From: Bradyrhizobium sp. CCBAU 53351
Lineage (GTDB): Bacteria > Pseudomonadota > Alphaproteobacteria > Rhizobiales > Xanthobacteraceae
Reading direction: 5' to 3'
DNA length: 64,000 bases
Assembly: GCF_015291745.1 (NCBI RefSeq)
Contig: NZ_CP030059.1
Coordinates: 1,143,501 to 1,207,500 of the forward strand
Shown: positions 1 through 64,000 of the stretch, in pieces
Layout of the letters: each line of letters starts with the position of its first letter
How positions within the stretch are numbered: position 1 is the stretch's first letter
Notes under the pieces: generated by a model
What the model was told of the DNA's origin: nothing
Database searches by the model: none
Seen by the model: the letters and a program-made list of their open reading frames with translations, nothing else
Translations under genes and position numbers: made by a program

Positions 1-2
1 TT

Positions 3-365
3 GCAATGCTCGCGATGTCCACGCTCGCGCGTGCCGAGGACGGTTTTCCGTTCGGCACCGAGATGACGCTGGAAGCGTTGCCGCAAGCAGGCTCCAAGCG
101 GATTCCGAACATCGAGATCGGCGACCATGGCGAGGTCTTGCTGGAGCTCTGGTGCAAGGGCGGCAAGGGCCAGTTCTCGGTCGCCGGCAACACCGTGATC
201 TTCGTGCCCGGGCAGATCCAGGATCGCTCCTGCCCGCCGGCGAGAGCCCAGGCAGACGACGAGCTCGTCGCGGCGCTCTCCAGCGTCGAGACCTGGAAGC
301 GCCAGGGCGACGTGCTGACGCTGATCGGCCCGAAGTCGCTGCGCTTCAGGACGACGGGGAATTAG
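3..365 (+). CDS. META-like secreted protein, 5' end outside window
   Basis: The frame is open to the left edge, so the true start is upstream. The visible part begins inside what looks like the end of a signal peptide (STLARA followed by EDG). About 115 residues remain. The pattern 'FSVAGNTVIFVPG', a Cys near the middle, 'ELVAALSSVETWKRQGDVLTLIG' split over the end, and a final beta-strand-like LRFRTT resemble the META/HslJ fold, a small periplasmic domain of unclear function linked to heat or novobiocin resistance in E. coli. The family call is by eye only. It ends just before a palindromic repeat and converges on the next minus-strand gene. Confidence 0.55.
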   Translation, partial: AMLAMSTLARAEDGFPFGTEMTLEALPQAGSKRIPNIEIGDHGEVLLELWCKGGKGQFSVAGNTVIFVPGQIQDRSCPPARAQADDELVAALSSVETWKRQGDVLTLIGPKSLRFRTTGN

Positions 366-371
366 GGATCT

Positions 372-473
372 GTCATTCCCCGCGCAGGCGGGGAATCCAG
401 TACGCCGCAGCCCCATCGATCCAATCACAACCATCTCGGAGTACTGGATCGCCCGCCTTCGCGGGCGATGACC
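372..473. repeat. Palindromic intergenic repeat, family A copy 1
   Basis: Starts GTCATTCCCCGC and ends GCGGGCGATGAC. It contains two hairpins, CCCCGCgcaGGCGGGG and GCCCGCcttcGCGGGC, joined by a spacer with CCAGTAC and GTACTGG as outer complementary arms. A second copy with the same architecture lies at 4799-4901. This family is very common between Bradyrhizobium genes (from memory). It sits between two convergent genes and may act as a bidirectional stem-loop. Confidence 0.8.
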
Positions 474-494
474 AAGGGTGGTGTGCGTGTTGTA

Positions 495-1706
495 TCACTT
501 CCACACCGACTTGTCGGCGTCCCAGCGCTGGCCCCTGAGCTCCTTGGCGAGCGCCTCGATCGAACCGTTGTCGTCGGGCTGCTCGCCTTCCTCGTCCACC
601 GAGGCGTCGTCGGAGAGATTGAGCTTAGACCCGCTGCTCTCGTCGGCGGTCGTCGTCGCGGGGCTGCCGATCCAGAGCATGAGCTTGTCGGTGGTGCCCG
701 GCTTGTCCGGCGAGACAAGGCCTGCGACCTCGATCGTGTCGGTCAGCTCGAGCGCGGGAAAATCCTGGTTCGGCCGCTTGAACACCAGCTTGAGCTTGCC
801 GGTGGCGGGGTTGAAGCTTTGCGAGACCGGCTTTGCCGCGAGCGTCCGGCTCAGGACGTTCGCAACAGTGCTCGCGAGCTTGTTGCGGTTGATCTTGTCC
901 CCCTCGCGCCACTCGGCCGCGGGAAAGCGGATCGTGCGGTCCATCTCGGTCATCCCGGCGGTCCAGCCAGCGGCGGTGACGCCTGGCGTCGCCTTGAACT
1001 TCGCCAGCAGCGCGCCGGCGCGCTCGGGATCGACCGACATGTTGATGGTCTGCTCGCCTGCGCGCAGCGCATCGCAGCCGACATTGAGGCTCGCCAGCGT
1101 CACCTCGACGTCCTGGCCCTTCAGGCTCTTCAGGAAGTCGGTTGCAGCGTCGAGCTTGACCTTGACCGCAATCGCCTCCGGCGAGACGTCGGTGAAATCC
1201 TTCGGCTGCGGCGTGATGCCGTCGTCGGAGGTCTGATTGTCCTGAAATTCCTTCTCGCTGAGATCGGAATTATCGGGCGAGGTGACCTCGGTCACCACTT
1301 GGCCGATGCTGATCTGGCCGCGAAACTCGAAGGTGTCGCCGCTCTGCTTGCGCAGCAGCTTGACGCTGACGGGGGCCTTCTCACCGACACTCTGCGTGGT
1401 GCCGGTCAGGTTCTGGCCCGCGACCTGAAGATTGACGACGAAGCGGTCCTTGCGGTCGGAATTCTTCGCGATGGGGTAACAGACGTCGAGTACCGCCGCC
1501 GTGACCGTCTTGCCCTGGCGCGTCTCCTTCAGGATCACGTCGGCATTGCCGTCCATCAACCCGTCGATCGAGGTGAAATAGCGCGTCTCCACGCCACCGG
1601 GCGCCGTGGCCTTGGGCGACAGCTTCATCTGGGCGGAGGCGACCTCCGGTGAAACTGCCAGCAGAACTGCCAACAGGGCTGTCGAACAAACCAGAAGCGC
1701 GCGCAT
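495..1706 (-). CDS. Secreted protein of unknown function
   Basis: 403 aa from the ATG at 1706, which has a GAGG 9 nt upstream and starts a clean Sec signal peptide (MRALLVCSTALLAVLLAV...ASA). The ATG at 1715 has no room for a ribosome site. The mature part is mostly polar and looks like several beta-rich repeats, with an acidic Ser/Asp-rich stretch near the C-terminus (DDASVDEEGEQPDDNGS) and only two Cys, near residues 90 and 210. No catalytic motif was recognised. Probably periplasmic. It is transcribed alone, in the same direction as and downstream of groEL, with a terminator between them. Confidence 0.8.
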   Translation of the reverse strand: MRALLVCSTALLAVLLAVSPEVASAQMKLSPKATAPGGVETRYFTSIDGLMDGNADVILKETRQGKTVTAAVLDVCYPIAKNSDRKDRFVVNLQVAGQNLTGTTQSVGEKAPVSVKLLRKQSGDTFEFRGQISIGQVVTEVTSPDNSDLSEKEFQDNQTSDDGITPQPKDFTDVSPEAIAVKVKLDAATDFLKSLKGQDVEVTLASLNVGCDALRAGEQTINMSVDPERAGALLAKFKATPGVTAAGWTAGMTEMDRTIRFPAAEWREGDKINRNKLASTVANVLSRTLAAKPVSQSFNPATGKLKLVFKRPNQDFPALELTDTIEVAGLVSPDKPGTTDKLMLWIGSPATTTADESSGSKLNLSDDASVDEEGEQPDDNGSIEALAKELRGQRWDADKSVWK

Positions 1707-1726
1707 CGACGACATCCTCGAGCAAC

Positions 1727-1775
1727 GAGCATGATCCGGAAAAGTGAGAAGCGTTTTTCCGAAAAGATCATGCTC
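1727..1775. repeat. GAGCATGATC inverted repeat
   Basis: Perfect 10-bp arms GAGCATGATC (1727-1736) and GATCATGCTC (1766-1775), extended inward by CCGGAAAA/TTTTTCCG. This is a recurrent Rhizobiales intergenic palindrome (from memory). It lies 12 bp upstream of the preceding gene's preferred RBS, so it is in the leader or promoter of that gene. Confidence 0.8.
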
Positions 1776-1848
1776 AAACAATAGAATCGGCGCCACCGTA
1801 GTGGTTTTTGGCCGTGGATTGAATTGGAAAGCGGTACCCATCGTTCCC

Positions 1849-1877
1849 AAAAAGAAGGCCGCCCGGAGGCGGCCTTC
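1849..1877 (-). terminator. Rho-independent terminator of groESL
   Basis: Read on the minus strand it is a 10-bp perfect stem GAAGGCCGCC / GGCGGCCTTC (1854-1863 with 1868-1877) with a 4-nt loop, followed by TTTTT. It lies 26 bp after the groEL stop. Confidence 0.9.
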
Positions 1878-1902
1878 GCAATCGTGTCAGGTGAAGTCGG
1901 CC

Positions 1903-3651
<1,749 letters not shown>

Positions 3652-3948
3652 TTAGGCCAGAACGCCCATGATGTCCGACTCCTTCATGATCAGGAGGTCT
3701 TCGTTGTCGATCTTGACCTCGGTGCCCGACCACTTGCCGAACAGCACGCGGTCGCCGACCTTGAGGTCGATGGGGACCAGCTTGCCGGCCTCGTCACGGC
3801 CGCCGGGGCCGACGGCGACGATTTCGCCCTGGGACGGCTTTTCCTTGGCGGTGTCGGGAATGATGATGCCGCCCTTGGTCTTTTCCTCGGCGTCGATACG
3901 TTTGACCACGACACGGTCATGCAGCGGACGAAATTTGGATTTAGCCAT
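3652..3948 (-). CDS. groES: Co-chaperonin GroES (10 kDa)
   Basis: 98 aa, the standard length. Begins [17 protein letters not shown], has the mobile-loop region [18 protein letters not shown] (residues 21-38) that docks on GroEL, and ends SDIMGVLA. It forms the heptameric lid of GroEL. First gene of the operon, 93 bp downstream of a CIRCE operator and a promoter with a perfect TTGACA -35 box. Confidence 0.98.
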
Positions 3949-4041
3949 GACGTTTCCCTTTGGAGGCTCGCTTCGGAAGGTGTGGAAGTGGGTGGGGCGG
4001 CACTTCCGTCCGGCCCCTATCCCGAGGATCGAACGGCGCGC

Positions 4042-4068
4042 TTAGCAATCGGGCTTTCCGAGTGCTAA
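4042..4068 (-). promoter_or_regulatory. CIRCE operator (HrcA site)
   Basis: On the plus strand TTAGCAATC - N9 - GAGTGCTAA. The consensus is TTAGCACTC-N9-GAGTGCTAA, so one arm is perfect and the other has a single mismatch (A for C at 4048). CIRCE is bound by the heat-shock repressor HrcA. It lies just downstream of the -10 element of the groES promoter, where a bound repressor would block initiation. Confidence 0.93.
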
Positions 4069-4079
4069 TAGTGGGCCCG

Positions 4080-4108
4080 GAAATATGGCTTGGCCGCGAT
4101 CCTGTCAA
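4080..4108 (-). promoter_or_regulatory. Promoter of groES-groEL
   Basis: Read on the minus strand: TTGACA (4108-4103), 17-bp spacer, TATTTC (4085-4080). The -35 is a perfect consensus; the -10 is weak. The predicted start falls about 10 bp upstream of, or at the edge of, the CIRCE operator. This is a housekeeping sigma-type promoter rather than an obvious RpoH one. Confidence 0.75.
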
Positions 4109-4264
4109 GCAAAGGTGGTTAAGCGGTTGTTGAGGCGGATATAGGATGTTGGCATTGGAAACTTGTTCGGGGCACAGACGTATCAAAGGACGTCATTGCT
4201 CCGGCAGCTTTTTTGCGCTTGGCTGCGGGAGGGGTGCGGCCATGGTTTTGTCCGGGGGAATGCC

Positions 4265-4786
4265 ATGATCAGTTCAGCTCACGCGCGCACGGTTGCCAAT
4301 CTGGCGGCCGCCTCTTGTCTGGCGCTGCTGCTGGGCGCCTGCGGCGGCGGCATGAGCCTGCCGTCCTTCTCGTCGTCCTCGCCGCCGCCCGACGCCGAGC
4401 CGGGCGTTGCTCCCGAAATGCCTGCGACCATTCGCGCCGACGAGATCGTGGGCCGCTGGGGCCTGGCCTCGTTCCAGAACCCGGCCGACCGCGCCCGCAC
4501 CGAGGCGGCCGCCCGGGCCCAGTGCAAGAACCCTTACGTGATCACCGCCGGTTCCTCCGGCGGCGTGATTATGCATCTGGCCGACCAGGCGACGCCGCAG
4601 GAGCTGCGGCTGAAGGGCTCGCCGAGCGGCAAGAACTACATCGGACCGGCGGGCCCGACCCCCGGCGAGCAGGACCGCGAAATCGTCTCCTTCGACGGCC
4701 GCGTCCTGATCACCCGCTTCATCGACAAGGACGCCGCCACCCGCTACGGCAACATGGTCTACGTCCGCTGCGCGCCGAGGGCGTAG
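4265..4786 (+). CDS. Putative lipoprotein, AprI/Inh-like possible
   Basis: 173 aa from the ATG at 4265, which follows a GGGGGAA ribosome site; the frame upstream is not convincing coding. Signal peptide with lipobox LLLGAC, acylated Cys at residue 26, then a Ser/Pro-rich linker (SLPSFSSSSPPPDAEPG). The globular part starts DEIVGRWGLASFQNPADR and holds two further Cys, which could pair. A small beta-barrel such as the AprI/Inh protease-inhibitor fold is suggested by 'GRWGLA' but this is weak. Probably an outer-membrane-anchored periplasmic protein. Single gene, divergent from groES. Confidence 0.85.
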   Translation: MISSAHARTVANLAAASCLALLLGACGGGMSLPSFSSSSPPPDAEPGVAPEMPATIRADEIVGRWGLASFQNPADRARTEAAARAQCKNPYVITAGSSGGVIMHLADQATPQELRLKGSPSGKNYIGPAGPTPGEQDREIVSFDGRVLITRFIDKDAATRYGNMVYVRCAPRA

Positions 4787-4798
4787 CACTCGCTCCGC

Positions 4799-4901
4799 CG
4801 TCATGCCCCGCGCAGGCGGGGCATCCAGTGCGCCGCGGCCTCTCGGCTCAATCATTGCTGTCTCTGGAATACTGGATCGTCCGCCTTCGCGGACGATGAC
4901 A
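4799..4901. repeat. Palindromic intergenic repeat, family A copy 2
   Basis: CGTCATGCCCCGC ... GGACGATGACA, same two-hairpin plan as the copy at 372-473 (first hairpin GCCCCGCgcaGGCGGGGC, second GTCCGCcttcGCGGAC, and GGAATACTGGATC in common). It lies between the convergent lipoprotein and cheZ genes. Confidence 0.8.
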
Positions 4902-4924
4902 GCGGAGATGGTGGATCCAAAAGC

Positions 4925-4953
4925 AAAAACGCCAGCCCCCAGGGCCGGCGTTT
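4925..4953 (-). terminator. Terminator of the cheZ-like gene
   Basis: On the minus strand AAACGCCGGCCC / GGGGCTGGCGTTT stem with one mismatch, followed by TTTTTG. It lies 23 bp after the cheZ stop. Confidence 0.75.
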
Positions 4954-4975
4954 CGCTTTTCCGTATCCCGTCCGC

Positions 4976-5761
4976 TCAGTCGAACAGCGCGTCGATGTCG
5001 TCCTGCGAGGCGTGGCCGACGTCGCCGGAGAGCTTCGGACCGTTGAGGAGCTTTTCGTCCTCGGTGCGATTGTCGACTGGGGCCGGCACATGCGACTTGA
5101 TGGCGTCGACGCCGCCCCAGATGTCCATCATCGCATTGATATGCTGCTCGATGAACTTCATCGTGGTCATGACCTTGCTGATGCGCTGGCCGGTCAGGTC
5201 CTGGAAGTTGCAGGCTTCGAAGATCGAGATGACGCGTTCCTGGATGTCGTCGGCGAGCCGCTTCTGCTGGTCGATCGAATCCACTTTGGACATCGCGCTG
5301 GCGGCCTGGTCGATCGATTCCGCGGCTTCGAGGATCTGCTGGGTCGCCTGCTCGGTACCGCCGACCACCGCGCCGAGCTCGCCATTGACCTTGGCCATCT
5401 CGCCGCCGTCGAAGCTCTTGCCGTGCAGCGTCGCGATCTCGCGTTTGGTGCGATCGATGGCGTCGTGAATGAGGTCGAGCTCGACCTTCAGCTTCTCGCA
5501 CTGTTCGATCTGCGCCCGATAGGTTTCGAGCATGGTGCGGGCTTCGGAAAGCTCGTGGGCGGTGGAGGCATCGATCGCCGCCATGGCCGCGCTGCCGGAC
5601 AGCGGTGCCGCTACGACGCCCTTCGCCATCTGGGCGCGGATCGCACGTAGCTCGGCCATGATCTCGCTATGCATCGGGATTGCCTCTTCAGTTACGTCCA
5701 AAATCGGCATCTCGCCACCAGCGATATCCTCAACGCGAAAACGTTTGCGGTGAACAGCCAT
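4976..5761 (-). CDS. CheZ-type protein phosphatase
   Basis: 261 aa. CheZ dephosphorylates CheY-P and so resets flagellar motor signalling. The diagnostic match is FQDLTGQ at residues 186-192, the segment that carries the catalytic Gln (Gln147 in E. coli CheZ), inside a long helical hairpin (about 70-210). The last residues SQDDIDALFD form an acidic-aliphatic tail like the CheY-binding peptide of CheZ. The N-terminal 30 residues are not CheZ-like. No chemotaxis genes adjoin it; a CheY-type receiver lies at 55.2 kb in this window. Annotated as CheZ in rhizobia, though the overall similarity to the enterobacterial protein is low. Confidence 0.85.
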   Translation of the reverse strand: MAVHRKRFRVEDIAGGEMPILDVTEEAIPMHSEIMAELRAIRAQMAKGVVAAPLSGSAAMAAIDASTAHELSEARTMLETYRAQIEQCEKLKVELDLIHDAIDRTKREIATLHGKSFDGGEMAKVNGELGAVVGGTEQATQQILEAAESIDQAASAMSKVDSIDQQKRLADDIQERVISIFEACNFQDLTGQRISKVMTTMKFIEQHINAMMDIWGGVDAIKSHVPAPVDNRTEDEKLLNGPKLSGDVGHASQDDIDALFD

Positions 5762-6076
5762 CAGGATACTCCCCCCACCTCACTCACGCGTCTTTGTAGG
5801 CAGAAGCGATTTAACACGAAGTTCACAGCAGGAACTGTTGTGCGGGCTCGCGCGACGCCGTGCAAAGAAGCGATTAACCATGGCCGCGCCGCGTTCATCG
5901 AAAATAAACGCTGATCGCCAAATTGCCGTGCGCCTGACGACGTGGTGAATCCAAACCCGCGTTCCGTTTACCAAACAAAACGGCTTTTGCTTTTTATTGA
6001 CCACGTCGCGGCGGCGGATCAGCCAGGCGCCTTCCACGACGCATGTGATCTAGACGAAACAGTACAGAGTACGTCG

Positions 6077-6904
6077 ATGTTCAAGAAAATGCCTGTCGCG
6101 CTGCTCGCCAGCGCTTGCACCTTCATTGCCGGCGCGAACGACGCCAGCGCCTTCGACAACACCGTGCCGAACGATCCGCCCGCGGTGCTCTATGCGCCGC
6201 AGGTGCCGCCGGCACCGGTGCGCGTCGCCTCCAATGCCAACATGGGCGGCGGCTTCATCGAGTTCCTGTTCGGTGATGGTCCCGGCCGCGGTCCGGCCTA
6301 CGCGCCCGAGCGGCCGGTGTATCAGCAGCAGCCGGGTTATTACGATCAGCGCCGTCTGCCGCCGATGGGCGAGCTGCAGATGCAGGGCGGATATCAGCAA
6401 GGCGGATATCAGCAAGGCGGACTGCAGCAGGATGCGGTCGATCCGCGGCAGCGTCAGTTCGATCCGAAATTCGAGAAACAACTCGTTGACTATAGCGGCA
6501 AGGAAACTCCCGGCACGATCGTGGTCGATACCCCGAACAAGTTCCTCTATCTCGTCGAGGGTAACGGCCGGGCGATGCGCTACGGCATCGGTGTCGGGCG
6601 CCCCGGTTTCACCTGGTCAGGCGTGAAGTCGATCACGGCCAAGCGCGAATGGCCGGACTGGACGCCGCCGGCGGAGATGATCGCCCGTCGCCCCGATTTG
6701 CCCCGGCACATGGAAGGCGGCCCCGAGAACCCGCTCGGCGCCCGCGCGATGTATCTGGGCTCGACGCTCTATCGCATCCACGGCTCCAACGAGCCCTGGA
6801 CCATCGGCACCAACGTTTCCTCCGGCTGCATCCGCATGCGCAACGAGGACGTCATCGACCTCTATGGCCGTGTCAATGTCGGCACCAAGGTCGTGGTGAT
6901 GTGA
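6077..6904 (+). CDS. L,D-transpeptidase (YkuD family), periplasmic
   Basis: 275 aa from the ATG at 6077, which opens a signal peptide (MFKKMPVALLASACTFIAG...ASA). The YkuD domain occupies the C-terminal half: TPNKFLYLVEGNGRAMRYGIGVGR is split by the fold start near residue 135, and the catalytic signature HG (His235) ... SSGCIRM (nucleophile Cys251) is intact. Such enzymes make 3-3 cross-links in peptidoglycan or attach proteins to it. The linker has a Tyr/Gln/Gly-rich segment with a tandem repeat GGYQQ. In Rhizobiales many paralogues of this type exist. A strong terminator follows. Confidence 0.93.
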   Translation: MFKKMPVALLASACTFIAGANDASAFDNTVPNDPPAVLYAPQVPPAPVRVASNANMGGGFIEFLFGDGPGRGPAYAPERPVYQQQPGYYDQRRLPPMGELQMQGGYQQGGYQQGGLQQDAVDPRQRQFDPKFEKQLVDYSGKETPGTIVVDTPNKFLYLVEGNGRAMRYGIGVGRPGFTWSGVKSITAKREWPDWTPPAEMIARRPDLPRHMEGGPENPLGARAMYLGSTLYRIHGSNEPWTIGTNVSSGCIRMRNEDVIDLYGRVNVGTKVVVM

Positions 6905-6930
6905 ACCCTGAGTAAGACGCTCGAAATGAA

Positions 6931-6962
6931 AACGGCCGCCTCATCAGCGGCCGTTGTTTTTT
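6931..6962 (+). terminator. Terminator of the L,D-transpeptidase gene
   Basis: 9-bp perfect stem AACGGCCGC / GCGGCCGTT with a 7-nt loop, followed by GTTTTTTT. It could also serve the convergent DUF2076 gene, which ends at 6977. Confidence 0.9.
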
Positions 6963-6976
6963 AAAAGAACCGCGAC

Positions 6977-7804
6977 TTACGCGTAATCGCTGCCGCCATC
7001 GTCGTCGCCGCCGAAATCGCTGTCGTCGGCCATGTCCATATTGCCGTCGCCGTTGTCGTAGTTCTGATCGTTGTTGTCATTGCTCCGATCGTTCGACGCC
7101 TGGTCGAAGAAGCCCTGGCGGGACTCGCGGTTCGAGCCGATGTCGTCGAGACCGGCATCGCGCGCGAGCGAGCCGCCGGACTGGTCGCTGCCGCCCCAGG
7201 GGCTTCCACCAGCGCCGCGGTCACCGAGCGCAGCGCTATCGCCGAAACCTTGCTGGTGCGATCCGCCCATCATGCCGCGGATGCTGGAGAGCAACAGCGA
7301 GCCGCCGACGACGCCGGCCGCGGCCGCCGCCGCCGTGCCGAGGAACGAGCCGCCGCCACCGCCGACGGGCGGAGCGCCATAACCCTGGCCCGGACCTTGG
7401 CCGTAGGCCTGTCCATAAGGCGGCGGTGCGCCGTAACCCGGCTGGCCCTGCTGCATTGCTCCGCCGGTGTTCCAGACAGGCCGCTGCTCACGCGGCGGCA
7501 CGTTCGGAACCGAGCCGCGCGAGGGGCCTCCGCCGAACAGCGTGTCACGCATGGTGTCGAGGAAGCCGCCGGACTGTGCCTGCTCGGGTGCATGGGCCGC
7601 CTCCAGCTCCTGGATGCGGTTATGGGCGCGCTTCAACGCCTCGTCCTGCAACAACGTGGTCTGGACCAGCGCATAGACCGCGCCGGGCGCCTTGCGCAGC
7701 CCGTCGGAGATCGCGGCGATCGCGTCGGGATCGCGCGGTGCATTTTCCAGTTTCGAAAGCCGGTCGAACAGGTCGTCGACGAGCTGGCGTTCCTGCGGCG
7801 TCAT
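6977..7804 (-). CDS. DUF2076 domain protein
   Basis: 275 aa from the ATG at 7804 (MTPQERQLVDDLFDRL), with GAGGGAGA 6 nt upstream. The first 80 residues match the DUF2076 pattern: an N-terminal helical part, then 'GFLDTMRDTLFGGG'. A Gly/Pro/Tyr/Gln-rich linker follows, then an Ala/Gly-rich hydrophobic stretch (GTAAAAAAGVVGGSLLLSSI, about residues 163-185) that may enter a membrane, and a strongly acidic Asp/Asn/Gly tail. DUF2076 proteins are periplasmic ligand-binding candidates of unproven function. Single gene. Confidence 0.88.
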   Translation of the reverse strand: MTPQERQLVDDLFDRLSKLENAPRDPDAIAAISDGLRKAPGAVYALVQTTLLQDEALKRAHNRIQELEAAHAPEQAQSGGFLDTMRDTLFGGGPSRGSVPNVPPREQRPVWNTGGAMQQGQPGYGAPPPYGQAYGQGPGQGYGAPPVGGGGGSFLGTAAAAAAGVVGGSLLLSSIRGMMGGSHQQGFGDSAALGDRGAGGSPWGGSDQSGGSLARDAGLDDIGSNRESRQGFFDQASNDRSNDNNDQNYDNGDGNMDMADDSDFGGDDDGGSDYA

Positions 7805-7930
7805 GATCAATCTCCCTCGCGCAAAACAAGCGCGAGGCAGATGTAGGGTTCCATTGTGGCCCCAACAGTGCCGGCCGGATTAAATTTCGGTATGCGACAA
7901 GCTGCCTCTGCGGCTTGCTGTCCGCCTTTG

Positions 7931-8776
7931 TCACCTCAGCGTGGCGCCACTGTCCGCCAGCAGACGCGGGAAGGCGTCGCTCGCGAGATAGGCCTGCTCG
8001 CGTTCGCGGACATCCGTCATCGGATCGAGTCCGGCGAGGACGTCGTCGACGAAGCCGGGATGGCACATCACGAGGCCGCCATCCGGCAGACCTTCCAGGA
8101 ACTGCCGCATCAGCTCGCCGAAATCGGTCGCCCGCGCGAAGTCATAGGCGCCGGCGAAGCCGGGATTGAAGCTCAGACCGGCGCTGCCGGCGCGGCGGCG
8201 GAATTGCGTGCTGAGCACATCGAGCACCAGGGCCTTGGGAGAGGCCAGCCGCTGCTTGAGCGGCAGGTCGCGGCCGCCCTGGCGCACCCAGGCGTTCGGC
8301 GCGCCATCTACGACAGCATCGACGAAGCCGTCGCGCACCTGCGGATAAAGCTGCACATGCTGGTGGCCGTCGACGAAATCGGGCGCGCGGCCGAACGCCT
8401 CCGTGAAGGCGGCGAGCTGCGCCTTCACCTCGTTGCGGAAGAATTCGCGATCGAGCCGCCGCAAGACGCCCGCGCGCAGCAGCTTCGGAAACGGCATGAA
8501 CATGTCGCCGTCGAGCGGACGGAAATGTATGGTGAGGGGGCGGAACGGCGCCGACAGCGTCACGTGCAATCCGATCGCGCAGCGCGGGCTCGCTGCCGCG
8601 GACGCCTGGAGCGCTTCGATCTCGCTGCGTTCGATCGCCGGGCCCACCATCATCACCGAGGTGGCGTTGAGGCGGCCGCGTTCGATCAGGTCGCGGATGG
8701 CGCGGTTGACGCCCGGGCTGATGCCGTAATCGTCGGCGCAGAGCCAGATCCGCCGCAGGTCCGCGGCCTCGCTCAT
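7931..8776 (-). CDS. ChbG/HpnK family deacetylase
   Basis: 281 aa. YdjC-type carbohydrate deacetylase fold: metal-binding Asp pair in LCADDYGISPGVNRAI (residues 12-27), IGLHVTLS near 68-75 and VDGHQHVQLYP near 137-147, the usual His/Asp ligands. These enzymes remove acetyl groups from N-acetyl sugars (ChbG: chito-oligosaccharides; HpnK: the hopanoid sugar head group). Its start overlaps the stop of the upstream glycosyltransferase by 4 bp, so the two are co-translated and probably act on the same glycolipid. Substrate is inferred, not shown. Confidence 0.88.
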   Translation of the reverse strand: MSEAADLRRIWLCADDYGISPGVNRAIRDLIERGRLNATSVMMVGPAIERSEIEALQASAAASPRCAIGLHVTLSAPFRPLTIHFRPLDGDMFMPFPKLLRAGVLRRLDREFFRNEVKAQLAAFTEAFGRAPDFVDGHQHVQLYPQVRDGFVDAVVDGAPNAWVRQGGRDLPLKQRLASPKALVLDVLSTQFRRRAGSAGLSFNPGFAGAYDFARATDFGELMRQFLEGLPDGGLVMCHPGFVDDVLAGLDPMTDVREREQAYLASDAFPRLLADSGATLR

Positions 8777-9819
8777 TCGGCCGCCGTCCTCTTCGCGGCG
8801 TCGTCAGCCTTGTCGGTTTCGAAGCGCTTCTCGCTGTGCTCGGCGACGAAGTAGATCGGGCGCGCCTTCAGCTCGGAGAGGATCTTGCCGATATATTCGC
8901 CGACGATGCCGATCATGATGAGCTGCACGCCGCCGATCGTCATCAGGCCGATCACGAGCGAGGGATAGCCGGGCACCTGCTTGCCGGTCGTGAGCACCTC
9001 CCAGAGGATCGACAGGCCGAACAGGAAGGCGCCTCCGGCGAGGATGACGCCGAGCAGGCTGGCGAAGCGCAGGGGCGCCACCGAAAACGAGGTCAGGCCC
9101 TCGATCGACAGGCCGAGCAGGCTTGCGGCGTTGAAGGTGGTGACGCCATGGGAGCGCGCCGCGGGCTCGTAATCGACGCGGATCTGGCGGAATCCGATCC
9201 AGCTGGCGAGGCCTTTGAAGAAGCGGTTGCGCTCGGGCAATTGCCTGAGGGCTGCGACCGCGCGCGGGGAGAGCAGGCGGAAATCGCCGGCGTCCTCGGG
9301 AATCTTCTGGCGTGCGCCCCAATTGATCAGCGCATAGAAGCCGTGCACGGCGACGCGGCGCAGGAAGGTCTCGTTGTCGCGATGCGCCTTGGCGGTGTAG
9401 ACGACGTCATAGCCGTCTTCGATCCAGTGCCGCACCAGCTGTTCGATCAGGGCCGGCGGATGCTGGCCGTCACCGTCCATGAACATGACGGCGCCGAGCC
9501 GGGCGTGGTCGAGGCCGGCCATCAACGCCGCCTCCTTGCCGAAATTGCGCGAGAGCGACACCACCTGGACGTCGATCGCATCTGCCGGCAGGCTGCGTGC
9601 GATGGCCAGCGTCGCATCCTTGCTGCCGTCGTCGACATAGACGATCTCGCAAGACAGCCGGTAGCGCTCCCGCAAAACTCTTGCGAGATCGCAGACGCGC
9701 TGATGCAGGGCGCCGAGGCCGGCCGCCTCGTTGAAGACGGGGACGACGATCGACAGTCCCTTCGCGGCGGCGCTGGCCGCATTGGTCGTCATGCCTGATA
9801 CGTCAGAGCCCAGCGTCAT
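8773..9819 (-). CDS. GT2 glycosyltransferase, DPM1/GtrB type
   Basis: 348 aa if the ATG at 9819 is used; the ATG at 9792 is possible. GT2 fold: LSIVVPVFNEAAGL, YVDDGSKDATL and the DXD-like MDGDGQHPP, then 'DAGDFRLLSPRAV' acceptor region. Two C-terminal transmembrane segments (about 235-260 and 270-295) as in polyprenyl-phosphate sugar transferases (GtrB, ArnC, DPM1). It likely transfers a sugar to undecaprenyl phosphate or another membrane lipid. Followed by the overlapping ChbG/HpnK deacetylase, an arrangement like hopanoid- or lipid-modification pairs; which lipid is unknown. Confidence 0.88.
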   Translation of the reverse strand: MTLGSDVSGMTTNAASAAAKGLSIVVPVFNEAAGLGALHQRVCDLARVLRERYRLSCEIVYVDDGSKDATLAIARSLPADAIDVQVVSLSRNFGKEAALMAGLDHARLGAVMFMDGDGQHPPALIEQLVRHWIEDGYDVVYTAKAHRDNETFLRRVAVHGFYALINWGARQKIPEDAGDFRLLSPRAVAALRQLPERNRFFKGLASWIGFRQIRVDYEPAARSHGVTTFNAASLLGLSIEGLTSFSVAPLRFASLLGVILAGGAFLFGLSILWEVLTTGKQVPGYPSLVIGLMTIGGVQLIMIGIVGEYIGKILSELKARPIYFVAEHSEKRFETDKADDAAKRTAAE

Positions 9820-9918
9820 CGGTCGAGGTTCCAGAGGCGGTCTAAGTCATCTCAACAGCATATGGTAGCTGCCGTTTGCTGTCGCAAAGCTGAACGAAAA
9901 AGCCGAGCGGACCTGGGC

Positions 9919-10896
9919 TCACCGCCGCAGGAACGCTTCGAGCTTTGCGAACAGCGGGTTCTCGCGGTCGAACACGTAATCGAGCGAGACCACCGAGACG
10001 GTCTCGGCGCCATGCTCGCGCAGGAAGCTCGCCAGTGCATAGAGCTGCCCCGGTGGGCAGTGCAACGTCAGCATGCCTGACGAGGTCGGTCCGCCGAACG
10101 GGGCCTCGACGCCGAACCGGCTGTGGGCCTCGCCGAGCAGGGCGGCGTCGCATTGCCGGAAGCGGGTGCGGACCTCGCGGTATTTGTTGGCCCGCGCCCG
10201 TGCCGCGATGTGATCGAGGATCACGCGCGCCGTCTCGCGGGCCTGCGGCGACCAGTCCGCGTCCTTCGACGCCACGAGATTGGCCTGGCTGCGCAGGATC
10301 ATACCGTCGTCGAGCACCCGCAGGCCGTTGGCGGCAAGCGTCGCGCCGGTCGTCGTGATGTCGACGATCAGCTCGGCGCTGCCGGCCGCAGGTGCGCCTT
10401 CGGTCGCGCCTGCGCTTTCGACGATGCGGTAATCGGTGATGCCGTGGGTCTGGAAGAACGCCCGGGTGAGATTGACGAACTTGGTCGCGACCCGCATCCG
10501 CATGTGATGCTGCTCGCGGAAGCCGGTGGTGACGTCGTCGAGATCGGCCATGGTGCGGACGTCGATCCAGGCCTGCGGCACCGCGACGACGACGTCGGCA
10601 TAGCCGAAGCCGAGCCCGTCGATCAGCGACACGCGGTTGTCGGCATCGGCGATGTTCTCGCGCACCAGGTCTTCGCCGGTGACGCCGAGATGCGCGACGC
10701 CCCGCGACACTTGCGATGCGATCTCGCTCGCCGAGAGATAGGCGACCTCGACATTGTCGAGGCCGGCGATGGTGCCGCGGTAGTCGCGCGCGCCGCCGGC
10801 CTTCGACAGCTTCAGGCCCGCGCGGGCAAAGAAGGCTTCGGTGTTCTCCTGCAGGCGGCCCTTGGAGGGAACGGCCAGAACGAATGGCGCGCTCAT
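9919..10896 (-). CDS. hisG: ATP phosphoribosyltransferase HisG
   Basis: 325 aa. Catalyses the first step of histidine synthesis, joining ATP and PRPP. Recognised by [11 protein letters not shown] near the start, [10 protein letters not shown] near 73, and the PRPP-loop [18 protein letters not shown] near 175-192. It is longer than typical short HisG and keeps a C-terminal segment (about 240-325, ending [20 protein letters not shown]) resembling the regulatory tail of long HisG, although hisZ lies directly upstream. Three bases separate hisZ and hisG. Confidence 0.95.
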
Positions 10897-10899
10897 GAC

Positions 10900-12051
10900 T
10901 TAAGCTCCCACCTTGCGGCCGATCCTGGTCAGCGCATCCACCCAGACCGAGAAGCCGACCGCGGGAATGGGTTCAGACGATCCGAGCTGGGTCATCAGCC
11001 CGTCATAGCGGCCGCCGGCGACCAGCGGCTCGGCGCCGTTGCCGCGGTGATGCAGCTCGAATTCGAAGCCGGTGTAATAGTCGAGGCCGCGTCCGAACGC
11101 GGTCGAGAAGCGCGCCTGCTTCACGTCGATGCCGCGCGCGGCCATGAAGCCGACCCGGCTTTCGAACTGGTCGATGGCCGCGGCAAGGTCGAGCTTGGCA
11201 TCATTGGTGAGCGCGCGCAGCGCGGCGATGGAATCGTCGGGGCTGCCCGATATCGACAGGAAGCGCTTGAGCACGGTGATCGCTTCGCGCGACAGCGCGC
11301 CGCCCTTCAGCGTCGATTGCTCGAGGAAGCGATCGGCGATCTCGGCGGTGGTGCGGCCGCCGACATTGGTGGTGCCCGCGATCGACATCAGGTCGGTCAC
11401 GAAGGCGAGCGCGGCCTTGCGGTCGGAGCCGGCGAGGGCTGCGAGCACGCCCTCATATTCGCTGCGGGTCGCGGTGGTCGCGGCCGCCAGCCGCTCCAGA
11501 TCCTGCTCCAGGCTGATCTTGCGGTTGAAATCCTTGACCAGGCGGCGGCGCCAGACCGGGTAGAGGTCGAGCGCGTCGAGCAGTGCGTTGAACAGCGCCA
11601 CGTCGCCGGTGCGGATCTCGACGTCGCGGACGCCGAAGGCCGCGGTCGCCTCCAGCGCCAGGGCCAGCGTCTCGGCATCGGCCGCGGCGCGGTCCTGGCG
11701 GCCGAACGATTCGATGCCGGCCTGCAGGAATTCGCTGGCCTGGCCGCTGCGGTAACGAAACACCGGGCCGAGATAGCTGAAACCGGCCGGCTGGCCGGCG
11801 CGGCTGGAGGCGAGGTAGTCGCGGGCGACCGGAATGGTCAGGTCCGGGCGCAGGCACAGCTCCTCGCCCGTGAGGTCCGTGGTCAGGTACAGGCTCTTGC
11901 GGATGTCCTCGCCGGAGAGGTCGAGGAACGGCTCGGCCGGCTGCAGGATCGCCGGCTCGGCCCTGACATAGCCGGCCTGCGCGAACGACAAGAGCAGCGT
12001 ATCCGCCCAGGCGGCGGAGCCGGCAGCATTTGAGGTGGCAGTCGCGGTCAT
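10900..12051 (-). CDS. hisZ: HisZ, regulatory subunit of ATP phosphoribosyltransferase
   Basis: 383 aa histidyl-tRNA-synthetase-like protein. Class II motif 2-like FSYLGPVFRYRSG (about 91-103) and GIESFGRQD, GRGLDYYTGFEFEL (about 320) and VAGGRYDGL (about 340) are present, but there is no C-terminal anticodon-binding domain, which separates HisZ from HisS. HisZ has no aminoacylation activity and activates and feedback-regulates HisG. First gene of the hisZ-hisG pair. Confidence 0.94.
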   Translation of the reverse strand: MTATATSNAAGSAAWADTLLLSFAQAGYVRAEPAILQPAEPFLDLSGEDIRKSLYLTTDLTGEELCLRPDLTIPVARDYLASSRAGQPAGFSYLGPVFRYRSGQASEFLQAGIESFGRQDRAAADAETLALALEATAAFGVRDVEIRTGDVALFNALLDALDLYPVWRRRLVKDFNRKISLEQDLERLAAATTATRSEYEGVLAALAGSDRKAALAFVTDLMSIAGTTNVGGRTTAEIADRFLEQSTLKGGALSREAITVLKRFLSISGSPDDSIAALRALTNDAKLDLAAAIDQFESRVGFMAARGIDVKQARFSTAFGRGLDYYTGFEFELHHRGNGAEPLVAGGRYDGLMTQLGSSEPIPAVGFSVWVDALTRIGRKVGA

Positions 12052-12172
12052 AACAGGGGTCCATCATCCCGGTGGAACCGGGCAGGGCAAGGGGAAGGAC
12101 AAGAATTGCGCAGCCCTTAGCATGGCCGATGCGCGGTTTCGACCTCCAAAGGATCAATCGCTTAACGGGGAA

Positions 12173-12943
12173 TCAGCTGGACTTGGCTTCGGTGGTCCGG
12201 CCGCCCCAATCGCCCAGCACCGCCTGGACCAGCGCCAGCGCCGCCACGGCGGCCGTGTCGGCCCGCATGATCCGGGGACCCAGGGCCAGCCGGAGGATCT
12301 TGGGCTGCCGCAGCAGGAGGGCCCGCTCTTCCTCGGCGAAGCCCCCTTCGGGGCCGATCAGGACGTCGATCCCCTGGCCGGCCTCGCGGGCGGCCTGCAG
12401 GCTCTGGACCGGGTTTTCGACTTCCGCGGCCTCATCGCAGAAGATCAGCAGCCGGTCGGCCGGGCGCTGGCTCAAAAAGCGCTCCAAAGCGACCGGTTCG
12501 GCGACGGTGGCGATGCTCAAGATACCGCACTGCTCGGCCGCCTCGACGACATTGGCCCGCATCCTCTCGGTATTGACCCGCGAGGCCTGGGTGAACCGGG
12601 TCAGCACCGGCTGCAGGGCGGCGGCGCCCATCTCGATGGCCTTTTGGACCATGTAGTCGAGCCGGGCATGCTTCAGCGGGGCGAAGACGTAGGCGAGGTC
12701 GGCAAGCCGGTCCTGCGGCCGGGTCTGCTGGAGGATGACGAGGCCGTCCGGCCGCTTGCGGCCTTCAATGGCGGCCTGCCACTCGCCGTCGCGGCCGTTG
12801 AAGGCCAAAACCTCGGCCCCGGCGGCGAGCCGCAGCACGTTACCGAGATAATTGCTCTGGTCGCGGTCGAGCGCGACCCTGGCGTCCTGGGCAAGGGAGG
12901 CGTCGACGAACAGGCGGGGAGCACGAAAATCGTGGGCGGGCAT
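12173..12943 (-). CDS. rsmE: 16S rRNA m3U1498 methyltransferase RsmE
   Basis: 256 aa SPOUT methyltransferase. N-terminal PUA-like part (RLFVDASLAQD...) and the C-terminal knot with LIGPEGGFAEEE (about 195-206) and LRLALGPRIMRADTA (about 216-230), which bind S-adenosylmethionine. It methylates U1498 in the decoding region of 16S rRNA. Single gene, divergent from the next. Confidence 0.95.
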   Translation of the reverse strand: MPAHDFRAPRLFVDASLAQDARVALDRDQSNYLGNVLRLAAGAEVLAFNGRDGEWQAAIEGRKRPDGLVILQQTRPQDRLADLAYVFAPLKHARLDYMVQKAIEMGAAALQPVLTRFTQASRVNTERMRANVVEAAEQCGILSIATVAEPVALERFLSQRPADRLLIFCDEAAEVENPVQSLQAAREAGQGIDVLIGPEGGFAEEERALLLRQPKILRLALGPRIMRADTAAVAALALVQAVLGDWGGRTTEAKSS

Positions 12944-13154
12944 CGTTCAAAAGTCCGATTTGGCGCCGTTATTAACCGAAAGCAGCCCTTCCGGGGGTAA
13001 ATATTGCCGAACCGCTGCGTCGGCGCGCCGCGCTCTTGCCCTATTCGGCGGGTTGTTAAGCGCCGGCGGGAATCGTAAAATCGCGAGCACGCTGGTTGCG
13101 CTTCTATTGGGAAGACGCCGGACCCCGTCAGCTCCTGCCGGAGAGAATTTCTTG

Positions 13155-13817
13155 ATGATCCGTCGTTTGATGGTTCCGATCGCTGCGGCCATGGTCACCA
13201 TGGTTGCCTCAGGTGCTTACGCGCAAAGCGCGTTCCCGGCGCCGCTGCCCAATCAGGCTCCCGCCAGTTCGGCGTTTCCGCCGGTGAACGGTGCGGCGCC
13301 GACCGCGTCGGTCGGTGCGGCTCCGCAATCGTCATTTCCCGTGAACGGCGCCGCCCCGATCGGTGGCGCTGGTGCTTTCAGCGCGGCGCCGCCGACGCAG
13401 GCCGGTCCCGGCGAGGACTGCATGAAGGCGTTCATGCCCCTGCGCGAAGAGGCCGAGAAGCGCGGCAAGCTGATCAAGGCCGCGAGCGACCGTCACGCGC
13501 CGCCTGACGAGGCCTGCAAGCTGATCCGCAATTTCAGCCAGGCCGAGTCGAAGATGATCAAGTACATCGACACGCACGCCGCCAAATGCGGAATCCCGCC
13601 GCAGGTCGGCGCGCAGATGAAGGACGGCCACAAGAACACCGAGGCCATGGCGACCAAGGTCTGCAACGTCGCGACGCAGATGCAGCAGCAGCAGGCGCGC
13701 CCCGCAGGCCCGTCGCTGAGCGAGGTGCTGGGCTCTGGCTCGGCGCCTGAGGCCAATGCCGGCAAGAAGGGCGGTAGCACCTTCGACACACTCAACGGCA
13801 ACGTCCTCACCCGATGA
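13155..13817 (+). CDS. Secreted conserved protein, unknown function
   Basis: 220 aa from the ATG at 13155, which has GGAGAG 8 nt upstream; the longer frame upstream is not coding. Signal peptide (MIRRLMVPIAAAMVTMVASGAYA), then a low-complexity Pro/Ala segment with a repeated 'SSFP.VNGAAP' motif. The helical core (about 85-180) contains four Cys (EDCM, EACK, AKCG, KVCN), a spacing suited to two disulphides. The tail 'GSTFDTLNGNVLTR' is conserved-looking. Its stop overlaps the ubiA start by 4 bp, so they are co-expressed, but no functional link is evident. Confidence 0.85.
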   Translation: MIRRLMVPIAAAMVTMVASGAYAQSAFPAPLPNQAPASSAFPPVNGAAPTASVGAAPQSSFPVNGAAPIGGAGAFSAAPPTQAGPGEDCMKAFMPLREEAEKRGKLIKAASDRHAPPDEACKLIRNFSQAESKMIKYIDTHAAKCGIPPQVGAQMKDGHKNTEAMATKVCNVATQMQQQQARPAGPSLSEVLGSGSAPEANAGKKGGSTFDTLNGNVLTR

Positions 13818-14752
13818 GCGACACATCCGCCCGCGTTGCCGATTCCACCGGCAACTGGGTCGATACACGCGCGCCGCAATGGGCGCGGCCTTACCTCCGC
13901 TTGTCCCGCTTCGATCGTCCGATCGGCTCTTGGCTGCTGCTGATGCCGTGCTGGTGGTCGGCAGCGCTCGCGAGCGGCATGGCGCATGACGTCCGCGGCC
14001 TGCCGCTGACCATCGTCCTGTTCTTCATCGGTGCCTTCGCGATGCGCGGGGCGGGCTGCGCCTGGAACGACATCACCGACCGCGATCTCGACGACAAGGT
14101 CGAGCGCACCCGCTCGCGGCCGCTGCCTGCGGGGCAGATCACCGTGACGCAGGCGCTGGCCTTCCTGGTCGCTCTGGCGCTGGTCGGGTTGGTCGTGCTG
14201 CTGCAGTTCAACCACTTTGCCGTCATGACCGGCATCGCCTCGCTCCTGGTCGTCGCCATCTATCCCTTCATGAAGCGCGTCACGTGGTGGCCGCAGGTCT
14301 TTCTCGGGCTCGCCTTCTCCTGGGGCGCGCTGATGGGCTTCGCCGTCACCTTCGGACGCATCGACGTCACTGCGCTGGTGCTCTATGCCGGTTCGATCGC
14401 CTGGGTGATCGGCTACGACACGATCTATGCGCATCAGGACGCCGAGGACGACGCGCTGATCGGTGTCAAATCCACCGCGCGCCTGTTCGGCGCCCATACG
14501 CATCAGGCGCTGATCCTGTTCTATGGCGTCGCGGTGATGCTGATCGGCATCGCGCTGGCCTCGGGCGATGCGCGCTGGCCGGCCTGGCTCGGGCTCACCG
14601 CCTTCGCTGCGCATCTGGCGTGGCAGATCATGCGCTTGCGGATCGACGATCCCGAATTGTGCCTGCGGCTGTTCAAGTCGAACAAATATGCGGGCCTGCT
14701 GCTGTTCGCGGGATTGCTCGCGGACGCGGCGATGCGGGCACAGCTCTCGTAG
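13814..14752 (+). CDS. ubiA: 4-hydroxybenzoate polyprenyltransferase UbiA
   Basis: 312 aa integral membrane prenyltransferase of ubiquinone synthesis; it attaches the isoprenoid tail to 4-hydroxybenzoate. First Asp-rich motif NDITDRDLDD (residues 85-94, Mg-diphosphate binding), second motif DTIYAHQDAEDD near 200, and eight or nine hydrophobic segments. WARPYLRLSRFDRPIGSW is the usual family opening. It overlaps the upstream secreted gene by 4 bp and is followed by a palindromic repeat. Confidence 0.95.
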   Translation: MSDTSARVADSTGNWVDTRAPQWARPYLRLSRFDRPIGSWLLLMPCWWSAALASGMAHDVRGLPLTIVLFFIGAFAMRGAGCAWNDITDRDLDDKVERTRSRPLPAGQITVTQALAFLVALALVGLVVLLQFNHFAVMTGIASLLVVAIYPFMKRVTWWPQVFLGLAFSWGALMGFAVTFGRIDVTALVLYAGSIAWVIGYDTIYAHQDAEDDALIGVKSTARLFGAHTHQALILFYGVAVMLIGIALASGDARWPAWLGLTAFAAHLAWQIMRLRIDDPELCLRLFKSNKYAGLLLFAGLLADAAMRAQLS

Positions 14753-14756
14753 GATG

Positions 14757-14846
14757 CGCAGGGCGGATCAGCGAAGCGCAATCCGCCAAATTCTGTCCGA
14801 GTAGAACGCAAAGAGGCGGGTTACGCTACGGCTAACCCGCCCTGCG
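14757..14846. repeat. Palindromic intergenic repeat, family B copy 1
   Basis: Outer perfect 10-bp arms CGCAGGGCGG (14757-14766) and CCGCCCTGCG (14837-14846). Inner hairpins: GGCGGATcagcgaagcgcaATCCGCC and GGCGGGTTacgctacggctAACCCGCC. A second copy is at 39625-39709. It lies between the convergent ubiA and DUF6101-like genes. Confidence 0.85.
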
Positions 14847-14863
14847 GCAATTGTGACTGCCGC

Positions 14864-15382
14864 TCAATTCCGCGCGATGATCTCGCGTTCTTCGCGATGA
14901 ACGGTGAGCTCGCGCGCCATCGCGACGCGGCGGCGCATCAGGAATTTCGGACGGCGGGCGCGGATCGCATTGGCGCGGCGGCGGCGGGCGGCGGGCTTGC
15001 GCGCGCCTTCGTCGAGCTGCGGCAGCGCGAAGATCTCGCTCCAGATCGCCCAGGCTTCATTGAGCTCGTCGCCATCGGCCCCGACCAGCAGCGGCACGGA
15101 CAACGAGGGATCGCGATGCACGAGGACGAGGGCCTGCGCCTCGTCATTGCCGCGCAGCGCGACGCCGGTGAAGTCGCTGACGCGGACGTTGATCGCCATC
15201 TGCATGCCGCGGACGGCACGGCGCAGCACGACACGTTCGCGATGAAGCTCGATCTGCCTCGTGTATCCGTCGGCGCGCGGATCGTGCGCATCGAAGCGGA
15301 CCGGGAGGGAAAGAGGGTCGAGCCGCAGAGAGCGGCTCGACCCGGCGGGAGCGACCCCGCATGTTGCTGTTTGACGCCTCAC
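14864..15382 (-). CDS. DUF6101-like small basic protein
   Basis: 172 aa from the GTG at 15382, with GGGGAG 10 nt upstream. The middle part (DYTRQIELHRERVVLRRAV-like, MAINVRVSDFTGVALRG, LVLVHRDPSLSVPLL) alternates strands and looks like a PilZ-sized beta domain; the C-terminus is very Arg-rich (RKPAARRRRANAIRARR...). I associate it with the Rhizobiales DUF6101 family from memory and gene neighbourhood; function unknown. Transcribed opposite to ubiA and pmbA. Confidence 0.75.
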   Translation of the reverse strand: MRRQTATCGVAPAGSSRSLRLDPLSLPVRFDAHDPRADGYTRQIELHRERVVLRRAVRGMQMAINVRVSDFTGVALRGNDEAQALVLVHRDPSLSVPLLVGADGDELNEAWAIWSEIFALPQLDEGARKPAARRRRANAIRARRPKFLMRRRVAMARELTVHREEREIIARN

Positions 15383-15647
15383 GGCTTTCGTTCTCCCCGC
15401 CGGGATTATGTTCCCGGTCGATGCGAGGACCTTAGCGTGCGCCCCTCCGAAACCGCTTAAAAAGGCTGGTTAACCCACCGTCACTGCTCCTCATGATTGA
15501 CAAGACCTTGGCACGCATGATTGACGAGACGTTGCGCCGATGGTGCGAATCTGAGCTTTTGGCGGGCTGAAAATGCTTGAAGTCCGCGCGATCAGGGCAC
15601 ATCTGTGGGTTCCGGTCCCGAACCCCCGCCCCAACAGGATTTCGTTC

Positions 15648-17036
15648 GTGAACTCTTCACCATCCGCAAGCTCGACCACAGCCAATCGCGACCTGTTCGA
15701 CCAGTCCGCGCTCTCCGATCTCGCGCAGCGGCTGGTCGAGGCGGCCAGGCGCGCGGGCGCAGACGCGGCCGATGCGGTCGCCGTGCGCGGCGTCTCGCAG
15801 GGCGTCGAGGTGCGCGACGGACGCGTCGAGGAATCCGAGCGCTCCGAGGGCGACGATGTCGGCCTGCGTGTGCTGGTCGGCCAGCGCCAGGCGGTGGTCT
15901 CGACCAACGACGTCAGCGGCGATGCCGTCACCAAGCTTGCCGAACGCGCGGTCGCGATGGCGCGCGTGGCGCCCGACGACAAATATGTCGGCCTCGCCGA
16001 TCCCGCGCTGCTCGCGCGCGACTTCCCCGATCTCGACCTGCTCGATCCCGACATTCCCGCGACCAGCGAGCTCGAGCGCCGCGCGCTTACGGCCGAAGCC
16101 GCCGCGCTCGCCGTGAAGGGCGTCACGAAATCCGGCGGCGCTTCGGCCTCCGCCGGGATGGGCGGCATGGTGCTGGTCACCTCGACCGGTTTCCACGGCT
16201 CCTACTTGCGCTCCAGCCAGGGCATCTCCGCCACCGCCATCTCGGGCGATGGCACCGGCATGGAGCGCGACTACGACTTCACCTCGGCGCCGCATGCCGC
16301 CGACCTCTTGTCACCGGAGGTCGTCGGCCGTTCCGCCGGCGAGCGTACGGTGGCGCGCTCCAACCCGCGCAAGGTCGAGACCTGCAAGGTGCCCGTGGTG
16401 TTCGATCCGCGCGTTGCCGGCTCGCTGGTCGGCCATGTCGTCGGTGCCATCAACGGCGCCTCGATCGCGCGCAAGACCAGCTTCCTGAAGGACAAGCTCG
16501 GCCAGCAGCTGTTTGCCAAGAACATCCGCATCATCGACGATCCCCTGCGCAAGCGCGGCCTGCGCTCGCAGACCTTCGACGCCGAAGGCGTCGCCGTGAA
16601 GAAGATCGCGCTGATCGACGAGGGCGTGCTGACGACCTGGCTGCTCGACTGCGCCACCGCGCGCGAGCTCGGCCTTTCCACCACCGGTCATGCCCATCGC
16701 GGCGTCTCCTCCTCGCCCTCGCCGGGCCCCTACAATCTGCATCTCGAACCCGGCACGCCGACGCCGGCCGAATTGATCTCAGACATCAAGCAGGGCTTCT
16801 ACGTCACCGATCTGATCGGCTCGGGCGTCAACGGCGTCACCGGCGATTACAGCCGCGGCGCCTCCGGCTTCTGGATCGAGAATGGCGAGATCACCTATCC
16901 CGTCAGCGAGGTGACGATCGCCGGCCATCTGTTCGAGATCTTCAAGTCGATGCAGCCGGCGAACAATCTCGAATTCCGCTACGGCATCAATGCGCCGACG
17001 GTGCGCATCGAGGGCTTGACGCTTGGCGGACGCTGA
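15648..17036 (+). CDS. pmbA: Metallopeptidase-like PmbA/TldE
   Basis: 462 aa from the GTG at 15648, with AGGA 8 nt upstream; upstream in-frame codons are leader. PmbA/TldE is the non-catalytic-metal partner of TldD in a heterodimeric protease that matures peptides such as microcin B17 and degrades CcdA. Features: EVRDGRVEESE near 55, DVGLRVLVGQRQ near 70, the mid-protein GTGMERDYDF and the C-terminal GYD-free core ending RIEGLTLGGR. The HExxxH motif of TldD is absent, as expected for PmbA. No tldD is in the window. First gene of the plus-strand run that continues to lpxK. Confidence 0.92.
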   Translation: MNSSPSASSTTANRDLFDQSALSDLAQRLVEAARRAGADAADAVAVRGVSQGVEVRDGRVEESERSEGDDVGLRVLVGQRQAVVSTNDVSGDAVTKLAERAVAMARVAPDDKYVGLADPALLARDFPDLDLLDPDIPATSELERRALTAEAAALAVKGVTKSGGASASAGMGGMVLVTSTGFHGSYLRSSQGISATAISGDGTGMERDYDFTSAPHAADLLSPEVVGRSAGERTVARSNPRKVETCKVPVVFDPRVAGSLVGHVVGAINGASIARKTSFLKDKLGQQLFAKNIRIIDDPLRKRGLRSQTFDAEGVAVKKIALIDEGVLTTWLLDCATARELGLSTTGHAHRGVSSSPSPGPYNLHLEPGTPTPAELISDIKQGFYVTDLIGSGVNGVTGDYSRGASGFWIENGEITYPVSEVTIAGHLFEIFKSMQPANNLEFRYGINAPTVRIEGLTLGGR

Positions 17037-17832
17037 CGCGAACGACACGATCCTGACCCGCGATGCCGCGCTGCTGCAGGACACGGTGCGGGAAGCGGGC
17101 GCACTGGCGCAGTCGATGTTCCGCACCGAGCTGAAGAAGTGGATCAAGGGCGCATCCTCGCCGGTGTCGGAAGCCGACATCGCCGTCAACGATCTCCTCG
17201 AAACGCGCTTGCGCAGTGCGACGCCGGATTATGGCTGGCTCTCGGAGGAGAGCGCCGACGACGCAGCCCGGCTGTCGCGGCGGCTGACCTGGATCGTCGA
17301 TCCCATCGACGGCACGCGCAACTACCTCAACGGCCATGACGATTGGTGCGTCAGCGTCGCGCTGGTCGAGGATGCAACGCCCGTGCTCGGTGCAGTGTTC
17401 GCGCCTGTGAGCGGCGAGTTCTTCTTCGCCGCGCGCGGACGCGGCACGACGCTCAACGACGTCCCGGTGCGGGCGACGGGCGGAGCCGAGCTGGACTTCG
17501 CCCGCGTCGCCGGGCCGAAACCCCTGGTCGAGCGCCTGAAGCCCTCGCTCGGCGACATCCAGCTGCATCCGCGAATCGGCTCGCTGGCGCTGCGCCTGTG
17601 CCGGGTCGCCCATGGCGCGCTGGATGCGGCTTTTGCGGGCGGCAACAGCCATGATTGGGACCTTGCGGCGGCCGATTTGATCGTGCAGGAAGCCGATGGT
17701 AGGATGAGCGACCTCTCCGGAGAACCCATCCTCTATAACCGCCGGGAAGTGGCGCACGGGGTGCTGGTGGCAGCGGGGCGCGATCGTCATGCGGGCATTG
17801 TCGCGCATTTTCGAGATCGCCCCTTGGCCTGA
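17023..17832 (+). CDS. Inositol monophosphatase family (CysQ-like) phosphatase
   Basis: 269 aa, TTG start at 17023 inside the end of pmbA (14-bp overlap). IMPase metal site: SEES near 67, WIVDPIDGTRNYLNG (about 90-104) and the C-terminal SHDWDLAAADLIVQEADG (about 211-228). Hydrolyses small phosphomonoesters (inositol phosphate, or 3'-phosphoadenosine phosphate as in CysQ); which one cannot be decided from sequence. The gene order with pmbA, DUF4170 and the lipid A genes is a conserved Rhizobiales neighbourhood (from memory). Confidence 0.9.
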   Translation: MADADANDTILTRDAALLQDTVREAGALAQSMFRTELKKWIKGASSPVSEADIAVNDLLETRLRSATPDYGWLSEESADDAARLSRRLTWIVDPIDGTRNYLNGHDDWCVSVALVEDATPVLGAVFAPVSGEFFFAARGRGTTLNDVPVRATGGAELDFARVAGPKPLVERLKPSLGDIQLHPRIGSLALRLCRVAHGALDAAFAGGNSHDWDLAAADLIVQEADGRMSDLSGEPILYNRREVAHGVLVAAGRDRHAGIVAHFRDRPLA

Positions 17833-17894
17833 AGCGCCCGTCGTCGTGCTCGTCGAACACTGCTTTGCCGGGCCGCCCGCTAGGAACAGAACTC

Positions 17895-18137
17895 ATGCCA
17901 GATAGTGCCCAGCAACAACTGCTCCACCTCGTCATCGGCGGCGAGCTCGTCGATCTCGAGCAGAACGTCTTCAAGAATCTCGACGACGTCGAGATCGTCG
18001 GCCTCTACCCGAATTATGCGACCGCCCACGCCGCCTGGCGGGCCAAGGCGCAGAGCACGGTCGACAATGCGCAGATGCGCTATTTCATCGTCCATCTCCA
18101 TCGGCTGCTCGACCCCAATCAAGAACCGGCACGTTGA
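17895..18137 (+). CDS. DUF4170 small protein
   Basis: 80 aa from the ATG at 17895, with AGGAACAG upstream. Matches the DUF4170 pattern: LLHLVIGGELVDLE..., a 'VEIVGLYPNYATAHAAWRAKAQ' region and 'MRYFIVHLHRLLDP' at the end. Small cytosolic alpha/beta protein with no known activity, always found next to the DUF374/waaA/lpxK genes in rhizobia (from memory). Its stop overlaps the next start by 4 bp. Confidence 0.9.
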   Translation: MPDSAQQQLLHLVIGGELVDLEQNVFKNLDDVEIVGLYPNYATAHAAWRAKAQSTVDNAQMRYFIVHLHRLLDPNQEPAR

Positions 18138-18847
18138 AAAAACTGCTTCGCAATACGCTGCGAAGCAGCTGGTTTCAGCGTGCCGTCGGATTTCTGGCGG
18201 CCGAATATCTGCGTCTGGTCTGGCGCACCAACAAGTTCACGTTCGATCCGCCCGATGTCTATGACATCGTCGAGCCGCAGATCCCGGCGATCTTCGCGTT
18301 CTGGCACGGCCAGCATTTCCTCACGCCCTTCATCAAGAACAAGCACTCCTACCGGGCCAAGGTCCTGATCTCCCGGCATCGCGACGGCGAGTTCAACGCC
18401 ATCGCGGTGGAGCGGCTCGGCATCGGCCTGATCCGCGGTTCCGGCGATCATGGCAGCGCCTTCCACCGCAAAGGCGGCGTCGGCGCCTTCAAGGAAATGG
18501 TGCGGACGCTGCAGGACGGTTGTAATGTCGCGCTGACCGCCGATGTCCCCAAGCGCGCGCGCGTGGCGGGACTCGGCATCATCATGCTGGCACGGGAATC
18601 CGGGCGGCCGATCATGCCTTTCGCGATGGCGACCAGCCGCTTCATCCGGCTGAAGAACTGGGACCGCACCACCATCAATCTGCCGTTCGGGCGGGGCGTC
18701 CTGGTCGGCATCAAGGAAATCCACGTGCCACCGGATGCGGATGCCGCCACGATGGAAGCGCTGCGGCTGGAGCTGGAAGAGACCTTGAACGAGGCGACCC
18801 GGCGCGCCTATGCGCAACTCGGCCGTCCGGGGCCTCAAGATGCCTAA
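18134..18847 (+). CDS. DUF374 lysophospholipid-acyltransferase-like protein
   Basis: 237 aa, TTG start overlapping the DUF4170 stop. DUF374 proteins carry the acyltransferase fold of LpxL/PlsC enzymes. Visible are FAFWHGQH (about 54-61), LISRHRDGEF (about 76-85) with the His-x-x-x-[DE] core, and 'ALTADVPKRARVAGLGII' (about 134-151). It probably transfers an acyl chain to lipid A or the Kdo region: the neighbours waaA and lpxK act on that molecule. Rhizobial lipid A carries a very long chain fatty acid, so a role there is possible but unproven. Confidence 0.88.
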   Translation: MKKLLRNTLRSSWFQRAVGFLAAEYLRLVWRTNKFTFDPPDVYDIVEPQIPAIFAFWHGQHFLTPFIKNKHSYRAKVLISRHRDGEFNAIAVERLGIGLIRGSGDHGSAFHRKGGVGAFKEMVRTLQDGCNVALTADVPKRARVAGLGIIMLARESGRPIMPFAMATSRFIRLKNWDRTTINLPFGRGVLVGIKEIHVPPDADAATMEALRLELEETLNEATRRAYAQLGRPGPQDA

Positions 18848-20156
18848 ATCGCTGCCCATTGCGTTGCCGATCACGCTGCGGATGTACCGGCGCCTGGCCT
18901 CCGGCCTGGTGCCGCTTGCGCCCGCGCTGATCAAGCGGCGGCTGAAGCAGGGCAAGGAAGATCCCGCGCGCGTCGGCGAGCGGCGCGGTCTGTCGCGGGA
19001 CGTGCGGCCGCACGGCCCGCTGGTCTGGATCCACGGTGCCAGCGTCGGCGAGGTGCTGGCCGCGGCGGCGCTGATCGAGCGTTTGCGCGATCTCAATCTG
19101 CGCATCCTGCTCACCTCGGGCACCGTCACCTCGGCCGCGGTGGTCGCCAAGCGCTTTCCGCCCGACGTCATCCATCAATACGTGCCGTATGATTCTCCGC
19201 GTTATGTCGCGCGCTTCCTCGATCACTGGAAGCCGTCGCTGGCGCTGTTCATCGAATCCGATCTGTGGCCGAACCTGATCCTGGCGGGCGCCGCGCGCCG
19301 CGTGCCGATGGTGCTGATCAACGGACGGATGTCGCCGCGCTCCTTCCCGCGCTGGCGGCGCATGCACGGCACCATCTCGGCGCTGCTGTCGCGGTTCGAC
19401 ATCTGCCTGGCGCAGTCGAAGATCGATGCCGAGCGCTTCGCCGCGCTCGGCGGCCGCGACGTCGCCACGACAGGGAATCTCAAGCTCGACGTGCCGGCGC
19501 CGCCGGCCGATCTCGCCAAGCTCGAGCGGCTGATGGCGATGACGCGCGGGCGGCCGATTATCATCGCGGCCTCGACCCATCCGGGCGAGGACGAGATGCT
19601 GGTCGCCGCGCATCGCAGCCTCGTCGGCTTCTTCCCGCAGCTCCTCACGGTGATCGTGCCGCGGCATCCCGATCGCGGCTCCTCGATCGCTGGCCTGATC
19701 ACGGCCTCCGGCCTGACGCCGGCGCTGCGCTCGCGCGAAGAACTGCCGGGCGCGACCACCGACATCTATGTCGCCGACACCATGGGCGAGCTCGGCCTGT
19801 TCTACCGCCTCTCGCCGATCGTGTTCATGGGCGGGTCGCTGATCCGCCACGGCGGACAGAATCCGATCGAGGCGATCAAGCTCGGCGCCGCCATCGTCCA
19901 TGGTCCGCACGTCTTCAATTTCACCGATGTGTTCGAGGCGCTCGATGCGAGCGGCGCGGCGCGGCAGGCCGATAATCAGGAAGCGCTGGTCAAGCAGCTC
20001 GGCCAGCTGCTGGCCGATCCCGCTTTGCGCGAGACAATGCAGCGCGCCGGCACCGGCGTGGTCGAGCGGCTCGGCGGCGCACTGGATCGCACCATGACGG
20101 CGCTCGAGCCCTATCTGCTGCAATTGCGCATCGAGATGGGGGCCGCCAATGCGTGA
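18840..20156 (+). CDS. waaA: Kdo transferase WaaA (KdtA)
   Basis: 438 aa from the ATG at 18840, which overlaps the previous stop by 8 bp. Transfers Kdo from CMP-Kdo to lipid IVA on the inner face of the cytoplasmic membrane. GT30 signatures: WIHGASVGEV (acceptor loop, about 62-71), FIESDLWPNLI (about 136-146), ASTHPGEDE (about 239-247) and GGSLIRHGGQNPIEA (about 329-343). An N-terminal hydrophobic helix anchors it. It overlaps lpxK by 8 bp. Confidence 0.96.
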   Translation: MPKSLPIALPITLRMYRRLASGLVPLAPALIKRRLKQGKEDPARVGERRGLSRDVRPHGPLVWIHGASVGEVLAAAALIERLRDLNLRILLTSGTVTSAAVVAKRFPPDVIHQYVPYDSPRYVARFLDHWKPSLALFIESDLWPNLILAGAARRVPMVLINGRMSPRSFPRWRRMHGTISALLSRFDICLAQSKIDAERFAALGGRDVATTGNLKLDVPAPPADLAKLERLMAMTRGRPIIIAASTHPGEDEMLVAAHRSLVGFFPQLLTVIVPRHPDRGSSIAGLITASGLTPALRSREELPGATTDIYVADTMGELGLFYRLSPIVFMGGSLIRHGGQNPIEAIKLGAAIVHGPHVFNFTDVFEALDASGAARQADNQEALVKQLGQLLADPALRETMQRAGTGVVERLGGALDRTMTALEPYLLQLRIEMGAANA

Positions 20157-21165
20157 GCCGGCCTTCTGGTACCGGCCACGTTCTCTTCCGTCCTATGCGT
20201 TATGGCCGCTCGGCGCGCTCTACGGCGCGATCACCGAACGGCGCATGCTGCGCGAGGGCAAGGATGCCGGCATCCCCGTGATCTGCGTCGGCAATTACCA
20301 TGTCGGCGGCGCCGGCAAGACGCCGACCGTGCTGGCGCTGACGAAGCTGTTGCGCGGGCTCGGCGAAACGCCTGTGGTGCTCAGCCGCGGCTATGGCGGG
20401 CGCCTGAAAGGCCCCGTCATGGTCGGCCGCGACCGTCACACCGCCGCCGATGTCGGCGACGAGCCCTTGATGATGGCGCGCGACGTCCCGGTCGTGGTCG
20501 CGCGCGACCGCGTCGACGGTGTTGCGCTGGCGAAGTCGCAAGGCGCCACCGTCATCCTGATGGACGACGGCTTCCAGAACCCGCGCCTGCTCAAGGATGC
20601 TTCGCTGATCGTGATCGACAGCGAGCGCGGCCTCGGCAACGGCCAGGTGTTCCCGGCAGGCCCGTTGCGCGCGCCGCTGCAGGCCCAGCTTGCGCGCACC
20701 GACGCGCTGGTGCTGATCGGCGACGGCCGCGCCGCCAACGATGTCGCCGCTGAGCTCGCCAAGCGCAACAAGCCCGAGCTGCGCGCACGGTTGAAGCCGG
20801 ATGCGGGCTCGCTCGCGCAACTGCTCGGCCGGAAGGTGTTCGCCTTCGCCGGCATCGGTGATCCCGAACGCTTCTTCCGTACCCTTCGCGCTGGCGGCAT
20901 CGACGTCGCGCGCACGCGCGCCTTCGCCGATCACCACATGTTCTCGCGCGAGGAGATCGCAGCCCTCGCGGCGGAGGCCCTGCGCGAGCAGCTCACGCTG
21001 GTGACGACGGAAAAAGATCTCGCACGCCTGCGCGGCAGAGAGGGCGTGCCTGACGACATCGTGCCGTTCGCCGTCCATCTCGAGTTCGACGATCCCGACG
21101 CGCTGCGCCAGTTGATCGGCGACCAGCTCTACAAGGCGCGCGAGCGAAGATTCGGCAGGCGATGA
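20149..21165 (+). CDS. lpxK: Tetraacyldisaccharide 4'-kinase LpxK
   Basis: 338 aa. Phosphorylates the 4' position of the lipid A disaccharide. Walker A VGGAGKTPT (about 53-61), VLSRGYGGR (about 77-85), DVGDEPLMMA and LMDDGFQNPRL (about 138-148), VFAFAGIGDPERFF (about 231-244) and TTEKDLARL near the end. N-terminal membrane-associated helix. Last gene of the overlapping pmbA-to-lpxK run. Confidence 0.96.
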   Translation: MREPAFWYRPRSLPSYALWPLGALYGAITERRMLREGKDAGIPVICVGNYHVGGAGKTPTVLALTKLLRGLGETPVVLSRGYGGRLKGPVMVGRDRHTAADVGDEPLMMARDVPVVVARDRVDGVALAKSQGATVILMDDGFQNPRLLKDASLIVIDSERGLGNGQVFPAGPLRAPLQAQLARTDALVLIGDGRAANDVAAELAKRNKPELRARLKPDAGSLAQLLGRKVFAFAGIGDPERFFRTLRAGGIDVARTRAFADHHMFSREEIAALAAEALREQLTLVTTEKDLARLRGREGVPDDIVPFAVHLEFDDPDALRQLIGDQLYKARERRFGRR

Positions 21166-21492
21166 TCTCGTAGGGAGGCAAGGCTATTCCGCGAAGATTG
21201 CGCCTCGCGCTTTCCTGCGCGAACGCAACGTGTGATGGCGAATGAATTGGCGCGATGCGATGTGTGAACCGAGCTGTCATGTCGCGGGCGACAAAGTCTC
21301 TTCCGCACGTCCGGGAGTTGATGTAGCCTTTCATGAGAGCCGTCACCGGGACGTGCCGAACTCCCGGAAATTATCGGCGGCGTTTATGCCCACGGCGGGC
21401 ATGTATCTTCATCATTTCAGGTGCGACGGCCGTAACGACCAGCTCGGAACGGCATGAAGAGGTATTGCTAAGAGTTCAGAGGAGAACATGCC
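21166..21492. other. Non-coding gap
   Basis: 327 bp between lpxK and the GYD gene. No convincing ORF with a ribosome site, RNA gene or terminator was seen. A weak complementarity CGGGAGTT / AACTCCCGG (around 21311 and 21359) is present. The last 30 bases carry the GYD gene ribosome site. Confidence 0.5.
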
Positions 21493-21828
21493 ATGCATTT
21501 TTGCCTCACCGGACAATACACACCACGCGCGCTCAACGCTATCTTGGAAAATCCCACGACCAATCGCCAGGAGGCCGCCAGGAAGCTCATTGAAGCCGCC
21601 GGCGGAAAGCTGATTTCGATGTACAGCGTTGCGGCCGACGGCCCAGGCGTTCTGGTGATTTTCGATGTGCCTGATCCGGGCGTGGCTCCGGCCATTTCCG
21701 GACTGACCGTTACGGCAGGCACCCTGCAGAACGTGAAGCTGACCCGGTTGTTCACGCAGGACGAGATCAAGCAGGTCCGCCAGAACGCGGCGAAGCTGCG
21801 TGCTTCATATACTCCGCCCGGAGGCTGA
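21493..21828 (+). CDS. GYD domain protein
   Basis: 111 aa from the ATG at 21493, with GAGGAG 8 nt upstream; an ATG at 21488 is out of frame. Opens MHFCLTGQYTPRALNAI and continues 'RKLIEAAGGKLISMYSV...GPGVLVIFDVPD', the ferredoxin-like GYD pattern of small cytosolic proteins common in rhizobia and actinobacteria. No activity is known; a ligand-binding or stress role is speculation. Stands alone. Confidence 0.88.
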   Translation: MHFCLTGQYTPRALNAILENPTTNRQEAARKLIEAAGGKLISMYSVAADGPGVLVIFDVPDPGVAPAISGLTVTAGTLQNVKLTRLFTQDEIKQVRQNAAKLRASYTPPGG

Positions 21829-22040
21829 CTCCGGATCTCGAGCGAAGCCGCCGCAGGCGTCGCAGGCGGCGGCAACGCTCACATCAAGGGATCAATCACG
21901 TCTGCAAGCCGAAGGTCTGGCGTCCATCGACGGACGATGTAATACGATGCGTGCTGCGTCCGGTGCCATGGGTCGGATTGAACGTGCTTGCCAGCGGCCG
22001 CGGTTCTCCGCGGCGATCGTGCTTCAGCAGTCAGTTATGC

Positions 22041-22127
22041 TCACCACGCCCCAGCGGCCATCATTCCGATAATGGTCAGGCACGAGAGGCAGGCCACCAT
22101 GACAGTATAGTATTCGGGTGTATTCAT
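22041..22127 (-). CDS. Very small hydrophobic protein (28 aa)
   Basis: Found by reading the minus strand; too short for usual ORF cut-offs. ATG at 22127 with GGGAG 6 nt upstream, stop TGA at 22043-22041. The product starts MNTPEYYTVMV and then forms one hydrophobic segment (about residues 9-27) ending GAW, as expected of a single-span membrane peptide. Not recognisable as KdpF, CydX or CcoQ. It lies 72 bp downstream of the next small minus-strand ORF and could share its transcript. Confidence 0.5.
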   Translation of the reverse strand: MNTPEYYTVMVACLSCLTIIGMMAAGAW

Positions 22128-22199
22128 TGCAGGCTCCCAAACTGTTGCCAATTGCTTGGTCATTGCTACGCGGGAGAGGTTGCACGTCGTCGGGCCGCT

Positions 22200-22388
22200 T
22201 CAGTGCGGCGCGCGGTAATCGGGTTTGCGATGTATGTCCATCTTGTCATCGTCCCCCCGATCTGCAGGATGATGATCCGCGTCCGGAGCCTGAGCGCGTT
22301 CAGTCGCGATCAGAAGCTGTTTCCGCATTTCAGCAAGACGGGCGCGACAATATTCACGATAGAGCAACTCTAATATGGCGGGCATGAT
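22200..22388 (-). CDS. Small rhizobial-type protein (62 aa)
   Basis: Preferred ATG at 22388 (MPAILELLYREYCRARL), with GGGGA 5 nt upstream; in-frame ATGs at 22394 and 22397 are alternatives. The first 30 residues are a strong amphipathic helix rich in Arg/Lys and Leu, then a polar His/Asp-rich tail. Short proteins starting with 'LLYREYCRAR' are familiar from Bradyrhizobium genomes (from memory), without known function. The opposite-strand ORFs here have no ribosome site. Confidence 0.5.
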   Translation of the reverse strand: MMPAILELLYREYCRARLAEMRKQLLIATERAQAPDADHHPADRGDDDKMDIHRKPDYRAPH

Positions 22389-22397
22389 CATCCCCAT

Positions 22398-22866
22398 CGT
22401 TTGGCTTGATATTCCGCCGCGAATTTTCTTGGTGAACGTAGCCGTCCAGATGACGCTTCGATATGAGCCCGTTCACAGACTGCGCCAATTCCAAAGCTCA
22501 ATGGTCGGTTGGTTGGCTTGATTGTCTGCGTGATAAAAGGAGCAGGGCCAGTTACCTAACATGCAACTATAGCAGCCCTCTGTTTCACCAAGACTTCGTC
22601 GAACAACTTAAGGGCGCCGAATCGCAACGAAGAATCCAACCACAGCGCGAAATGACTAACCACTGAGTGCGCGCACTGTTCGATGCAACGCGGAGCGGCG
22701 TGGCGGAGATCATCGGCGGTGAGGCTGGCAAATCACGCGCGCGCATATCGTCGCAATTGACACACCCTTATCGATGCTCGTGTCGACCTGGTTGCCGCAC
22801 GCCGCCATTCAGCCGGCATTCATGGCCAGGCTCTTATCGATAGAGCTGCGTCCAAGGAGAGGTCAG
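22398..22866. other. Non-coding stretch
   Basis: 469 bp of lower GC than the flanks. No ORF with a ribosome site, RNA gene or repeat was recognised, apart from the AAGGAGAGG ribosome site of the PsiF-like gene at its right end. It may be decayed coding sequence. Confidence 0.45.
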
Positions 22867-23178
22867 ATGAAATTGCGGTCCGCGCTTCTTACCGCCAGCC
22901 TCATGTGTCTGCCGGTGTTGCCCGCCCTTGCTCAGACATCCGCACCACCTGCCGCCGCTCCGACCGCCACCGTGCCGGTTCCCGCGACCAAGCGCGTGAC
23001 GTGCCTTGCCACGACGGCGAGCCTGAAAGGGCAGGACAAGCGCGACCAGCTGCAGCTCTGCCTGGCGCAGGCGCGCGTCGACTGCCTGAAGCAGGCGATC
23101 GATCAGAAGATCGTCGGTGAATCCAGGAAGAGCGCGATCAAGACTTGCATGGGCGGCGATGCACCCCAGCCGCAATAG
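22867..23178 (+). CDS. PsiF-like secreted protein
   Basis: 103 aa from the ATG at 22867, with a strong AAGGAGAGG site. Signal peptide MKLRSALLTASLMCLPVLPALA followed by a short Pro/Ala/Thr linker. The mature part has two tandem units of the PsiF type: VTCLATTASLKGQDKRDQLQ with a following CL, and a shorter 'CLKQAIDQKIVGESRKSAIKTCM' unit, with paired Cys in each. PsiF is a phosphate-starvation-inducible periplasmic protein of unknown role. Regulation by phosphate here is untested; no Pho box was identified. Confidence 0.75.
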   Translation: MKLRSALLTASLMCLPVLPALAQTSAPPAAAPTATVPVPATKRVTCLATTASLKGQDKRDQLQLCLAQARVDCLKQAIDQKIVGESRKSAIKTCMGGDAPQPQ

Positions 23179-23200
23179 GCGAACGAGATTGACGACGGGA

Positions 23201-23431
23201 TCACGATTCCTGCGGTCTCGGCGCGCCGGGAAAATGTCGCTGCAGCACGGCGGCAGGCGTGGCGTAGGCCTCCTGCAGGTCGACGCTCCAGTACTTCAGC
23301 TCGTCGAGCGGAATCCGCGCGTCGGTGATGGCGCAGCGCACGAAGGTCCCCGGCGAGATCACGCGGAAATCGCCGTCGAGATATTGCACCTGCGCTTCGC
23401 CATGGCCCGAGGGGCCGAACTTGTTCAGCAC
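23201..23431 (-). CDS. DUF2093 small protein
   Basis: 76 aa from the GTG at 23431 (VLNKFGPSG), with GGAGA 9 nt upstream; the longer frame to 23680 has no ribosome site and overlaps the start region of the next gene. The core 'AQVQYLDGDFRVISPGTFV' and 'CAITDARIPLDELKYWSV' is the DUF2093 signature, with 'DLQEAYATPAAVLQR' after it. Unknown function; in rhizobia it normally sits beside lpxK and xseA (from memory). Confidence 0.85.
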   Translation of the reverse strand: MLNKFGPSGHGEAQVQYLDGDFRVISPGTFVRCAITDARIPLDELKYWSVDLQEAYATPAAVLQRHFPGAPRPQES

Positions 23432-23626
23432 GGTCGAAAGTCTCCGTGGAAGGCCGCCCTCGAGGAAACCCCTGGAGGGCACGATGTGTTGGCCGGGATG
23501 TAGCATAGATAGGGCGGCTTGTCCGCCCGGTAAACCCACCGGTTTGTGATGTTTTGCCGCCGATTCCGCATGATAGTTCTGGCGCAAAGGATCGCTGGTT
23601 CCGGCAGCTTTCCACGGCAGAGTCCG

Positions 23627-24448
23627 ATGCGCCTTCCACTGACCGCCCTGTTCGTGATGCTCGTGATGTCGGCCGTGCATGCCGCGCCGGCACCGCTAGC
23701 AGTCGAGATTCCGCTGGCGTCGGGCGTCCTCCATGCGCAGCTCTACAAGCCCGAGGGAGCAGGCCCGTTTCCGACCGTGATCGCGCTGCACGGCTGCGGC
23801 GGGCTCGGCGGCCATTCCGATTCCATCCTGCCGCGCTATCGCGACTGGGCCGAGCGCCTGCTCAGGGCCGGCAACGCCGTGCTGTGGCCCGACAGCTACG
23901 GCTCGCGCGAGCTCGGGCCGCAATGCCGCGTCAAGGAGATGCACGTTAAGGCGCGGCGCGAGCGCGTCGCCGACATCGCGGCGAGCCGGGCCTGGCTGAT
24001 GCAGCAGAGCTGGGTGGCGCGCGACCGCGTCAGCCTGATGGGCTGGGCCAATGGCGCGAGCGCGCTGCTCTGGGCCGTGCGTCCGCAGAGTGCCGCGCGG
24101 GATCTCGGTCCGGATTTCCGTGCTGCCGTCGCGTTCTATCCGGATTGCCGGATATCGGCCGGCCTCGGCTGGAGCACGCGCGTGCCCACCCTGGTGCTGA
24201 TCGGCGCCGATGACGACGTCTCGTCGCCGCCCGCCTGCCGCCAGATGGTGGAGGGCGCGCATGGCCGTAGCGCGCTCGCGCGCATCGTGGTCTATCCCGG
24301 CGCCTATCACGATTTCGACCGCGCCAACACGCCGCTGCACGCAGCTGGCAGCAACGATGCAGGCGCGCCCGAGCGCGGCCATCTCGGCACCAACGCGCAG
24401 GCGCGCGCGGAATCGCAGAAAGAGGTCGCGGAGTGGCTGGCGCGGTAA
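23627..24448 (+). CDS. Dienelactone-hydrolase-family protein lacking its nucleophile
   Basis: 273 aa from the ATG at 23627, opening a signal peptide (MRLPLTALFVMLVMSAVHAA). Alpha/beta hydrolase fold: oxyanion region LHGCGGLGGHS (54-64), nucleophile elbow LMGWANGAS (138-145), acid region IGADDDVSSP (192-201) and His228 in PGAYHDF. The usual elbow is GWSNGG or G-x-C/S-x-G; here the nucleophile position, residue 141, is Ala (codon GCC at 24047-24049, one base from TCC). The acid and His remain. So it is exported but may be non-hydrolytic or use another residue. Confidence 0.85.
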   Translation: MRLPLTALFVMLVMSAVHAAPAPLAVEIPLASGVLHAQLYKPEGAGPFPTVIALHGCGGLGGHSDSILPRYRDWAERLLRAGNAVLWPDSYGSRELGPQCRVKEMHVKARRERVADIAASRAWLMQQSWVARDRVSLMGWANGASALLWAVRPQSAARDLGPDFRAAVAFYPDCRISAGLGWSTRVPTLVLIGADDDVSSPPACRQMVEGAHGRSALARIVVYPGAYHDFDRANTPLHAAGSNDAGAPERGHLGTNAQARAESQKEVAEWLAR

Positions 24449-24451
24449 TCT

Positions 24452-24538
24452 CGTAGCCCGGATGGAGCGCAGCGAAATCCGGGACAGTGCAACGTGGGGC
24501 ACGATCCCCGGATTGCGCTGCGCTCCATCCGGGCTACG
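24452..24538. repeat. Long palindromic repeat, family C
   Basis: A 23-bp perfect inverted repeat, CGTAGCCCGGATGGAGCGCA... (24452-24474) with its complement at 24516-24538, extended by AATCCGGG/CCCGGATT after one mismatch. The 42180-42214 repeat is a single arm of the same family. It follows the hydrolase stop by 3 bp and may work as a terminator-like stem-loop. Confidence 0.85.
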
Positions 24539-24709
24539 GCCCACGTGAAGCGGGGCCGCCCGAGGAACAACGTCGAGCGGACAGCCCCGCATCGACCACC
24601 GCCCTGCACGGAAAATGGCCGACCGGGAATCTACGGATCGCGCGTGCCAGCGGTTTCAGCGTGTGACGGCGCCTTAGTTCGACCACGATGTCGATTAAAC
24701 GAAAGTCCC

Positions 24710-24856
24710 ATGCGCAACCGCATCACGCTCTTCTCCGCACTCGTCGCCTTCACCGTCGCGATCTTCCTGTACGAGGCCCACGCCGGCGCCCCCCAGCGCG
24801 CACCGGAGCATTGCGGCTTCTGGACCACGATCGACGCGGGATTGTCCTGCCGCTAG
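24710..24856 (+). CDS. Small secreted peptide (48 aa)
   Basis: Starts MRNRITLFSALVAFTVAIF, a credible signal sequence cut after EAHA, leaving about 24 residues with two Cys (EHCGFW...LSCR) that could pair. Ribosome site is weak (ACGAAAG). It is convergent with xseA. Function unknown; the reading could be spurious but the signal peptide and codon use favour a gene. Confidence 0.5.
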   Translation: MRNRITLFSALVAFTVAIFLYEAHAGAPQRAPEHCGFWTTIDAGLSCR

Positions 24857-24922
24857 GGCTCGCCGTGTCCACGCGCGCCGCTATTGGTGGCGAATGACAC
24901 TGAGCGTAAAACGGTCATCGCC

Positions 24923-26545
24923 TCAGAACAGGCTGCCCTGATCCACCGGCTTGGCCACGCGCTTCGGCGCAGGCTTTGCGTCCGCCGCGGCCGGCTTCGC
25001 TGGCGCCGGCGCGCGCTTTGCCGTCGGCACCGGTCGATCCGCATCCGCGGTCGCCGCGACTCGTCCATCCGCGAACTCGATCTCCAGCCGCGCGTTCGGC
25101 CCGACGCTATCGGCCGCATGCAGCGGATGACCCGCCTCGTCCCGCACCAGTGCGAAGCCGCGCGCAAGCACGCTGCGGTAGGACAAGGCCGACAGCAGCT
25201 TGCCGCTGTTCTCGATGCGGGCCTCCAGCCGCTGCAGCAGCGTGAGAAGCGCGCGCCCGGCGCGCTCGCTGAGGCGATGCGTGCGCTCGCGCTGGCGCGC
25301 AATCGCGTTGCGCTGCGCCTGCGCATTGGAGAGCTTTGACGCGCGCAGGCGAACCTCGAGCCCCGCAAAGCGGTCGCGCCGCCGCCGTAGCAGCGAGCGC
25401 GCGGAGAGGCCGAGCCGCTCGCCGCACACGGTCAGGCGATGGTCGGCCTGCGAGATCTGGCCGTGCAGCACGCGCAGCGTCAGCTTCGAGCTGGCGGCGG
25501 TAAACCTGCGGAAATGCGCGTGCGTGTTGGCCTTGAGGCAGCGGGGCAGGGAGGCGCCCGCCGAATCCAGCCGTTGCCGGGGAATGGCGAGCAGATCGCC
25601 GGCCGCCGGCAGCGCGCGCGCGGCGGCGCGCAACTCGCTGCGGCGGCTTTCCTGCGCGCGCATCCAATAGGCGCGGGTGCGGCGCCCGAGATCGGCGACC
25701 TCGACGAAGAGATCGCTGCGCACCGGCACCGCCATCTCGGCCGCCGCCGTCGGCGTCGGCGCGCGCTTGTCGGCGACGAAGTCGATCAGCGTGATGTCGG
25801 TCTCGTGTCCCACCGCCGAGATCAGCGGGATCATGCTCTCGGCCGCCGCGCGGACCACGATCTCCTCGTTGAACGACCAGAGATCTTCCAGCGAGCCGCC
25901 GCCGCGCGCGACGATCAACACATCGGGCCGCGGAATCCTGCCGCCTTCCGGCAGCGCGTTGAAGCCGCGGATCGCGGCCGCGATCTGCTCGGCCGAGCCT
26001 TCGCCCTGCACCTTCACCGGCCACACCAGCACGCGGCGGGGGAAGCGGTCCTCCAGCCGATGCAGGATGTCGCGGATGACGGCGCCGGTCGGCGAGGTCA
26101 CCACGCCGATCACCTCTGGCAGCCACGGCAGCAGCTGCTTGCGCGCCTCGTCGAACAGGCCTTCGGCGGCGAGCTTCTTCTTGCGCTCCTCCATCAGCGC
26201 CATCAGCGCGCCGATGCCGGCCGGCTCCAGCGCCTCGATCACGATCTGGTATTTCGAGGAGCCCGGATAGGTCGTGAGCTTGCCGGTGGCGATCACCTCC
26301 AGCCCCTCCTGGGGCTTGAAGCGCATGCGGCCGTGCACGCCCTTCCAGATCACCGCCTCGATCTTGGCGCTCTCGTCCTTGAGCGCGAAATAGCAATGGC
26401 CGGAGGAGTGCGCCCCGCGAAACCCCGAGATCTCGCCGCGGACCCGGACATGGCCATAGGTGTCCTCCACCGTCCGCTTCAGGGACTGCGAGAGCTCGGA
26501 CACCGTGAATTCGAAGGCGTTGTTCAGTTGTTCCGCGGGCGGCAT
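24923..26545 (-). CDS. xseA: Exodeoxyribonuclease VII large subunit
   Basis: 540 aa from the ATG at 26545 ([19 protein letters not shown]); an upstream ATG at 26581 is less likely. N-terminal OB fold ([21 protein letters not shown]..., about 32-110) binds single-stranded DNA, the middle holds [16 protein letters not shown] and [14 protein letters not shown], then a long coiled-coil-rich arm and a Pro/Ala/Lys-rich tail ending VDQGSLF. With XseB it degrades single-stranded DNA. Single gene here. Confidence 0.96.
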
Positions 26546-26618
26546 CGGGCAAACGATTCGGCATTTTGGGGTCAGACCCACGTTTAAGGATTTTCACCGC
26601 GCGGCGCCAATCCCGGGC

Positions 26619-26655
26619 TTGATCGGAAGAGTACTCTGTAATATAGAGTTCTCTA
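26619..26655 (+). promoter_or_regulatory. Promoter with two AGAGNNCTCT palindromes
   Basis: TTGATC (26619-26624), 17-bp spacer, TATAGA (26642-26647). Between the boxes lies AGAGTACTCT (26628-26637), a perfect palindrome; over the -10 and start lies AGAGTTCTCT (26645-26654) inside TAGAGTTCTCTA. The two centres are 17 bp apart. The layout is that of a repressor operator pair. The winged-helix protein encoded at the end of this operon is the obvious candidate (inference). Confidence 0.65.
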
Positions 26656-26684
26656 TTGATTTTGATCCATTGGGAGTTTGCGTC

Positions 26685-27695
26685 ATGGCAATGCGATTGC
26701 TGCGCGGCGTTTTGAGCGGCGTGAAATGGGCCCTGTGTGCGGTCGGCGGCGTGGCGCTGATCCTGACCGCGATGATCGCAACCCCGCTGCAGCGGCCGCC
26801 CGAGATGCGCTCGGTCTCGGAATCGACCAAGGGCATCGACTGGTCCACGCTGCCGCAACTCGAGCGCTTCCAGGCACGCGACGGCACCTGGATCGGTTAT
26901 CGCCATTACGCACCGATCGGCGCTGCGGCAGGCCGCGGCGCGATCTTCATCCATGGCTCCTCCGGCTCCAGCGGCACCGTCAACCACGCGCTGACCCACG
27001 CGATGTCAGCGCATGGGGTGGAGACCTGGGCGCTCGACATCCGCGGCCATGGCGGCTCCGGCACTCGCGGCGATATCGGCTATGTCGGCCAGCTCGAGGA
27101 CGATCTCGTCGATTTCGTCGCGGAAGTTCGCAAGACCGCGCCGGATCTGCCGCTCACTTTGGTCGGCCATTCCGCCGGCGCCGGCTTCTCGCTGCGCGTC
27201 GCCGCGACCCCGATCATGCAGGACATGTTCGTGCGCACCGTGCTGCTCGCGCCCTATCTCGGCTATGACGCACCGACCAACCGGCCCAATGCGGGCGGCT
27301 GGGCCAATTTCAACGTCCCGCGCTTCTTCGGCCTGAGCGCGCTGCGCAAGCTCGGCATCGACTGCTGCGCGCAGCTTCCGGTGCTGGCGCTGGCGGTGCC
27401 GGCGACCTCGGCGAAATATCTCACCTCGATCTATTCCGATCGCCTGACCCGCAATTTCTCAACGCGCGGCTATCGCATAGATCTTCCCTTGACGACGCGC
27501 CCGATCACGATCTTTGGCGGCGCCGAGGACGAGATGATGATCTCGGACAAATACGCGGAAGCCGTGCACGCGGTGAAGCCGTCGGTCGACGTCAAGATCA
27601 TCGACGGCATCAACCACATGGGCATCGTCACCAATCCCAAGGCGATCTCCGTCATCGCCGAGGACGTCGCAACGCGCGGAGCAGGCCAGTCATGA
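26685..27695 (+). CDS. Membrane-anchored alpha/beta hydrolase
   Basis: 336 aa from the ATG at 26685, with GGGAG 8 nt upstream. One N-terminal transmembrane helix (about 12-33), then the hydrolase: oxyanion loop IFIHGSSGSSG (88-97), LDIRGHGGSG (117-126), nucleophile elbow LVGHSAGAG (Ser163), and a C-terminal 'FGGAEDEMM ... DGINHMGIV' with acid and His. Lysophospholipase/esterase-like; substrate unknown. First gene of a three-gene operon; ATGA overlap with the next gene. Confidence 0.9.
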   Translation: MAMRLLRGVLSGVKWALCAVGGVALILTAMIATPLQRPPEMRSVSESTKGIDWSTLPQLERFQARDGTWIGYRHYAPIGAAAGRGAIFIHGSSGSSGTVNHALTHAMSAHGVETWALDIRGHGGSGTRGDIGYVGQLEDDLVDFVAEVRKTAPDLPLTLVGHSAGAGFSLRVAATPIMQDMFVRTVLLAPYLGYDAPTNRPNAGGWANFNVPRFFGLSALRKLGIDCCAQLPVLALAVPATSAKYLTSIYSDRLTRNFSTRGYRIDLPLTTRPITIFGGAEDEMMISDKYAEAVHAVKPSVDVKIIDGINHMGIVTNPKAISVIAEDVATRGAGQS

Positions 27696-28246
27696 TCGAC
27701 AGCAAGGAGGCGTCCGCGGCGCTGGCCGATATCGACGACATCGTCCAGCGCCTGAAGCAATCGCAGCTCTACGAGCTTGCGAGCCTGGCTGCGGTGTGGT
27801 GGGGCGTGCTGGTGTTCGCGGCCAATCTCGTCACCTGGCTGTGGCCGGCCTATGCGGGCTACGCCTGGGTCGCCACCGATGTCGTGGGCGTCGGCGGTCT
27901 CGTCGTGCTGCGTGTGCTCAATCCGCCGCAACATCCCAACGGCAGCGCGGCCGGCATCAGGATGCTCCTGGTGCTCGCGCTGTTCTTCGCCTTCGGCTAC
28001 CTCTGCACTGACGTGATCGGCCATTTCGGCCCGCGCCAGCTCGGCACGTTCTGGCCGCTCTATTTCATGCTGTTCTATACGATGGCGGGCCTGTGGTTCG
28101 GCCATGCCTTCCTGGCGATCGGCCTCGGCATTTCCGCGCTGACCCTGATCGGCTTCTTCTACATCGGTGAAGCCTTCCCGCTCTGGATGGCCTTCGTCAA
28201 CGGCGGCGGCCTGATCCTCGGCGGCGTCTGGATGCGGCGGATCTAG
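27692..28246 (+). CDS. Membrane protein of unknown function
   Basis: 184 aa, start overlapping the previous stop by 4 bp. Short soluble head (MIDSKEASAALADIDDIVQRLK) followed by about five transmembrane segments: residues 32-50, 56-74, 91-108, 119-140 and 142-175 (the last probably two). No known motif. Its place between a membrane-anchored hydrolase and a small DNA-binding protein suggests a signal-coupled operon in which it may be the sensor (inference). Confidence 0.85.
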   Translation: MIDSKEASAALADIDDIVQRLKQSQLYELASLAAVWWGVLVFAANLVTWLWPAYAGYAWVATDVVGVGGLVVLRVLNPPQHPNGSAAGIRMLLVLALFFAFGYLCTDVIGHFGPRQLGTFWPLYFMLFYTMAGLWFGHAFLAIGLGISALTLIGFFYIGEAFPLWMAFVNGGGLILGGVWMRRI

Positions 28247-28250
28247 CGCG

Positions 28251-28553
28251 ATGGCCGAGCTCGACGACATCATCCACCAGCCGCTGCGCCTGAAGATCAT
28301 GGCGGCGCTGAATGCGCTGCCGGTGGGCACGGGCCTGGAATTCGCGCGGCTGAAGAAGCTGACCGGCGCGACCGACGGCAATTTAGGGGCGCATATCGAG
28401 ACGCTGGCGAAGGCGGGGTACGTTTCGGTGGAGAAAGCGTTCGTGGGCAAGAAGCCGCAGACGACGGTGACGGCGACGGCGGCAGGGCGCGGGGCGTTCG
28501 CGCGGCATGTGGCGACGTTGCAGGAGATTATTGCGGGGAGGCAGGCTACATAG
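28251..28553 (+). CDS. Winged-helix transcriptional regulator
   Basis: 100 aa, 4 bp after the previous stop. MarR/PadR-like winged helix: 'DDIIHQPLRLKIMAALNAL' (helix 1), 'LEFARLKKLTGATDGNLGAHIETL' (helix-turn-helix, about 30-53), then the wing 'GYVSVEKAFVGKKPQTTVT'. Proteins of this type are dimeric repressors; the small size and last-gene position fit autoregulation through the two palindromes at 26628-26654. Confidence 0.88.
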   Translation: MAELDDIIHQPLRLKIMAALNALPVGTGLEFARLKKLTGATDGNLGAHIETLAKAGYVSVEKAFVGKKPQTTVTATAAGRGAFARHVATLQEIIAGRQAT

Positions 28554-28679
28554 AACCCCATTCTCCCGCAAGGGGAGAGGGCATAGCGAGTGGCACGCGA
28601 TCCCCGGCAAGCCCCTCTTGCCCCCGGGCGTGACGTAGAGAGGGGTTACACCGCCCAACGAGAAAACCTGGTTACCCCT

Positions 28680-28701
28680 GGCGCCGACCAAAGTCGGTGC
28701 C
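28680..28701. other. Stem-loop before the PIN operon
   Basis: GGCGCCGAC / GTCGGTGCC with a CAAA loop (9-bp stem, one G-T pair). It is 80 bp upstream of the 259-aa gene, in the intergenic region that also holds a CTCCCgcaaGGGGAG hairpin at about 28565-28580. Purpose unknown. Confidence 0.45.
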
Positions 28702-28780
28702 CGCGTTGGTAGTATTGTTAGGGTCGCTCTGCTTTACTGGAGTCCTACAGGTCCTCCGGCCGAAATCCTGAGTTCTCCCG

Positions 28781-29560
28781 ATGGCGATGCCCCGCAAGCG
28801 CAAAAGTCGAATCGATGGCACCGAGCATTATCGGTTCAAAATCGACGCCTACACCCCAGCGACGATTCCGATGGCGCGCCTCGCTCAATACATGGAGCAG
28901 TTGGCGGCGCTTCTCGGTGAGCGCGATGGCGTACACTTTCGCGGCCTCACCAAGGGCAGCACCGTCCTAAATGCGCGCGTTGATCGAGAGGCCGCACCCA
29001 AGGTTCACGACCGGGTCGTCGCGGTGCGAGCTGGAGACGCGAGCGTTGAAGCCCAGCGGGCTTTCAACGCATTGAACACGCTCCTCCGGGCGGACAACGC
29101 TGTCGGAGTCCTGCGCGATGCAGCGCCGCGTGGCGCGGTCGTCATCCGCTTTCCCGGCCGCGATCAGACGGAAGAAAAGTTCATCGTTCGTCAGCAAGGC
29201 TCGATTGACGGTTTTGTCACCGGGATTCGCGGCAGGGATGCGACCATCCACGTCACGTTGCAGTCCGAAGGCAGGCAGATCAGCGGCTGCGAGACCACGC
29301 GCGCCGTCGCAAAGCAGCTCGGGGCAAAGCTCTTCGAACCTGTGAGGCTCTTCGGAAAGGGCCGCTGGGTGCGCGATGGCGATGGCGAGTGGACGCTCGA
29401 ACATTTCCGCATCGAGAGCTTCGAGGCGCTTCAGGACAGCTCATTGACCGATGCCCTCGCGACACTTCGCGACATCCCAACGGAATGGGGTGACGACGCT
29501 TACAACGAGCTGGTCGCAGGACGGAAGGGACCGGGGAGCAACAAGAATGGTGGTCATTGA
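28781..29560 (+). CDS. Unknown protein, partner of a PIN nuclease
   Basis: 259 aa (ATG 28781, or 28787). It has an Arg/Lys-rich opening (PRKRKSRIDG). The N-terminal half is mixed alpha/beta with a helical 'ASVEAQRAFNALNTLLRADN'. A C-terminal beta-rich module (about 135-225) contains FIVRQQGSIDGFVTGI, TLQSEGRQISGCETT and LFEPVRLFGKGRWVRDGDG. No family I can name. It overlaps the PIN gene by 14 bp, so the two are translated together; a toxin-neutralising or RNA-targeting role for it is only inference. It starts the accessory stretch upstream of the KAP gene. Confidence 0.85.
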   Translation: MAMPRKRKSRIDGTEHYRFKIDAYTPATIPMARLAQYMEQLAALLGERDGVHFRGLTKGSTVLNARVDREAAPKVHDRVVAVRAGDASVEAQRAFNALNTLLRADNAVGVLRDAAPRGAVVIRFPGRDQTEEKFIVRQQGSIDGFVTGIRGRDATIHVTLQSEGRQISGCETTRAVAKQLGAKLFEPVRLFGKGRWVRDGDGEWTLEHFRIESFEALQDSSLTDALATLRDIPTEWGDDAYNELVAGRKGPGSNKNGGH

Positions 29561-30110
29561 CTCCACCAATCTGCTGCTGCTTCTCCGGCCAGGGACCCCC
29601 GTACCGGGTGGTCGCGACGGCAAGGCTGTAGAACGCGCAAAGGAGCGCATCGAATACTTGGTGCATCGGTTGAGCAAGGCGAAGGCGCGAATCATCATCC
29701 CGGCGCCAGCGCTCAGCGAGGCTCTCGTGAAGGCGGGAGCCGCCGCGTCGCTGCAGATCGTCGAGGAGCTGCAGAAACACGCCGTGTTCAGCATCGAGCC
29801 TTTCGACACGCGCGCCGCGCTGGAGGCGTCGGCGATGTCACGCGCGGCCCTCGCTGGTGGCAACAAGAAAGGGAAATCAACGGCACCATGGCAAAAGGTG
29901 AAGTTTGATCGTCAGATCGTCGCCATAGCCAAGGTCCACGGCGCGACTGAAATCTATTCGGACGATGACGACGTCGTGGCTCTCGGCGAGCAAGCTAAGA
30001 TCAAGGTCATTCGATTGGCGGCCCTGCCACTGCCGCCTGAAAAAGATCAGCTCGACTTCTTGCTGGAGCCCGACGCCGACGTAGAAGCCACGTCTAGCGA
30101 TGAAGGCTGA
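29547..30110 (+). CDS. PIN-domain nuclease
   Basis: 187 aa from the ATG at 29547, with GGGGAG 8 nt upstream inside the end of the previous gene. PIN fold acidic residues are in place: Asp5 in VIDSTNLLLLL, Glu58 in PAPALSEAL, Asp121 in KFDRQIVAIAKVHG, and Asp139-142 in IYSDDDDVVALG. PIN proteins cut RNA, often as VapC toxins. This one is longer than VapC (about 130 aa) because of a Lys/Gly-rich insert near 105-118 and a 25-residue acidic tail. Partner is the upstream 259-aa protein rather than a small VapB-type antitoxin. Confidence 0.88.
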   Translation: MVVIDSTNLLLLLRPGTPVPGGRDGKAVERAKERIEYLVHRLSKAKARIIIPAPALSEALVKAGAAASLQIVEELQKHAVFSIEPFDTRAALEASAMSRAALAGGNKKGKSTAPWQKVKFDRQIVAIAKVHGATEIYSDDDDVVALGEQAKIKVIRLAALPLPPEKDQLDFLLEPDADVEATSSDEG

Positions 30111-30169
30111 CGCGGTCGCTTCAACAAAGTGTTTAAGCAAAGCCAGCACGACAATCGAGACCGAGACGC

Positions 30170-31240
30170 ATGACCGATAGCGGCGAAGCACAGCTCGACA
30201 CCGATATTATCTTTATCGACACGGAAACCTTTGTTCGGGAAAAGTTTGACTGGAATTCCGTTGCGTTCTCTCGGCTCAAGGAGCTTGTCAAGGCAGGGCA
30301 TCTGCGCGTTTTGACAACGAGCATTACAAAAAAGGAGGTGGCAAGAAAGCAACAGGAGGCGCTGGATAACGCGGCAAAATCTGTAAAAAAGCACGAAGTC
30401 ATACTCGGCCAATTAGGGGGCTCGGTAGCGACAGAAGCAATCAACTCGCCAAGCGCCGCAGCCGCATTGGAGGCGTTGTTCGAGAAGTTCCTCGAAGATG
30501 TCAAAGCGCGCGAGATTCCACTGCAAGCTGACCTCGAAAAACTGTTCGACGATTACTTTGCACAGACGCCACCATTTAGCGGTGGGAAAAAATCAGAATT
30601 CCCCGACGCGGTCGTTCTAATATCTCTGCGCAAATGGAGAGCGGACCGTCATCAGAAGATCTACGTAATTTCCGGCGATCCAGACATGAAGGCCGCTTGT
30701 GGCGAAGGCAGTGACTTGCTCCACGTCGAGCGGCTTGCTGACGTAATCTCAATGGCGACAGTTACAAAGCAGGTCCATGACGATCTGCTGAAGTTTCTTG
30801 CTGAAAGTGAACATCTTGCGTTGAGCCTGTCAGACGAACTCATGGGTAGTAAGGTCAAAATTACAAAGTTGTACTGGATGGACGATATTGATGACGCATC
30901 CGGAATAGTCAGGGACGTGACGGATTTTAGCATCATCCATTTAAACGTAATCTCGAAAGAGCAGAACGCCTTTGAATGCGAGATTGAAGTCGAAATCTGC
31001 CTTAATATCGAATTCACCGTCGAAGTCAGCAGACGATCCGGGTTCGAGGACTACGACCCCAGTTACACGCTTTATGAGACCGAGCCCGTAATCTTATACT
31101 TGTACCCAGTCGTCGTTGTTCGTTTCGACACAGCAAAACCGAACGACACCGAAATCGAGTCGGTTTATGTCAGTTCCGATATTGAGGTTGAGGCGGGCGA
31201 CGTTGATGTGATTAAAAACGCCCATCGCCATCGGTATTAA
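30170..31240 (+). CDS. Larger PIN-like (DUF4935) protein
   Basis: 356 aa, 59 bp after the PIN gene. N-terminal PIN-like domain (about 10-190): IIFIDTETF (Asp17), TKKEVARKQQ (Glu56), SGGKKSEFPDAVVLISL (Asp146) and KIYVISGDPDMKAA (Asp170, Asp172), the pattern of the DUF4935/PIN_16 group. The C-terminal half is a separate acidic beta-rich domain (about 230-350) I do not recognise. Visibly lower GC than the core genes. Possibly an RNase effector whose activity is set by the C-terminal domain (inference). Confidence 0.85.
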   Translation: MTDSGEAQLDTDIIFIDTETFVREKFDWNSVAFSRLKELVKAGHLRVLTTSITKKEVARKQQEALDNAAKSVKKHEVILGQLGGSVATEAINSPSAAAALEALFEKFLEDVKAREIPLQADLEKLFDDYFAQTPPFSGGKKSEFPDAVVLISLRKWRADRHQKIYVISGDPDMKAACGEGSDLLHVERLADVISMATVTKQVHDDLLKFLAESEHLALSLSDELMGSKVKITKLYWMDDIDDASGIVRDVTDFSIIHLNVISKEQNAFECEIEVEICLNIEFTVEVSRRSGFEDYDPSYTLYETEPVILYLYPVVVVRFDTAKPNDTEIESVYVSSDIEVEAGDVDVIKNAHRHRY

Positions 31241-31331
31241 AGCGACGAGGAACGCTAAATAGCTGTTCGGCCGCGTTCTGCTACCATCGGCGGCATGAGC
31301 CCGCACCATCAATGACACTTCCAAGCTGGTA

Positions 31332-31400
31332 ATTACGGCGACAATGCACTAACTGGCATCAACTGCGCCGGCTTGGAAATTAGTGCACTGTCACCGTAAT
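31332..31400. repeat. 21-bp imperfect inverted repeat between convergent genes
   Basis: Left arm ATTACGGCGACAATGCACTAA (31332-31352, 21 bases, written here as two parts: ATTACGGCGACA and ATGCACTAA). The right arm at 31380-31400 is its reverse complement at 19 of 21 positions. Loop of 27 nt. A similar motif occurs next to REP-associated IS200-like transposases in other proteobacteria (memory only). It lies between the stops of the DUF4935-like and KAP genes and could also terminate both. Confidence 0.75.
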
Positions 31401-31457
31401 AGCTGTAATGGCTGATCGTGGCGCCGCAAACTGACGGCTCGAGCCGGCCAGGCGAGA

Positions 31458-33410
31458 TCAACTCTCTTCTGCCTCTTCTTCCTCATCTGTTGATCGCAGA
31501 AACGGTGCAAGGTTCTGTGACGCGCGTTGCCTTATTCGGAACCGAGACAAAGGAGGCGAATTCTCAGCCGCTAACATTAATTCCGCCGCCACGGCATTCA
31601 GCCAGTCGCACTCCGGCTCCAATTTATTTCTAAGCAAGCCTGTTTCATAACGAAATTTAAGTGCCGAGAAGACCGTGCCCTGAGCATCGGGCGACAGGCT
31701 CAGCAATGCATCAACAAACTTCTTAGCCGGGATGGCTGCTAAGATTGGAGTATCCCAATAGATCGCAGCTTGTACATTATTTGCGGTAATGAGCTGGAGG
31801 AATGAAGAGGGGTCAACTTTCATCTTCTCCAATAATGCCTCGCCATGTACAGGTAGGCGCTTGGCTTTCACCTGTTCAACGAGCTGTTCGTAGCGCGCAA
31901 AAATCGTTCGAAATTCCGGAGTGTCGGCCAAGGTTACTTGATGATCGAAGCAATAGACGCTGCCTGATTTGAGTAGGTCGCGTAGGTTCCTTTCTTCGAT
32001 TAATTCGGCCTTCATGAGGTCATCCAGACAGTTCTTGCACTCTTCTACGATGATGCTTTTTGGAAGACTGATTGCATGTATCTCGCTGAAGAAAAGTCGA
32101 AGACCAAAGATGTGGAGCATCTCATCGTTGTTGCCAAATTTTTTTTCCCGGAATTGGTTTTCGATCTTTGAGATCGCCTCCAAGTACTGCTCGTCTGTGA
32201 CCTCCCATCCCTTCCATGCCGTGAGCCATGGTGGTTCGCTTTTGGACGTGAAGTATCGACTGTTGTCGATCGATCTGCGTGCGTCGGCTTGATCGAGCCA
32301 GCCCTCAAACAGCATAGTTTCCAGTTGTTTCAAGTTCAGGGGGGACTTGCTTACTCCAGTCATGGGGTACTGCGTAGCAATTCTCCCAGCGACGCTAGTG
32401 TCCTTCGAGTCGCGCTCCCTCATCAGGCGGACGACCTCGCTGACAGCCAACGAGGGAAACTCATCTCTGCTGATGCGACCTGCTCGGACTTCGATGGCGA
32501 GCATGAGGACTACCTTGAATAGCGCTTCCATTGCATGATTGTTCGACCAGTGTTCTTCGCTCAAGCATCCTGCCAATCTCTCGTAGTCCCATAATGCATG
32601 CTTCAGCAGGCGTAAGTTGTTGGTGTTCGATCTGATGTGAATATCTAACGCGGCGTCCAATTGAGTTTGCAGAAGCGATTTGGCGCGCTCGTGCCGAATG
32701 TCTACGAGGAAAGATTTCAGCGCTTCTTCAGCCGAGGATCTGACTTCGAGTGTCTGACCGATCAATTTCTCTTTGATTAGCGTGTAGCTCTTTGCGCCAA
32801 TGTTCGTTTCAATTTGGCTCTCGGTCTCTTGATCGCTCTTGTTTTGCGAGTGGAGCTTTTCGCGCGCATACAGCTCAGCCTCATTTGCAATTATAATCGT
32901 CTTGAAAGAGTTGTGTTCAACAAAGCTGTTTATGTAGCCGAGAACATCCGAAATGGGCATCGAACATCGTTCTAGATCGTCGAAAACTAGAAGAGCGTCA
33001 GAGGGGGTTTTTAGGTATTTTGAAAGATCAATGTCGGGAATTGATGAATCCACTTTCAGTTCGTCTTTGCCGTCTAGATCTATCTTTAGTCCTGCCTTGA
33101 GGCTTCCTTTCACAATGTTCCAGCCGATCTTCATCGTTTTGGAAGAGAGTACTGGGTGAAGCTGTCGAAAAAGTTCATCATCTACTTCTTGGGTTGAGGT
33201 CATCCCATATAGGGAAACACGCAAAGGTCGAAACGGCCGGTCTTCTTTTTGGGCTTGATCTTTCGCTTCATCAATGAATCGCTTTACGAGTGTCGTTTTT
33301 CCGGCGCCCCACGGCCCGGTAATAAGAACCGCGAAATCAAATTTGTTGGCAGGCTCGCAGTAGTAGCGAAGATAATTCACTACGTGCTCGTTCGGTCCTT
33401 GCGTACTCAC
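31458..33410 (-). CDS. KAP-type P-loop NTPase
   Basis: 650 aa from the GTG at 33410, with AGAGGAAG 7 nt upstream. N-terminal NTPase: Walker A GPWGAGKTTL (32-41), Walker B LLVFDDLER (140-148) and 'TIIIANEAEL' (sensor region). This matches the KAP family, STAND-like ATPases often found in phage-defence and mobile islands. The rest is mostly helical with an acidic end (STDEEEEAEES). No transmembrane segment is evident, which is unusual for classical KAP proteins. GC is visibly below the neighbours, suggesting transfer. Convergent with the PIN-like gene. Confidence 0.88.
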   Translation of the reverse strand: MSTQGPNEHVVNYLRYYCEPANKFDFAVLITGPWGAGKTTLVKRFIDEAKDQAQKEDRPFRPLRVSLYGMTSTQEVDDELFRQLHPVLSSKTMKIGWNIVKGSLKAGLKIDLDGKDELKVDSSIPDIDLSKYLKTPSDALLVFDDLERCSMPISDVLGYINSFVEHNSFKTIIIANEAELYAREKLHSQNKSDQETESQIETNIGAKSYTLIKEKLIGQTLEVRSSAEEALKSFLVDIRHERAKSLLQTQLDAALDIHIRSNTNNLRLLKHALWDYERLAGCLSEEHWSNNHAMEALFKVVLMLAIEVRAGRISRDEFPSLAVSEVVRLMRERDSKDTSVAGRIATQYPMTGVSKSPLNLKQLETMLFEGWLDQADARRSIDNSRYFTSKSEPPWLTAWKGWEVTDEQYLEAISKIENQFREKKFGNNDEMLHIFGLRLFFSEIHAISLPKSIIVEECKNCLDDLMKAELIEERNLRDLLKSGSVYCFDHQVTLADTPEFRTIFARYEQLVEQVKAKRLPVHGEALLEKMKVDPSSFLQLITANNVQAAIYWDTPILAAIPAKKFVDALLSLSPDAQGTVFSALKFRYETGLLRNKLEPECDWLNAVAAELMLAAENSPPLSRFRIRQRASQNLAPFLRSTDEEEEAEES

Positions 33411-33588
33411 TTCTAGCTTCCTCTCTCTTCTGACTCAGGCGATGCCTGTTCGCGGCGTTGGGCGAGGGTGGCTATGACCGCATCAAGGTGCGGCCGGTGT
33501 GGTTCGACAAATCGTCAATCGGTAGTAGTTTCGAGATGAGACGTTCGTGGCGAATGGCTATGATCCTGACGCCATGCAGGAGGGAACG

Positions 33589-33822
33589 ATGCCGGAAATA
33601 AGCAAGCCAGGTAAGTCGGTTTATATGGAGGTCGGTGTTTGGTGGGATCCGGATCAGGGCCATATTCACGTAACTGCGAAGAATGTCCCAGGCTTCCATA
33701 CGACGGTCAGTCCGGATGCCTCTAGTAAGCGCGGGCATCCCAACCTATTCATGAAGCTGGCGAAAGTTCTTCGCGATAACGGTGCGCCACACCCCGAGAT
33801 TAAGGAGCAGACCGATATCTAG
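33589..33822 (+). CDS. Small conserved protein, unknown function
   Basis: 77 aa from the ATG at 33589, with AGGAGG 5 nt upstream; an in-frame ATG lies earlier at 33547. 'SVYMEVGVWWDPDQGHIHVT' followed by a short Gly/Phe/His segment and 'RGHPNLFMKLAKVLRDNGAP' give a beta-hairpin plus helix plan. Resembles small unannotated proteins seen in rhizobia and acetic acid bacteria (from memory). Divergent from the KAP gene and separated from it by 178 bp; membership in the accessory locus is uncertain. Confidence 0.78.
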   Translation: MPEISKPGKSVYMEVGVWWDPDQGHIHVTAKNVPGFHTTVSPDASSKRGHPNLFMKLAKVLRDNGAPHPEIKEQTDI

Positions 33823-33863
33823 GCTCCCAAGGGGGCTCGGTGAACGGCTGCCTCTCGCGGGAT

Positions 33864-33895
33864 GGCTTGCGGCTTCGCCGCGCCCCGGAATGACG
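33864..33895. repeat. Fragment of a CGTCATTCCGGGG-type repeat
   Basis: On the plus strand GGCTTGCGGCTTCGCCGCG then CCCCGGAATGACG. It contains the hairpin GCGGCttcGCCGC and ends with the outer CCGGAATGACG arm also seen, inverted, at 55706. Only one half of the usual element is present. It marks the edge between the accessory stretch and purD. Confidence 0.6.
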
Positions 33896-33980
33896 GGGGA
33901 ATCGGATGTCGCACCCCTTCACACCCACCCCGATTCGTGCGACGTCCGGCCCCAGCAAAACCCCTCATCCCGAGCCCTCG

Positions 33981-35264
33981 ATGCACATTCTCCTCCTCGG
34001 TTCCGGCGGCCGCGAACATGCTCTGGCGTGGAAGATCGCAGCCTCCCCCCTGGTGACCAAATTCTGGTGCGCGCCCGGCAATGCCGGCATCGCGCAGGAG
34101 GCCGAATGCGTGGCGCTCGATGTGGCCGACCATGCGGCGGTGATCGATTTCTGCAGGCAGAACAAGGTCGAGCTGGTGGTGGTCGGGCCGGAGACGCCGC
34201 TGGCGGCCGGCATCGTCGACGACCTCACGGCGGCCGGTATCAAGGCGTTCGGGCCGAACAAAATTCCGGCCCAGCTCGAAAGCTCCAAGGGGTTCACCAA
34301 GGCGCTGTGCACCGAGTTCGGCATTCCCACAGGCGCCTACAAGCGGTTCACCAACGCCAAGGACGCGCGAGACTACGTCACCAGCCAGGGCGCGCCGATC
34401 GTGGTGAAGGCCGACGGGCTTGCCGCCGGCAAGGGCGTGGTCGTCGCCAAGACCGTGCGCGAGGCGGAGGACGCCATCGCCATGATGTTCGAGGGCGCCT
34501 TTGGCGAGGCCGGCGCGGAGGTCGTGATCGAGGAGTTTCTGCCCGGCCGCGAGATCAGCTTCTTCGCGCTGTGCGACGGCGAGACCGCGATTCCGCTGGC
34601 CTCCGCGCAGGACCACAAGCGCGTGTTCGACCACGACGTCGGCCCGAACACCGGCGGCATGGGCGCCTATTCGCCGACGCCGCTGGTGACGCCTGCCGTC
34701 CACGACGCCATCATGGCCAAGATCATCCTGCCGACGGTCGCGGGCATGAAGCAGCGCGGCACGCCGTTCCGCGGCATCCTCTATGCCGGCATCATGCTGA
34801 CGACGCAGGGGCCAAAGCTGTTCGAGTTCAACGTCCGCTTCGGCGACCCCGAGTGCCAGGTGCTGATGCTGCGCATGATGAGCGACATCGTGCCGGCGCT
34901 GCTGGCCTCCTGTGATGGCCAGCTGAAGAATTTCGATCTGCGCTGGCACAAGGAAGCCGCGATCACCGTGGTGATGGCGGCACAAGGCTATCCCGGCGAC
35001 TACCAGAAGGGCACGCGCATCGAGGGGCTCGATGACGCAGCCAAGGTCGACAATGTCGAGATCTTCCACGCGGGGACGGTGGCCAAGGACGGGGCGATCC
35101 TGGCCAATGGCGGCCGCGTGCTCAATGTCTGCGCGTTGGGTGCGACCGTGACCGAAGCGCAGGCCCGCGCCTACCAGGCCGTCGACCGCATCAAATGGCC
35201 GGAAGGCTTCTGCCGCCGCGACATCGGCTGGCAGGCGGTGGAGGCGGAGAAGGCCAAGGGCTGA
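33981..35264 (+). CDS. purD: Phosphoribosylamine-glycine ligase PurD
   Basis: 427 aa from the ATG at 33981 ([19 protein letters not shown]). ATP-grasp enzyme, second step of purine synthesis. GSGGREHA (8-15), GPETPLAAG (near 67), the ATP-grasp loop [15 protein letters not shown] (about 140-154), and [11 protein letters not shown] (about 286-296) with the metal-binding Glu/Asn. Length is standard. Single gene; the upstream sequence is a repeat fragment, so the ribosome site is weak. Confidence 0.97.
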
Positions 35265-35483
35265 GACGCCGCCGACAGGCCCGAGCTCGCGATCCCGGAC
35301 GGCGCGCCAAGGCCGGAATCGCGCGTTGTTGTCACCGCGCCGCCACATCGGCATTCCAGAATGTGCAATCAGCTGTTGGGGTTAGGCACCCCGCAGATAA
35401 TACCGCTACTGTGCATGGGGTTGTTTTCGACTTTTTGTTTGTCGGGACGACCTCCAGGACTGACCAACCAAGGATGCAACAAG

Positions 35484-36389
35484 ATGTCCGATCTCGCCGA
35501 CCTCTATCCGGGTTTTGCCTCCGAATGGATCGATACCTCGTTCGGCCGCATCTTCGCCCGCGTCGGCGGCAACGGCCCGCCGCTGTTGCTCCTGCACGGC
35601 TTCTCCGAGACTAACGTGATGTGGCACCAGGTGGCGCCCGAGCTTGCCGAGGCCTTCACGCTGATCATCGCCGACCTGCCGGGCTACGGCTGGTCCGACA
35701 TGCCCGAGAGCGATGCGCTGCACATCCCCTACAGCAAGCGCGCGATGGCGAAGGCGATGGTGGAAGTGATGGAGCGGCTCGGCCACGTCCACTTCGCGCT
35801 CGCCGGCCACGACCGCGGCGGCCGTGTCTCGTATCGGCTGGCGCTCGACCACCCCGGCCGGCTGTCGAAGCTTGCCGTGCTCGATATCCTGCCGACCTAT
35901 AATTACTGGGAGCGGATGAACCGCGCCTATGCGCTGAAGATCTATCACTGGACCTTCCTGGCGCAGCCCTATCCGCTGCCGGAGACGCTGATCTCAGGGC
36001 AGGGCGAGTTCTTCCTGCGCTTCAAGATGGCGAGCCAGACCAGGTCGAAGACGCTGGACGCGATCGACCCGCGCGCGCTCGAGCATTACCTGGCCCCGTT
36101 CCGCGATCCCGCCCGCATCCATGCGATGTGCGAGGATTACCGCGCCGGCGCCTATTTCGACTACGACCTCGACAAGGCCGATTTCGAGGCCGGCAAGAAG
36201 ATCACCATTCCGATGCTGGCGCTGTGGGGCAATGCCGGCGTGGCCCAGGCCGCCGCGACGCCGCTGGATACATGGCGGCAATGGGCGACGAATGTGGAGG
36301 GCATGCCGGTGGAGTCCGGGCACTTCCTCACCGAGGAGAATCCGGACGTGACGGCGAGGGCGCTGCGGGAGTTCTTTGTGGGGGATTAG
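35484..36389 (+). CDS. Fluoroacetate dehalogenase-type hydrolase
   Basis: 301 aa from the ATG at 35484 ([11 protein letters not shown]). By memory of the Rhodopseudomonas palustris RPA1163 enzyme, every catalytic position matches in kind and number: nucleophile Asp110 in GHDRGGR, carboxylate-binding Arg111 and Arg114, Asp134 acid, fluoride-pocket His155, Trp156 and Tyr219, and base His280 in ESGHFLTEE. The enzyme displaces fluoride from fluoroacetate to give glycolate (EC 3.8.1.3); some relatives prefer chloro- or bromoacetate. AAGGA ribosome site. Its stop overlaps the convergent tadA stop by 4 bp. Confidence 0.93.
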
Positions 36390-36844
36390 CGCCGCTCCCG
36401 AAAAAACTCCTTGAGCAGCCGCGCCGCCTCGCTCTCGCCGACGCCGGAATAGACGTCCGGCGCGTGGTGGCAGGTCGGGGATGCAAAGAACCGCACGCCG
36501 GATTCGACCGCGCCGCCCTTGGGGTCGGCGGCGCCGTAATAGAGCCGCCTGACCCTTGCAAACGAGATCGCGCCCGCACACATGGTGCAGGGCTCCAGCG
36601 TCACGTAGAGGTCGCAGTCGACGAGGCGCTCGCTGCCGATCTTTTTCGCGGCCTCGCGCAGCGCCACGATCTCGGCATGAGCCGTCGGGTCGTAATCGGT
36701 CAGCGTCCGGTTCGCCGCGGTGGCGATGACCTCGTCATTGCGGACCACGACGCATCCAACAGGAACTTCGCCCGCCTTTCCGGCACTTTCGGCCGTTTTG
36801 AGCGCCAAATCCATGAAAGAGGGGGCTTTCAAGCCTCGTATCAT
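36386..36844 (-). CDS. tadA: tRNA adenosine deaminase TadA
   Basis: 152 aa from the ATG at 36844; an alternative ATG is at 36814. Converts A34 to inosine in tRNA-Arg(ACG). Cytidine-deaminase fold: zinc ligand and proton shuttle in [10 protein letters not shown] (about 58-67), zinc Cys pair in PCTMCAGA (about 88-95), plus the TadA-typical '[18 protein letters not shown]'. Essential in bacteria. Divergent from the pseudouridine synthase. Confidence 0.95.
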
Positions 36845-36965
36845 CGCCAGAAACCTGCTAGTAGCTGCGCCTTCAGCAGAAGTGCTTAACCGAAATTGCC
36901 TGAGCATGCGGCTCGGAACGAGCGCGCACAATGCTCAACGGCCACCCCCTCGAGTGAGATTATCC

Positions 36966-39080
36966 ATGCCTCGCGACAGCGACAAAGACAACGATTCCCG
37001 CGGCCGGCGAGGCCCGCCCAAAGGCGGCCGCAGCGGCAAGGCGCGCGGCCCCGAGAAGAAGTTCGCCAAGCGCGGTTTCGAGGGCAAGAGCGCGGGAAAG
37101 AGCGAGGGCAGGGGCGACCGCGACAGCCGCCCGCCCCGTGGCGATCGCGACAGCCGTCCACCGCGCGGGGATCGCGAGAACCGTCCGTTCCGCCGCCGCG
37201 AGGAGGGCGATGCCCCGCGCCGCGATTTTTCCGACCGTCCGCGCTTCAAGCGCGACGATCGCGGCAGTGAAGCCCGCGGCGAGCGCAGCTTCAAGCCGCG
37301 CGGCGACCGTCCGTTTTCCGATCGCTCCTCGCGCGATGGCGAGAAGCGGCCCTTCAAGCCGCGTGGCGATCGTCCGTCCTATGGCCGTGACGACCGTCCG
37401 CCGCGCCGGGACCGCGACGATGCCCGTCCGGCCGGCCGCTCGAGCGACAGGAAGTTCGGCGACAAGAAGCCCTATGCGCCGCGTGGCGACCGTCCGGAGC
37501 GCCCGTTCGACGGTGAGCGGAAATTTTCGCGCGGGGGTGATCGCGGTGGCGGTCCGCGGGATCGCGGCGAGCGCAGCGATTCCAAGCCCTGGCAGAAGCG
37601 TGACGCGGCTCCGCGCGGCGACCGGCCGCCGCGCAAGGATTTTGGCAAGGGTCCGCGCAAGGATTTCGGCGACCGTGATCGCGGCCAGGACAAGCCCTGG
37701 CAGAAGCGCGACGATCGGCAAGGCGGCGGCGATGATCGTCCGCGGTTCTCGCGTTCGCGCGACGATCGCGCGTCGGGCGATCGCCCGTTCCGCGAGCGGC
37801 CCAAATTCGACCGGCCGCGCGAGGATCGTCCAAAATTCGATCGGCCCCGACGTGATGGCGACGGCGACCGCGGCGGGCGCGGTGGTGACCGGCCGAAATT
37901 CAATCGTCCGCGCGAGCGGTCGGAAGGCCGTTCCGATTGGCACGAGCATCCGCGCAGCGAAGGCCGTTTCGGCGATCGCCCGCGCCGCGAAAACGAGGAC
38001 GAGAGCAGGATCTTCGAGAAACGTCCGGCCTTCGGCGGCCGCGGTGCCTATCGCGAACGCGATCGTGATTTCGACCGGCGGCCGCGCCGGGACGAAGAGC
38101 CGAAGCCGAAGAAAGCCGGCGAACGCATCGCCAAGGCGCTGGCACGCGCAGGCCTCGCGTCGCGCCGCGACGCCGAGGAAATGGTCACGCAGGGCCGCGT
38201 CACGGTCAATGGCCGCGTCATCAACTCGCCTGCGCTCGACATCACCAAGAACGACGTCGTCCTGGTCGACGGCAAGCCGTTGCCGGAGCGCGAGCGCACG
38301 CGGCTGTTTCTGTATCACAAGCCTCGCGGACTGATGACCACGCATGACGATCCCGAGGGGCGTCCGACCGTGTTCGACAATCTGCCGGAAGGCCTGCCGC
38401 GGCTGATCAGCGTCGGCCGGCTCGACTTCAACACCGAAGGCCTCCTGCTGCTCACCAATGACGGCGGGCTCGCGCGCACGCTCGAATTGCCGGATACCGG
38501 CTGGCTGCGCCGCTACCGCGTTCGCGCCCATGGCGACGTCACCCAGGCCCAGCTCGACGAGCTCAAGAACGGCATCGAGGTCGAGGGCGTCAAGTACGGT
38601 CCGATCGAAGCGACACTGGAGCGCGATCAGGGCGCCAATGTCTGGCTGGTGTTCGCGATCCGCGAAGGCAAGAACCGCGAGGTGCGCAACGTCTGCGCCC
38701 ATCTCGGCCTCGAGGTGAACCGGCTGATCCGCGTCTCCTACGGACCGTTCCAGCTCGGCGAGGTGCCCGAAGGCCAGGTCGAGGAGATCCGTTCGCGCGT
38801 GCTGCGCGAGCAACTCGGCGACAAGGTGATCGAGAAGTCGGGTGCGCAGTTCGACGTGCCCTCGAAATCCGCACGCGTCGATGACGCACCGAGCGAGAAG
38901 AAGCCCGTCAGCAAGCGCGCCGTGATCAACGACCGCAAGGGCCGCCGCGTGCTGGTGCAGCGCACTGGCAGCGAAGAGGCGCGCGAGCGCAACGAGGAAG
39001 AGGCGAGCGGCTACGGCCCGCCGCGCCGTCCCAAGCGCGGCTATCACGGCAAGCGCGACCTGACGCCGCGGGAGGACTAG
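36966..39080 (+). CDS. RluB-type pseudouridine synthase with long disordered head
   Basis: 704 aa from the ATG at 36966. Residues 1-385 are almost only Arg, Asp, Gly, Pro, Lys and Phe in RGDRP/RDDR-type repeats, clearly disordered and RNA-binding in character. The S4 domain begins at 386 (ERIAKALARAGLASRRDAEE), and the catalytic domain has GRLDFNTEGLLLLTNDG with the nucleophile Asp487. RsuA/RluB enzymes make pseudouridine in 23S or 16S rRNA. A further basic tail follows (about 640-704). It is immediately followed by rsmD, 1 bp apart. Confidence 0.92.
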   Translation: MPRDSDKDNDSRGRRGPPKGGRSGKARGPEKKFAKRGFEGKSAGKSEGRGDRDSRPPRGDRDSRPPRGDRENRPFRRREEGDAPRRDFSDRPRFKRDDRGSEARGERSFKPRGDRPFSDRSSRDGEKRPFKPRGDRPSYGRDDRPPRRDRDDARPAGRSSDRKFGDKKPYAPRGDRPERPFDGERKFSRGGDRGGGPRDRGERSDSKPWQKRDAAPRGDRPPRKDFGKGPRKDFGDRDRGQDKPWQKRDDRQGGGDDRPRFSRSRDDRASGDRPFRERPKFDRPREDRPKFDRPRRDGDGDRGGRGGDRPKFNRPRERSEGRSDWHEHPRSEGRFGDRPRRENEDESRIFEKRPAFGGRGAYRERDRDFDRRPRRDEEPKPKKAGERIAKALARAGLASRRDAEEMVTQGRVTVNGRVINSPALDITKNDVVLVDGKPLPERERTRLFLYHKPRGLMTTHDDPEGRPTVFDNLPEGLPRLISVGRLDFNTEGLLLLTNDGGLARTLELPDTGWLRRYRVRAHGDVTQAQLDELKNGIEVEGVKYGPIEATLERDQGANVWLVFAIREGKNREVRNVCAHLGLEVNRLIRVSYGPFQLGEVPEGQVEEIRSRVLREQLGDKVIEKSGAQFDVPSKSARVDDAPSEKKPVSKRAVINDRKGRRVLVQRTGSEEARERNEEEASGYGPPRRPKRGYHGKRDLTPRED

Positions 39081-39081
39081 C

Positions 39082-39639
39082 TTGCGCGTCGTCGGCGGTC
39101 GTTTGAAGGGGCGTAATCTGGCCTCACCGTCCTCGCGCGACATCCGCCCCACGGCGGACCGGTTGCGCGAGTCCGTGTTCAACATCCTCGTGCATGCCTA
39201 TGACGATCCGATCGAGGACGCGCGCGTGCTCGATCTGTTCGCCGGCACCGGCGCGCTCGGCATCGAGGCTTCGTCGCGCGGGGCGAAGTTCACGCTGTTC
39301 GTCGACAATGGCGCGGAGGCGCGTGCGCTGCTGCGCAACAACGTCGAGTCACTCGGCTTAGGTGGCGTCACAAAAGTCTATCGCCGCGACGCGACCGATC
39401 TCGGGCCTGCGCATCCCGTCGAGCCGTTCTCGCTGGTGTTTCTCGATCCGCCCTACGGCAAGGGCTTTGCGGAGAAGGCGCTGGCATCCTTGCGCGATGG
39501 CGGCTGGCTGACGCCGGGGGCGCTGCTGGTGGTCGAGGAGGCCAAGGCCGCGCAGTTCGCGACACCGGACGGCTTTGAGGAATTGGAGCGGCGGGCGTAT
39601 GACGACACGGAATTCGTGTTTTTGCGCAGGGCGGATTAG
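39082..39639 (+). CDS. rsmD: 16S rRNA m2G966 methyltransferase RsmD
   Basis: 185 aa, TTG start one base after the previous stop. MRVVGGRLKGRNL opening, AdoMet motif VLDLFAGTGALGIEASSRGA (about 49-68, given in part) and catalytic FLDPPYGKGF (about 119-128). Methylates N2 of G966 in the small-subunit rRNA. The last codons and stop lie inside a palindromic repeat, so the C-terminal RRAD is repeat-encoded. Confidence 0.95.
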   Translation: MRVVGGRLKGRNLASPSSRDIRPTADRLRESVFNILVHAYDDPIEDARVLDLFAGTGALGIEASSRGAKFTLFVDNGAEARALLRNNVESLGLGGVTKVYRRDATDLGPAHPVEPFSLVFLDPPYGKGFAEKALASLRDGGWLTPGALLVVEEAKAAQFATPDGFEELERRAYDDTEFVFLRRAD

Positions 39640-39709
39640 CGAAGCGTAATCCGCCATCGTCTCGGCAAATGCAGAAGAGGCGGGTTACGCTCCGCTAACC
39701 CGCCCTGCG
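39625..39709. repeat. Palindromic intergenic repeat, family B copy 2
   Basis: Outer arms CGCAGGGCGG (39625-39634) and CCGCCCTGCG (39700-39709), inner hairpins GGCGGATtagcgaagcgtaATCCGCC and GGCGGGTTacgctccgctAACCCGCC. Same plan as 14757-14846. It starts inside rsmD and ends 4 bp before the mutL stop. Confidence 0.85.
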
Positions 39710-39712
39710 AAT

Positions 39713-41527
39713 TCACCGTCGCCCGAACAGCTTCTCCACATCGCTCAGCTTCAGCTCAACGTAAGTCGGCCGGCCGTGATTGCACTGGCCGGAGTTCGGC
39801 GTGTCCTCCATCTCGCGGAGCAGGGCGTTCATCTCCTCCGGACGCAGCCTTCGGCCGGCGCGCACCGAGCCGTGGCAGGCCATGGTCGCAGCGACGTGCA
39901 TCAGGCGGCGTTCGAGAGGAAGCGCCTCGTCCCATTCGGCCATGTGCTCGGAGAGATCGCGCAGCAATCCGCCCGCGTTGGTCTTGCCAAGCAGCGAGGG
40001 CGTCTCGCGCACCGCGACAGCGCCGGGGCCAAAGGATTCGATGGCGAGGCCGAACGAGGCGAGCTCCTCGCTGCGCTCCAGGAGGCGCTCGACCGTCGCC
40101 TCGTCCATCTCGACGATCTCGGGGATCAAGAGGATCTGCCGTTGCACGCCGTTCGCGGCCAGCGAGGCCTTCAGCCGCTCATAGACAATGCGCTCATGCG
40201 CGGCATGCTGGTCGACGATGATCAGGCCGTCGCGGGTCTGCGAGACGATGTAGGTCTCGTGGATCTGCGTGCGCGCCGCGCCGAGCGGGCGGTCGACGAG
40301 GTCGCTCGCCGGCTGCGTCTCGATCCGCACGTCCGCGCTGGGCGCCCCGACGTCGAAAGCGGCCTGCGCCCGCTCGGCAAAGGCGGGCGCGGCGGCGCCT
40401 TCGAATGACGGCATCGGTGCCACCGGAGCGGAGGGCGAGGCGCGCCAGTCCCAGCTCGCCGGACGCTGTGGCGTGAAGGCGGGCCGGAACGAAGACAGCG
40501 CGCTCTCGCCGCTGTTGGCGGCGGTGCGACGTCCCTCGCGCGCGAGACCTTCCTTCAGCCCGTGCACGATCAGTGCGCGGACGAGTCCGGCATTGCGGAA
40601 GCGCACCTCGGTCTTGGCCGGATGCACGTTGGCATCCACCTCGCGCGGGTCGAGCGTGACGAACAGCGCCAGCACCGGATGGCGGTCGCGCGGCAGATAG
40701 TCGGCATAGGCCCCGCGCACCGCCCCTAAGATCAGCTTGTCGCGCACGGGGCGGCCGTTGACAAAGAGATATTGCCCGAGCGCGTTGGCCTTGGTCAGCG
40801 CCGGTGCCGCGGCATAGCCGGCGACGACGACGCCGTCGCGCTCGGCATGGACCTCGAAGGCATGGCTGCGGAACTCCGCGCCCAGGATGTCGCCGAGCCG
40901 CGTCAGCCGTCCGGCGGCGCCGGGCAGCGCCGCGGCCCAGGTCACCGGGGCGCGCTCCTCGCCCGCCAGCGTGAAGGCGATATCGGGCCGCGCCATTGCG
41001 AGGCGCCGCACCACTTCGCGGATCGCCTCGGCCTCGGTGCGGTCGGTCTTCAGAAACTTCAGCCGCGCCGGTGTCGCATAGAAGAGGTCGCCCACCTCGA
41101 CGCGGGTGCCATGGGCCAGCGCCGCCGGCATGATCTCGGATTTCTCGCCGCCCTCGACTGTCAGCGCCCAGGCGTGGGGTTCGCTCGCATGCCGCGTGGT
41201 GATGGAGAGCCGCGCGACCGAGCCGATCGAGGGCAGCGCCTCGCCGCGGAAGCCGAGCGTGCGGATCTGCAAGAGATCCTCGTCGTCGAGCTTGGAGGTC
41301 GCATGGCGCTCGACCGCGAGCGCGAGGTCTTTCGCGGTCATGCCGCCGCCGTCATCGGTGATGCCGATTCGCCGCCGTCCGCCGCCGTCGGTGAAGACGT
41401 CGATCCGGCTCGCGCCGGCATCGATCGCGTTCTCGACCAGTTCCTTGACCACGCTCGCGGGCCGCTCGACCACCTCGCCGGCGGCGATGCGGTTGACGAC
41501 CTGTTCTGGCAATTGGCGGACGGGCAT
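39713..41527 (-). CDS. mutL: DNA mismatch repair protein MutL
   Basis: 604 aa. N-terminal GHKL ATPase: VKELVENAIDAGAS (about 28-41), DDGGGMTAKDL and RHATSKL. Central Pro/Ala-rich linker, then the C-terminal dimerisation/endonuclease domain with the metal motif DQHAAHERIVYE (DQHA-x2-E-x4-E) and CNHGRPTYVEL at the end. The intact motif marks an endonuclease-type MutL, as expected in organisms without MutH. Convergent with rsmD. Confidence 0.97.
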   Translation of the reverse strand: MPVRQLPEQVVNRIAAGEVVERPASVVKELVENAIDAGASRIDVFTDGGGRRRIGITDDGGGMTAKDLALAVERHATSKLDDEDLLQIRTLGFRGEALPSIGSVARLSITTRHASEPHAWALTVEGGEKSEIMPAALAHGTRVEVGDLFYATPARLKFLKTDRTEAEAIREVVRRLAMARPDIAFTLAGEERAPVTWAAALPGAAGRLTRLGDILGAEFRSHAFEVHAERDGVVVAGYAAAPALTKANALGQYLFVNGRPVRDKLILGAVRGAYADYLPRDRHPVLALFVTLDPREVDANVHPAKTEVRFRNAGLVRALIVHGLKEGLAREGRRTAANSGESALSSFRPAFTPQRPASWDWRASPSAPVAPMPSFEGAAAPAFAERAQAAFDVGAPSADVRIETQPASDLVDRPLGAARTQIHETYIVSQTRDGLIIVDQHAAHERIVYERLKASLAANGVQRQILLIPEIVEMDEATVERLLERSEELASFGLAIESFGPGAVAVRETPSLLGKTNAGGLLRDLSEHMAEWDEALPLERRLMHVAATMACHGSVRAGRRLRPEEMNALLREMEDTPNSGQCNHGRPTYVELKLSDVEKLFGRR

Positions 41528-41775
41528 GAACCTGATCTGGCTCGGATTTGGATTCGCTGGCAGCGCTATTCTAGGCCGTGTTGCGTCAAAAGCGTGTGTT
41601 GGGCAACAGCCATGTGGCGGCCTGGGGAAGAGGGTTGCCTATCACATTGAAGACATTGGGCGTTCGAGAAAATTGCACAGCCGGGATGGACGCCCGGTCG
41701 GATACTGTCCTGATTGTGGGGTGCCGGGCCGCGGTGTAGCATCGTGAAAAAACGGCAACAGGACGGGAGGACGCC

Positions 41776-42093
41776 ATGTGCCATCTCTTCGCGCATCAGC
41801 CCCAACGCGACTACGAATCCCAGACCCGCTCGTTGCGGATCGACGGCCATTGCACCTCGATCCGGCTGGAAATGGCGTTCTGGGACACGCTTGAGGAGAT
41901 CGCGGCCAAGGAGAGCACGAGCCTCGGCAAGTTCCTCACCACGCTCTACAACGAGGTGCTCGACCATCACGGCGAGGTCAACAATTTCGCGTCGCTGCTG
42001 CGCTGCTCGTGCCTGATCTACCGCTCCCGGAGCATGGTGCCGGTGACGGAGTTCAAGGCGACCGTCGCGCCGATCCTGGATGCGGCGGAATAG
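41776..42093 (+). CDS. Ribbon-helix-helix protein
   Basis: 105 aa from the ATG at 41776, with GGGAGG upstream. RHH_4-type DNA-binding fold: 'QTRSLRIDGHCTSIRLEMAF' then 'WDTLEEIAAKESTSLGKFLTTLYNEV' (helices A and B, about 35-60). Helix B is followed by a Leu-rich stretch and two Cys (LLRCSCLIY). These proteins are usually small repressors; no operator or partner gene is visible. Single gene between mutL and a cluster of repeats. Confidence 0.85.
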   Translation: MCHLFAHQPQRDYESQTRSLRIDGHCTSIRLEMAFWDTLEEIAAKESTSLGKFLTTLYNEVLDHHGEVNNFASLLRCSCLIYRSRSMVPVTEFKATVAPILDAAE

Positions 42094-42098
42094 CTGCT

Positions 42099-42149
42099 CC
42101 ACACTCGATGTCGTCCCGGCGAGCGCCGGGAAGACACCCTTGAGTGTGG
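42099..42149. repeat. Stem-loop repeat with CCACACTC arms
   Basis: Outer arms CCACACTC / GAGTGTGG (42099-42106, 42142-42149) and an inner CCCGGC-gagc-GCCGGG hairpin. It begins 6 bp after the RHH gene stop and could serve as its terminator-like structure. Confidence 0.65.
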
Positions 42150-42179
42150 ATACGCAATCAATGCCACAGGGGTGAACTG

Positions 42180-42214
42180 CCCCGGATTACGCTGCGCTCC
42201 ATCCGGGCTACGAG
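42180..42214. repeat. Single arm of repeat family C
   Basis: CCCCGGATTACGCTGCGCTC... ending CATCCGGGCTACG matches the right arm of the 24452-24538 element with one substitution (ATTACG for ATTGCG). The left arm is missing. Confidence 0.75.
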
Positions 42215-42225
42215 ACTCCCTCCGG

Positions 42226-42343
42226 CGTCATTGCGCGCGCAGCGAAGCAATCCAGAATCTTTCTGCGGCGGCAGTCTGGATTGCTTCGTCGCATCCGCGC
42301 AAAATTGCTACGCAATTTTGTCGCTGAGCTCCTCGCAATGACG
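42226..42343. repeat. Palindromic repeat, CGTCATTGCG family
   Basis: Terminal arms CGTCATTGCG / CGCAATGACG; internal arms GCGAAGCAATCCAGA / TCTGGATTGCTTCG; and a perfect hairpin CAAAATTGCtacGCAATTTTG at 42300-42320. This MITE-sized element is widespread in Bradyrhizobium and Rhodopseudomonas (from memory). It encodes nothing. Confidence 0.85.
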
Positions 42344-42371
42344 GAGGAGAGAGCGGTTCGCTTCTCTGACC

Positions 42372-43940
42372 TCAAATCTCCTTCTTCTGCATAGCGCCCG
42401 CAATGTAATCGGCCTGCCGCATCGCCAGCGCGACGATGGTCAGCGTCGGGTTGCAGGCAGCTCCACTGGTGAACTGGCTGCCGTCGGAGACGAACAGGTT
42501 CTTGACGTCGTGGCTCTGGCCGAACTTGTTGACCACGCCGTCCCTGGGCTTCTCGCTCATCCGGTTGGTGCCGAGATTATGCGTGCTCGGATAGGGCGGC
42601 GTCGGATAGGTCACGGTGGCGCCGACGGCGTCGTAGACCGCCGCCCCCTGTTTGTAGGCGTGGGCACGCATCGCAAGATCGTTGGGATGATCGTCGAAAT
42701 GCACGCTTGCGACCGGCTGACCGAACTTGTCCTTCACGGCCGGGTCGAGCGTGATGCGATTGGTCTCCTGCGGCATGTCCTCGCCGACCAGCCACATGCC
42801 GGCCATCCGGGGATAGCCGTCGAGCGCCGACGTGAACGGACGTCCCCAGGCGCCGGGATTGAGGAATGCCGCCATGAAGGGCAGTCCGATCGACAGCGTC
42901 TCCATCTCGTAGCCGCCGACGAAGCCGCGCTTCGGGTTGTTGGCGGCCTCGTCGCGGATGATGCCGGCCATGGTGGTGCCGCGATACATGTGCACCGATT
43001 TCTCGAACACGGCGTAGACGCTGCCGGTCATGTGGCGCATGTAGTTGCGGCCGACCTGGCCGCTGGAGTTGGCGAGGCCGTCGGGGAACATGGTCGAGGC
43101 GCTGTTGAGCAGCAGCCGCGGGCTCTCGATGGAATTGCCGGCAACCGCAACGATGCGCGCCTTCTGGCGCTGCATTGCACCTCGCTCGTCGGCATAGACG
43201 ACGCCGGTCACCTTGCCGCCGGCATCATGCTCGATCTTGATCGCCATGCTGCTCGGCCGCACCTCGAGATTGCCGGTCGCCTCGCCCTTGGGGATCTCGG
43301 TATAGAGCGTCGACCATTTCGCACCCGACTTGCAGCCCTGGAAGCAGAAGCCGATCTGCTGGCAGGCGCCGCGTCCGTCACGCGGCTGGCTGTTGATGGC
43401 CATGTTGCCGGTGTGCACGGTCTTGTAGCCGAGCTTCCTGGCGCCGGCTTCGAGCACCTTGAAATTGTTGTTGCCGGGAAGTCCGGGAATGCCGTTGGTG
43501 CGGGTCACGCCCATCTTGTCCTCGGCCTTGGCGTACCACGGCTCCATCTCCGCGAGCGTCACCGGCCAGTCCAGGAGATTGGCGCCGGGAATGTTGCCAT
43601 AGGTGGTCTTTACCTTGAATTCATGCTCGTCGAAGCGCAGCGAGGCGCCGGCCCAATGGGTCGTCGAGCCGCCGACCGCCTTGACGATCCAGGCGGGCAG
43701 TCCCGAAAAATCCTTGGAGACGCGCCATGTCCCCGACGTGGTGCGCGCATCGGTCCAGGCGAGCTGCGAGAAGCTCTCCCACTCGTCGTTGACGAAGTCG
43801 TGGTTCTCGATGCGGGGGCCTGCTTCGAGGATGACCACCTTGACGCCCTTCTGCGCGAGCTCGTTGCCCAGCGTGCCGCCGCCGGCACCGGAGCCGACGA
43901 TCACCACAACGCTGGAATCGTTCAGATCGAATTTTGCCAT
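42372..43940 (-). CDS. GMC-family flavoprotein dehydrogenase
   Basis: 522 aa. FAD-binding Rossmann motif VIVGSGAGGGTLGNELA (about 13-29), HWAGASLRF near 95, and C-terminal THNLGTNRMSE plus 'GACNPTLTIVALAMRQADYI' with the GMC catalytic region. It resembles the large subunit of membrane-bound gluconate 2-dehydrogenase and related sugar or sorbitol dehydrogenases. Partner genes upstream code a Tat-exported small subunit and a c-type cytochrome, so the complex likely oxidises an alcohol or sugar in the periplasm and passes electrons to the respiratory chain. Substrate unknown. Confidence 0.92.
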   Translation of the reverse strand: MAKFDLNDSSVVVIVGSGAGGGTLGNELAQKGVKVVILEAGPRIENHDFVNDEWESFSQLAWTDARTTSGTWRVSKDFSGLPAWIVKAVGGSTTHWAGASLRFDEHEFKVKTTYGNIPGANLLDWPVTLAEMEPWYAKAEDKMGVTRTNGIPGLPGNNNFKVLEAGARKLGYKTVHTGNMAINSQPRDGRGACQQIGFCFQGCKSGAKWSTLYTEIPKGEATGNLEVRPSSMAIKIEHDAGGKVTGVVYADERGAMQRQKARIVAVAGNSIESPRLLLNSASTMFPDGLANSSGQVGRNYMRHMTGSVYAVFEKSVHMYRGTTMAGIIRDEAANNPKRGFVGGYEMETLSIGLPFMAAFLNPGAWGRPFTSALDGYPRMAGMWLVGEDMPQETNRITLDPAVKDKFGQPVASVHFDDHPNDLAMRAHAYKQGAAVYDAVGATVTYPTPPYPSTHNLGTNRMSEKPRDGVVNKFGQSHDVKNLFVSDGSQFTSGAACNPTLTIVALAMRQADYIAGAMQKKEI

Positions 43941-43967
43941 CTAAGTTCTCCTGAACCGTTGTGTGGC

Positions 43968-44516
43968 TTAAGCCTTCGGCAGCCAGTCGATGTCGGCGAA
44001 GCCGCGGTTGATGTAGCCGCCATGCTCGGCGGAGGAGCCCTCGTAGCCGAACCGCGGCCAAACCTCTTTCTGGTTGTAGAGCGAGACGATGAGGTCGCCG
44101 CGGACCTTCTGGAAAAAGTCGCTTTGCTCGATCTCCTTCAGTAGCACCACGCGGTCGGCTTCCCAGGGCACTTCGGCATAGGCCATCTTGTGGCGGTCCC
44201 GCGAGTTCTGATCGAGCCGCGTAATGCCGTCGCTGATCAGTGATCTGACCGCGGGATCCTTGGCCGCCTTGCCGTCCCATGGCTTGATCGCGGTGATGTA
44301 GTAGCTGTCGCCGAGCACGTCGTGCGGATAGATGTCGCGCGCGACCTTCAGCAGTGTCTTCATCGTCGCGGGCGAGAGCGCGGTGGCGTCATCGGCCCAG
44401 GCATCTTCGATGCTCACGGTGACGCTGGTCGCGACGGCCACGACCGGCACGGCCGTGGCCGCGCCCTTGAGAAAGACGCGGCGGCTGTGCTTGCTTCGAC
44501 GATCGACTTCTCTCAT
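43968..44516 (-). CDS. Tat-exported gluconate 2-dehydrogenase subunit 3-like protein
   Basis: 182 aa. Twin-arginine signal SRRVFLKGAA (11-20) followed by a hydrophobic stretch and cleavage near AWA-DD. The mature helical domain (LSPATMKTLLKVARDIYPHD...) is the gluconate_2-dh3 family, the gamma subunit that is exported folded with its flavoprotein partner, which has no signal of its own. It lies 27 bp upstream of the GMC gene. Confidence 0.92.
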   Translation of the reverse strand: MREVDRRSKHSRRVFLKGAATAVPVVAVATSVTVSIEDAWADDATALSPATMKTLLKVARDIYPHDVLGDSYYITAIKPWDGKAAKDPAVRSLISDGITRLDQNSRDRHKMAYAEVPWEADRVVLLKEIEQSDFFQKVRGDLIVSLYNQKEVWPRFGYEGSSAEHGGYINRGFADIDWLPKA

Positions 44517-44561
44517 GGCATTCCTCCGTATATTTTTTGCGATTTTGATGTCTTGATCTGG

Positions 44562-44957
44562 TTAGCCGAAGCGTCCGCCGCGCTGGATCACCTCGATCTT
44601 GTAGCCATCGGGATCACTGACGAAGAAGAAGCGCGCCAACGTCCTGCCGTCGTGCTTGAAGTCGCGCAGCGGCCCTGGTGCGAGCTTCTCGCGCTCGAAG
44701 CGAGCATGTTCGGCATCGAGATCCTCCACCACTACGGCGAGATGGCCGTAGCCGTCGCCGAGCGCGTATGGCTCCTTGCGATCGAAGTTCACCGTCAGCT
44801 CGACCTCGAAAGGTGAGGAGGGATGACGCAGATAAATCAAGGCAAAGTCCGCGAACTTCAGATGGTCGGCGACTTCCAGGCCGAAGGCACGCTGGTAGAA
44901 ATCGAGCGAGCGCGCTTCATCCAGCACACGGATCATGGAATGGACCGGCTTTGCCAT
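44562..44957 (-). CDS. VOC-family (glyoxalase I-like) protein
   Basis: 131 aa, two beta-alpha-beta-beta-beta modules. Metal ligands of glyoxalase I are in place: His6, Glu53 (FEVELTV), His72 (GYGHLAVVV) and Glu122 (YKIEVIQ). So a metal-dependent lyase or dioxygenase activity, such as lactoylglutathione lyase, is plausible. It sits inside the dehydrogenase operon, directly abutting the cytochrome gene, which suggests it detoxifies or processes an aldehyde product of the dehydrogenase (inference). Confidence 0.9.
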   Translation of the reverse strand: MAKPVHSMIRVLDEARSLDFYQRAFGLEVADHLKFADFALIYLRHPSSPFEVELTVNFDRKEPYALGDGYGHLAVVVEDLDAEHARFEREKLAPGPLRDFKHDGRTLARFFFVSDPDGYKIEVIQRGGRFG

Positions 44958-45344
44958 TCAGTTCTGCTCCTTCAGATAAGTGATGATGGCAGCGCGCGTC
45001 TCCGGCTTGGCCTGCCGATAAGCCATGACCGCACCGGGAATGACCGCTTGTGGATTGGTCAGCCAGGCGTCGAGCCGGGATTCATCCCAGGCGAAGTCGG
45101 CTTTCGACAGGGCCTCCGAGTACTTGAAACCTTCAGCCTTGCCGGCAGGACGTCCGACGACTTTCATCAGCGGCGGGCCTTGCCGCATCGGTTCAGACGA
45201 ATTCAACGTGTGGCAGACCGCACATTGCTGCTTGAAGAGCGTTACGCCATCCGGCGGCTTTGCGGCCGGCAAGGGCATTTGCGCGTCCGCCGTCCGCACC
45301 ACCAGCACCATCGCGGTGCACAATCCCAGCACGATCGCGCGCAT
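44958..45344 (-). CDS. Small c-type cytochrome
   Basis: 128 aa from the ATG at 45344; the longer frame to 45461 lacks a signal. Signal peptide MRAIVLGLCTAMVLVVRTADA. Class I cytochrome c: haem motif CAVCH (about 42-46), GPPLMKVVGR, and Met ligand in AVMAYRQ near 106. Likely the electron acceptor of the GMC dehydrogenase encoded downstream. Its stop abuts the VOC start with no gap. First gene of the four-gene operon. Confidence 0.9.
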   Translation of the reverse strand: MRAIVLGLCTAMVLVVRTADAQMPLPAAKPPDGVTLFKQQCAVCHTLNSSEPMRQGPPLMKVVGRPAGKAEGFKYSEALSKADFAWDESRLDAWLTNPQAVIPGAVMAYRQAKPETRAAIITYLKEQN

Positions 45345-45645
45345 CGTCAGGAGCCGCCCATCCACATCAACCTGCGCAACTCTAGGCGGCGTCAGATGGG
45401 CTGTGGTAGTAGCGGGCTGTTTTGCGGCGAGCGGAGTTGCTCGCGGCGCGTGGTGTTCCACGCCGCCTTATATGCGGAGCACAATTCCGCGAAACCGCCG
45501 TCAAATCCCTAAACGATCACCACACGAGGCGCATTGCATGGCGTTCGCGCCGCTTAATGACTTTATGCGATGCGATGGGTCGGCGCAGGCAAGCGGCGTC
45601 GAGAACGGCCGAGCCATTCATCGCGCGAAAATCCAGGAGAAATGG

Positions 45646-45954
45646 ATGAAGTTGGTGAAGACCTCGATGATCGCATGCGCTCTGTCGGCCCTTATTGCGA
45701 CGCCCGTTCTCGCGCAGAGCGCACCCCCGACCGCCAAGCCGGGCGGCACCGTGCAAAGCAAACCCATGCAAGGCAGCACGATGGGCAGCGGCGATGACGA
45801 GATGAATGCTCAGCCGGGCGCCGCGGGCGAGAAGACCGGCATGAAGTCGACCAAGGGCACCAAAGGTACGGTCGGCACCACGGGCAGCGCTGCGCACAAG
45901 GGAACCGCCGACGATGCGGCGACGGGCGGCGCAGCTCCATCCAAGCGCTACTGA
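45646..45954 (+). CDS. Small secreted low-complexity protein
   Basis: 102 aa from the ATG at 45646 (MKLVKTSMIACALSALIATPVLA), with AGGAG 6 nt upstream; a frame-shifted ATG at 45642 is not used. The mature part is disordered and made of Gly, Thr, Lys, Ala and Ser (GTKGTVGTTGSAAHKGT). Such periplasmic proteins are common in Bradyrhizobium and of unknown role. A clear terminator follows. Confidence 0.8.
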   Translation: MKLVKTSMIACALSALIATPVLAQSAPPTAKPGGTVQSKPMQGSTMGSGDDEMNAQPGAAGEKTGMKSTKGTKGTVGTTGSAAHKGTADDAATGGAAPSKRY

Positions 45955-45973
45955 TCCCGCCGGTGAAGCGGCT

Positions 45974-46005
45974 AAACTCCGGTCGCCTCGCGGCCGGAGT
46001 TTTTT
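45974..46005 (+). terminator. Rho-independent terminator
   Basis: AAACTCCGG / CCGGAGTTT stem with an internal CGC/GCG pairing, followed by TTTTTT. It serves the small secreted gene and also lies 13 bp before the convergent arfB stop. Confidence 0.9.
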
Positions 46006-46017
46006 CGGCTGCGCCTG

Positions 46018-46434
46018 CTAATCGTCGAAGCTCCGGCCGCGTCCGGCCTTGACGTCGCTGCGGCGCTTTTTGCCGTCGAGCCGGCGTTGCTTGGACCCGA
46101 AAGTCGGCTTTGTCGCGCGCCGCGGCTTCGGCCGCACCATCGCCTCGCTCAGGATGTCGACCAGCCGATCGATGGCGTCCTGTCGATTGCGCTCCTGGGT
46201 GCGGAAGCGCTGGGCGTGGATCACGATCACGCCGTCCTTGGTCATGCGCTGGCCGGCGATGCGGGCGAGCCGGATCGCCGCGTCCTCCGGGATCGTCAGC
46301 TTGCGCGTGTCGAAGCGCAGCTGGGCCGAGGTCGAGACCTTGTTGACGTTCTGCCCGCCCGGGCCGGAGGCGCGGACAAAGCCGATCTCGATGTCGTCCT
46401 CGTCGATGACGAGATCGCGGGATATCCGCAGCAT
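46018..46434 (-). CDS. arfB: Ribosome-rescue peptidyl-tRNA hydrolase ArfB
   Basis: 138 aa from the ATG at 46434 (MLRISRDLVID). Class I release-factor catalytic domain with GGQ in GPGGQNVNKVST (about 24-35). The C-terminal basic tail (PKPRRATKPTFGSKQRR...KKRRSDVKAGRGRS) enters the empty mRNA channel of stalled ribosomes. ArfB releases the chain from non-stop complexes as a back-up to tmRNA. Length and tail match YaeJ. Confidence 0.95.
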   Translation of the reverse strand: MLRISRDLVIDEDDIEIGFVRASGPGGQNVNKVSTSAQLRFDTRKLTIPEDAAIRLARIAGQRMTKDGVIVIHAQRFRTQERNRQDAIDRLVDILSEAMVRPKPRRATKPTFGSKQRRLDGKKRRSDVKAGRGRSFDD

Positions 46435-46550
46435 GATGGCACCATCTGTGATGTCCGGACATATCGCGGACGTCAGATTTCGGCAATGGTGCATGCTGAA
46501 AACGCAAATGGCCGGGGCGAGCCCGGCCATTGCAGTCGACGTTGGAGGTC

Positions 46551-47915
46551 TCAGTTCGACTTCGTCGCCGGAGCGGCCGGCTGTGCCGCGGCCTGCGGGG
46601 CGCGGCCGACGACGACGGTCAGGAGGCCCTGGCCCCAGAGGCGCTTGGCGGCGGCCTTGGCGTCGTCCAGCGTCACGGCGTCGACGATGGCGTTGCGCTT
46701 CTCGATATAGTCGATCGGCAGCTTGTCCTGCTGGTACTGCAGCAGCGCCTGCGCCAGCTTGGAGGAGGTGTCGAGCGCCAGCATCTGCGAGCCCTTGAGG
46801 TAGGACTTGGCCTCGTCGAGCTCCTTCTGCGTGGGGCCTTCCTCGGCAATGCGACGGACTTCCTTGTCGATGGCCTCGATCGTGTCGCTGGCACGGTCGG
46901 CGCGCGTGCCGGTATTGCCGATGAACACCGCCGAATGCTGCATCCAGAGCAGCGATTCGAACACGGAATAGGCGAGGCCGCGCTTCTCGCGGACCTCGCG
47001 ATAGAGGCGCGAGGACAATCCACCGCCGCCGAGGATGTGGTTGACGACATAGGCGGCCATGAAGTTGGGATCGCTGCGCTTCACCCCGGGACCGCCGAAG
47101 GTGATCACGGTCTGCGGCACGTCGAGGGTCACGAAGGCGCGTTGCGGCGGCTTTGCGGCCTCGACGTCGGGGACCGGCGTGAGGTTGGCCTTGGCGGGGA
47201 GGCTGCCGAAGGTGTGGTCGAGCAGCTTGCCGAGCGTCGCCGGATCGACGTCGCCGACGACTGCGATCTTGAGCCCATCCTTGGCAAGCACGCGGCCGAC
47301 ATAGTCCTTCATGTCGGCGACCGTGATGGTCGGCACGCTGTCGAGGTTGCCGTTGCTCTGCCGGCCGTAGGGATGATCGCCGAAGGCGACCTCGAGGAAT
47401 TTGCGGCTCGCCAGCGAGGTCGGGTTGGTGGTCTCGCGGCGCAGGCCGGAGATGACCTGCGAGCGGATGCGCTCGACATCGGCGGTGTCGAAATGCGGCG
47501 AGGTCAGTGCGCTGCGCAAGAGGTCGAAGGCCTCGTCCTTGTTGTCACGCAGCATGCGCAGGCTGCCGCGGAAGGTGTCGCGGGTGGCGCTGAAGGAGAG
47601 CTCGATGGCGCGGCGGTCGAGCCGCTCGTGGAAGGTCTTGGAATCGAGGTCGCCGGAGCCTTCGTCGAGCAGATCGCCGACCAGATTGGCGACGCCCGGC
47701 TTGTCCTTGGGATCCTGCGCCGAGCCGCCGGCAAAGGAATATTCCATGGCGATCAGCGGCACGGTCGCGTCCTGCACGAACCAGGCTTCGATGCCGCCCG
47801 GCGAGGTCAGGTGCTGGATCTTGGCAGCGGCCAGCGACGGCGTCACCGCGGCCAGCGCGAGTGCCGCGCCGGAGGCGAGAGAGAATGCAATGCGTCGAAG
47901 GAAGGGATAGGTCAC
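46551..47915 (-). CDS. M16 peptidase-like protein without zinc motif
   Basis: 454 aa from the GTG at 47915, with GAGGAG 8 nt upstream; it overlaps the upstream M16 stop by 4 bp. Signal peptide then two M16-type halves. The HxxEH zinc motif is missing: the aligned place reads GVANLVGDLLDEGSGD. The conserved 'GGGGLSSRLYREVREKRGLAYSV' region of the partner subunit is intact (about 300-322). It most likely pairs with the active subunit encoded upstream, as in bacterial M16B heterodimers. Confidence 0.92.
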   Translation of the reverse strand: MTYPFLRRIAFSLASGAALALAAVTPSLAAAKIQHLTSPGGIEAWFVQDATVPLIAMEYSFAGGSAQDPKDKPGVANLVGDLLDEGSGDLDSKTFHERLDRRAIELSFSATRDTFRGSLRMLRDNKDEAFDLLRSALTSPHFDTADVERIRSQVISGLRRETTNPTSLASRKFLEVAFGDHPYGRQSNGNLDSVPTITVADMKDYVGRVLAKDGLKIAVVGDVDPATLGKLLDHTFGSLPAKANLTPVPDVEAAKPPQRAFVTLDVPQTVITFGGPGVKRSDPNFMAAYVVNHILGGGGLSSRLYREVREKRGLAYSVFESLLWMQHSAVFIGNTGTRADRASDTIEAIDKEVRRIAEEGPTQKELDEAKSYLKGSQMLALDTSSKLAQALLQYQQDKLPIDYIEKRNAIVDAVTLDDAKAAAKRLWGQGLLTVVVGRAPQAAAQPAAPATKSN

Positions 47916-49303
47916 GAACGCTTCTCCTCGCGCTTGGTCGTCGCGGTATCCTTGATCAGATAGCCCGTGACCGAGCGCTTCTTCTCGAGCCATTTCTGCG
48001 CGACGGCACGGACTTGCTCGGCGGTGACCGCGCGGATGCGGTCGGGCCAGCTCCTGATGTCCTCGATCGACAGGCCCGTGGTCAGCGCGCCGCCATACCA
48101 GCGTGCCAGCACCGCCTGGTTGTCCTGGGCGTAGATCGCTTCCGCGATGAGCTGGGTCTTCACACGCTCCAGGTCCTCGGCGCGGATCGGGTTTTGCGCG
48201 ACGTTGGCGATGACGCCGTCGACCGCCTGCTCGACGTCGGCAAAGCTGACGCCGGGCTTCGGCGCCGCGGAGATCGCGAACTGGGTCGGGTCGAGCGAGA
48301 TGCTCGAATAGCTGGCATTGGCGGAGATCGCGAGCGGCTTGTCGACGACGAGCGCGCGGTAGAGATAGGAATTGCTGCCGCTGCCCATCAGCTGCGCCAG
48401 CACGTCGAGGGCCGCGCTCTCACCGGCCGCGGCCGTGGTCGCCGAGGGCACGAGATAATAGCGGCGCATGCTCGGCTGCTCGACGCGCGGGTCGGCCAGC
48501 GTGACGGTGCGCGGGGCAGCGGGCTCCGGCTCCTGCGGGCGGACACGGCGTGCCGGGATCGCAGGCTGCGCCGGGATCGCGCCGAAATTGCGCTCGACCA
48601 GCGGGCGGATGTCGGCGGCCTCGACGTCGCCGGCGATCACCAGGATCGCGTTGTTCGGCGCATAGAAGCGGCGGTAGAAGGCAAGCGCGTCCTCGCGATC
48701 GAGCTTCTCGATCTCCTGATGCCAGCCGATCACCGGACGGCCGTAGGGATGATTGAGATAGAGCGCGGCCATGATCTGCTCGTTCAGCCGCGCGTCCGGA
48801 TTGTTGGCGACGCGCATGTTGTATTCTTCGAGCACCACGTCGCGCTCGGGCAGCACGTTCTCGTCCTTGAGGATCAGGCCGGTCATACGGTCGGCCTCGA
48901 ACTCCATCATGGTCGGCAGCTGCTCTTTCGGCACACGCTGGTAGTAATTGGTGTAGTCGACCGAGGTCGAAGCGTTCTCGTTGCCGCCGACGCGGAGCAC
49001 CGTCTGGGAGAATTCGCCGACGGGATGCTTCGAGGTGCCCTTGAACATCAAATGCTCGAGGAAGTGCGCGAGCCCGGACTTGCCCGGCGTCTCGTCGGCC
49101 GAGCCGACCTTGTACCAGATCATCTCAGTGACGACGGGGGTGCGGTGATCGGGAATCACCACGACCTGCATGCCGTTGGGAAGCGTGAAGCTGGCGGGCG
49201 GGGCGGATGTGACCGTGGTCTGGGCGAGGGCCGCGCCCGCTGTCAGGGCACTGGTCGAAAGCAGCGCGGCAAGGAGGCAGGCAGCCGATCGGTTTGCGGA
49301 CAT
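47912..49303 (-). CDS. M16 zinc peptidase, exported
   Basis: 463 aa from the ATG at 49303 (an adjacent ATG at 49306 is possible), with AGGGA upstream. Signal peptide to about residue 28. Zinc motif HFLEH (80-84) with Glu83 as catalytic base, a distal Glu ligand in VVLEEYNMR, and the family-typical HPYGRPVIGWHQEIE. Pitrilysin/processing-peptidase fold. Probably forms a periplasmic complex with the motif-lacking partner downstream to degrade peptides. Confidence 0.94.
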   Translation of the reverse strand: MSANRSAACLLAALLSTSALTAGAALAQTTVTSAPPASFTLPNGMQVVVIPDHRTPVVTEMIWYKVGSADETPGKSGLAHFLEHLMFKGTSKHPVGEFSQTVLRVGGNENASTSVDYTNYYQRVPKEQLPTMMEFEADRMTGLILKDENVLPERDVVLEEYNMRVANNPDARLNEQIMAALYLNHPYGRPVIGWHQEIEKLDREDALAFYRRFYAPNNAILVIAGDVEAADIRPLVERNFGAIPAQPAIPARRVRPQEPEPAAPRTVTLADPRVEQPSMRRYYLVPSATTAAAGESAALDVLAQLMGSGSNSYLYRALVVDKPLAISANASYSSISLDPTQFAISAAPKPGVSFADVEQAVDGVIANVAQNPIRAEDLERVKTQLIAEAIYAQDNQAVLARWYGGALTTGLSIEDIRSWPDRIRAVTAEQVRAVAQKWLEKKRSVTGYLIKDTATTKREEKRS

Positions 49304-49495
49304 CATGATCCCTAGTGAAAGGCCGAGTCCGGATGTCCGGCTCGAAAGGCACGGCATGGTACACCGTGCGGCTGAGGCTTCGCGTCACGAAGCAGAGAAC
49401 TCAACGCGGTGGCAAGTTACTGATAGGCAATTTATGGACTGCGGCCGGCGTGCATGACACGCCGGCTTCGGGGCCGCTTCTATGAGACAGGAACG

Positions 49496-50224
49496 CTATT
49501 GTTCCTTGTCCTTGCCCGACATGATGTCGAAATAGGTCCGCCGTGTCTTGTCCGGTCCGGCGCCATAGGCGTAGTTCGGCGAAGGCGTCTGATAGCCCGC
49601 GGGCGGCTCGACCAGCGACTGTCGCGGCGGTTCGCTGGTGAATTTCTTCTCTTCGGTGGCGTTGCCGCCCTTCATCATATTCCACAGGCCGCCGGAGAAG
49701 CCGAGCTCGGCGGGGCTGAGCGACGGATTGCCGTTGGTGCCCGGCTGGATCGGATCATTGCTGGTCCGGGGGGCGGCGGCGACCTGGCCGGCCTTCATCT
49801 CGGCGGGCGTCAGCTGTCGGGCGGCCTGCCAGTTCTCGGTTTCCTTGGTCGCCTTCCTGCGCGCGGCGATGGCTTCCTTGCGGCGCTTTTCCTCGGGATC
49901 CTTGGGCCAGTTCGGCGCAGCCTTGGCTTCGGTCGCAGGCGGCGGCAGATCGAGCTTGGGCGGCACGACCAGCGGCGAGCGCTCGCGGTATTCGATGCCC
50001 TTCTTCTCCATGCTCTTGGCGCCGATGCCGGACATCAGATTGTCGATGATCTTCTCTTCGAAGGTCATGCCGTCATCTTCATCGTCGTCGTCACCGGCGC
50101 GGGCCGCACCAGCCGACATGACGACGAGACCGACGCCGAGTACGGCAGCGGACAATTTCAACGCCTGCCAGAACCCCGATTGGGGGTCTCGAACCATCGA
50201 ACCGCTGGTCTTCGAGCTGCGCAT
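49496..50224 (-). CDS. Exported protein of unknown function
   Basis: 242 aa from the ATG at 50224; a TTG start at 50263 with 13 more residues is possible. A hydrophobic segment (about 18-38, WQALKLSAAVLGVGLVVMSA) ends AARA, consistent with a signal peptide or anchor. Then DDDDEDDGMTFEEKIIDNLM, a helical Lys/Glu/Arg segment (EEKRRKEAIAARRKATKE), and a Pro/Tyr-rich end. No motif recognised. Lies between lspA and the M16 genes, same strand. Confidence 0.8.
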   Translation of the reverse strand: MRSSKTSGSMVRDPQSGFWQALKLSAAVLGVGLVVMSAGAARAGDDDDEDDGMTFEEKIIDNLMSGIGAKSMEKKGIEYRERSPLVVPPKLDLPPPATEAKAAPNWPKDPEEKRRKEAIAARRKATKETENWQAARQLTPAEMKAGQVAAAPRTSNDPIQPGTNGNPSLSPAELGFSGGLWNMMKGGNATEEKKFTSEPPRQSLVEPPAGYQTPSPNYAYGAGPDKTRRTYFDIMSGKDKEQ

Positions 50225-50320
50225 TACTGTACCTGTTCCATATTGTGGCAGATTGCCGCTCAAACGCGGCCGCCCCCTCGCAAAAGCCGGGTTCCACCTG
50301 CCGGTCCGTATCGGCCGGGA

Positions 50321-50815
50321 TCAGGGCGCTTTTGCGGCGGGTACCCCCAGGAAGGAATCATACAATAGCCCCGCCACCCCAGCAACGATCGCCACGTCCG
50401 CGAGGTTAAACACATACCAATTATAGGTATTTCCGCCGATCTCGATGTGGAACAGCGCGAAATCGACCACCGCGCCATAGGCCAGGCGGTCGATGCCGTT
50501 GCCGATGGCGCCGCCGATGATCAGCCCCAGGGCGACGGTCGCAAGCCGGGTTTGCGAACGGGCCATCCAGATCGCCAGGGCGACCACGGCGATGACCTTG
50601 ACGGCCATCAGCGCGAGCTGCGCGGCCTGGCCGTCGTTCTGCAGCCAGCCGAAGCTGATGCCGATATTCCAGGCCAGCACCAAATCGAAGAACGGCGTCA
50701 CCTTCACGACCCCGCGGCGGGCGAGGTCGAACCCGTTCAGCAGCCAGAGCTTCGAGGCCTGGTCGGCCACGAGGGTCGCCAATGCCGCGAGGATGCCGGC
50801 GCCGAGCGGGGACAT
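50321..50815 (-). CDS. lspA: Lipoprotein signal peptidase LspA
   Basis: 164 aa from the ATG at 50815 (MSPLGAGILAALATLV); the frame extends to 50851 inside ileS. Four transmembrane helices. Catalytic Asp pair in GGAIGNGIDRLAYGAVVDF (about 105-123) and NLADVAIVAG (about 137-146). It cleaves the signal peptide of prolipoproteins such as the one at 4.3 kb. Overlaps or abuts ileS, the usual ribF-ileS-lspA order. Confidence 0.96.
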   Translation of the reverse strand: MSPLGAGILAALATLVADQASKLWLLNGFDLARRGVVKVTPFFDLVLAWNIGISFGWLQNDGQAAQLALMAVKVIAVVALAIWMARSQTRLATVALGLIIGGAIGNGIDRLAYGAVVDFALFHIEIGGNTYNWYVFNLADVAIVAGVAGLLYDSFLGVPAAKAP

Positions 50816-50823
50816 GGCCGGAA

Positions 50824-53823
50824 TCAGACCGCTACCCCCAACGCCTTCCATTCGCGCAGCGCCTTGGCATCGCGCGGGGTGACGTCGGGATATTCAGCGT
50901 CTTCGCCCACCATCGGGGAGATCTTCCAGGAGCGGGCGCATTTGGTGCCGACCGCCTTCTCCACCACGACCGCGACACCGGGCACGGCATCGAGACGGAA
51001 CGCCGAAGCCGGCGCCTCGCCCTCGCGCACCTCGTAATTCGAGGTGATGCAGACTTCAGCCAGGTCGATGTCGAACAGCGTCGCCAGCATCGCGCGGTCC
51101 GCGACATAGATCACGGGCGACGCCTCCAGCGACGAGCCGATGTTCTTGGCGGCGCGTTCGAGCTCGAGCGCGCCGGTGACGACGCGGCGCACGTTGCGGA
51201 TCGTCTCCCACTTCGCGGCGAGCTTGTCGTCGCGGAAGCCTTCGAGATCCGTCGGGAACAGCGTCAGGTGCACCGACGGCTCGGCGTCGGGCCGGTACAT
51301 GCGCCAGCCTTCCTCCGCGGTGAAGCTCAGGATCGGCGCCAACCACTTCAGGATCGAGGTGCACAACAGGTCGATCGTGGTCAGCGCCGCCTTGCGCGTC
51401 AGCGAGGACGGCGGATCGCAATACAGCGTGTCCTTGCGGATGTCGAAATAGAACGCGGAGAGCTCGCTGTTGAGGAAGGCGGAGAGGGTCGCGACCACGG
51501 TCTTGTAGTCGAACTCGCGATAGGCCTTGTCGACGGCGGCCGCGCGCATCGCGAGCTCGTGCAGCATCAGCCGCTCGAGCTCGGGCATGTCGGCGGGGGC
51601 GACGGCCTCAGCCGGCTTGTAATGATGCAGCGTGCCGAGCATCCAGCGCACGGTGTTGCGCAGCTTGCGGTAGGTCTCGACCGTGTTCTTCAGGATCTCG
51701 GGGCCGATGCGCTGGTCGTCGGTGTAGTCGCAGGACGCGACCCAGAGCCGGAGGATGTCGGCGCCGGATTCCTTGATGACCGCCTGCGGCTCGATGGTGT
51801 TGCCGAGCGACTTCGACATCTTGCGGCCGTCCTCGGCCTGGGTGAAGCCGTGGGTCAGCACGATGTCGTAGGGTGCGCGGCCGCGCGTGCCGCAGCTTTC
51901 CAGCAGCGAGGAGTGGAACCAGCCGCGATGCTGGTCCGAGCCCTCGAGGTACATCACCGTGTCGGTGCCGCCGTCGACCTTGCGCTTGATGCCGGCGAGC
52001 CCGGGAAACTGCACGGGGTCTTCGAGCACGAAGGCGTGGGTCGAGCCGGAATCGAACCAGACGTCGAGAATGTCGTCGACCTTCTGCCAATCCTCGCTCG
52101 CGCGCGATCCCAGGAAGCGCTCGCGCGCGCCCGTCGCGTACCAGGCGTCGGCGCCTTCCTTCTCGAAGGCTTCGCCGATGCGGGCGTTGACCGCCTCGTC
52201 CTGCAGGATCTCGGCGGAGCCGTCGCCCTTCTCGCGCACGAACACGGCGATCGGCACGCCCCAGGCGCGCTGGCGCGAGATCACCCAGTCGGGCCGCGCC
52301 TCGATCATGCCGTTGATGCGGTTCTCGCCCGACGGCGGCACCCATTGCGTCACCGAGATCGCGTGCAGCGCGCGGGCGCGCAGCGTGTCGCCGCTCTTGG
52401 CCTTGCCGCTCTGCGCCACGTCCTTGTCCATGGCGATGAACCATTGCGGCGTGTTGCGGAAGATCACCGGCTTCTTGGAGCGCCAGGAGTGCGGGTATTG
52501 ATGCTTCAGCCGGCCGCGGGCGAGCAGCATGCCGCGTTCGACGAGCGCCTTGATCACGGCCTCGTTGGCATCGCCCTTCTCGCCCTTGTCGTTGATGACA
52601 CGCTTGCCGGCAAAACCCGGCGCATGATCGGTGTAGCCGCCGTTCTCGTCGACGGTGTAGGGGATCGCCGTATTGATGCCGCGCGCATCGAGGTCGCGCG
52701 CCTGCGCCATCCAGTCATCGAAGTCCTCGCGGCCATGGCCGGGCGCGGTGTGCACGAAGCCGGTACCGGTGTCGTCGGTGACGTGGTCGCCGGGCAGCAG
52801 CGGCACGATGAAGTCGTAGCCGCCGGCAAGCCCCTTGAGCGGATGGGCGCATTCGATCGCGTCCATGGTGTCGCCGGGGACGTCGCGAACCTTCTCGTAA
52901 GCACTCACGCGCGCCTGCTTGAAGACCTCTTCGGCCAGTGCGTCGGCGAGGATCAGGAGATCGCCGGTCTTGGTCCAATTGTCGGCGGGCGCGTCCGTCA
53001 CCTTGTACAGGCCGTAGGCGATCTTCGGCGAGAACGAGATGGCGCGGTTACCGGGCAGCGTCCAGGGCGTGGTGGTCCAGATCACGACGCTTGCGGCGGC
53101 GAGGGCACCGTGCGCGGGGGAGGTGACCGGGAATTTCACCCACACCGTATCGGAGGTGTAGTCCTCGTACTCGACCTCGGCTTCGGCCAGCGCGGTCTTC
53201 TCGACCACGCTCCACATCACCGGCTTGGAGCCGCGATAGAGCGTGCCGTTGGCGGCGAACTTCATCAGCTCGCGCGCGATCTGGGCCTCGGCCGGGAAGC
53301 TCATGGTGGCGTAGGGATGGTCCCAGTCGCCGATGACGCCGAGGCGCTTGAATTCCTCGCGCTGCACGCCGAGCCAATGCGTGGCGTAGGCGCGGCACTC
53401 CCGGCGGAAATCGATCATCGCGGCACTGTCGCGGAAGTCGGGCTTCTGCTTGCCCTTCTTGCGATAGTGCTCCTCCTCGACCTTCCACTCGATCGGCAGG
53501 CCGTGGCAGTCCCAGCCGGGCACGTAGTTGGAGTCGAAGCCGAGCATCTGCTGGCTCTTGGTGACGAGATCCTTGAGGATCTTGTTCAGCGCCGTGCCGA
53601 TATGGATGTTGCCGTTGGCGTAGGGCGGGCCGTCATGCAGCACGAATTTGGCGCGGCCCTTCGCGGTTTGGCGCAGCTTCTCGTAGAGGCCGATCTCGTA
53701 CCAGCGCTTGAGGATCTCCGGCTCGCGCTGCGGCAGGCCGGCGCGCATCGGGAATTCGGTCTGCGGCAGGAACAGGGTCTTCGAATAGTCTTTGGTGTCG
53801 GACTTTTGCGGCTTTTCGGACAT
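50824..53823 (-). CDS. ileS: Isoleucyl-tRNA synthetase
   Basis: 999 aa. Class I synthetase: HIGT (74-77) in [24 protein letters not shown] near 108, KMSKS (668-672), and a long editing (CP1) domain between. Ends [12 protein letters not shown]; a C-terminal zinc ribbon is not evident, which is a known variant in alphaproteobacteria. Charges tRNA-Ile. It lies between ribF and lspA. Confidence 0.97.
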
Positions 53824-54030
53824 GGGGCTGACTGGCTCGGAATGGCGCGGGAACGGATGGCGATGCGGAATCGCGGGGGTGAAACGACCAAAATCCCGGT
53901 CTTGCGCCGAGCCTTTAGGCTCAGGCGGAAGCCGGGCCGCTAATCCCTATGATGCGCCGCGCAAACATGGGCTCTCCATAGCAGGGGGCCAAAGGAAGCG
54001 CAAAGGTTCGGGAAAGGCCGGGATCAGCCC

Positions 54031-55014
54031 TCAATCGAGGGCGCCGAGCCGCGGAAACGCGTCCGGAGCGGCGGCCAGGATGGCGCGGGCGCGGGCGGAA
54101 TCGTCGTCCATCTGCCGGATCAGGGCCTCGATACCCTCGAATTTCAGCTCCTCGCGGATGAAGCCGATGAAGGCGCAGTCCAGCACCTGCCCGTAGAGGT
54201 CGCCCTTGAAGTCGAACAGGAAGATTTCCAGCAGCGGGGCACCGTTGTCGAAGGTCGGGCGGCGGCCGAAGCTGGCGACCCCGTCGAGCCGCACCTGATC
54301 CTTTCCTTGGCCGCGGCCGACCCGCACCGCATAGATGCCGTGCTTCAGCCCGCAATTGGCGTCCAGGCGGATATTGGCGGTGGGGTAGCCGAGATCGCGG
54401 CCGCGCTTCTCGCCGTGGATCACCTCGCCGGTGATGAACCAGGGCGCGCTCAGCATGGTGGTGGCCTCGTCGAGCTGGCCTTCGGCGAGGGCGATCCGGA
54501 TCGCGCTGGAGGACACCGGCCGCTCGTCGATGTCGACATGCGGCTGCACGTCGACCTCGATGCCGAGCCGGGGCGCCTCGTTGACCAGCAGGCTGGGCGA
54601 ACCGACGCGTCCCTTGCCGAAATGGAAGTCGTAGCCGACCGCGATCCCGCTGACGCCGAGCCGCCCGATCAGGTCATGGTGAATGAAATCTTGCGCGCTG
54701 GTCCCGGCGCGCGCCTTGTCGAAGGTCATGACCACGGCGCCGGCAAGCCCTGTCCCGGCCAGGAGCCGCAGCTTGGCCCGTTCGTCCGTCAGGCGGAACT
54801 GCGGGGTGTTGGGGCTGAAAAACCGCCTTGGATGCGGCTCGAAGGTCAGCGCCAGCGCAGGACGGCCATGCGCCCGGCCCATTTCCAGGGCGGCGGCGAT
54901 CACGGCGCGGTGACCGAGATGGACCCCGTCGAAATTGCCCATGGCGACCACGGCGCCCCTTGGAATCGCGGAGTTCGGCGTGGTGTCGCGGATAACGTTA
55001 AAATGCGGGGCCAT
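54031..55014 (-). CDS. ribF: Bifunctional riboflavin kinase / FAD synthetase RibF
   Basis: 327 aa. FMN adenylyltransferase part with VVAMGNFDGVHLGHRAVI (about 22-39) and the ISSAIR-type motif (VSSSAIRIALAEG, about 165). The C-terminal flavokinase has GRDLGYPTANIRL (about 205-217) and 'KHGIYAVRVG'. Makes FMN and FAD. Starts 0.2 kb upstream of ileS, same strand. Confidence 0.96.
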   Translation of the reverse strand: MAPHFNVIRDTTPNSAIPRGAVVAMGNFDGVHLGHRAVIAAALEMGRAHGRPALALTFEPHPRRFFSPNTPQFRLTDERAKLRLLAGTGLAGAVVMTFDKARAGTSAQDFIHHDLIGRLGVSGIAVGYDFHFGKGRVGSPSLLVNEAPRLGIEVDVQPHVDIDERPVSSSAIRIALAEGQLDEATTMLSAPWFITGEVIHGEKRGRDLGYPTANIRLDANCGLKHGIYAVRVGRGQGKDQVRLDGVASFGRRPTFDNGAPLLEIFLFDFKGDLYGQVLDCAFIGFIREELKFEGIEALIRQMDDDSARARAILAAAPDAFPRLGALD

Positions 55015-55243
55015 CAGGGGAATTCTCGAACCGGCGGGACCGTCCGGGACCGTGGCGCGACGGGCCCGATGAAGTCAAGCGGAAGGGGGCGGGGCGTATC
55101 GAACGCAATTTCAGTTCTTTCGGGGCGCCCCCAATTAACGCGCTGTTTAACGCCTTGGTGCTAGTCCTTGCATCTGGAACAGGCGGGCTCCGGCCCGGCA
55201 GGTCCGATCGTAATATTCCTGGGTATGCGTTGGGGGAGTCGAG

Positions 55244-55639
55244 ATGGCGGTTGATTTGTCGATGCCGGTTCTGGTGGTGGATGACTACAGCACCATGATC
55301 CGTATCATCCGGAATCTGCTGAAGCAGCTTGGCTTCGAGAACATCGATGATGCCAGCGACGGTTCGGCAGCGCTGAACAAGATGCGCGGCAAGAAGTACG
55401 GGCTCGTGATCTCCGATTGGAACATGGAGCCGATGACGGGTTACGACCTGTTGCGCGAAGTGCGCGCGGATCCGAACCTCGCCACCACGCCCTTCATCAT
55501 GATCACAGCCGAATCCAAGACCGAGAACGTGATCGCGGCCAAGAAGGCCGGCGTGAACAACTACATCGTCAAGCCGTTCAATGCGGCGACGCTGAAGACC
55601 AAGATCGAGGCGGTCTTCCCGGACATGGCGAGCGCGTAA
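55244..55639 (+). CDS. CheY-like single-domain response regulator
   Basis: 131 aa from the ATG at 55244, with GGGGGAG 5 nt upstream. Receiver domain: acid pair in VLVVDDYSTM (Asp13, Asp14), phospho-acceptor Asp60 in LVISDWNMEPMTG, Thr in IMITAESK and Lys in NYIVKPFNA. No output domain, so it works by binding a partner, as CheY does. Stands alone, followed by a terminator; the CheZ-type gene at 5 kb is a possible partner. Related to the flagellar CheY of rhizobia. Confidence 0.93.
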   Translation: MAVDLSMPVLVVDDYSTMIRIIRNLLKQLGFENIDDASDGSAALNKMRGKKYGLVISDWNMEPMTGYDLLREVRADPNLATTPFIMITAESKTENVIAAKKAGVNNYIVKPFNAATLKTKIEAVFPDMASA

Positions 55640-55667
55640 CGCGCTTCGAAGCCATCAGGTGATTCGG

Positions 55668-55695
55668 AAAAGCCCGGGCTGGTCCCGGGCTTTTT
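55668..55695 (+). terminator. Terminator of the cheY-like gene
   Basis: AAAAGCCCGGG / CCCGGGCTTTTT stem-loop (7 strong G-C pairs plus A-T pairs) ending in five T residues, 28 bp after the stop codon. Confidence 0.92.
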
Positions 55696-55705
55696 GCGTT
55701 GGATT

Positions 55706-55832
55706 CGTCATTCCGGAGCGGTGCGCGAGCACCGAGCTATGGTGCGCAATTGCACACCTGAGAGTCTCGAGATCCCCCGATGCGCAATTGCGTATCTGAG
55801 GTCTGGTCCTTCGGACCATCCCGGGATGACGG
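55706..55832. repeat. Palindromic repeat, CGTCATTCC family
   Basis: CGTCATTCCGGAGCGGTGCG ... CATCCCGGGATGACG, with GCGCAATTGC hairpins in the middle (two, around 55743 and 55780) and an outer CGTCAT/ATGACG pair. It fills most of the gap between the convergent cheY-like and HAD genes. Of the same class as the fragment at 33864. Confidence 0.8.
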
Positions 55833-55840
55833 CTAGATCG

Positions 55841-56695
55841 TCACCACTTCAATTCGCGCATCAAGGCCTTCGGCGGGTGGCCGAACAATTCCATCACCGA
55901 TGCCGGGTCGAGCTGGTCGAGGCCCTCGAACTCCTCGGCATGGATGCCGCGGGTCACGAACAGGCAGTCGATGCCGAACTCGCGCGCGCCGGTTAAGTCG
56001 GTGCGGACGGAATCGCCGATCGCCAGCACCTTTTTCCGGTCGATCGGGTGGCCCTGGCGTTCGCCGGCGAGCGCCATGGCGCGCTCGTAGATCGGCCGAT
56101 GCGGCTTGCCGTAGAAGATCACCTCGCCGCCGAGCTCCCGGTAGAGCTCCGCGATGGCGCCGGCGCAGTAGATCAGCCGGTCGCCGCGTTCCACCACGAT
56201 GTCGGGGTTGGCGCAGACCAGCGTCAGCTTGCGCTCGCGGGCCTTCAGCATCATGCCGCGATAGTCTTCCGCCGTCTCGGTCTCGTCGTCATAGAGGCCG
56301 GTGCAGACGATGTAATCGGCTTCCTCCAACGGAGCGGTCTTTGCATCGAGGCCGCGATAGATCGAGTTGTCGCGCTCGGGCCCGAGCCAGAACATCTTGC
56401 GGCCGGGATGCTCGGCGACATAGAGCCGCGTCAGGTCGCCCGAAGACACGATGGCGTCGTAGGTCTCGTCGGCGACGCCGAGCTTGCGCAATTGCCGCTG
56501 CACGGAGTCGGCCGGCCGCGGTGCGTTAGTGATCAGGATCACCGTACCGCCGCGGCTGCGATAAGTGTGCAAGGCTTCGCAAGCTTCGGGGAAGGATTCG
56601 AGGCCGTTATGGACGACGCCCCAGATGTCGCTCAGCACGACGTCGACGCCGCCCACGAGCTCACGCAGGCTTTCGGCGAAATGCAGCGTGGTCAT
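55841..56695 (-). CDS. HAD-superfamily hydrolase, TIGR01459-like
   Basis: 284 aa. HAD IIA fold: motif I reads LSDIWGVVHNG (about 20-30), motif II ILITNAPRP, and motif III/IV GKPHRPIYERA and AIGDSVRTDLTGA (about 236-248). The second Asp of the usual DxD motif I is Trp, a feature I recall for this subfamily, so phosphatase action may be altered. Sugar- or nucleotide-phosphate substrate unknown. Lies 15 bp upstream of nothing but the next minus-strand gene start. Confidence 0.88.
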   Translation of the reverse strand: MTTLHFAESLRELVGGVDVVLSDIWGVVHNGLESFPEACEALHTYRSRGGTVILITNAPRPADSVQRQLRKLGVADETYDAIVSSGDLTRLYVAEHPGRKMFWLGPERDNSIYRGLDAKTAPLEEADYIVCTGLYDDETETAEDYRGMMLKARERKLTLVCANPDIVVERGDRLIYCAGAIAELYRELGGEVIFYGKPHRPIYERAMALAGERQGHPIDRKKVLAIGDSVRTDLTGAREFGIDCLFVTRGIHAEEFEGLDQLDPASVMELFGHPPKALMRELKW

Positions 56696-56710
56696 GATGC
56701 GCGGGGCCGA

Positions 56711-58216
56711 TCAGATGCGGCGCGCAAGCGCGGCGTTGCCGGTGATGCGTTGGGCCGCAGAAGCGGCTGACGTCGTGCCAGATTGCGTGCCTTGGCTGGG
56801 GGAAGCGGAGCCATTGGATCCCTGAATGTCCTGGTTCGGCGAGGCCCCGCCGGTAGCAGATGCCCCCTCCGGCCGCAATGGCCGGGGCGGCGCGAACAGG
56901 AAGCCCTGGCCGAACCGCACGTCGTAATCGAGCAGGTCCACGACCGCGCGCTCGCCTTCGATCCGTTCGGCAATCAGGTCGATGCCGAAGCGGCCGAGCA
57001 GGTCGGAGAGGTCGGAAGGATGGATGTCCGAGGCCGAAGCCTGCCTGGGGTCGAGCAGCAGCGTCGCCGGCACCTTGATGAACCGCACCCCGCGATCGGC
57101 CAGCTCGCGCGGCTCGATCCTGAGATCCGTGACGTGGTCGATCGAGAAGCGGAAGCCGCGCTGGGCCAGCGCGGCGAGATTCTCGGTCTCGGCCGGGCCG
57201 AGATTGCGGAACGTCGATTGCTTGAACTCCAGCACCAGCGATGGCGCCAGCGCCCGGTTGGCTTCGAGGAAGTCGAGGCATTGTGCGAAGGTGGTGGAAT
57301 TGCCGAGCGTGGACGCGGCGACGTTGCAGAACACGCCGACCTCCTTGTTGCGCACCATCAGGCGCCGCAGCACCTGCACACAGCGCAGCATCACCATGTT
57401 GTCGATGCGCCCGATCAGCCCGGAGGCCTCCGCGATGCTGATGAATTCCTCGGCTGCGATCAACTGGTCGCGTTCGTCGCGCAGGCGCGTCACCGCCTCG
57501 TAGAACCGCACCTTGCGCTGCGGCAACGTCACCATCGGCTGCAGGAAGATGTCGATGCGGTTCTCGTCGATGGCGTTGCGCAGCGTCGCCAGCAATTGGG
57601 TCTGGTTGCGCTCACCTGCCGTCTGAACCGGGTTGGAGCTCGGGTGCTGGACCGCCGGCGCCGGCCGCGGCTGCGCCAGCGCAGGCGGCGGTGCTGGGGG
57701 AAGCGGGGGAGGAGGGGCTGGTTGCTCCTCGAACGGCGCAACCAGGTCGATCGGCGCCTCCGGCTCGGACTTGAACTCGGATCTGGCGACCGGGGCGGGC
57801 GCCGGCGCGCTGCCGGCCAGCATGTCCTCATGGGCCGACACGGTGGTGGCGAGCTGTCTGACCAATCCGCCGAGCTCGTTGATCTCGCCGACCACCGACT
57901 GGATGCGGTCGGAGTTGGTCGAATTGGACGAGGCGATGCGTCCCTCGATCGCGGCGAGCCGCCGGCCGAACTCGGCCACCTGGCGGGCGAGGTCGGCCGT
58001 GCCGCGCGACAGGTCGGCGATCTGGCCGCCGACGTCGCTGCGGTCACGCAGCCGCATCGACACCGCATTGTAGAGGATCAGGAAGGTCAGCGCGGTCAGC
58101 GCCACGATCGCGGATTCGGTTCCGCTGATGCCGGCGACGGCGTAGAGGACAAGCCCGAGTGAGGCCGCGACCAGAACCATGCAGATGGCGATGAAGATCG
58201 TCGAAATGCGAATCAT
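56711..58216 (-). CDS. Membrane-linked degenerate EAL protein
   Basis: 501 aa from the ATG at 58216 (MIRISTIFIAICM); a GTG at 58264 is less likely. Two N-terminal transmembrane helices (about 4-25, 34-52), a helical/coiled-coil segment (about 60-125), a Pro/Ala-rich linker, then an EAL domain (about 215-445). The EAL signature reads YEAVTRL and the DDFGTG loop reads IDHVTDL, so the metal-binding Asp pair is lost, while Glu in VLEFKQS and Lys in FIKVP remain. It is probably a c-di-GMP sensor or scaffold, not a phosphodiesterase. Confidence 0.88.
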   Translation of the reverse strand: MIRISTIFIAICMVLVAASLGLVLYAVAGISGTESAIVALTALTFLILYNAVSMRLRDRSDVGGQIADLSRGTADLARQVAEFGRRLAAIEGRIASSNSTNSDRIQSVVGEINELGGLVRQLATTVSAHEDMLAGSAPAPAPVARSEFKSEPEAPIDLVAPFEEQPAPPPPLPPAPPPALAQPRPAPAVQHPSSNPVQTAGERNQTQLLATLRNAIDENRIDIFLQPMVTLPQRKVRFYEAVTRLRDERDQLIAAEEFISIAEASGLIGRIDNMVMLRCVQVLRRLMVRNKEVGVFCNVAASTLGNSTTFAQCLDFLEANRALAPSLVLEFKQSTFRNLGPAETENLAALAQRGFRFSIDHVTDLRIEPRELADRGVRFIKVPATLLLDPRQASASDIHPSDLSDLLGRFGIDLIAERIEGERAVVDLLDYDVRFGQGFLFAPPRPLRPEGASATGGASPNQDIQGSNGSASPSQGTQSGTTSAASAAQRITGNAALARRI

Positions 58217-58378
58217 GCCGCGCGTTACGCCTTTAAGAGCTGACTGCCTCACCCGGGAAAACACGGGTCGCCATGCGATCGCGTCACGCCTCGTGCTTCC
58301 CCAAGCCGCGCAACCTTAACATCATTGTTGATTCGAGGGGATAGCGCCTCGGGCCTGCAAGTTCAGGCCCGTGGGGAG

Positions 58379-59509
58379 TCAAGACGGCGCGGCGGCGCCG
58401 ACGGTGTCGGCCGAGACGGCGTCGCGGCTGCCGAGCGGCTTGGCTGGCCCCTCGGTCGTGTCTTTCAGCGTCTGCCGCTCGATCTCCGAATTCAGCTCGG
58501 CGCCGAACATGATGACGATCGCCGACATCCACATCCACGTCATGAGGCCGATCGCTGCGCCGAGCGAGCCGTAGGTCGCATTGTAATTGGCGAATTCCGA
58601 GAGATACCAGGACAGCAGCGCCGAACCGGCGATCCAGAGGATCGCCGCGGCCACGGCGCCGAGGCTCAGCCATTGCCAGCGCGGCGCATCGCGGCTCGGC
58701 GCGAAGCGGTAAAGGATCGCGAGCGCCACGAGCAGGATGAGGAACATCAGCGGCCATCGTGCCAGCGCCACGATCAGCTTGCTTTCGGGCGCCATGCCGA
58801 GATGATTGAGCGCCAGCGGGAAGGCGACGACAACCCCGACCATCAGCAGCAGCGCCACGATGCCGCCGACTGTAAAGGCGAGCGACACCATGTTGAGCTT
58901 GATGAAGCCGCGCTTCTCACGCTCCTCATAGGCGACATTGAGGGCATCGAAGATCGCCTTGACGCCGGCATTGGCGCTCCAGATCGCCAGCAGGAGGCCG
59001 AACAGGAAGGTGACACCGAGCGTCGTGTTGCCATGCGACACCACGCGGGCCACCTGGTCCTCGACAATCTGGAACGAGCCCTCAGGCAGCATGGTCGCGA
59101 GCGTGTGCAGATTGGCGCTGATCGTCGCGGGATCGGCGAACAGGCCGTAGGAGGACACCAGCGCCGTCACCGCCGGAAAGATCGCGAGCAGCCCGAAGAA
59201 GACGACACCGCCTGCAGTCGCGAGCAGGCGATCCTCGTCGACGCGCTGATAGGTCCGCCAGAAGATGTCCTTCCAGCCGGCCCAGGGGATTGCGAAAGGG
59301 CTCTTCGCATGACGGCCGCGGCCGGGCTGCACGGCGGCGCGCACCGGGTGTGTCTCCGGTGAGTTTGCCTCGCCCTTGCGGTGGTCCCGCGGCGGGCCCG
59401 ATCTGACCAGGTCAGAGTCCTGGAAGTAGCGCTCCGCCGTCAGCACGAAGACGGCCGTCGCCGCCACCAGCAGCCAGGAGTCGATCTGCTCGGAGCGCCG
59501 CACCAGCAT
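58379..59509 (-). CDS. YihY/BrkB-family membrane protein
   Basis: 376 aa. N-terminal soluble, basic head (about 1-100) then six transmembrane segments: VVFFGLLAIFPAVTALVSSYG, LGVTFLFGLLLAIWSANAG, MVSLAFTVGGIVALLLMVGV, WPLMFLILLVALAILYRF, AAAILWIAGSALLSWYL and GLMTWMWMSAIVIMFGAEL. The YihY family was once called ribonuclease BN in error; real function is unknown, possibly transport. Its start overlaps the stop of the holin-like gene upstream by 1 bp. Confidence 0.9.
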   Translation of the reverse strand: MLVRRSEQIDSWLLVAATAVFVLTAERYFQDSDLVRSGPPRDHRKGEANSPETHPVRAAVQPGRGRHAKSPFAIPWAGWKDIFWRTYQRVDEDRLLATAGGVVFFGLLAIFPAVTALVSSYGLFADPATISANLHTLATMLPEGSFQIVEDQVARVVSHGNTTLGVTFLFGLLLAIWSANAGVKAIFDALNVAYEEREKRGFIKLNMVSLAFTVGGIVALLLMVGVVVAFPLALNHLGMAPESKLIVALARWPLMFLILLVALAILYRFAPSRDAPRWQWLSLGAVAAAILWIAGSALLSWYLSEFANYNATYGSLGAAIGLMTWMWMSAIVIMFGAELNSEIERQTLKDTTEGPAKPLGSRDAVSADTVGAAAPS

Positions 59510-60096
59510 CAGGCATCCAATCTATGACCGTGACGCCTGCGCCGCGCCGCCGTGAACCCCGCCAATCCAATCGCCGCGAGCATCAGACCGAGCTGCACGG
59601 GGCGGTTGGTATACGCCGGCCGAGCGCTTGCACCATGGCGGCGCTCGCCGGGCGCGAGCGGCGCAAGGGGAATCGTGGTGGCGACCTCCTTGACGGCCTG
59701 CTTGACCGTTCCGCGCGGAATCCGCGGCGTCGCGATGGCAACGCGCAACCGGCTGGTAAGTGGCACAATCGGCCTGGCCTTGCGCTTCATCTGCGCCATC
59801 GCCACACCGGCGCAGACCGCCGCCAGCACCAGCAGCACGCCCGCGACGGCACCGAAACCCCAGAACTGGCCGTAGGTGATGGCGACCCAGCGGTACAGGG
59901 CGATCAGCCCGACGAAGAATGCCGCGATGGCGAACAGGCCAGCCACCGCGAACAGCCCGCCAGCCATTGCGTAGGATGTCACCTTGCCGGTGGCCTGGCT
60001 GGTCTGGTCACGCAGATAGGATTGCGCGGCGCGTTTGACGTGATTGAGCTTGAGCGCCATGCCGGCGCGCAGCAATTCGCCCGATGGCGCGAGCAT
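59509..60096 (-). CDS. Holin-X/DUF1469-like membrane protein
   Basis: 195 aa from the ATG at 60096, with GGAGG 8 nt upstream; the frame open to 60657 overlaps prmB and is not coding. Soluble head with a helix (NHVKRAAQSYLRDQTSQATGK), two transmembrane segments (about 46-70, 80-105), a basic linker and a third hydrophobic segment (about 170-184) before an Arg-rich tail. Resembles DUF1469 / Holin-X proteins, common in rhizobial stress operons with YihY-like and CsbD genes. Coupled to the yihY-like gene. Confidence 0.85.
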   Translation of the reverse strand: MLAPSGELLRAGMALKLNHVKRAAQSYLRDQTSQATGKVTSYAMAGGLFAVAGLFAIAAFFVGLIALYRWVAITYGQFWGFGAVAGVLLVLAAVCAGVAMAQMKRKARPIVPLTSRLRVAIATPRIPRGTVKQAVKEVATTIPLAPLAPGERRHGASARPAYTNRPVQLGLMLAAIGLAGFTAARRRRHGHRLDA

Positions 60097-60188
60097 CTGG
60101 ACATCCTCCGAGAGCGAGAAAATTCGTTCGGAGGATGAACGTGGCCGAATTTGACTTGTTCCGACGGAGCTCCGTCCGTCCTGATGAA

Positions 60189-61148
60189 TCAGCCGAGATC
60201 GGCGGCCGCGATCCAGAACACCTCGCCCTCGGACTCCTCGGTGTCGAGCCAGAGCAGCGGCAGTTCCGGAAAGGCCTCGTCGACCAAGTCCCGGCCGCGG
60301 CCGATCTCGCAGATCAGCCCGCCGTCCGGCGTCAGGTGATCTGGCGCCTCGCGCAGGATCCGGCGGATCACATCGAGGCCGTCGGCGCCGCCGTCGAAGG
60401 CGAGCTTGGGCTCGGCCCGGCATTCCGGCGGCAATGCCGCCATGCCTTCGGCATCGACGTAAGGCGGGTTGGTGATGATCAGATCGTATCTGTTGTTGCC
60501 GAGTGGGGCGAACAAATCGCCGCGATACAGGCTGATCCGGTCCTCGAGCCCGAACTCCCCGACATTGCGGGCGGCAACCTCGAGCGCGCCCTTGGAGATG
60601 TCCACGGCGTCGACCATGGCGTTCGGGAAATGATGTGCGGCGAGGATCGCAAGGCATCCCGACCCTGTGCAGAGATCGAGCACGCGCTCGACTTCCGTGG
60701 GATCGTCGATCAGCGATCCGGCAGCGCCTTCGTTGCCGAAATGCGAATCCAGGAGCTCACCGATGAAGGAGCGCGGAACGATGACCCGCTCGTCGACATA
60801 GAAGGGCAGGCCGCGCATGTAGATCTTGTTGACGAGATAGGCGGCCGGTTTGCGCGTGGTGATCCGCTGGTGGATCAGATCGAGGACGGTCTTGCCCTCG
60901 GCAGCCGTGACGCGGGCGTGGGCAAAGGCTTCGAACTGCTCGGGATCGAGATGCAGCGCTTCGCCGACCAGGAACGCGGCTTCGGCCACCGGGTCGGTCG
61001 TGCCGTGGGCAAAGGCGAGTTCGGCCTCGACAAAGCGGCTCACGGCATAGCGGACGAAATCGAACAGCGTGACAAGCTCGCCGGGGCCCACTTTCGCGAG
61101 CTTCGGCGTAGCGCGGCCGCGCGCGGTCTTTTTTGCAGCTCTTGCCAT
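60189..61148 (-). CDS. prmB: L3 glutamine methyltransferase PrmB
   Basis: 319 aa. AdoMet motif DLCTGSGCLAILAAH (about 143-157), catalytic NPPYVDAEG (about 211-219) and 'ELPLLWLDTEESEGEVFW' at the end. PrmB methylates Gln150 of ribosomal protein L3; PrmC (release factor) is the close relative, but the N-terminal helical domain and the tail fit PrmB. Its start overlaps the moaE stop by 1 bp. Confidence 0.9.
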   Translation of the reverse strand: MARAAKKTARGRATPKLAKVGPGELVTLFDFVRYAVSRFVEAELAFAHGTTDPVAEAAFLVGEALHLDPEQFEAFAHARVTAAEGKTVLDLIHQRITTRKPAAYLVNKIYMRGLPFYVDERVIVPRSFIGELLDSHFGNEGAAGSLIDDPTEVERVLDLCTGSGCLAILAAHHFPNAMVDAVDISKGALEVAARNVGEFGLEDRISLYRGDLFAPLGNNRYDLIITNPPYVDAEGMAALPPECRAEPKLAFDGGADGLDVIRRILREAPDHLTPDGGLICEIGRGRDLVDEAFPELPLLWLDTEESEGEVFWIAAADLG

Positions 61149-61630
61149 CAGGATTTGGTCCAGCGTGCGGCGGCCTCGTCGTCACGGGCCTGGGCCTCGA
61201 CCCAGCCGGTGCCGGAGGCGCTCTCTTCCTTCTTCCAGAACGGTGCGCTGGTCTTGAGATAATCCATCAGGAACTCGGCCGCCTGGAACGCGGCCTGGCG
61301 ATGCTGCGAGGCGGTCAGCACCAGCACGATGTTCTGGCCCGGCATGAAGCGGCCGACGCGGTGGATCACGGTGACGCCGTTGAGCGGCCAGCGCGATGTG
61401 GCCTCGTCGGCGTGGCGCCTGATCTCTTCCTCGGCCATCCCCGGATAATGTTCGAGCGTCAGCGCCGCGACCCTGGCGCTGTCGTCGTCGGCGCGGCAGA
61501 TGCCGGAGAAGCTCACGACCGCACCGATATCGGTGCGGCTCTCGGTCAGGATCGCGATCTCGCGCGCAATGTCAAAATCGTCTTCCTGAATACGGATAGT
61601 GACGGGGCAGCTGGCGACAGGGGACGTCAT
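61148..61630 (-). CDS. moaE: Molybdopterin synthase catalytic subunit MoaE
   Basis: 160 aa. With MoaD makes the dithiolene of molybdopterin. Markers: GAVVSFSGICRADDD, LEHYPGMAEEEI, IHRVGRFMPGQNIVLV, and the active-site Lys residues in FWKKEESASGTGWVEA. Upstream lies moaD, 3 bp apart. Confidence 0.96.
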   Translation of the reverse strand: MTSPVASCPVTIRIQEDDFDIAREIAILTESRTDIGAVVSFSGICRADDDSARVAALTLEHYPGMAEEEIRRHADEATSRWPLNGVTVIHRVGRFMPGQNIVLVLTASQHRQAAFQAAEFLMDYLKTSAPFWKKEESASGTGWVEAQARDDEAAARWTKS

Positions 61631-61633
61631 GGT

Positions 61634-61885
61634 CTAGCCGCCGGTCATCGGCGGGAAGAACGCGATCTCGCGGGCGCCCGCGATCGCGGCATCCGATTTG
61701 ACGTGGGTGTGATCAATCGCGGTGCGGATCACCTTCGGCTTCTCGAACGCGTAGGCGTAGGCCTCGCTCTGGCCGGACAGCCAGGCGATCAGCTCCTCTA
61801 CGGTGCGCACGGTCGCCGGCGGCTCGATGGTCTCCTCCGCCTTGCCGACGCGCTCGCGCACCCAGGCGAAATACTTCACCTTCAT
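61634..61885 (-). CDS. moaD: Molybdopterin synthase sulfur carrier MoaD
   Basis: 83 aa ubiquitin-like protein with the C-terminal Gly-Gly (FFPPMTGG) that carries sulfur as a thiocarboxylate. MKVKYFAWVRERVGKAEE opening is typical. It overlaps the pgsA stop by 4 bp and is followed by moaE. Confidence 0.96.
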   Translation of the reverse strand: MKVKYFAWVRERVGKAEETIEPPATVRTVEELIAWLSGQSEAYAYAFEKPKVIRTAIDHTHVKSDAAIAGAREIAFFPPMTGG

Positions 61886-62499
61886 CCCTCGTCCTCCTTA
61901 ATGAGGTGATGGATGCCGGCGCGGAAATAATCGTAGCCGGTGTAGATGGTCACGATCGCCGAGGCCCAGAGCAGCGCGAGGCCAAGCATCGAGACGACGG
62001 GCACGACCTCGTCGCCGGCGGGGCCGGCAAGGAGGAACCCGATCGCGACCAGCTGGACCGTGGTCTTCCACTTCGCAAGCTTGGTCACGGGCACGCTGAC
62101 GCGGAGCGCGGCGAGATATTCGCGCAGGCCCGAGACCAGGATCTCGCGGCACAGGATCACGATGGCGGCCCACAGCGACCAGCCGTGGATGATGCCGTCG
62201 GCGGCCAGCATCAAGAGGCACGAGGCGACCAGGAGCTTGTCGGCGATCGGATCGAGCATCCGGCCGAAGGCCGATTGCTGATTCCAGATACGCGCATAAT
62301 AGCCGTCAAGGTAATCGGTCACCGCGGCGGCGATGAAGATGGCGACCGCGACCCAGCGCAGCCACAGCGGCTGATCCAGGATCGACTGCGCATAGATGCA
62401 TCCGACCACGACCGGGATCGCGGCGATCCGGCCATAAGTCAGGATGTTCGGGAGGGACATCGCGCGGCTGGTGGTCCCTCGTGTCGTGGCGATGTTCAT
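61882..62499 (-). CDS. pgsA: Phosphatidylglycerophosphate synthase PgsA
   Basis: 205 aa from the ATG at 62499, with AGGA upstream; an ATG at 62460 would give 192 aa, closer to the family. CDP-alcohol phosphotransferase motif DGYYARIWNQQSAFGRMLDP then IADK (D-G-x2-A-R-x8-G-x3-D-x3-D) and about five transmembrane segments. First committed step to phosphatidylglycerol. First gene of pgsA-moaD-moaE-prmB. Confidence 0.95.
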   Translation of the reverse strand: MNIATTRGTTSRAMSLPNILTYGRIAAIPVVVGCIYAQSILDQPLWLRWVAVAIFIAAAVTDYLDGYYARIWNQQSAFGRMLDPIADKLLVASCLLMLAADGIIHGWSLWAAIVILCREILVSGLREYLAALRVSVPVTKLAKWKTTVQLVAIGFLLAGPAGDEVVPVVSMLGLALLWASAIVTIYTGYDYFRAGIHHLIKEDEG

Positions 62500-62595
62500 T
62501 CGTCCTACCAATACCGCTCAAGCCTGAAGGTCAACCGTTCCGCTCCCCAGATGGGGTGCGGGGTGCGACGACCATATGACCGCAGCCCCTTTAGT

Positions 62596-64000
62596 TCATC
62601 CCGGCTGGGGATGGAAATAGTCGAAAATCCTGCGGGCGCTCTCGGCGCTGACCCCCGGAACCTTGCCGAGATCGGCGATCGAGGCGCGTTCGATCTCCTT
62701 CAGGGTGCCGAAATGATGCAGCAAGGCCCGCTTGCGTGACGGGCCGATGCCCGGAATCTCCTGCAAACCGGCCTCGCGGATGTCCTTCTTGCGCAGCTTG
62801 CGGTGCGAGCCGATGACGAAGCGGTGGGCCTCGTCGCGCAGGCGCTGGATGAAATACAGAACGGGGTCGCGCGGCTCCAGCTTGATGGCTTCGCGCTCCG
62901 GCATGAACAGGGTCTCGCGGCCGGCATCCCGGTCCGGCCCCTTGGCGACCGACATCAGCGATACCTGGGTCAGGCCGAGATTTGCGAAGATCTCGCGGAC
63001 GGCGTTGAGCTGGCCACGGCCGCCGTCGATGATCACGAGATCCGGCCATTGCGGGAAATCGTCGTCCTTGGCCTTGGTGCCGGCGTCCTCGGGCGGATTG
63101 ATCAGGCGCTTGAAGCGCCGCTCGAGGACCTCGCGCATCATGGCGAAGTCGTCGCCGGGCGTGATGCCTTCCGACTTGATGTTGAACTTGCGGTACTGGT
63201 TCTTCACGAAACCATCGGGGCCGGCGACGATCATGGCGCCGACCGCGTTGGTGCCCTGGATATGGCTGTTGTCGTAGACCTCGATGCGCTTGGGCGGATG
63301 CGGCAGGCTCAGCGTCGCGGCCATGGCGTCGAGCAGGCGGCTTTGCGTGGCGGTGTCGGCGAGCTTGCGGCCGAGCGCCTCGCGCGCATTGGTCAGGGCG
63401 TGAGCGACCAGCTCCTTCTTCTCGCCGCGCTTGGGTACGGCGACCTCGACCTTGTGGCCGGCCTTGATCGCCAGCGCGTTGGCGAGCAGCTCGCTCTCCT
63501 CGATTTCGTGCGAGAGCAGGATGTTTCTCGGCGGCGGCTTGTCGTCGTAGAACTGGGCGAGGAAGGAGCCGAGCACCTCTTCGGGGGTGAACGATTTCTC
63601 CGCGCGCGGGAAATAGGCGCGATTGCCCCAGTTCTGGCCGGTGCGGAAGAAGAACACTTCGACGCAGGAGAACCCGCCTTCCTGGTGGATGGCGAACACG
63701 TCGGCTTCCTCGACCGTGCGCGGATTGATGCCCTGCTGCGACTGGATCGCCGACAGCGCGGCGAGGCGGTCGCGGTACAGCGCGGCGCGCTCGAACTCGA
63801 GCTCACCGGACGCCTTCTCCATCTCGCCGGCAAGCTCCTGCTTCACCGCATGGCTCTTGCCGGACAGGAAGTCGCTCGCCTCGCGCACCAGCGTCGTATA
63901 GCCGCCGAAGTCGATCTCGCGGGTGCAGGGACCGGCGCAGCGGCGGATCTGGTAGAGCAGGCAGGGCCGGGTGCGGCTCTCGAAGAAGGAATCGGTGCAG
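62596..64000 (-). CDS. uvrC: Excinuclease ABC subunit C UvrC, 5' end outside window
   Basis: The last 468 codons; the frame stays open to the right edge, and the first visible codons contain the Cys-rich region ([14 protein letters not shown]) that precedes the UvrB-interaction domain. Then the UVR helix pair ([20 protein letters not shown]), the RNase-H-like nuclease core ([19 protein letters not shown] and [10 protein letters not shown]) and two C-terminal helix-hairpin-helix motifs ([24 protein letters not shown]). UvrC makes both incisions in nucleotide excision repair. Lies 96 bp before pgsA, same strand. Confidence 0.97.

Follow-up and report, generated by a model that had tools for sequence, protein, structure and literature searches.

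Is a PIN-domain RNase whose gene is overlapped by that of a large upstream protein of no nameable family one half of a toxin-antitoxin pair, a device against phages or a piece of a longer operon? The question is raised by a locus of Bradyrhizobium sp. CCBAU 53351 (8.34 Mb, two contigs) that lies within the 64,000 nucleotides of DNA analysed here, referred to as the window. PIN RNases are a very common type of toxin, and most of the partners described for them are small DNA-binding antitoxins. In this locus, the gene of a 259-aa protein (gene A) overlaps a PIN gene by 14 bp, and a gene for a further PIN-like protein starts 59 bp past the PIN stop on the same strand; this layout, given in the initial annotation, agrees with the coordinates (Table 1). 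Translational coupling of A and PIN may be inferred from the overlap. No sigma-70-like promoter appeared in a scan of positions 28400-31500, and no tRNA was found in positions 27000-35000.

Table 1. Features of the locus, in positions of the window
Feature	Position	Strand	Basis or remarks
Gene A, 259-aa partner protein	28781..29560	+	N-terminal alpha/beta domain (~15-124) and C-terminal OB-fold domain (~134-216) in the predicted model; phrog_19868 match
Gene B, PIN-domain RNase, VapC fold, 187 aa	29547..30110	+	PF01850; ATG start inside the end of A
Overlap of A stop and PIN start, 14 bp	29547..29560	+	ORF coordinates, PIN counted from the ATG at 29547
PIN_12 protein, 356 aa; neighbour outside the module	30170..31240	+	PF16289
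KAP P-loop NTPase, PADLOC candidate PDC-S49; neighbour outside the module	31458..33410	-	Family and PADLOC match
Whole inserted island between winged-helix gene and purD	28545..33880	.	Comparison with ten relatives

Linkage and damage of the two genes

Gene A lies directly upstream of PIN in 39 of 39 viral-contig loci that were found with a PIN-only pattern. The PIN profile is present in 11/385 genomes of the class and 10/397 of the order, the window's own genome being in both, and A directly precedes PIN in all ten order loci and in ten of the eleven class loci (one A is cut by a contig end), the single miss lying at a contig edge. The profile of A is likewise present in 11/385 class genomes, ten of them shared with the PIN profile and the eleventh with a PIN stub. 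Seeding scans with A yielded 57 bacterial loci and 18 viral ones, part of them already in the set, and A is present in 10 of 149 relatives when the window's own genome is counted. The start of PIN falls between -14 and +41 bp from the stop of A, with overlap in 66 of 97 non-redundant whole pairs and every PIN start within 41 bp; this coupled order, with the partner directly first, is also that of VapBC. Distances among A proteins and among PIN proteins correlate with r = 0.78 over the 97 pairs, as compared with 0.14 for the highest of 500 permutations, and the nearest neighbours of A and PIN agree in 62 of these pairs. A and PIN are a real two-gene module and a single unit of inheritance.

Damage to the pair has been found to fall on one side. 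The pooled tally comprises 164 loci, reduced to 119 non-redundant groups, and a gene was taken as whole when at least 85% of its profile lay in one frame. Both genes are whole in 99 of the 119 distinct loci, so that the constant linkage of the 259-aa protein to a PIN gene, expected of a module in the initial annotation, is borne out here as in the viral contigs. In 12 loci A is whole and PIN is in pieces, partial or absent (one of them, L078, is close to a contig end), and in none is PIN whole with a broken A. Contig ends truncate six loci, in one of which PIN is whole and A cut, and two (L112 and L113) hold a partial A without this PIN. The A of L106 and the PIN of L086, both counted as whole, are without a short inner stretch; the stops seen in the class search within the PIN of G419 and the A of G311 are C-terminal, past a nearly full frame, and these genes were also counted as whole. 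If breaks fell according to gene length (0.416 per break), 12 against 0 would arise by chance with a probability of ~3e-5, a hand calculation that assumes independence and no seeding bias. Such one-sided damage would be the pattern expected from a toxin and its neutraliser, and together with the gene order it fits a toxin, PIN, whose loss must precede that of its neutraliser, A. Of the two roles raised in the initial annotation, targeting or restraining the nuclease, the damage pattern favours the second, so that A may restrain PIN.

Features of the two proteins

The PIN protein passes the Pfam model PF01850 (27.8 bits, cut-off 23.6), and its residues 2-177, most of the protein, match phrog_21691 by profile (E 1.2e-30). 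In an alignment of 72 rows, D121 and D140 are conserved in 72/72, E58 in 71/72 and D5 in 71/72, the remaining row being a gap; K119 and E93 are also found in 72/72. The fold is that of VapC, and an acidic tetrad is conserved: the acidic set proposed beforehand holds for D5, E58, D121 and D140 but not for D139 (46/72) and D142 (31/72), which are not conserved. At 187 aa it is longer than most VapC-type chains in the fold search (~120-147). Against PADLOC, its relatives gave weak matches only, PDC-M11A being matched by 8 of 72 (best E 7.9e-5).

On the other side of the pair, neither Pfam nor PADLOC gives a match for A at E <= 1, and its only NCBIfam match is sub-threshold (E 0.09, 12.9 bits vs a cut-off of 34), in keeping with the earlier description of a protein of no nameable family. 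By profile, its residues 15-238, again most of the protein, match phrog_19868 (E 3.8e-49), and at least 459 relatives of A, from many bacteria, were found among 7,999 scored candidates. The C-terminal domain of A is predicted to be an OB fold; the rows of the fold search span residues 136-221 and barely cover the N-terminal domain. Searches by sequence for solved relatives gave lowest E values of 0.34 with the profile and 0.092 with the E. coli homologue alone. Relatives of A match PADLOC PDC-M32A weakly (the most-matched model, 5/80, best E 4.2e-4), and PDC-M32B is absent among the 13 families matched by 72 PIN proteins, so the PDC-M32 pair is not recovered. Another family, DUF6575, was considered as a relative of A and set aside: a DUF6575 phage protein is the best match of the A model in the viral library (E 1.2e-7), but its TM score is 0.40, below 0.5, over 253 columns. 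DUF6575 is rare, with partial matches in 2/398 genomes that are too few to align, and kinship with A would be a lead from predicted models. This family is present in a phage-defence screen, according to the available text of PMC9519451.

Since each matches an unnamed PHROG family, A and PIN are both known in phage data, as families without function. What is added by this analysis is that phrog_19868 and phrog_21691 are partners; two function-unknown families are now linked, and a simple test becomes possible.

Phages, plasmids and an integration hotspot

Two of 50,697 phage records carry A, the Pseudomonas phages Ostro and Pacha_bin_1, which are similar to each other, and in both the pair directly follows a CI-type repressor in the same direction. 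The rexAB genes of phage lambda also adjoin a cI-type repressor, a likeness of place only. Among plasmids, A is found in 7 of 72,556 records, three of them alike, and in the five inspected it is followed by PIN or by pieces of PIN. In E. coli, 32/5,426 genomes carry the pair of one viral locus (L048) at >=99% identity, annotated as 'hypothetical protein' and 'PIN domain-containing or VapC family protein'. In the one of these 32 genomes that was inspected, a P22-like prophage carries the pair in its immI/sieA region. One flank of the pair holds Arc-family genes, an antirepressor gene and the tailspike; the opposite flank has hypothetical genes, followed by an insertion sequence and, beyond it, DNA-transfer genes. 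The likeness to P22 sieA is, again, of place only. Flanking ORFs of 46 viral or plasmid loci were taken with a simple caller (119 upstream, 102 of them scanned; 83 downstream, 71 scanned). The upstream ones match Peptidase_S24 (six), HTH_3 (six), Arc (three) and Mnt (two), counts that come from the top 25 families in the Pfam and PHROG tallies and in which one repressor may count twice; other ORFs on the upstream side belong to families of capsid, portal, terminase or tail proteins. The pair is thus phage and plasmid cargo with several homes, some of which are immunity regions. One IMG/VR contig holds two A-PIN pairs (L038 and L040) ~12 kb apart. In L113 (positions 3072-4200), a partial A is followed by a different frame that looks PIN-like by eye, and a partner swap is possible there.

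In the window, the pair belongs to an island whose site is near-empty in four of ten relatives (L188, L194, L196 and L197, the last also without the three genes preceding the site) and holds different cargo of 2 to 8 kb in the other six. Within the stretch fetched from these ten relatives, the A, PIN, PIN_12 and KAP proteins have no match at the site. Ten of 31 listed cargo ORFs, chosen by eye, were compared with PADLOC; six, which come from three relatives, match a model at E <= 0.001, including PDC-M41B (7.1e-105), DpdB (2.8e-15; DpdB/DrmC-like) and AbiJ (4.3e-9; AbiJ-like), and four do not. Given this varied cargo and these matches, the winged-helix/purD site is an integration hotspot that sometimes holds defence-like genes.

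Putative function and the neighbouring genes

Among the closest known systems is VapBC, in which a PIN RNase of VapC fold with conserved acidic residues is also the second gene, the partner gene comes first with a short overlap, and the distribution is mobile and sporadic. VapB antitoxins are small and DNA-binding, of RHH, AbrB, Phd or HTH type. In contrast, A is a protein of 259 aa with a modelled alpha/beta domain and OB fold and no Pfam family, and the view in the initial annotation that the partner is unlike VapB is upheld. Non-standard partners of PIN are already known: the NetFlax network includes PIN/VapC-like toxins neutralised by diverse non-VapB antitoxins (PanA, RHH_6, SpnP and others), although an OB-fold partner has no occurrence in the text of that paper that was available (PMC10440598). 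Another comparable arrangement is PD-T4-10, two overlapping genes of which the second is toxic and the first neutralising and which act by abortive infection of T4 (PMC9519451). By this description it resembles A-PIN; on the other hand, neither of its proteins has a predicted function and the term 'PIN domain' is absent from the main text of the paper (PMC9519451). No paper on a pair of PIN and OB-fold proteins was recognised in the literature searched, with most subscription papers and all supplements beyond reach. A-PIN is, then, a real and widespread two-gene module of which no description was found in that literature, a possible tie to the DS-5 system (see below) aside. On present evidence it extends the theme of PIN toxins and effectors, and a categorically new kind is not indicated.

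The preferred reading, for and against which the chances seem about even, is that A-PIN is a toxin-antitoxin-like module carried by temperate phages and plasmids that protects the host cell from other phages. In such a module, A would be made first, bind the PIN RNase and keep it silent. When a rival phage infects the cell, its nucleic acid or one of its proteins would be met by the OB-fold domain of A, and the hold would be lost; the released PIN would cut host or phage RNA (perhaps tRNA or rRNA, if VapC is a guide), and this cutting would stop growth and phage production. The size of A, its predicted OB fold and the positions in immunity regions suggest that A may also sense something of the incoming phage. 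If this were true, a large OB-fold partner would be a new control of a VapC-type RNase, and A-PIN an unlabelled phage-exclusion device, kept in some phages where immunity genes sit.

The main rival, a tentative possibility, reverses the role of A: instead of an antitoxin it would be the sensor and required activator of a PIN protein that is idle alone, recruiting it or switching it on when the OB domain senses phage nucleic acid, a role that the predicted OB fold of A would fit. This reading draws on DS-5, a two-protein system of E. coli reported by DefensePredictor, in which a PIN RNase and its partner are both needed and deletion of the latter brings no unrestrained toxicity, so that it is reportedly not a toxin-antitoxin pair in the text available (PMC13092281). 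By that description, A-PIN shares with DS-5 its two-protein make-up with a PIN RNase and its presence in E. coli, and, judged by these descriptions, the two may be of one family. However, the partner in DS-5 is reported to combine DUF5830 with an AcrIF4-like domain (PMC13092281), whereas DUF5830 has no match in any of seven A relatives examined one by one (among them that of E. coli) or in the window's own genome, and is not among the best 25 of 34 families for 80 members of A. Moreover, an activator does not itself predict the damage of 12 against 0, although shedding an effector that is costly to keep could leave the same pattern.

A more specific form of the module, which must be called doubtful, would make A an OB-fold nucleic-acid sensor that holds a VapC-type RNase and releases or aims it on phage entry; the pair would then be a dedicated prophage immunity system that occupies, in temperate phages unrelated to one another, the places of superinfection exclusion (behind cI, and in P22 immI/sieA) and has been taken up by bacterial defence hotspots. 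Simple addiction is unlikely. A PIN toxin and A antitoxin retained through the death of any cell from which the prophage or plasmid is lost, and doing nothing against phages, would explain carriage by plasmids and prophages, the overlap and gene order of type II toxin-antitoxin operons and the one-sided damage, but the CI-type repressor and immI positions and the chromosomal hotspot with defence-like cargo are more expected of immunity genes, and A is much larger than usual antitoxins. Even less probable is an RNA-processing complex in which PIN trims a specific RNA bound by A, for example to control phage gene expression: an OB fold beside a PIN active site would suit it, but the sporadic presence among relatives and class genomes, the varied phage positions and the repeated loss of PIN misfit an essential processing role.

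Finally, a single operon and system of A, PIN and PIN_12, as first proposed from the shared strand and the 59-bp spacing, can hardly be credited, as PIN_12 was found in none of the other A-PIN loci of the set L001-L154, has matches in five relatives without A and differs in G+C. Relatives of PIN_12 and KAP among the ORFs of L001-L154 are confined to loci from the genome of the window itself, some loci reaching <1 kb past PIN. The third gene is a PIN-like protein as described (PF16289 PIN_12, 90.8 bits vs a cut-off of 32) whose C-terminal half has no Pfam match, yet a relative in genome G018 matches it nearly full-length (41% over residues 7-348). Matches to PIN_12 were found in six other genomes of the 149 relatives, five of them partial; of the six, G018 alone carries A as well, on a separate contig. 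PIN_12 is a chance neighbour of A-PIN. The KAP protein matches PADLOC PDC-S49 (E 5.7e-201), and its gene is read towards PIN_12. The A-PIN genes have a G+C content of ~62-63%, close to the ~62-68% of the flanks, as compared with 47-53% in the PIN_12 and KAP genes; therefore, separate arrivals of A-PIN and PIN_12/KAP in the island are suggested. Adjoining purD, a 91-aa ORF (33547-33822), with no family match above cut-off and on the other strand and frame, may be due to chance. Between the PIN_12 and KAP genes, at 31332-31400, lies a 21-nt inverted repeat, 90% complementary with 27 nt between its arms, the arm not recurring elsewhere in the window at <=3 mismatches, which we take to resemble a REP-type element.
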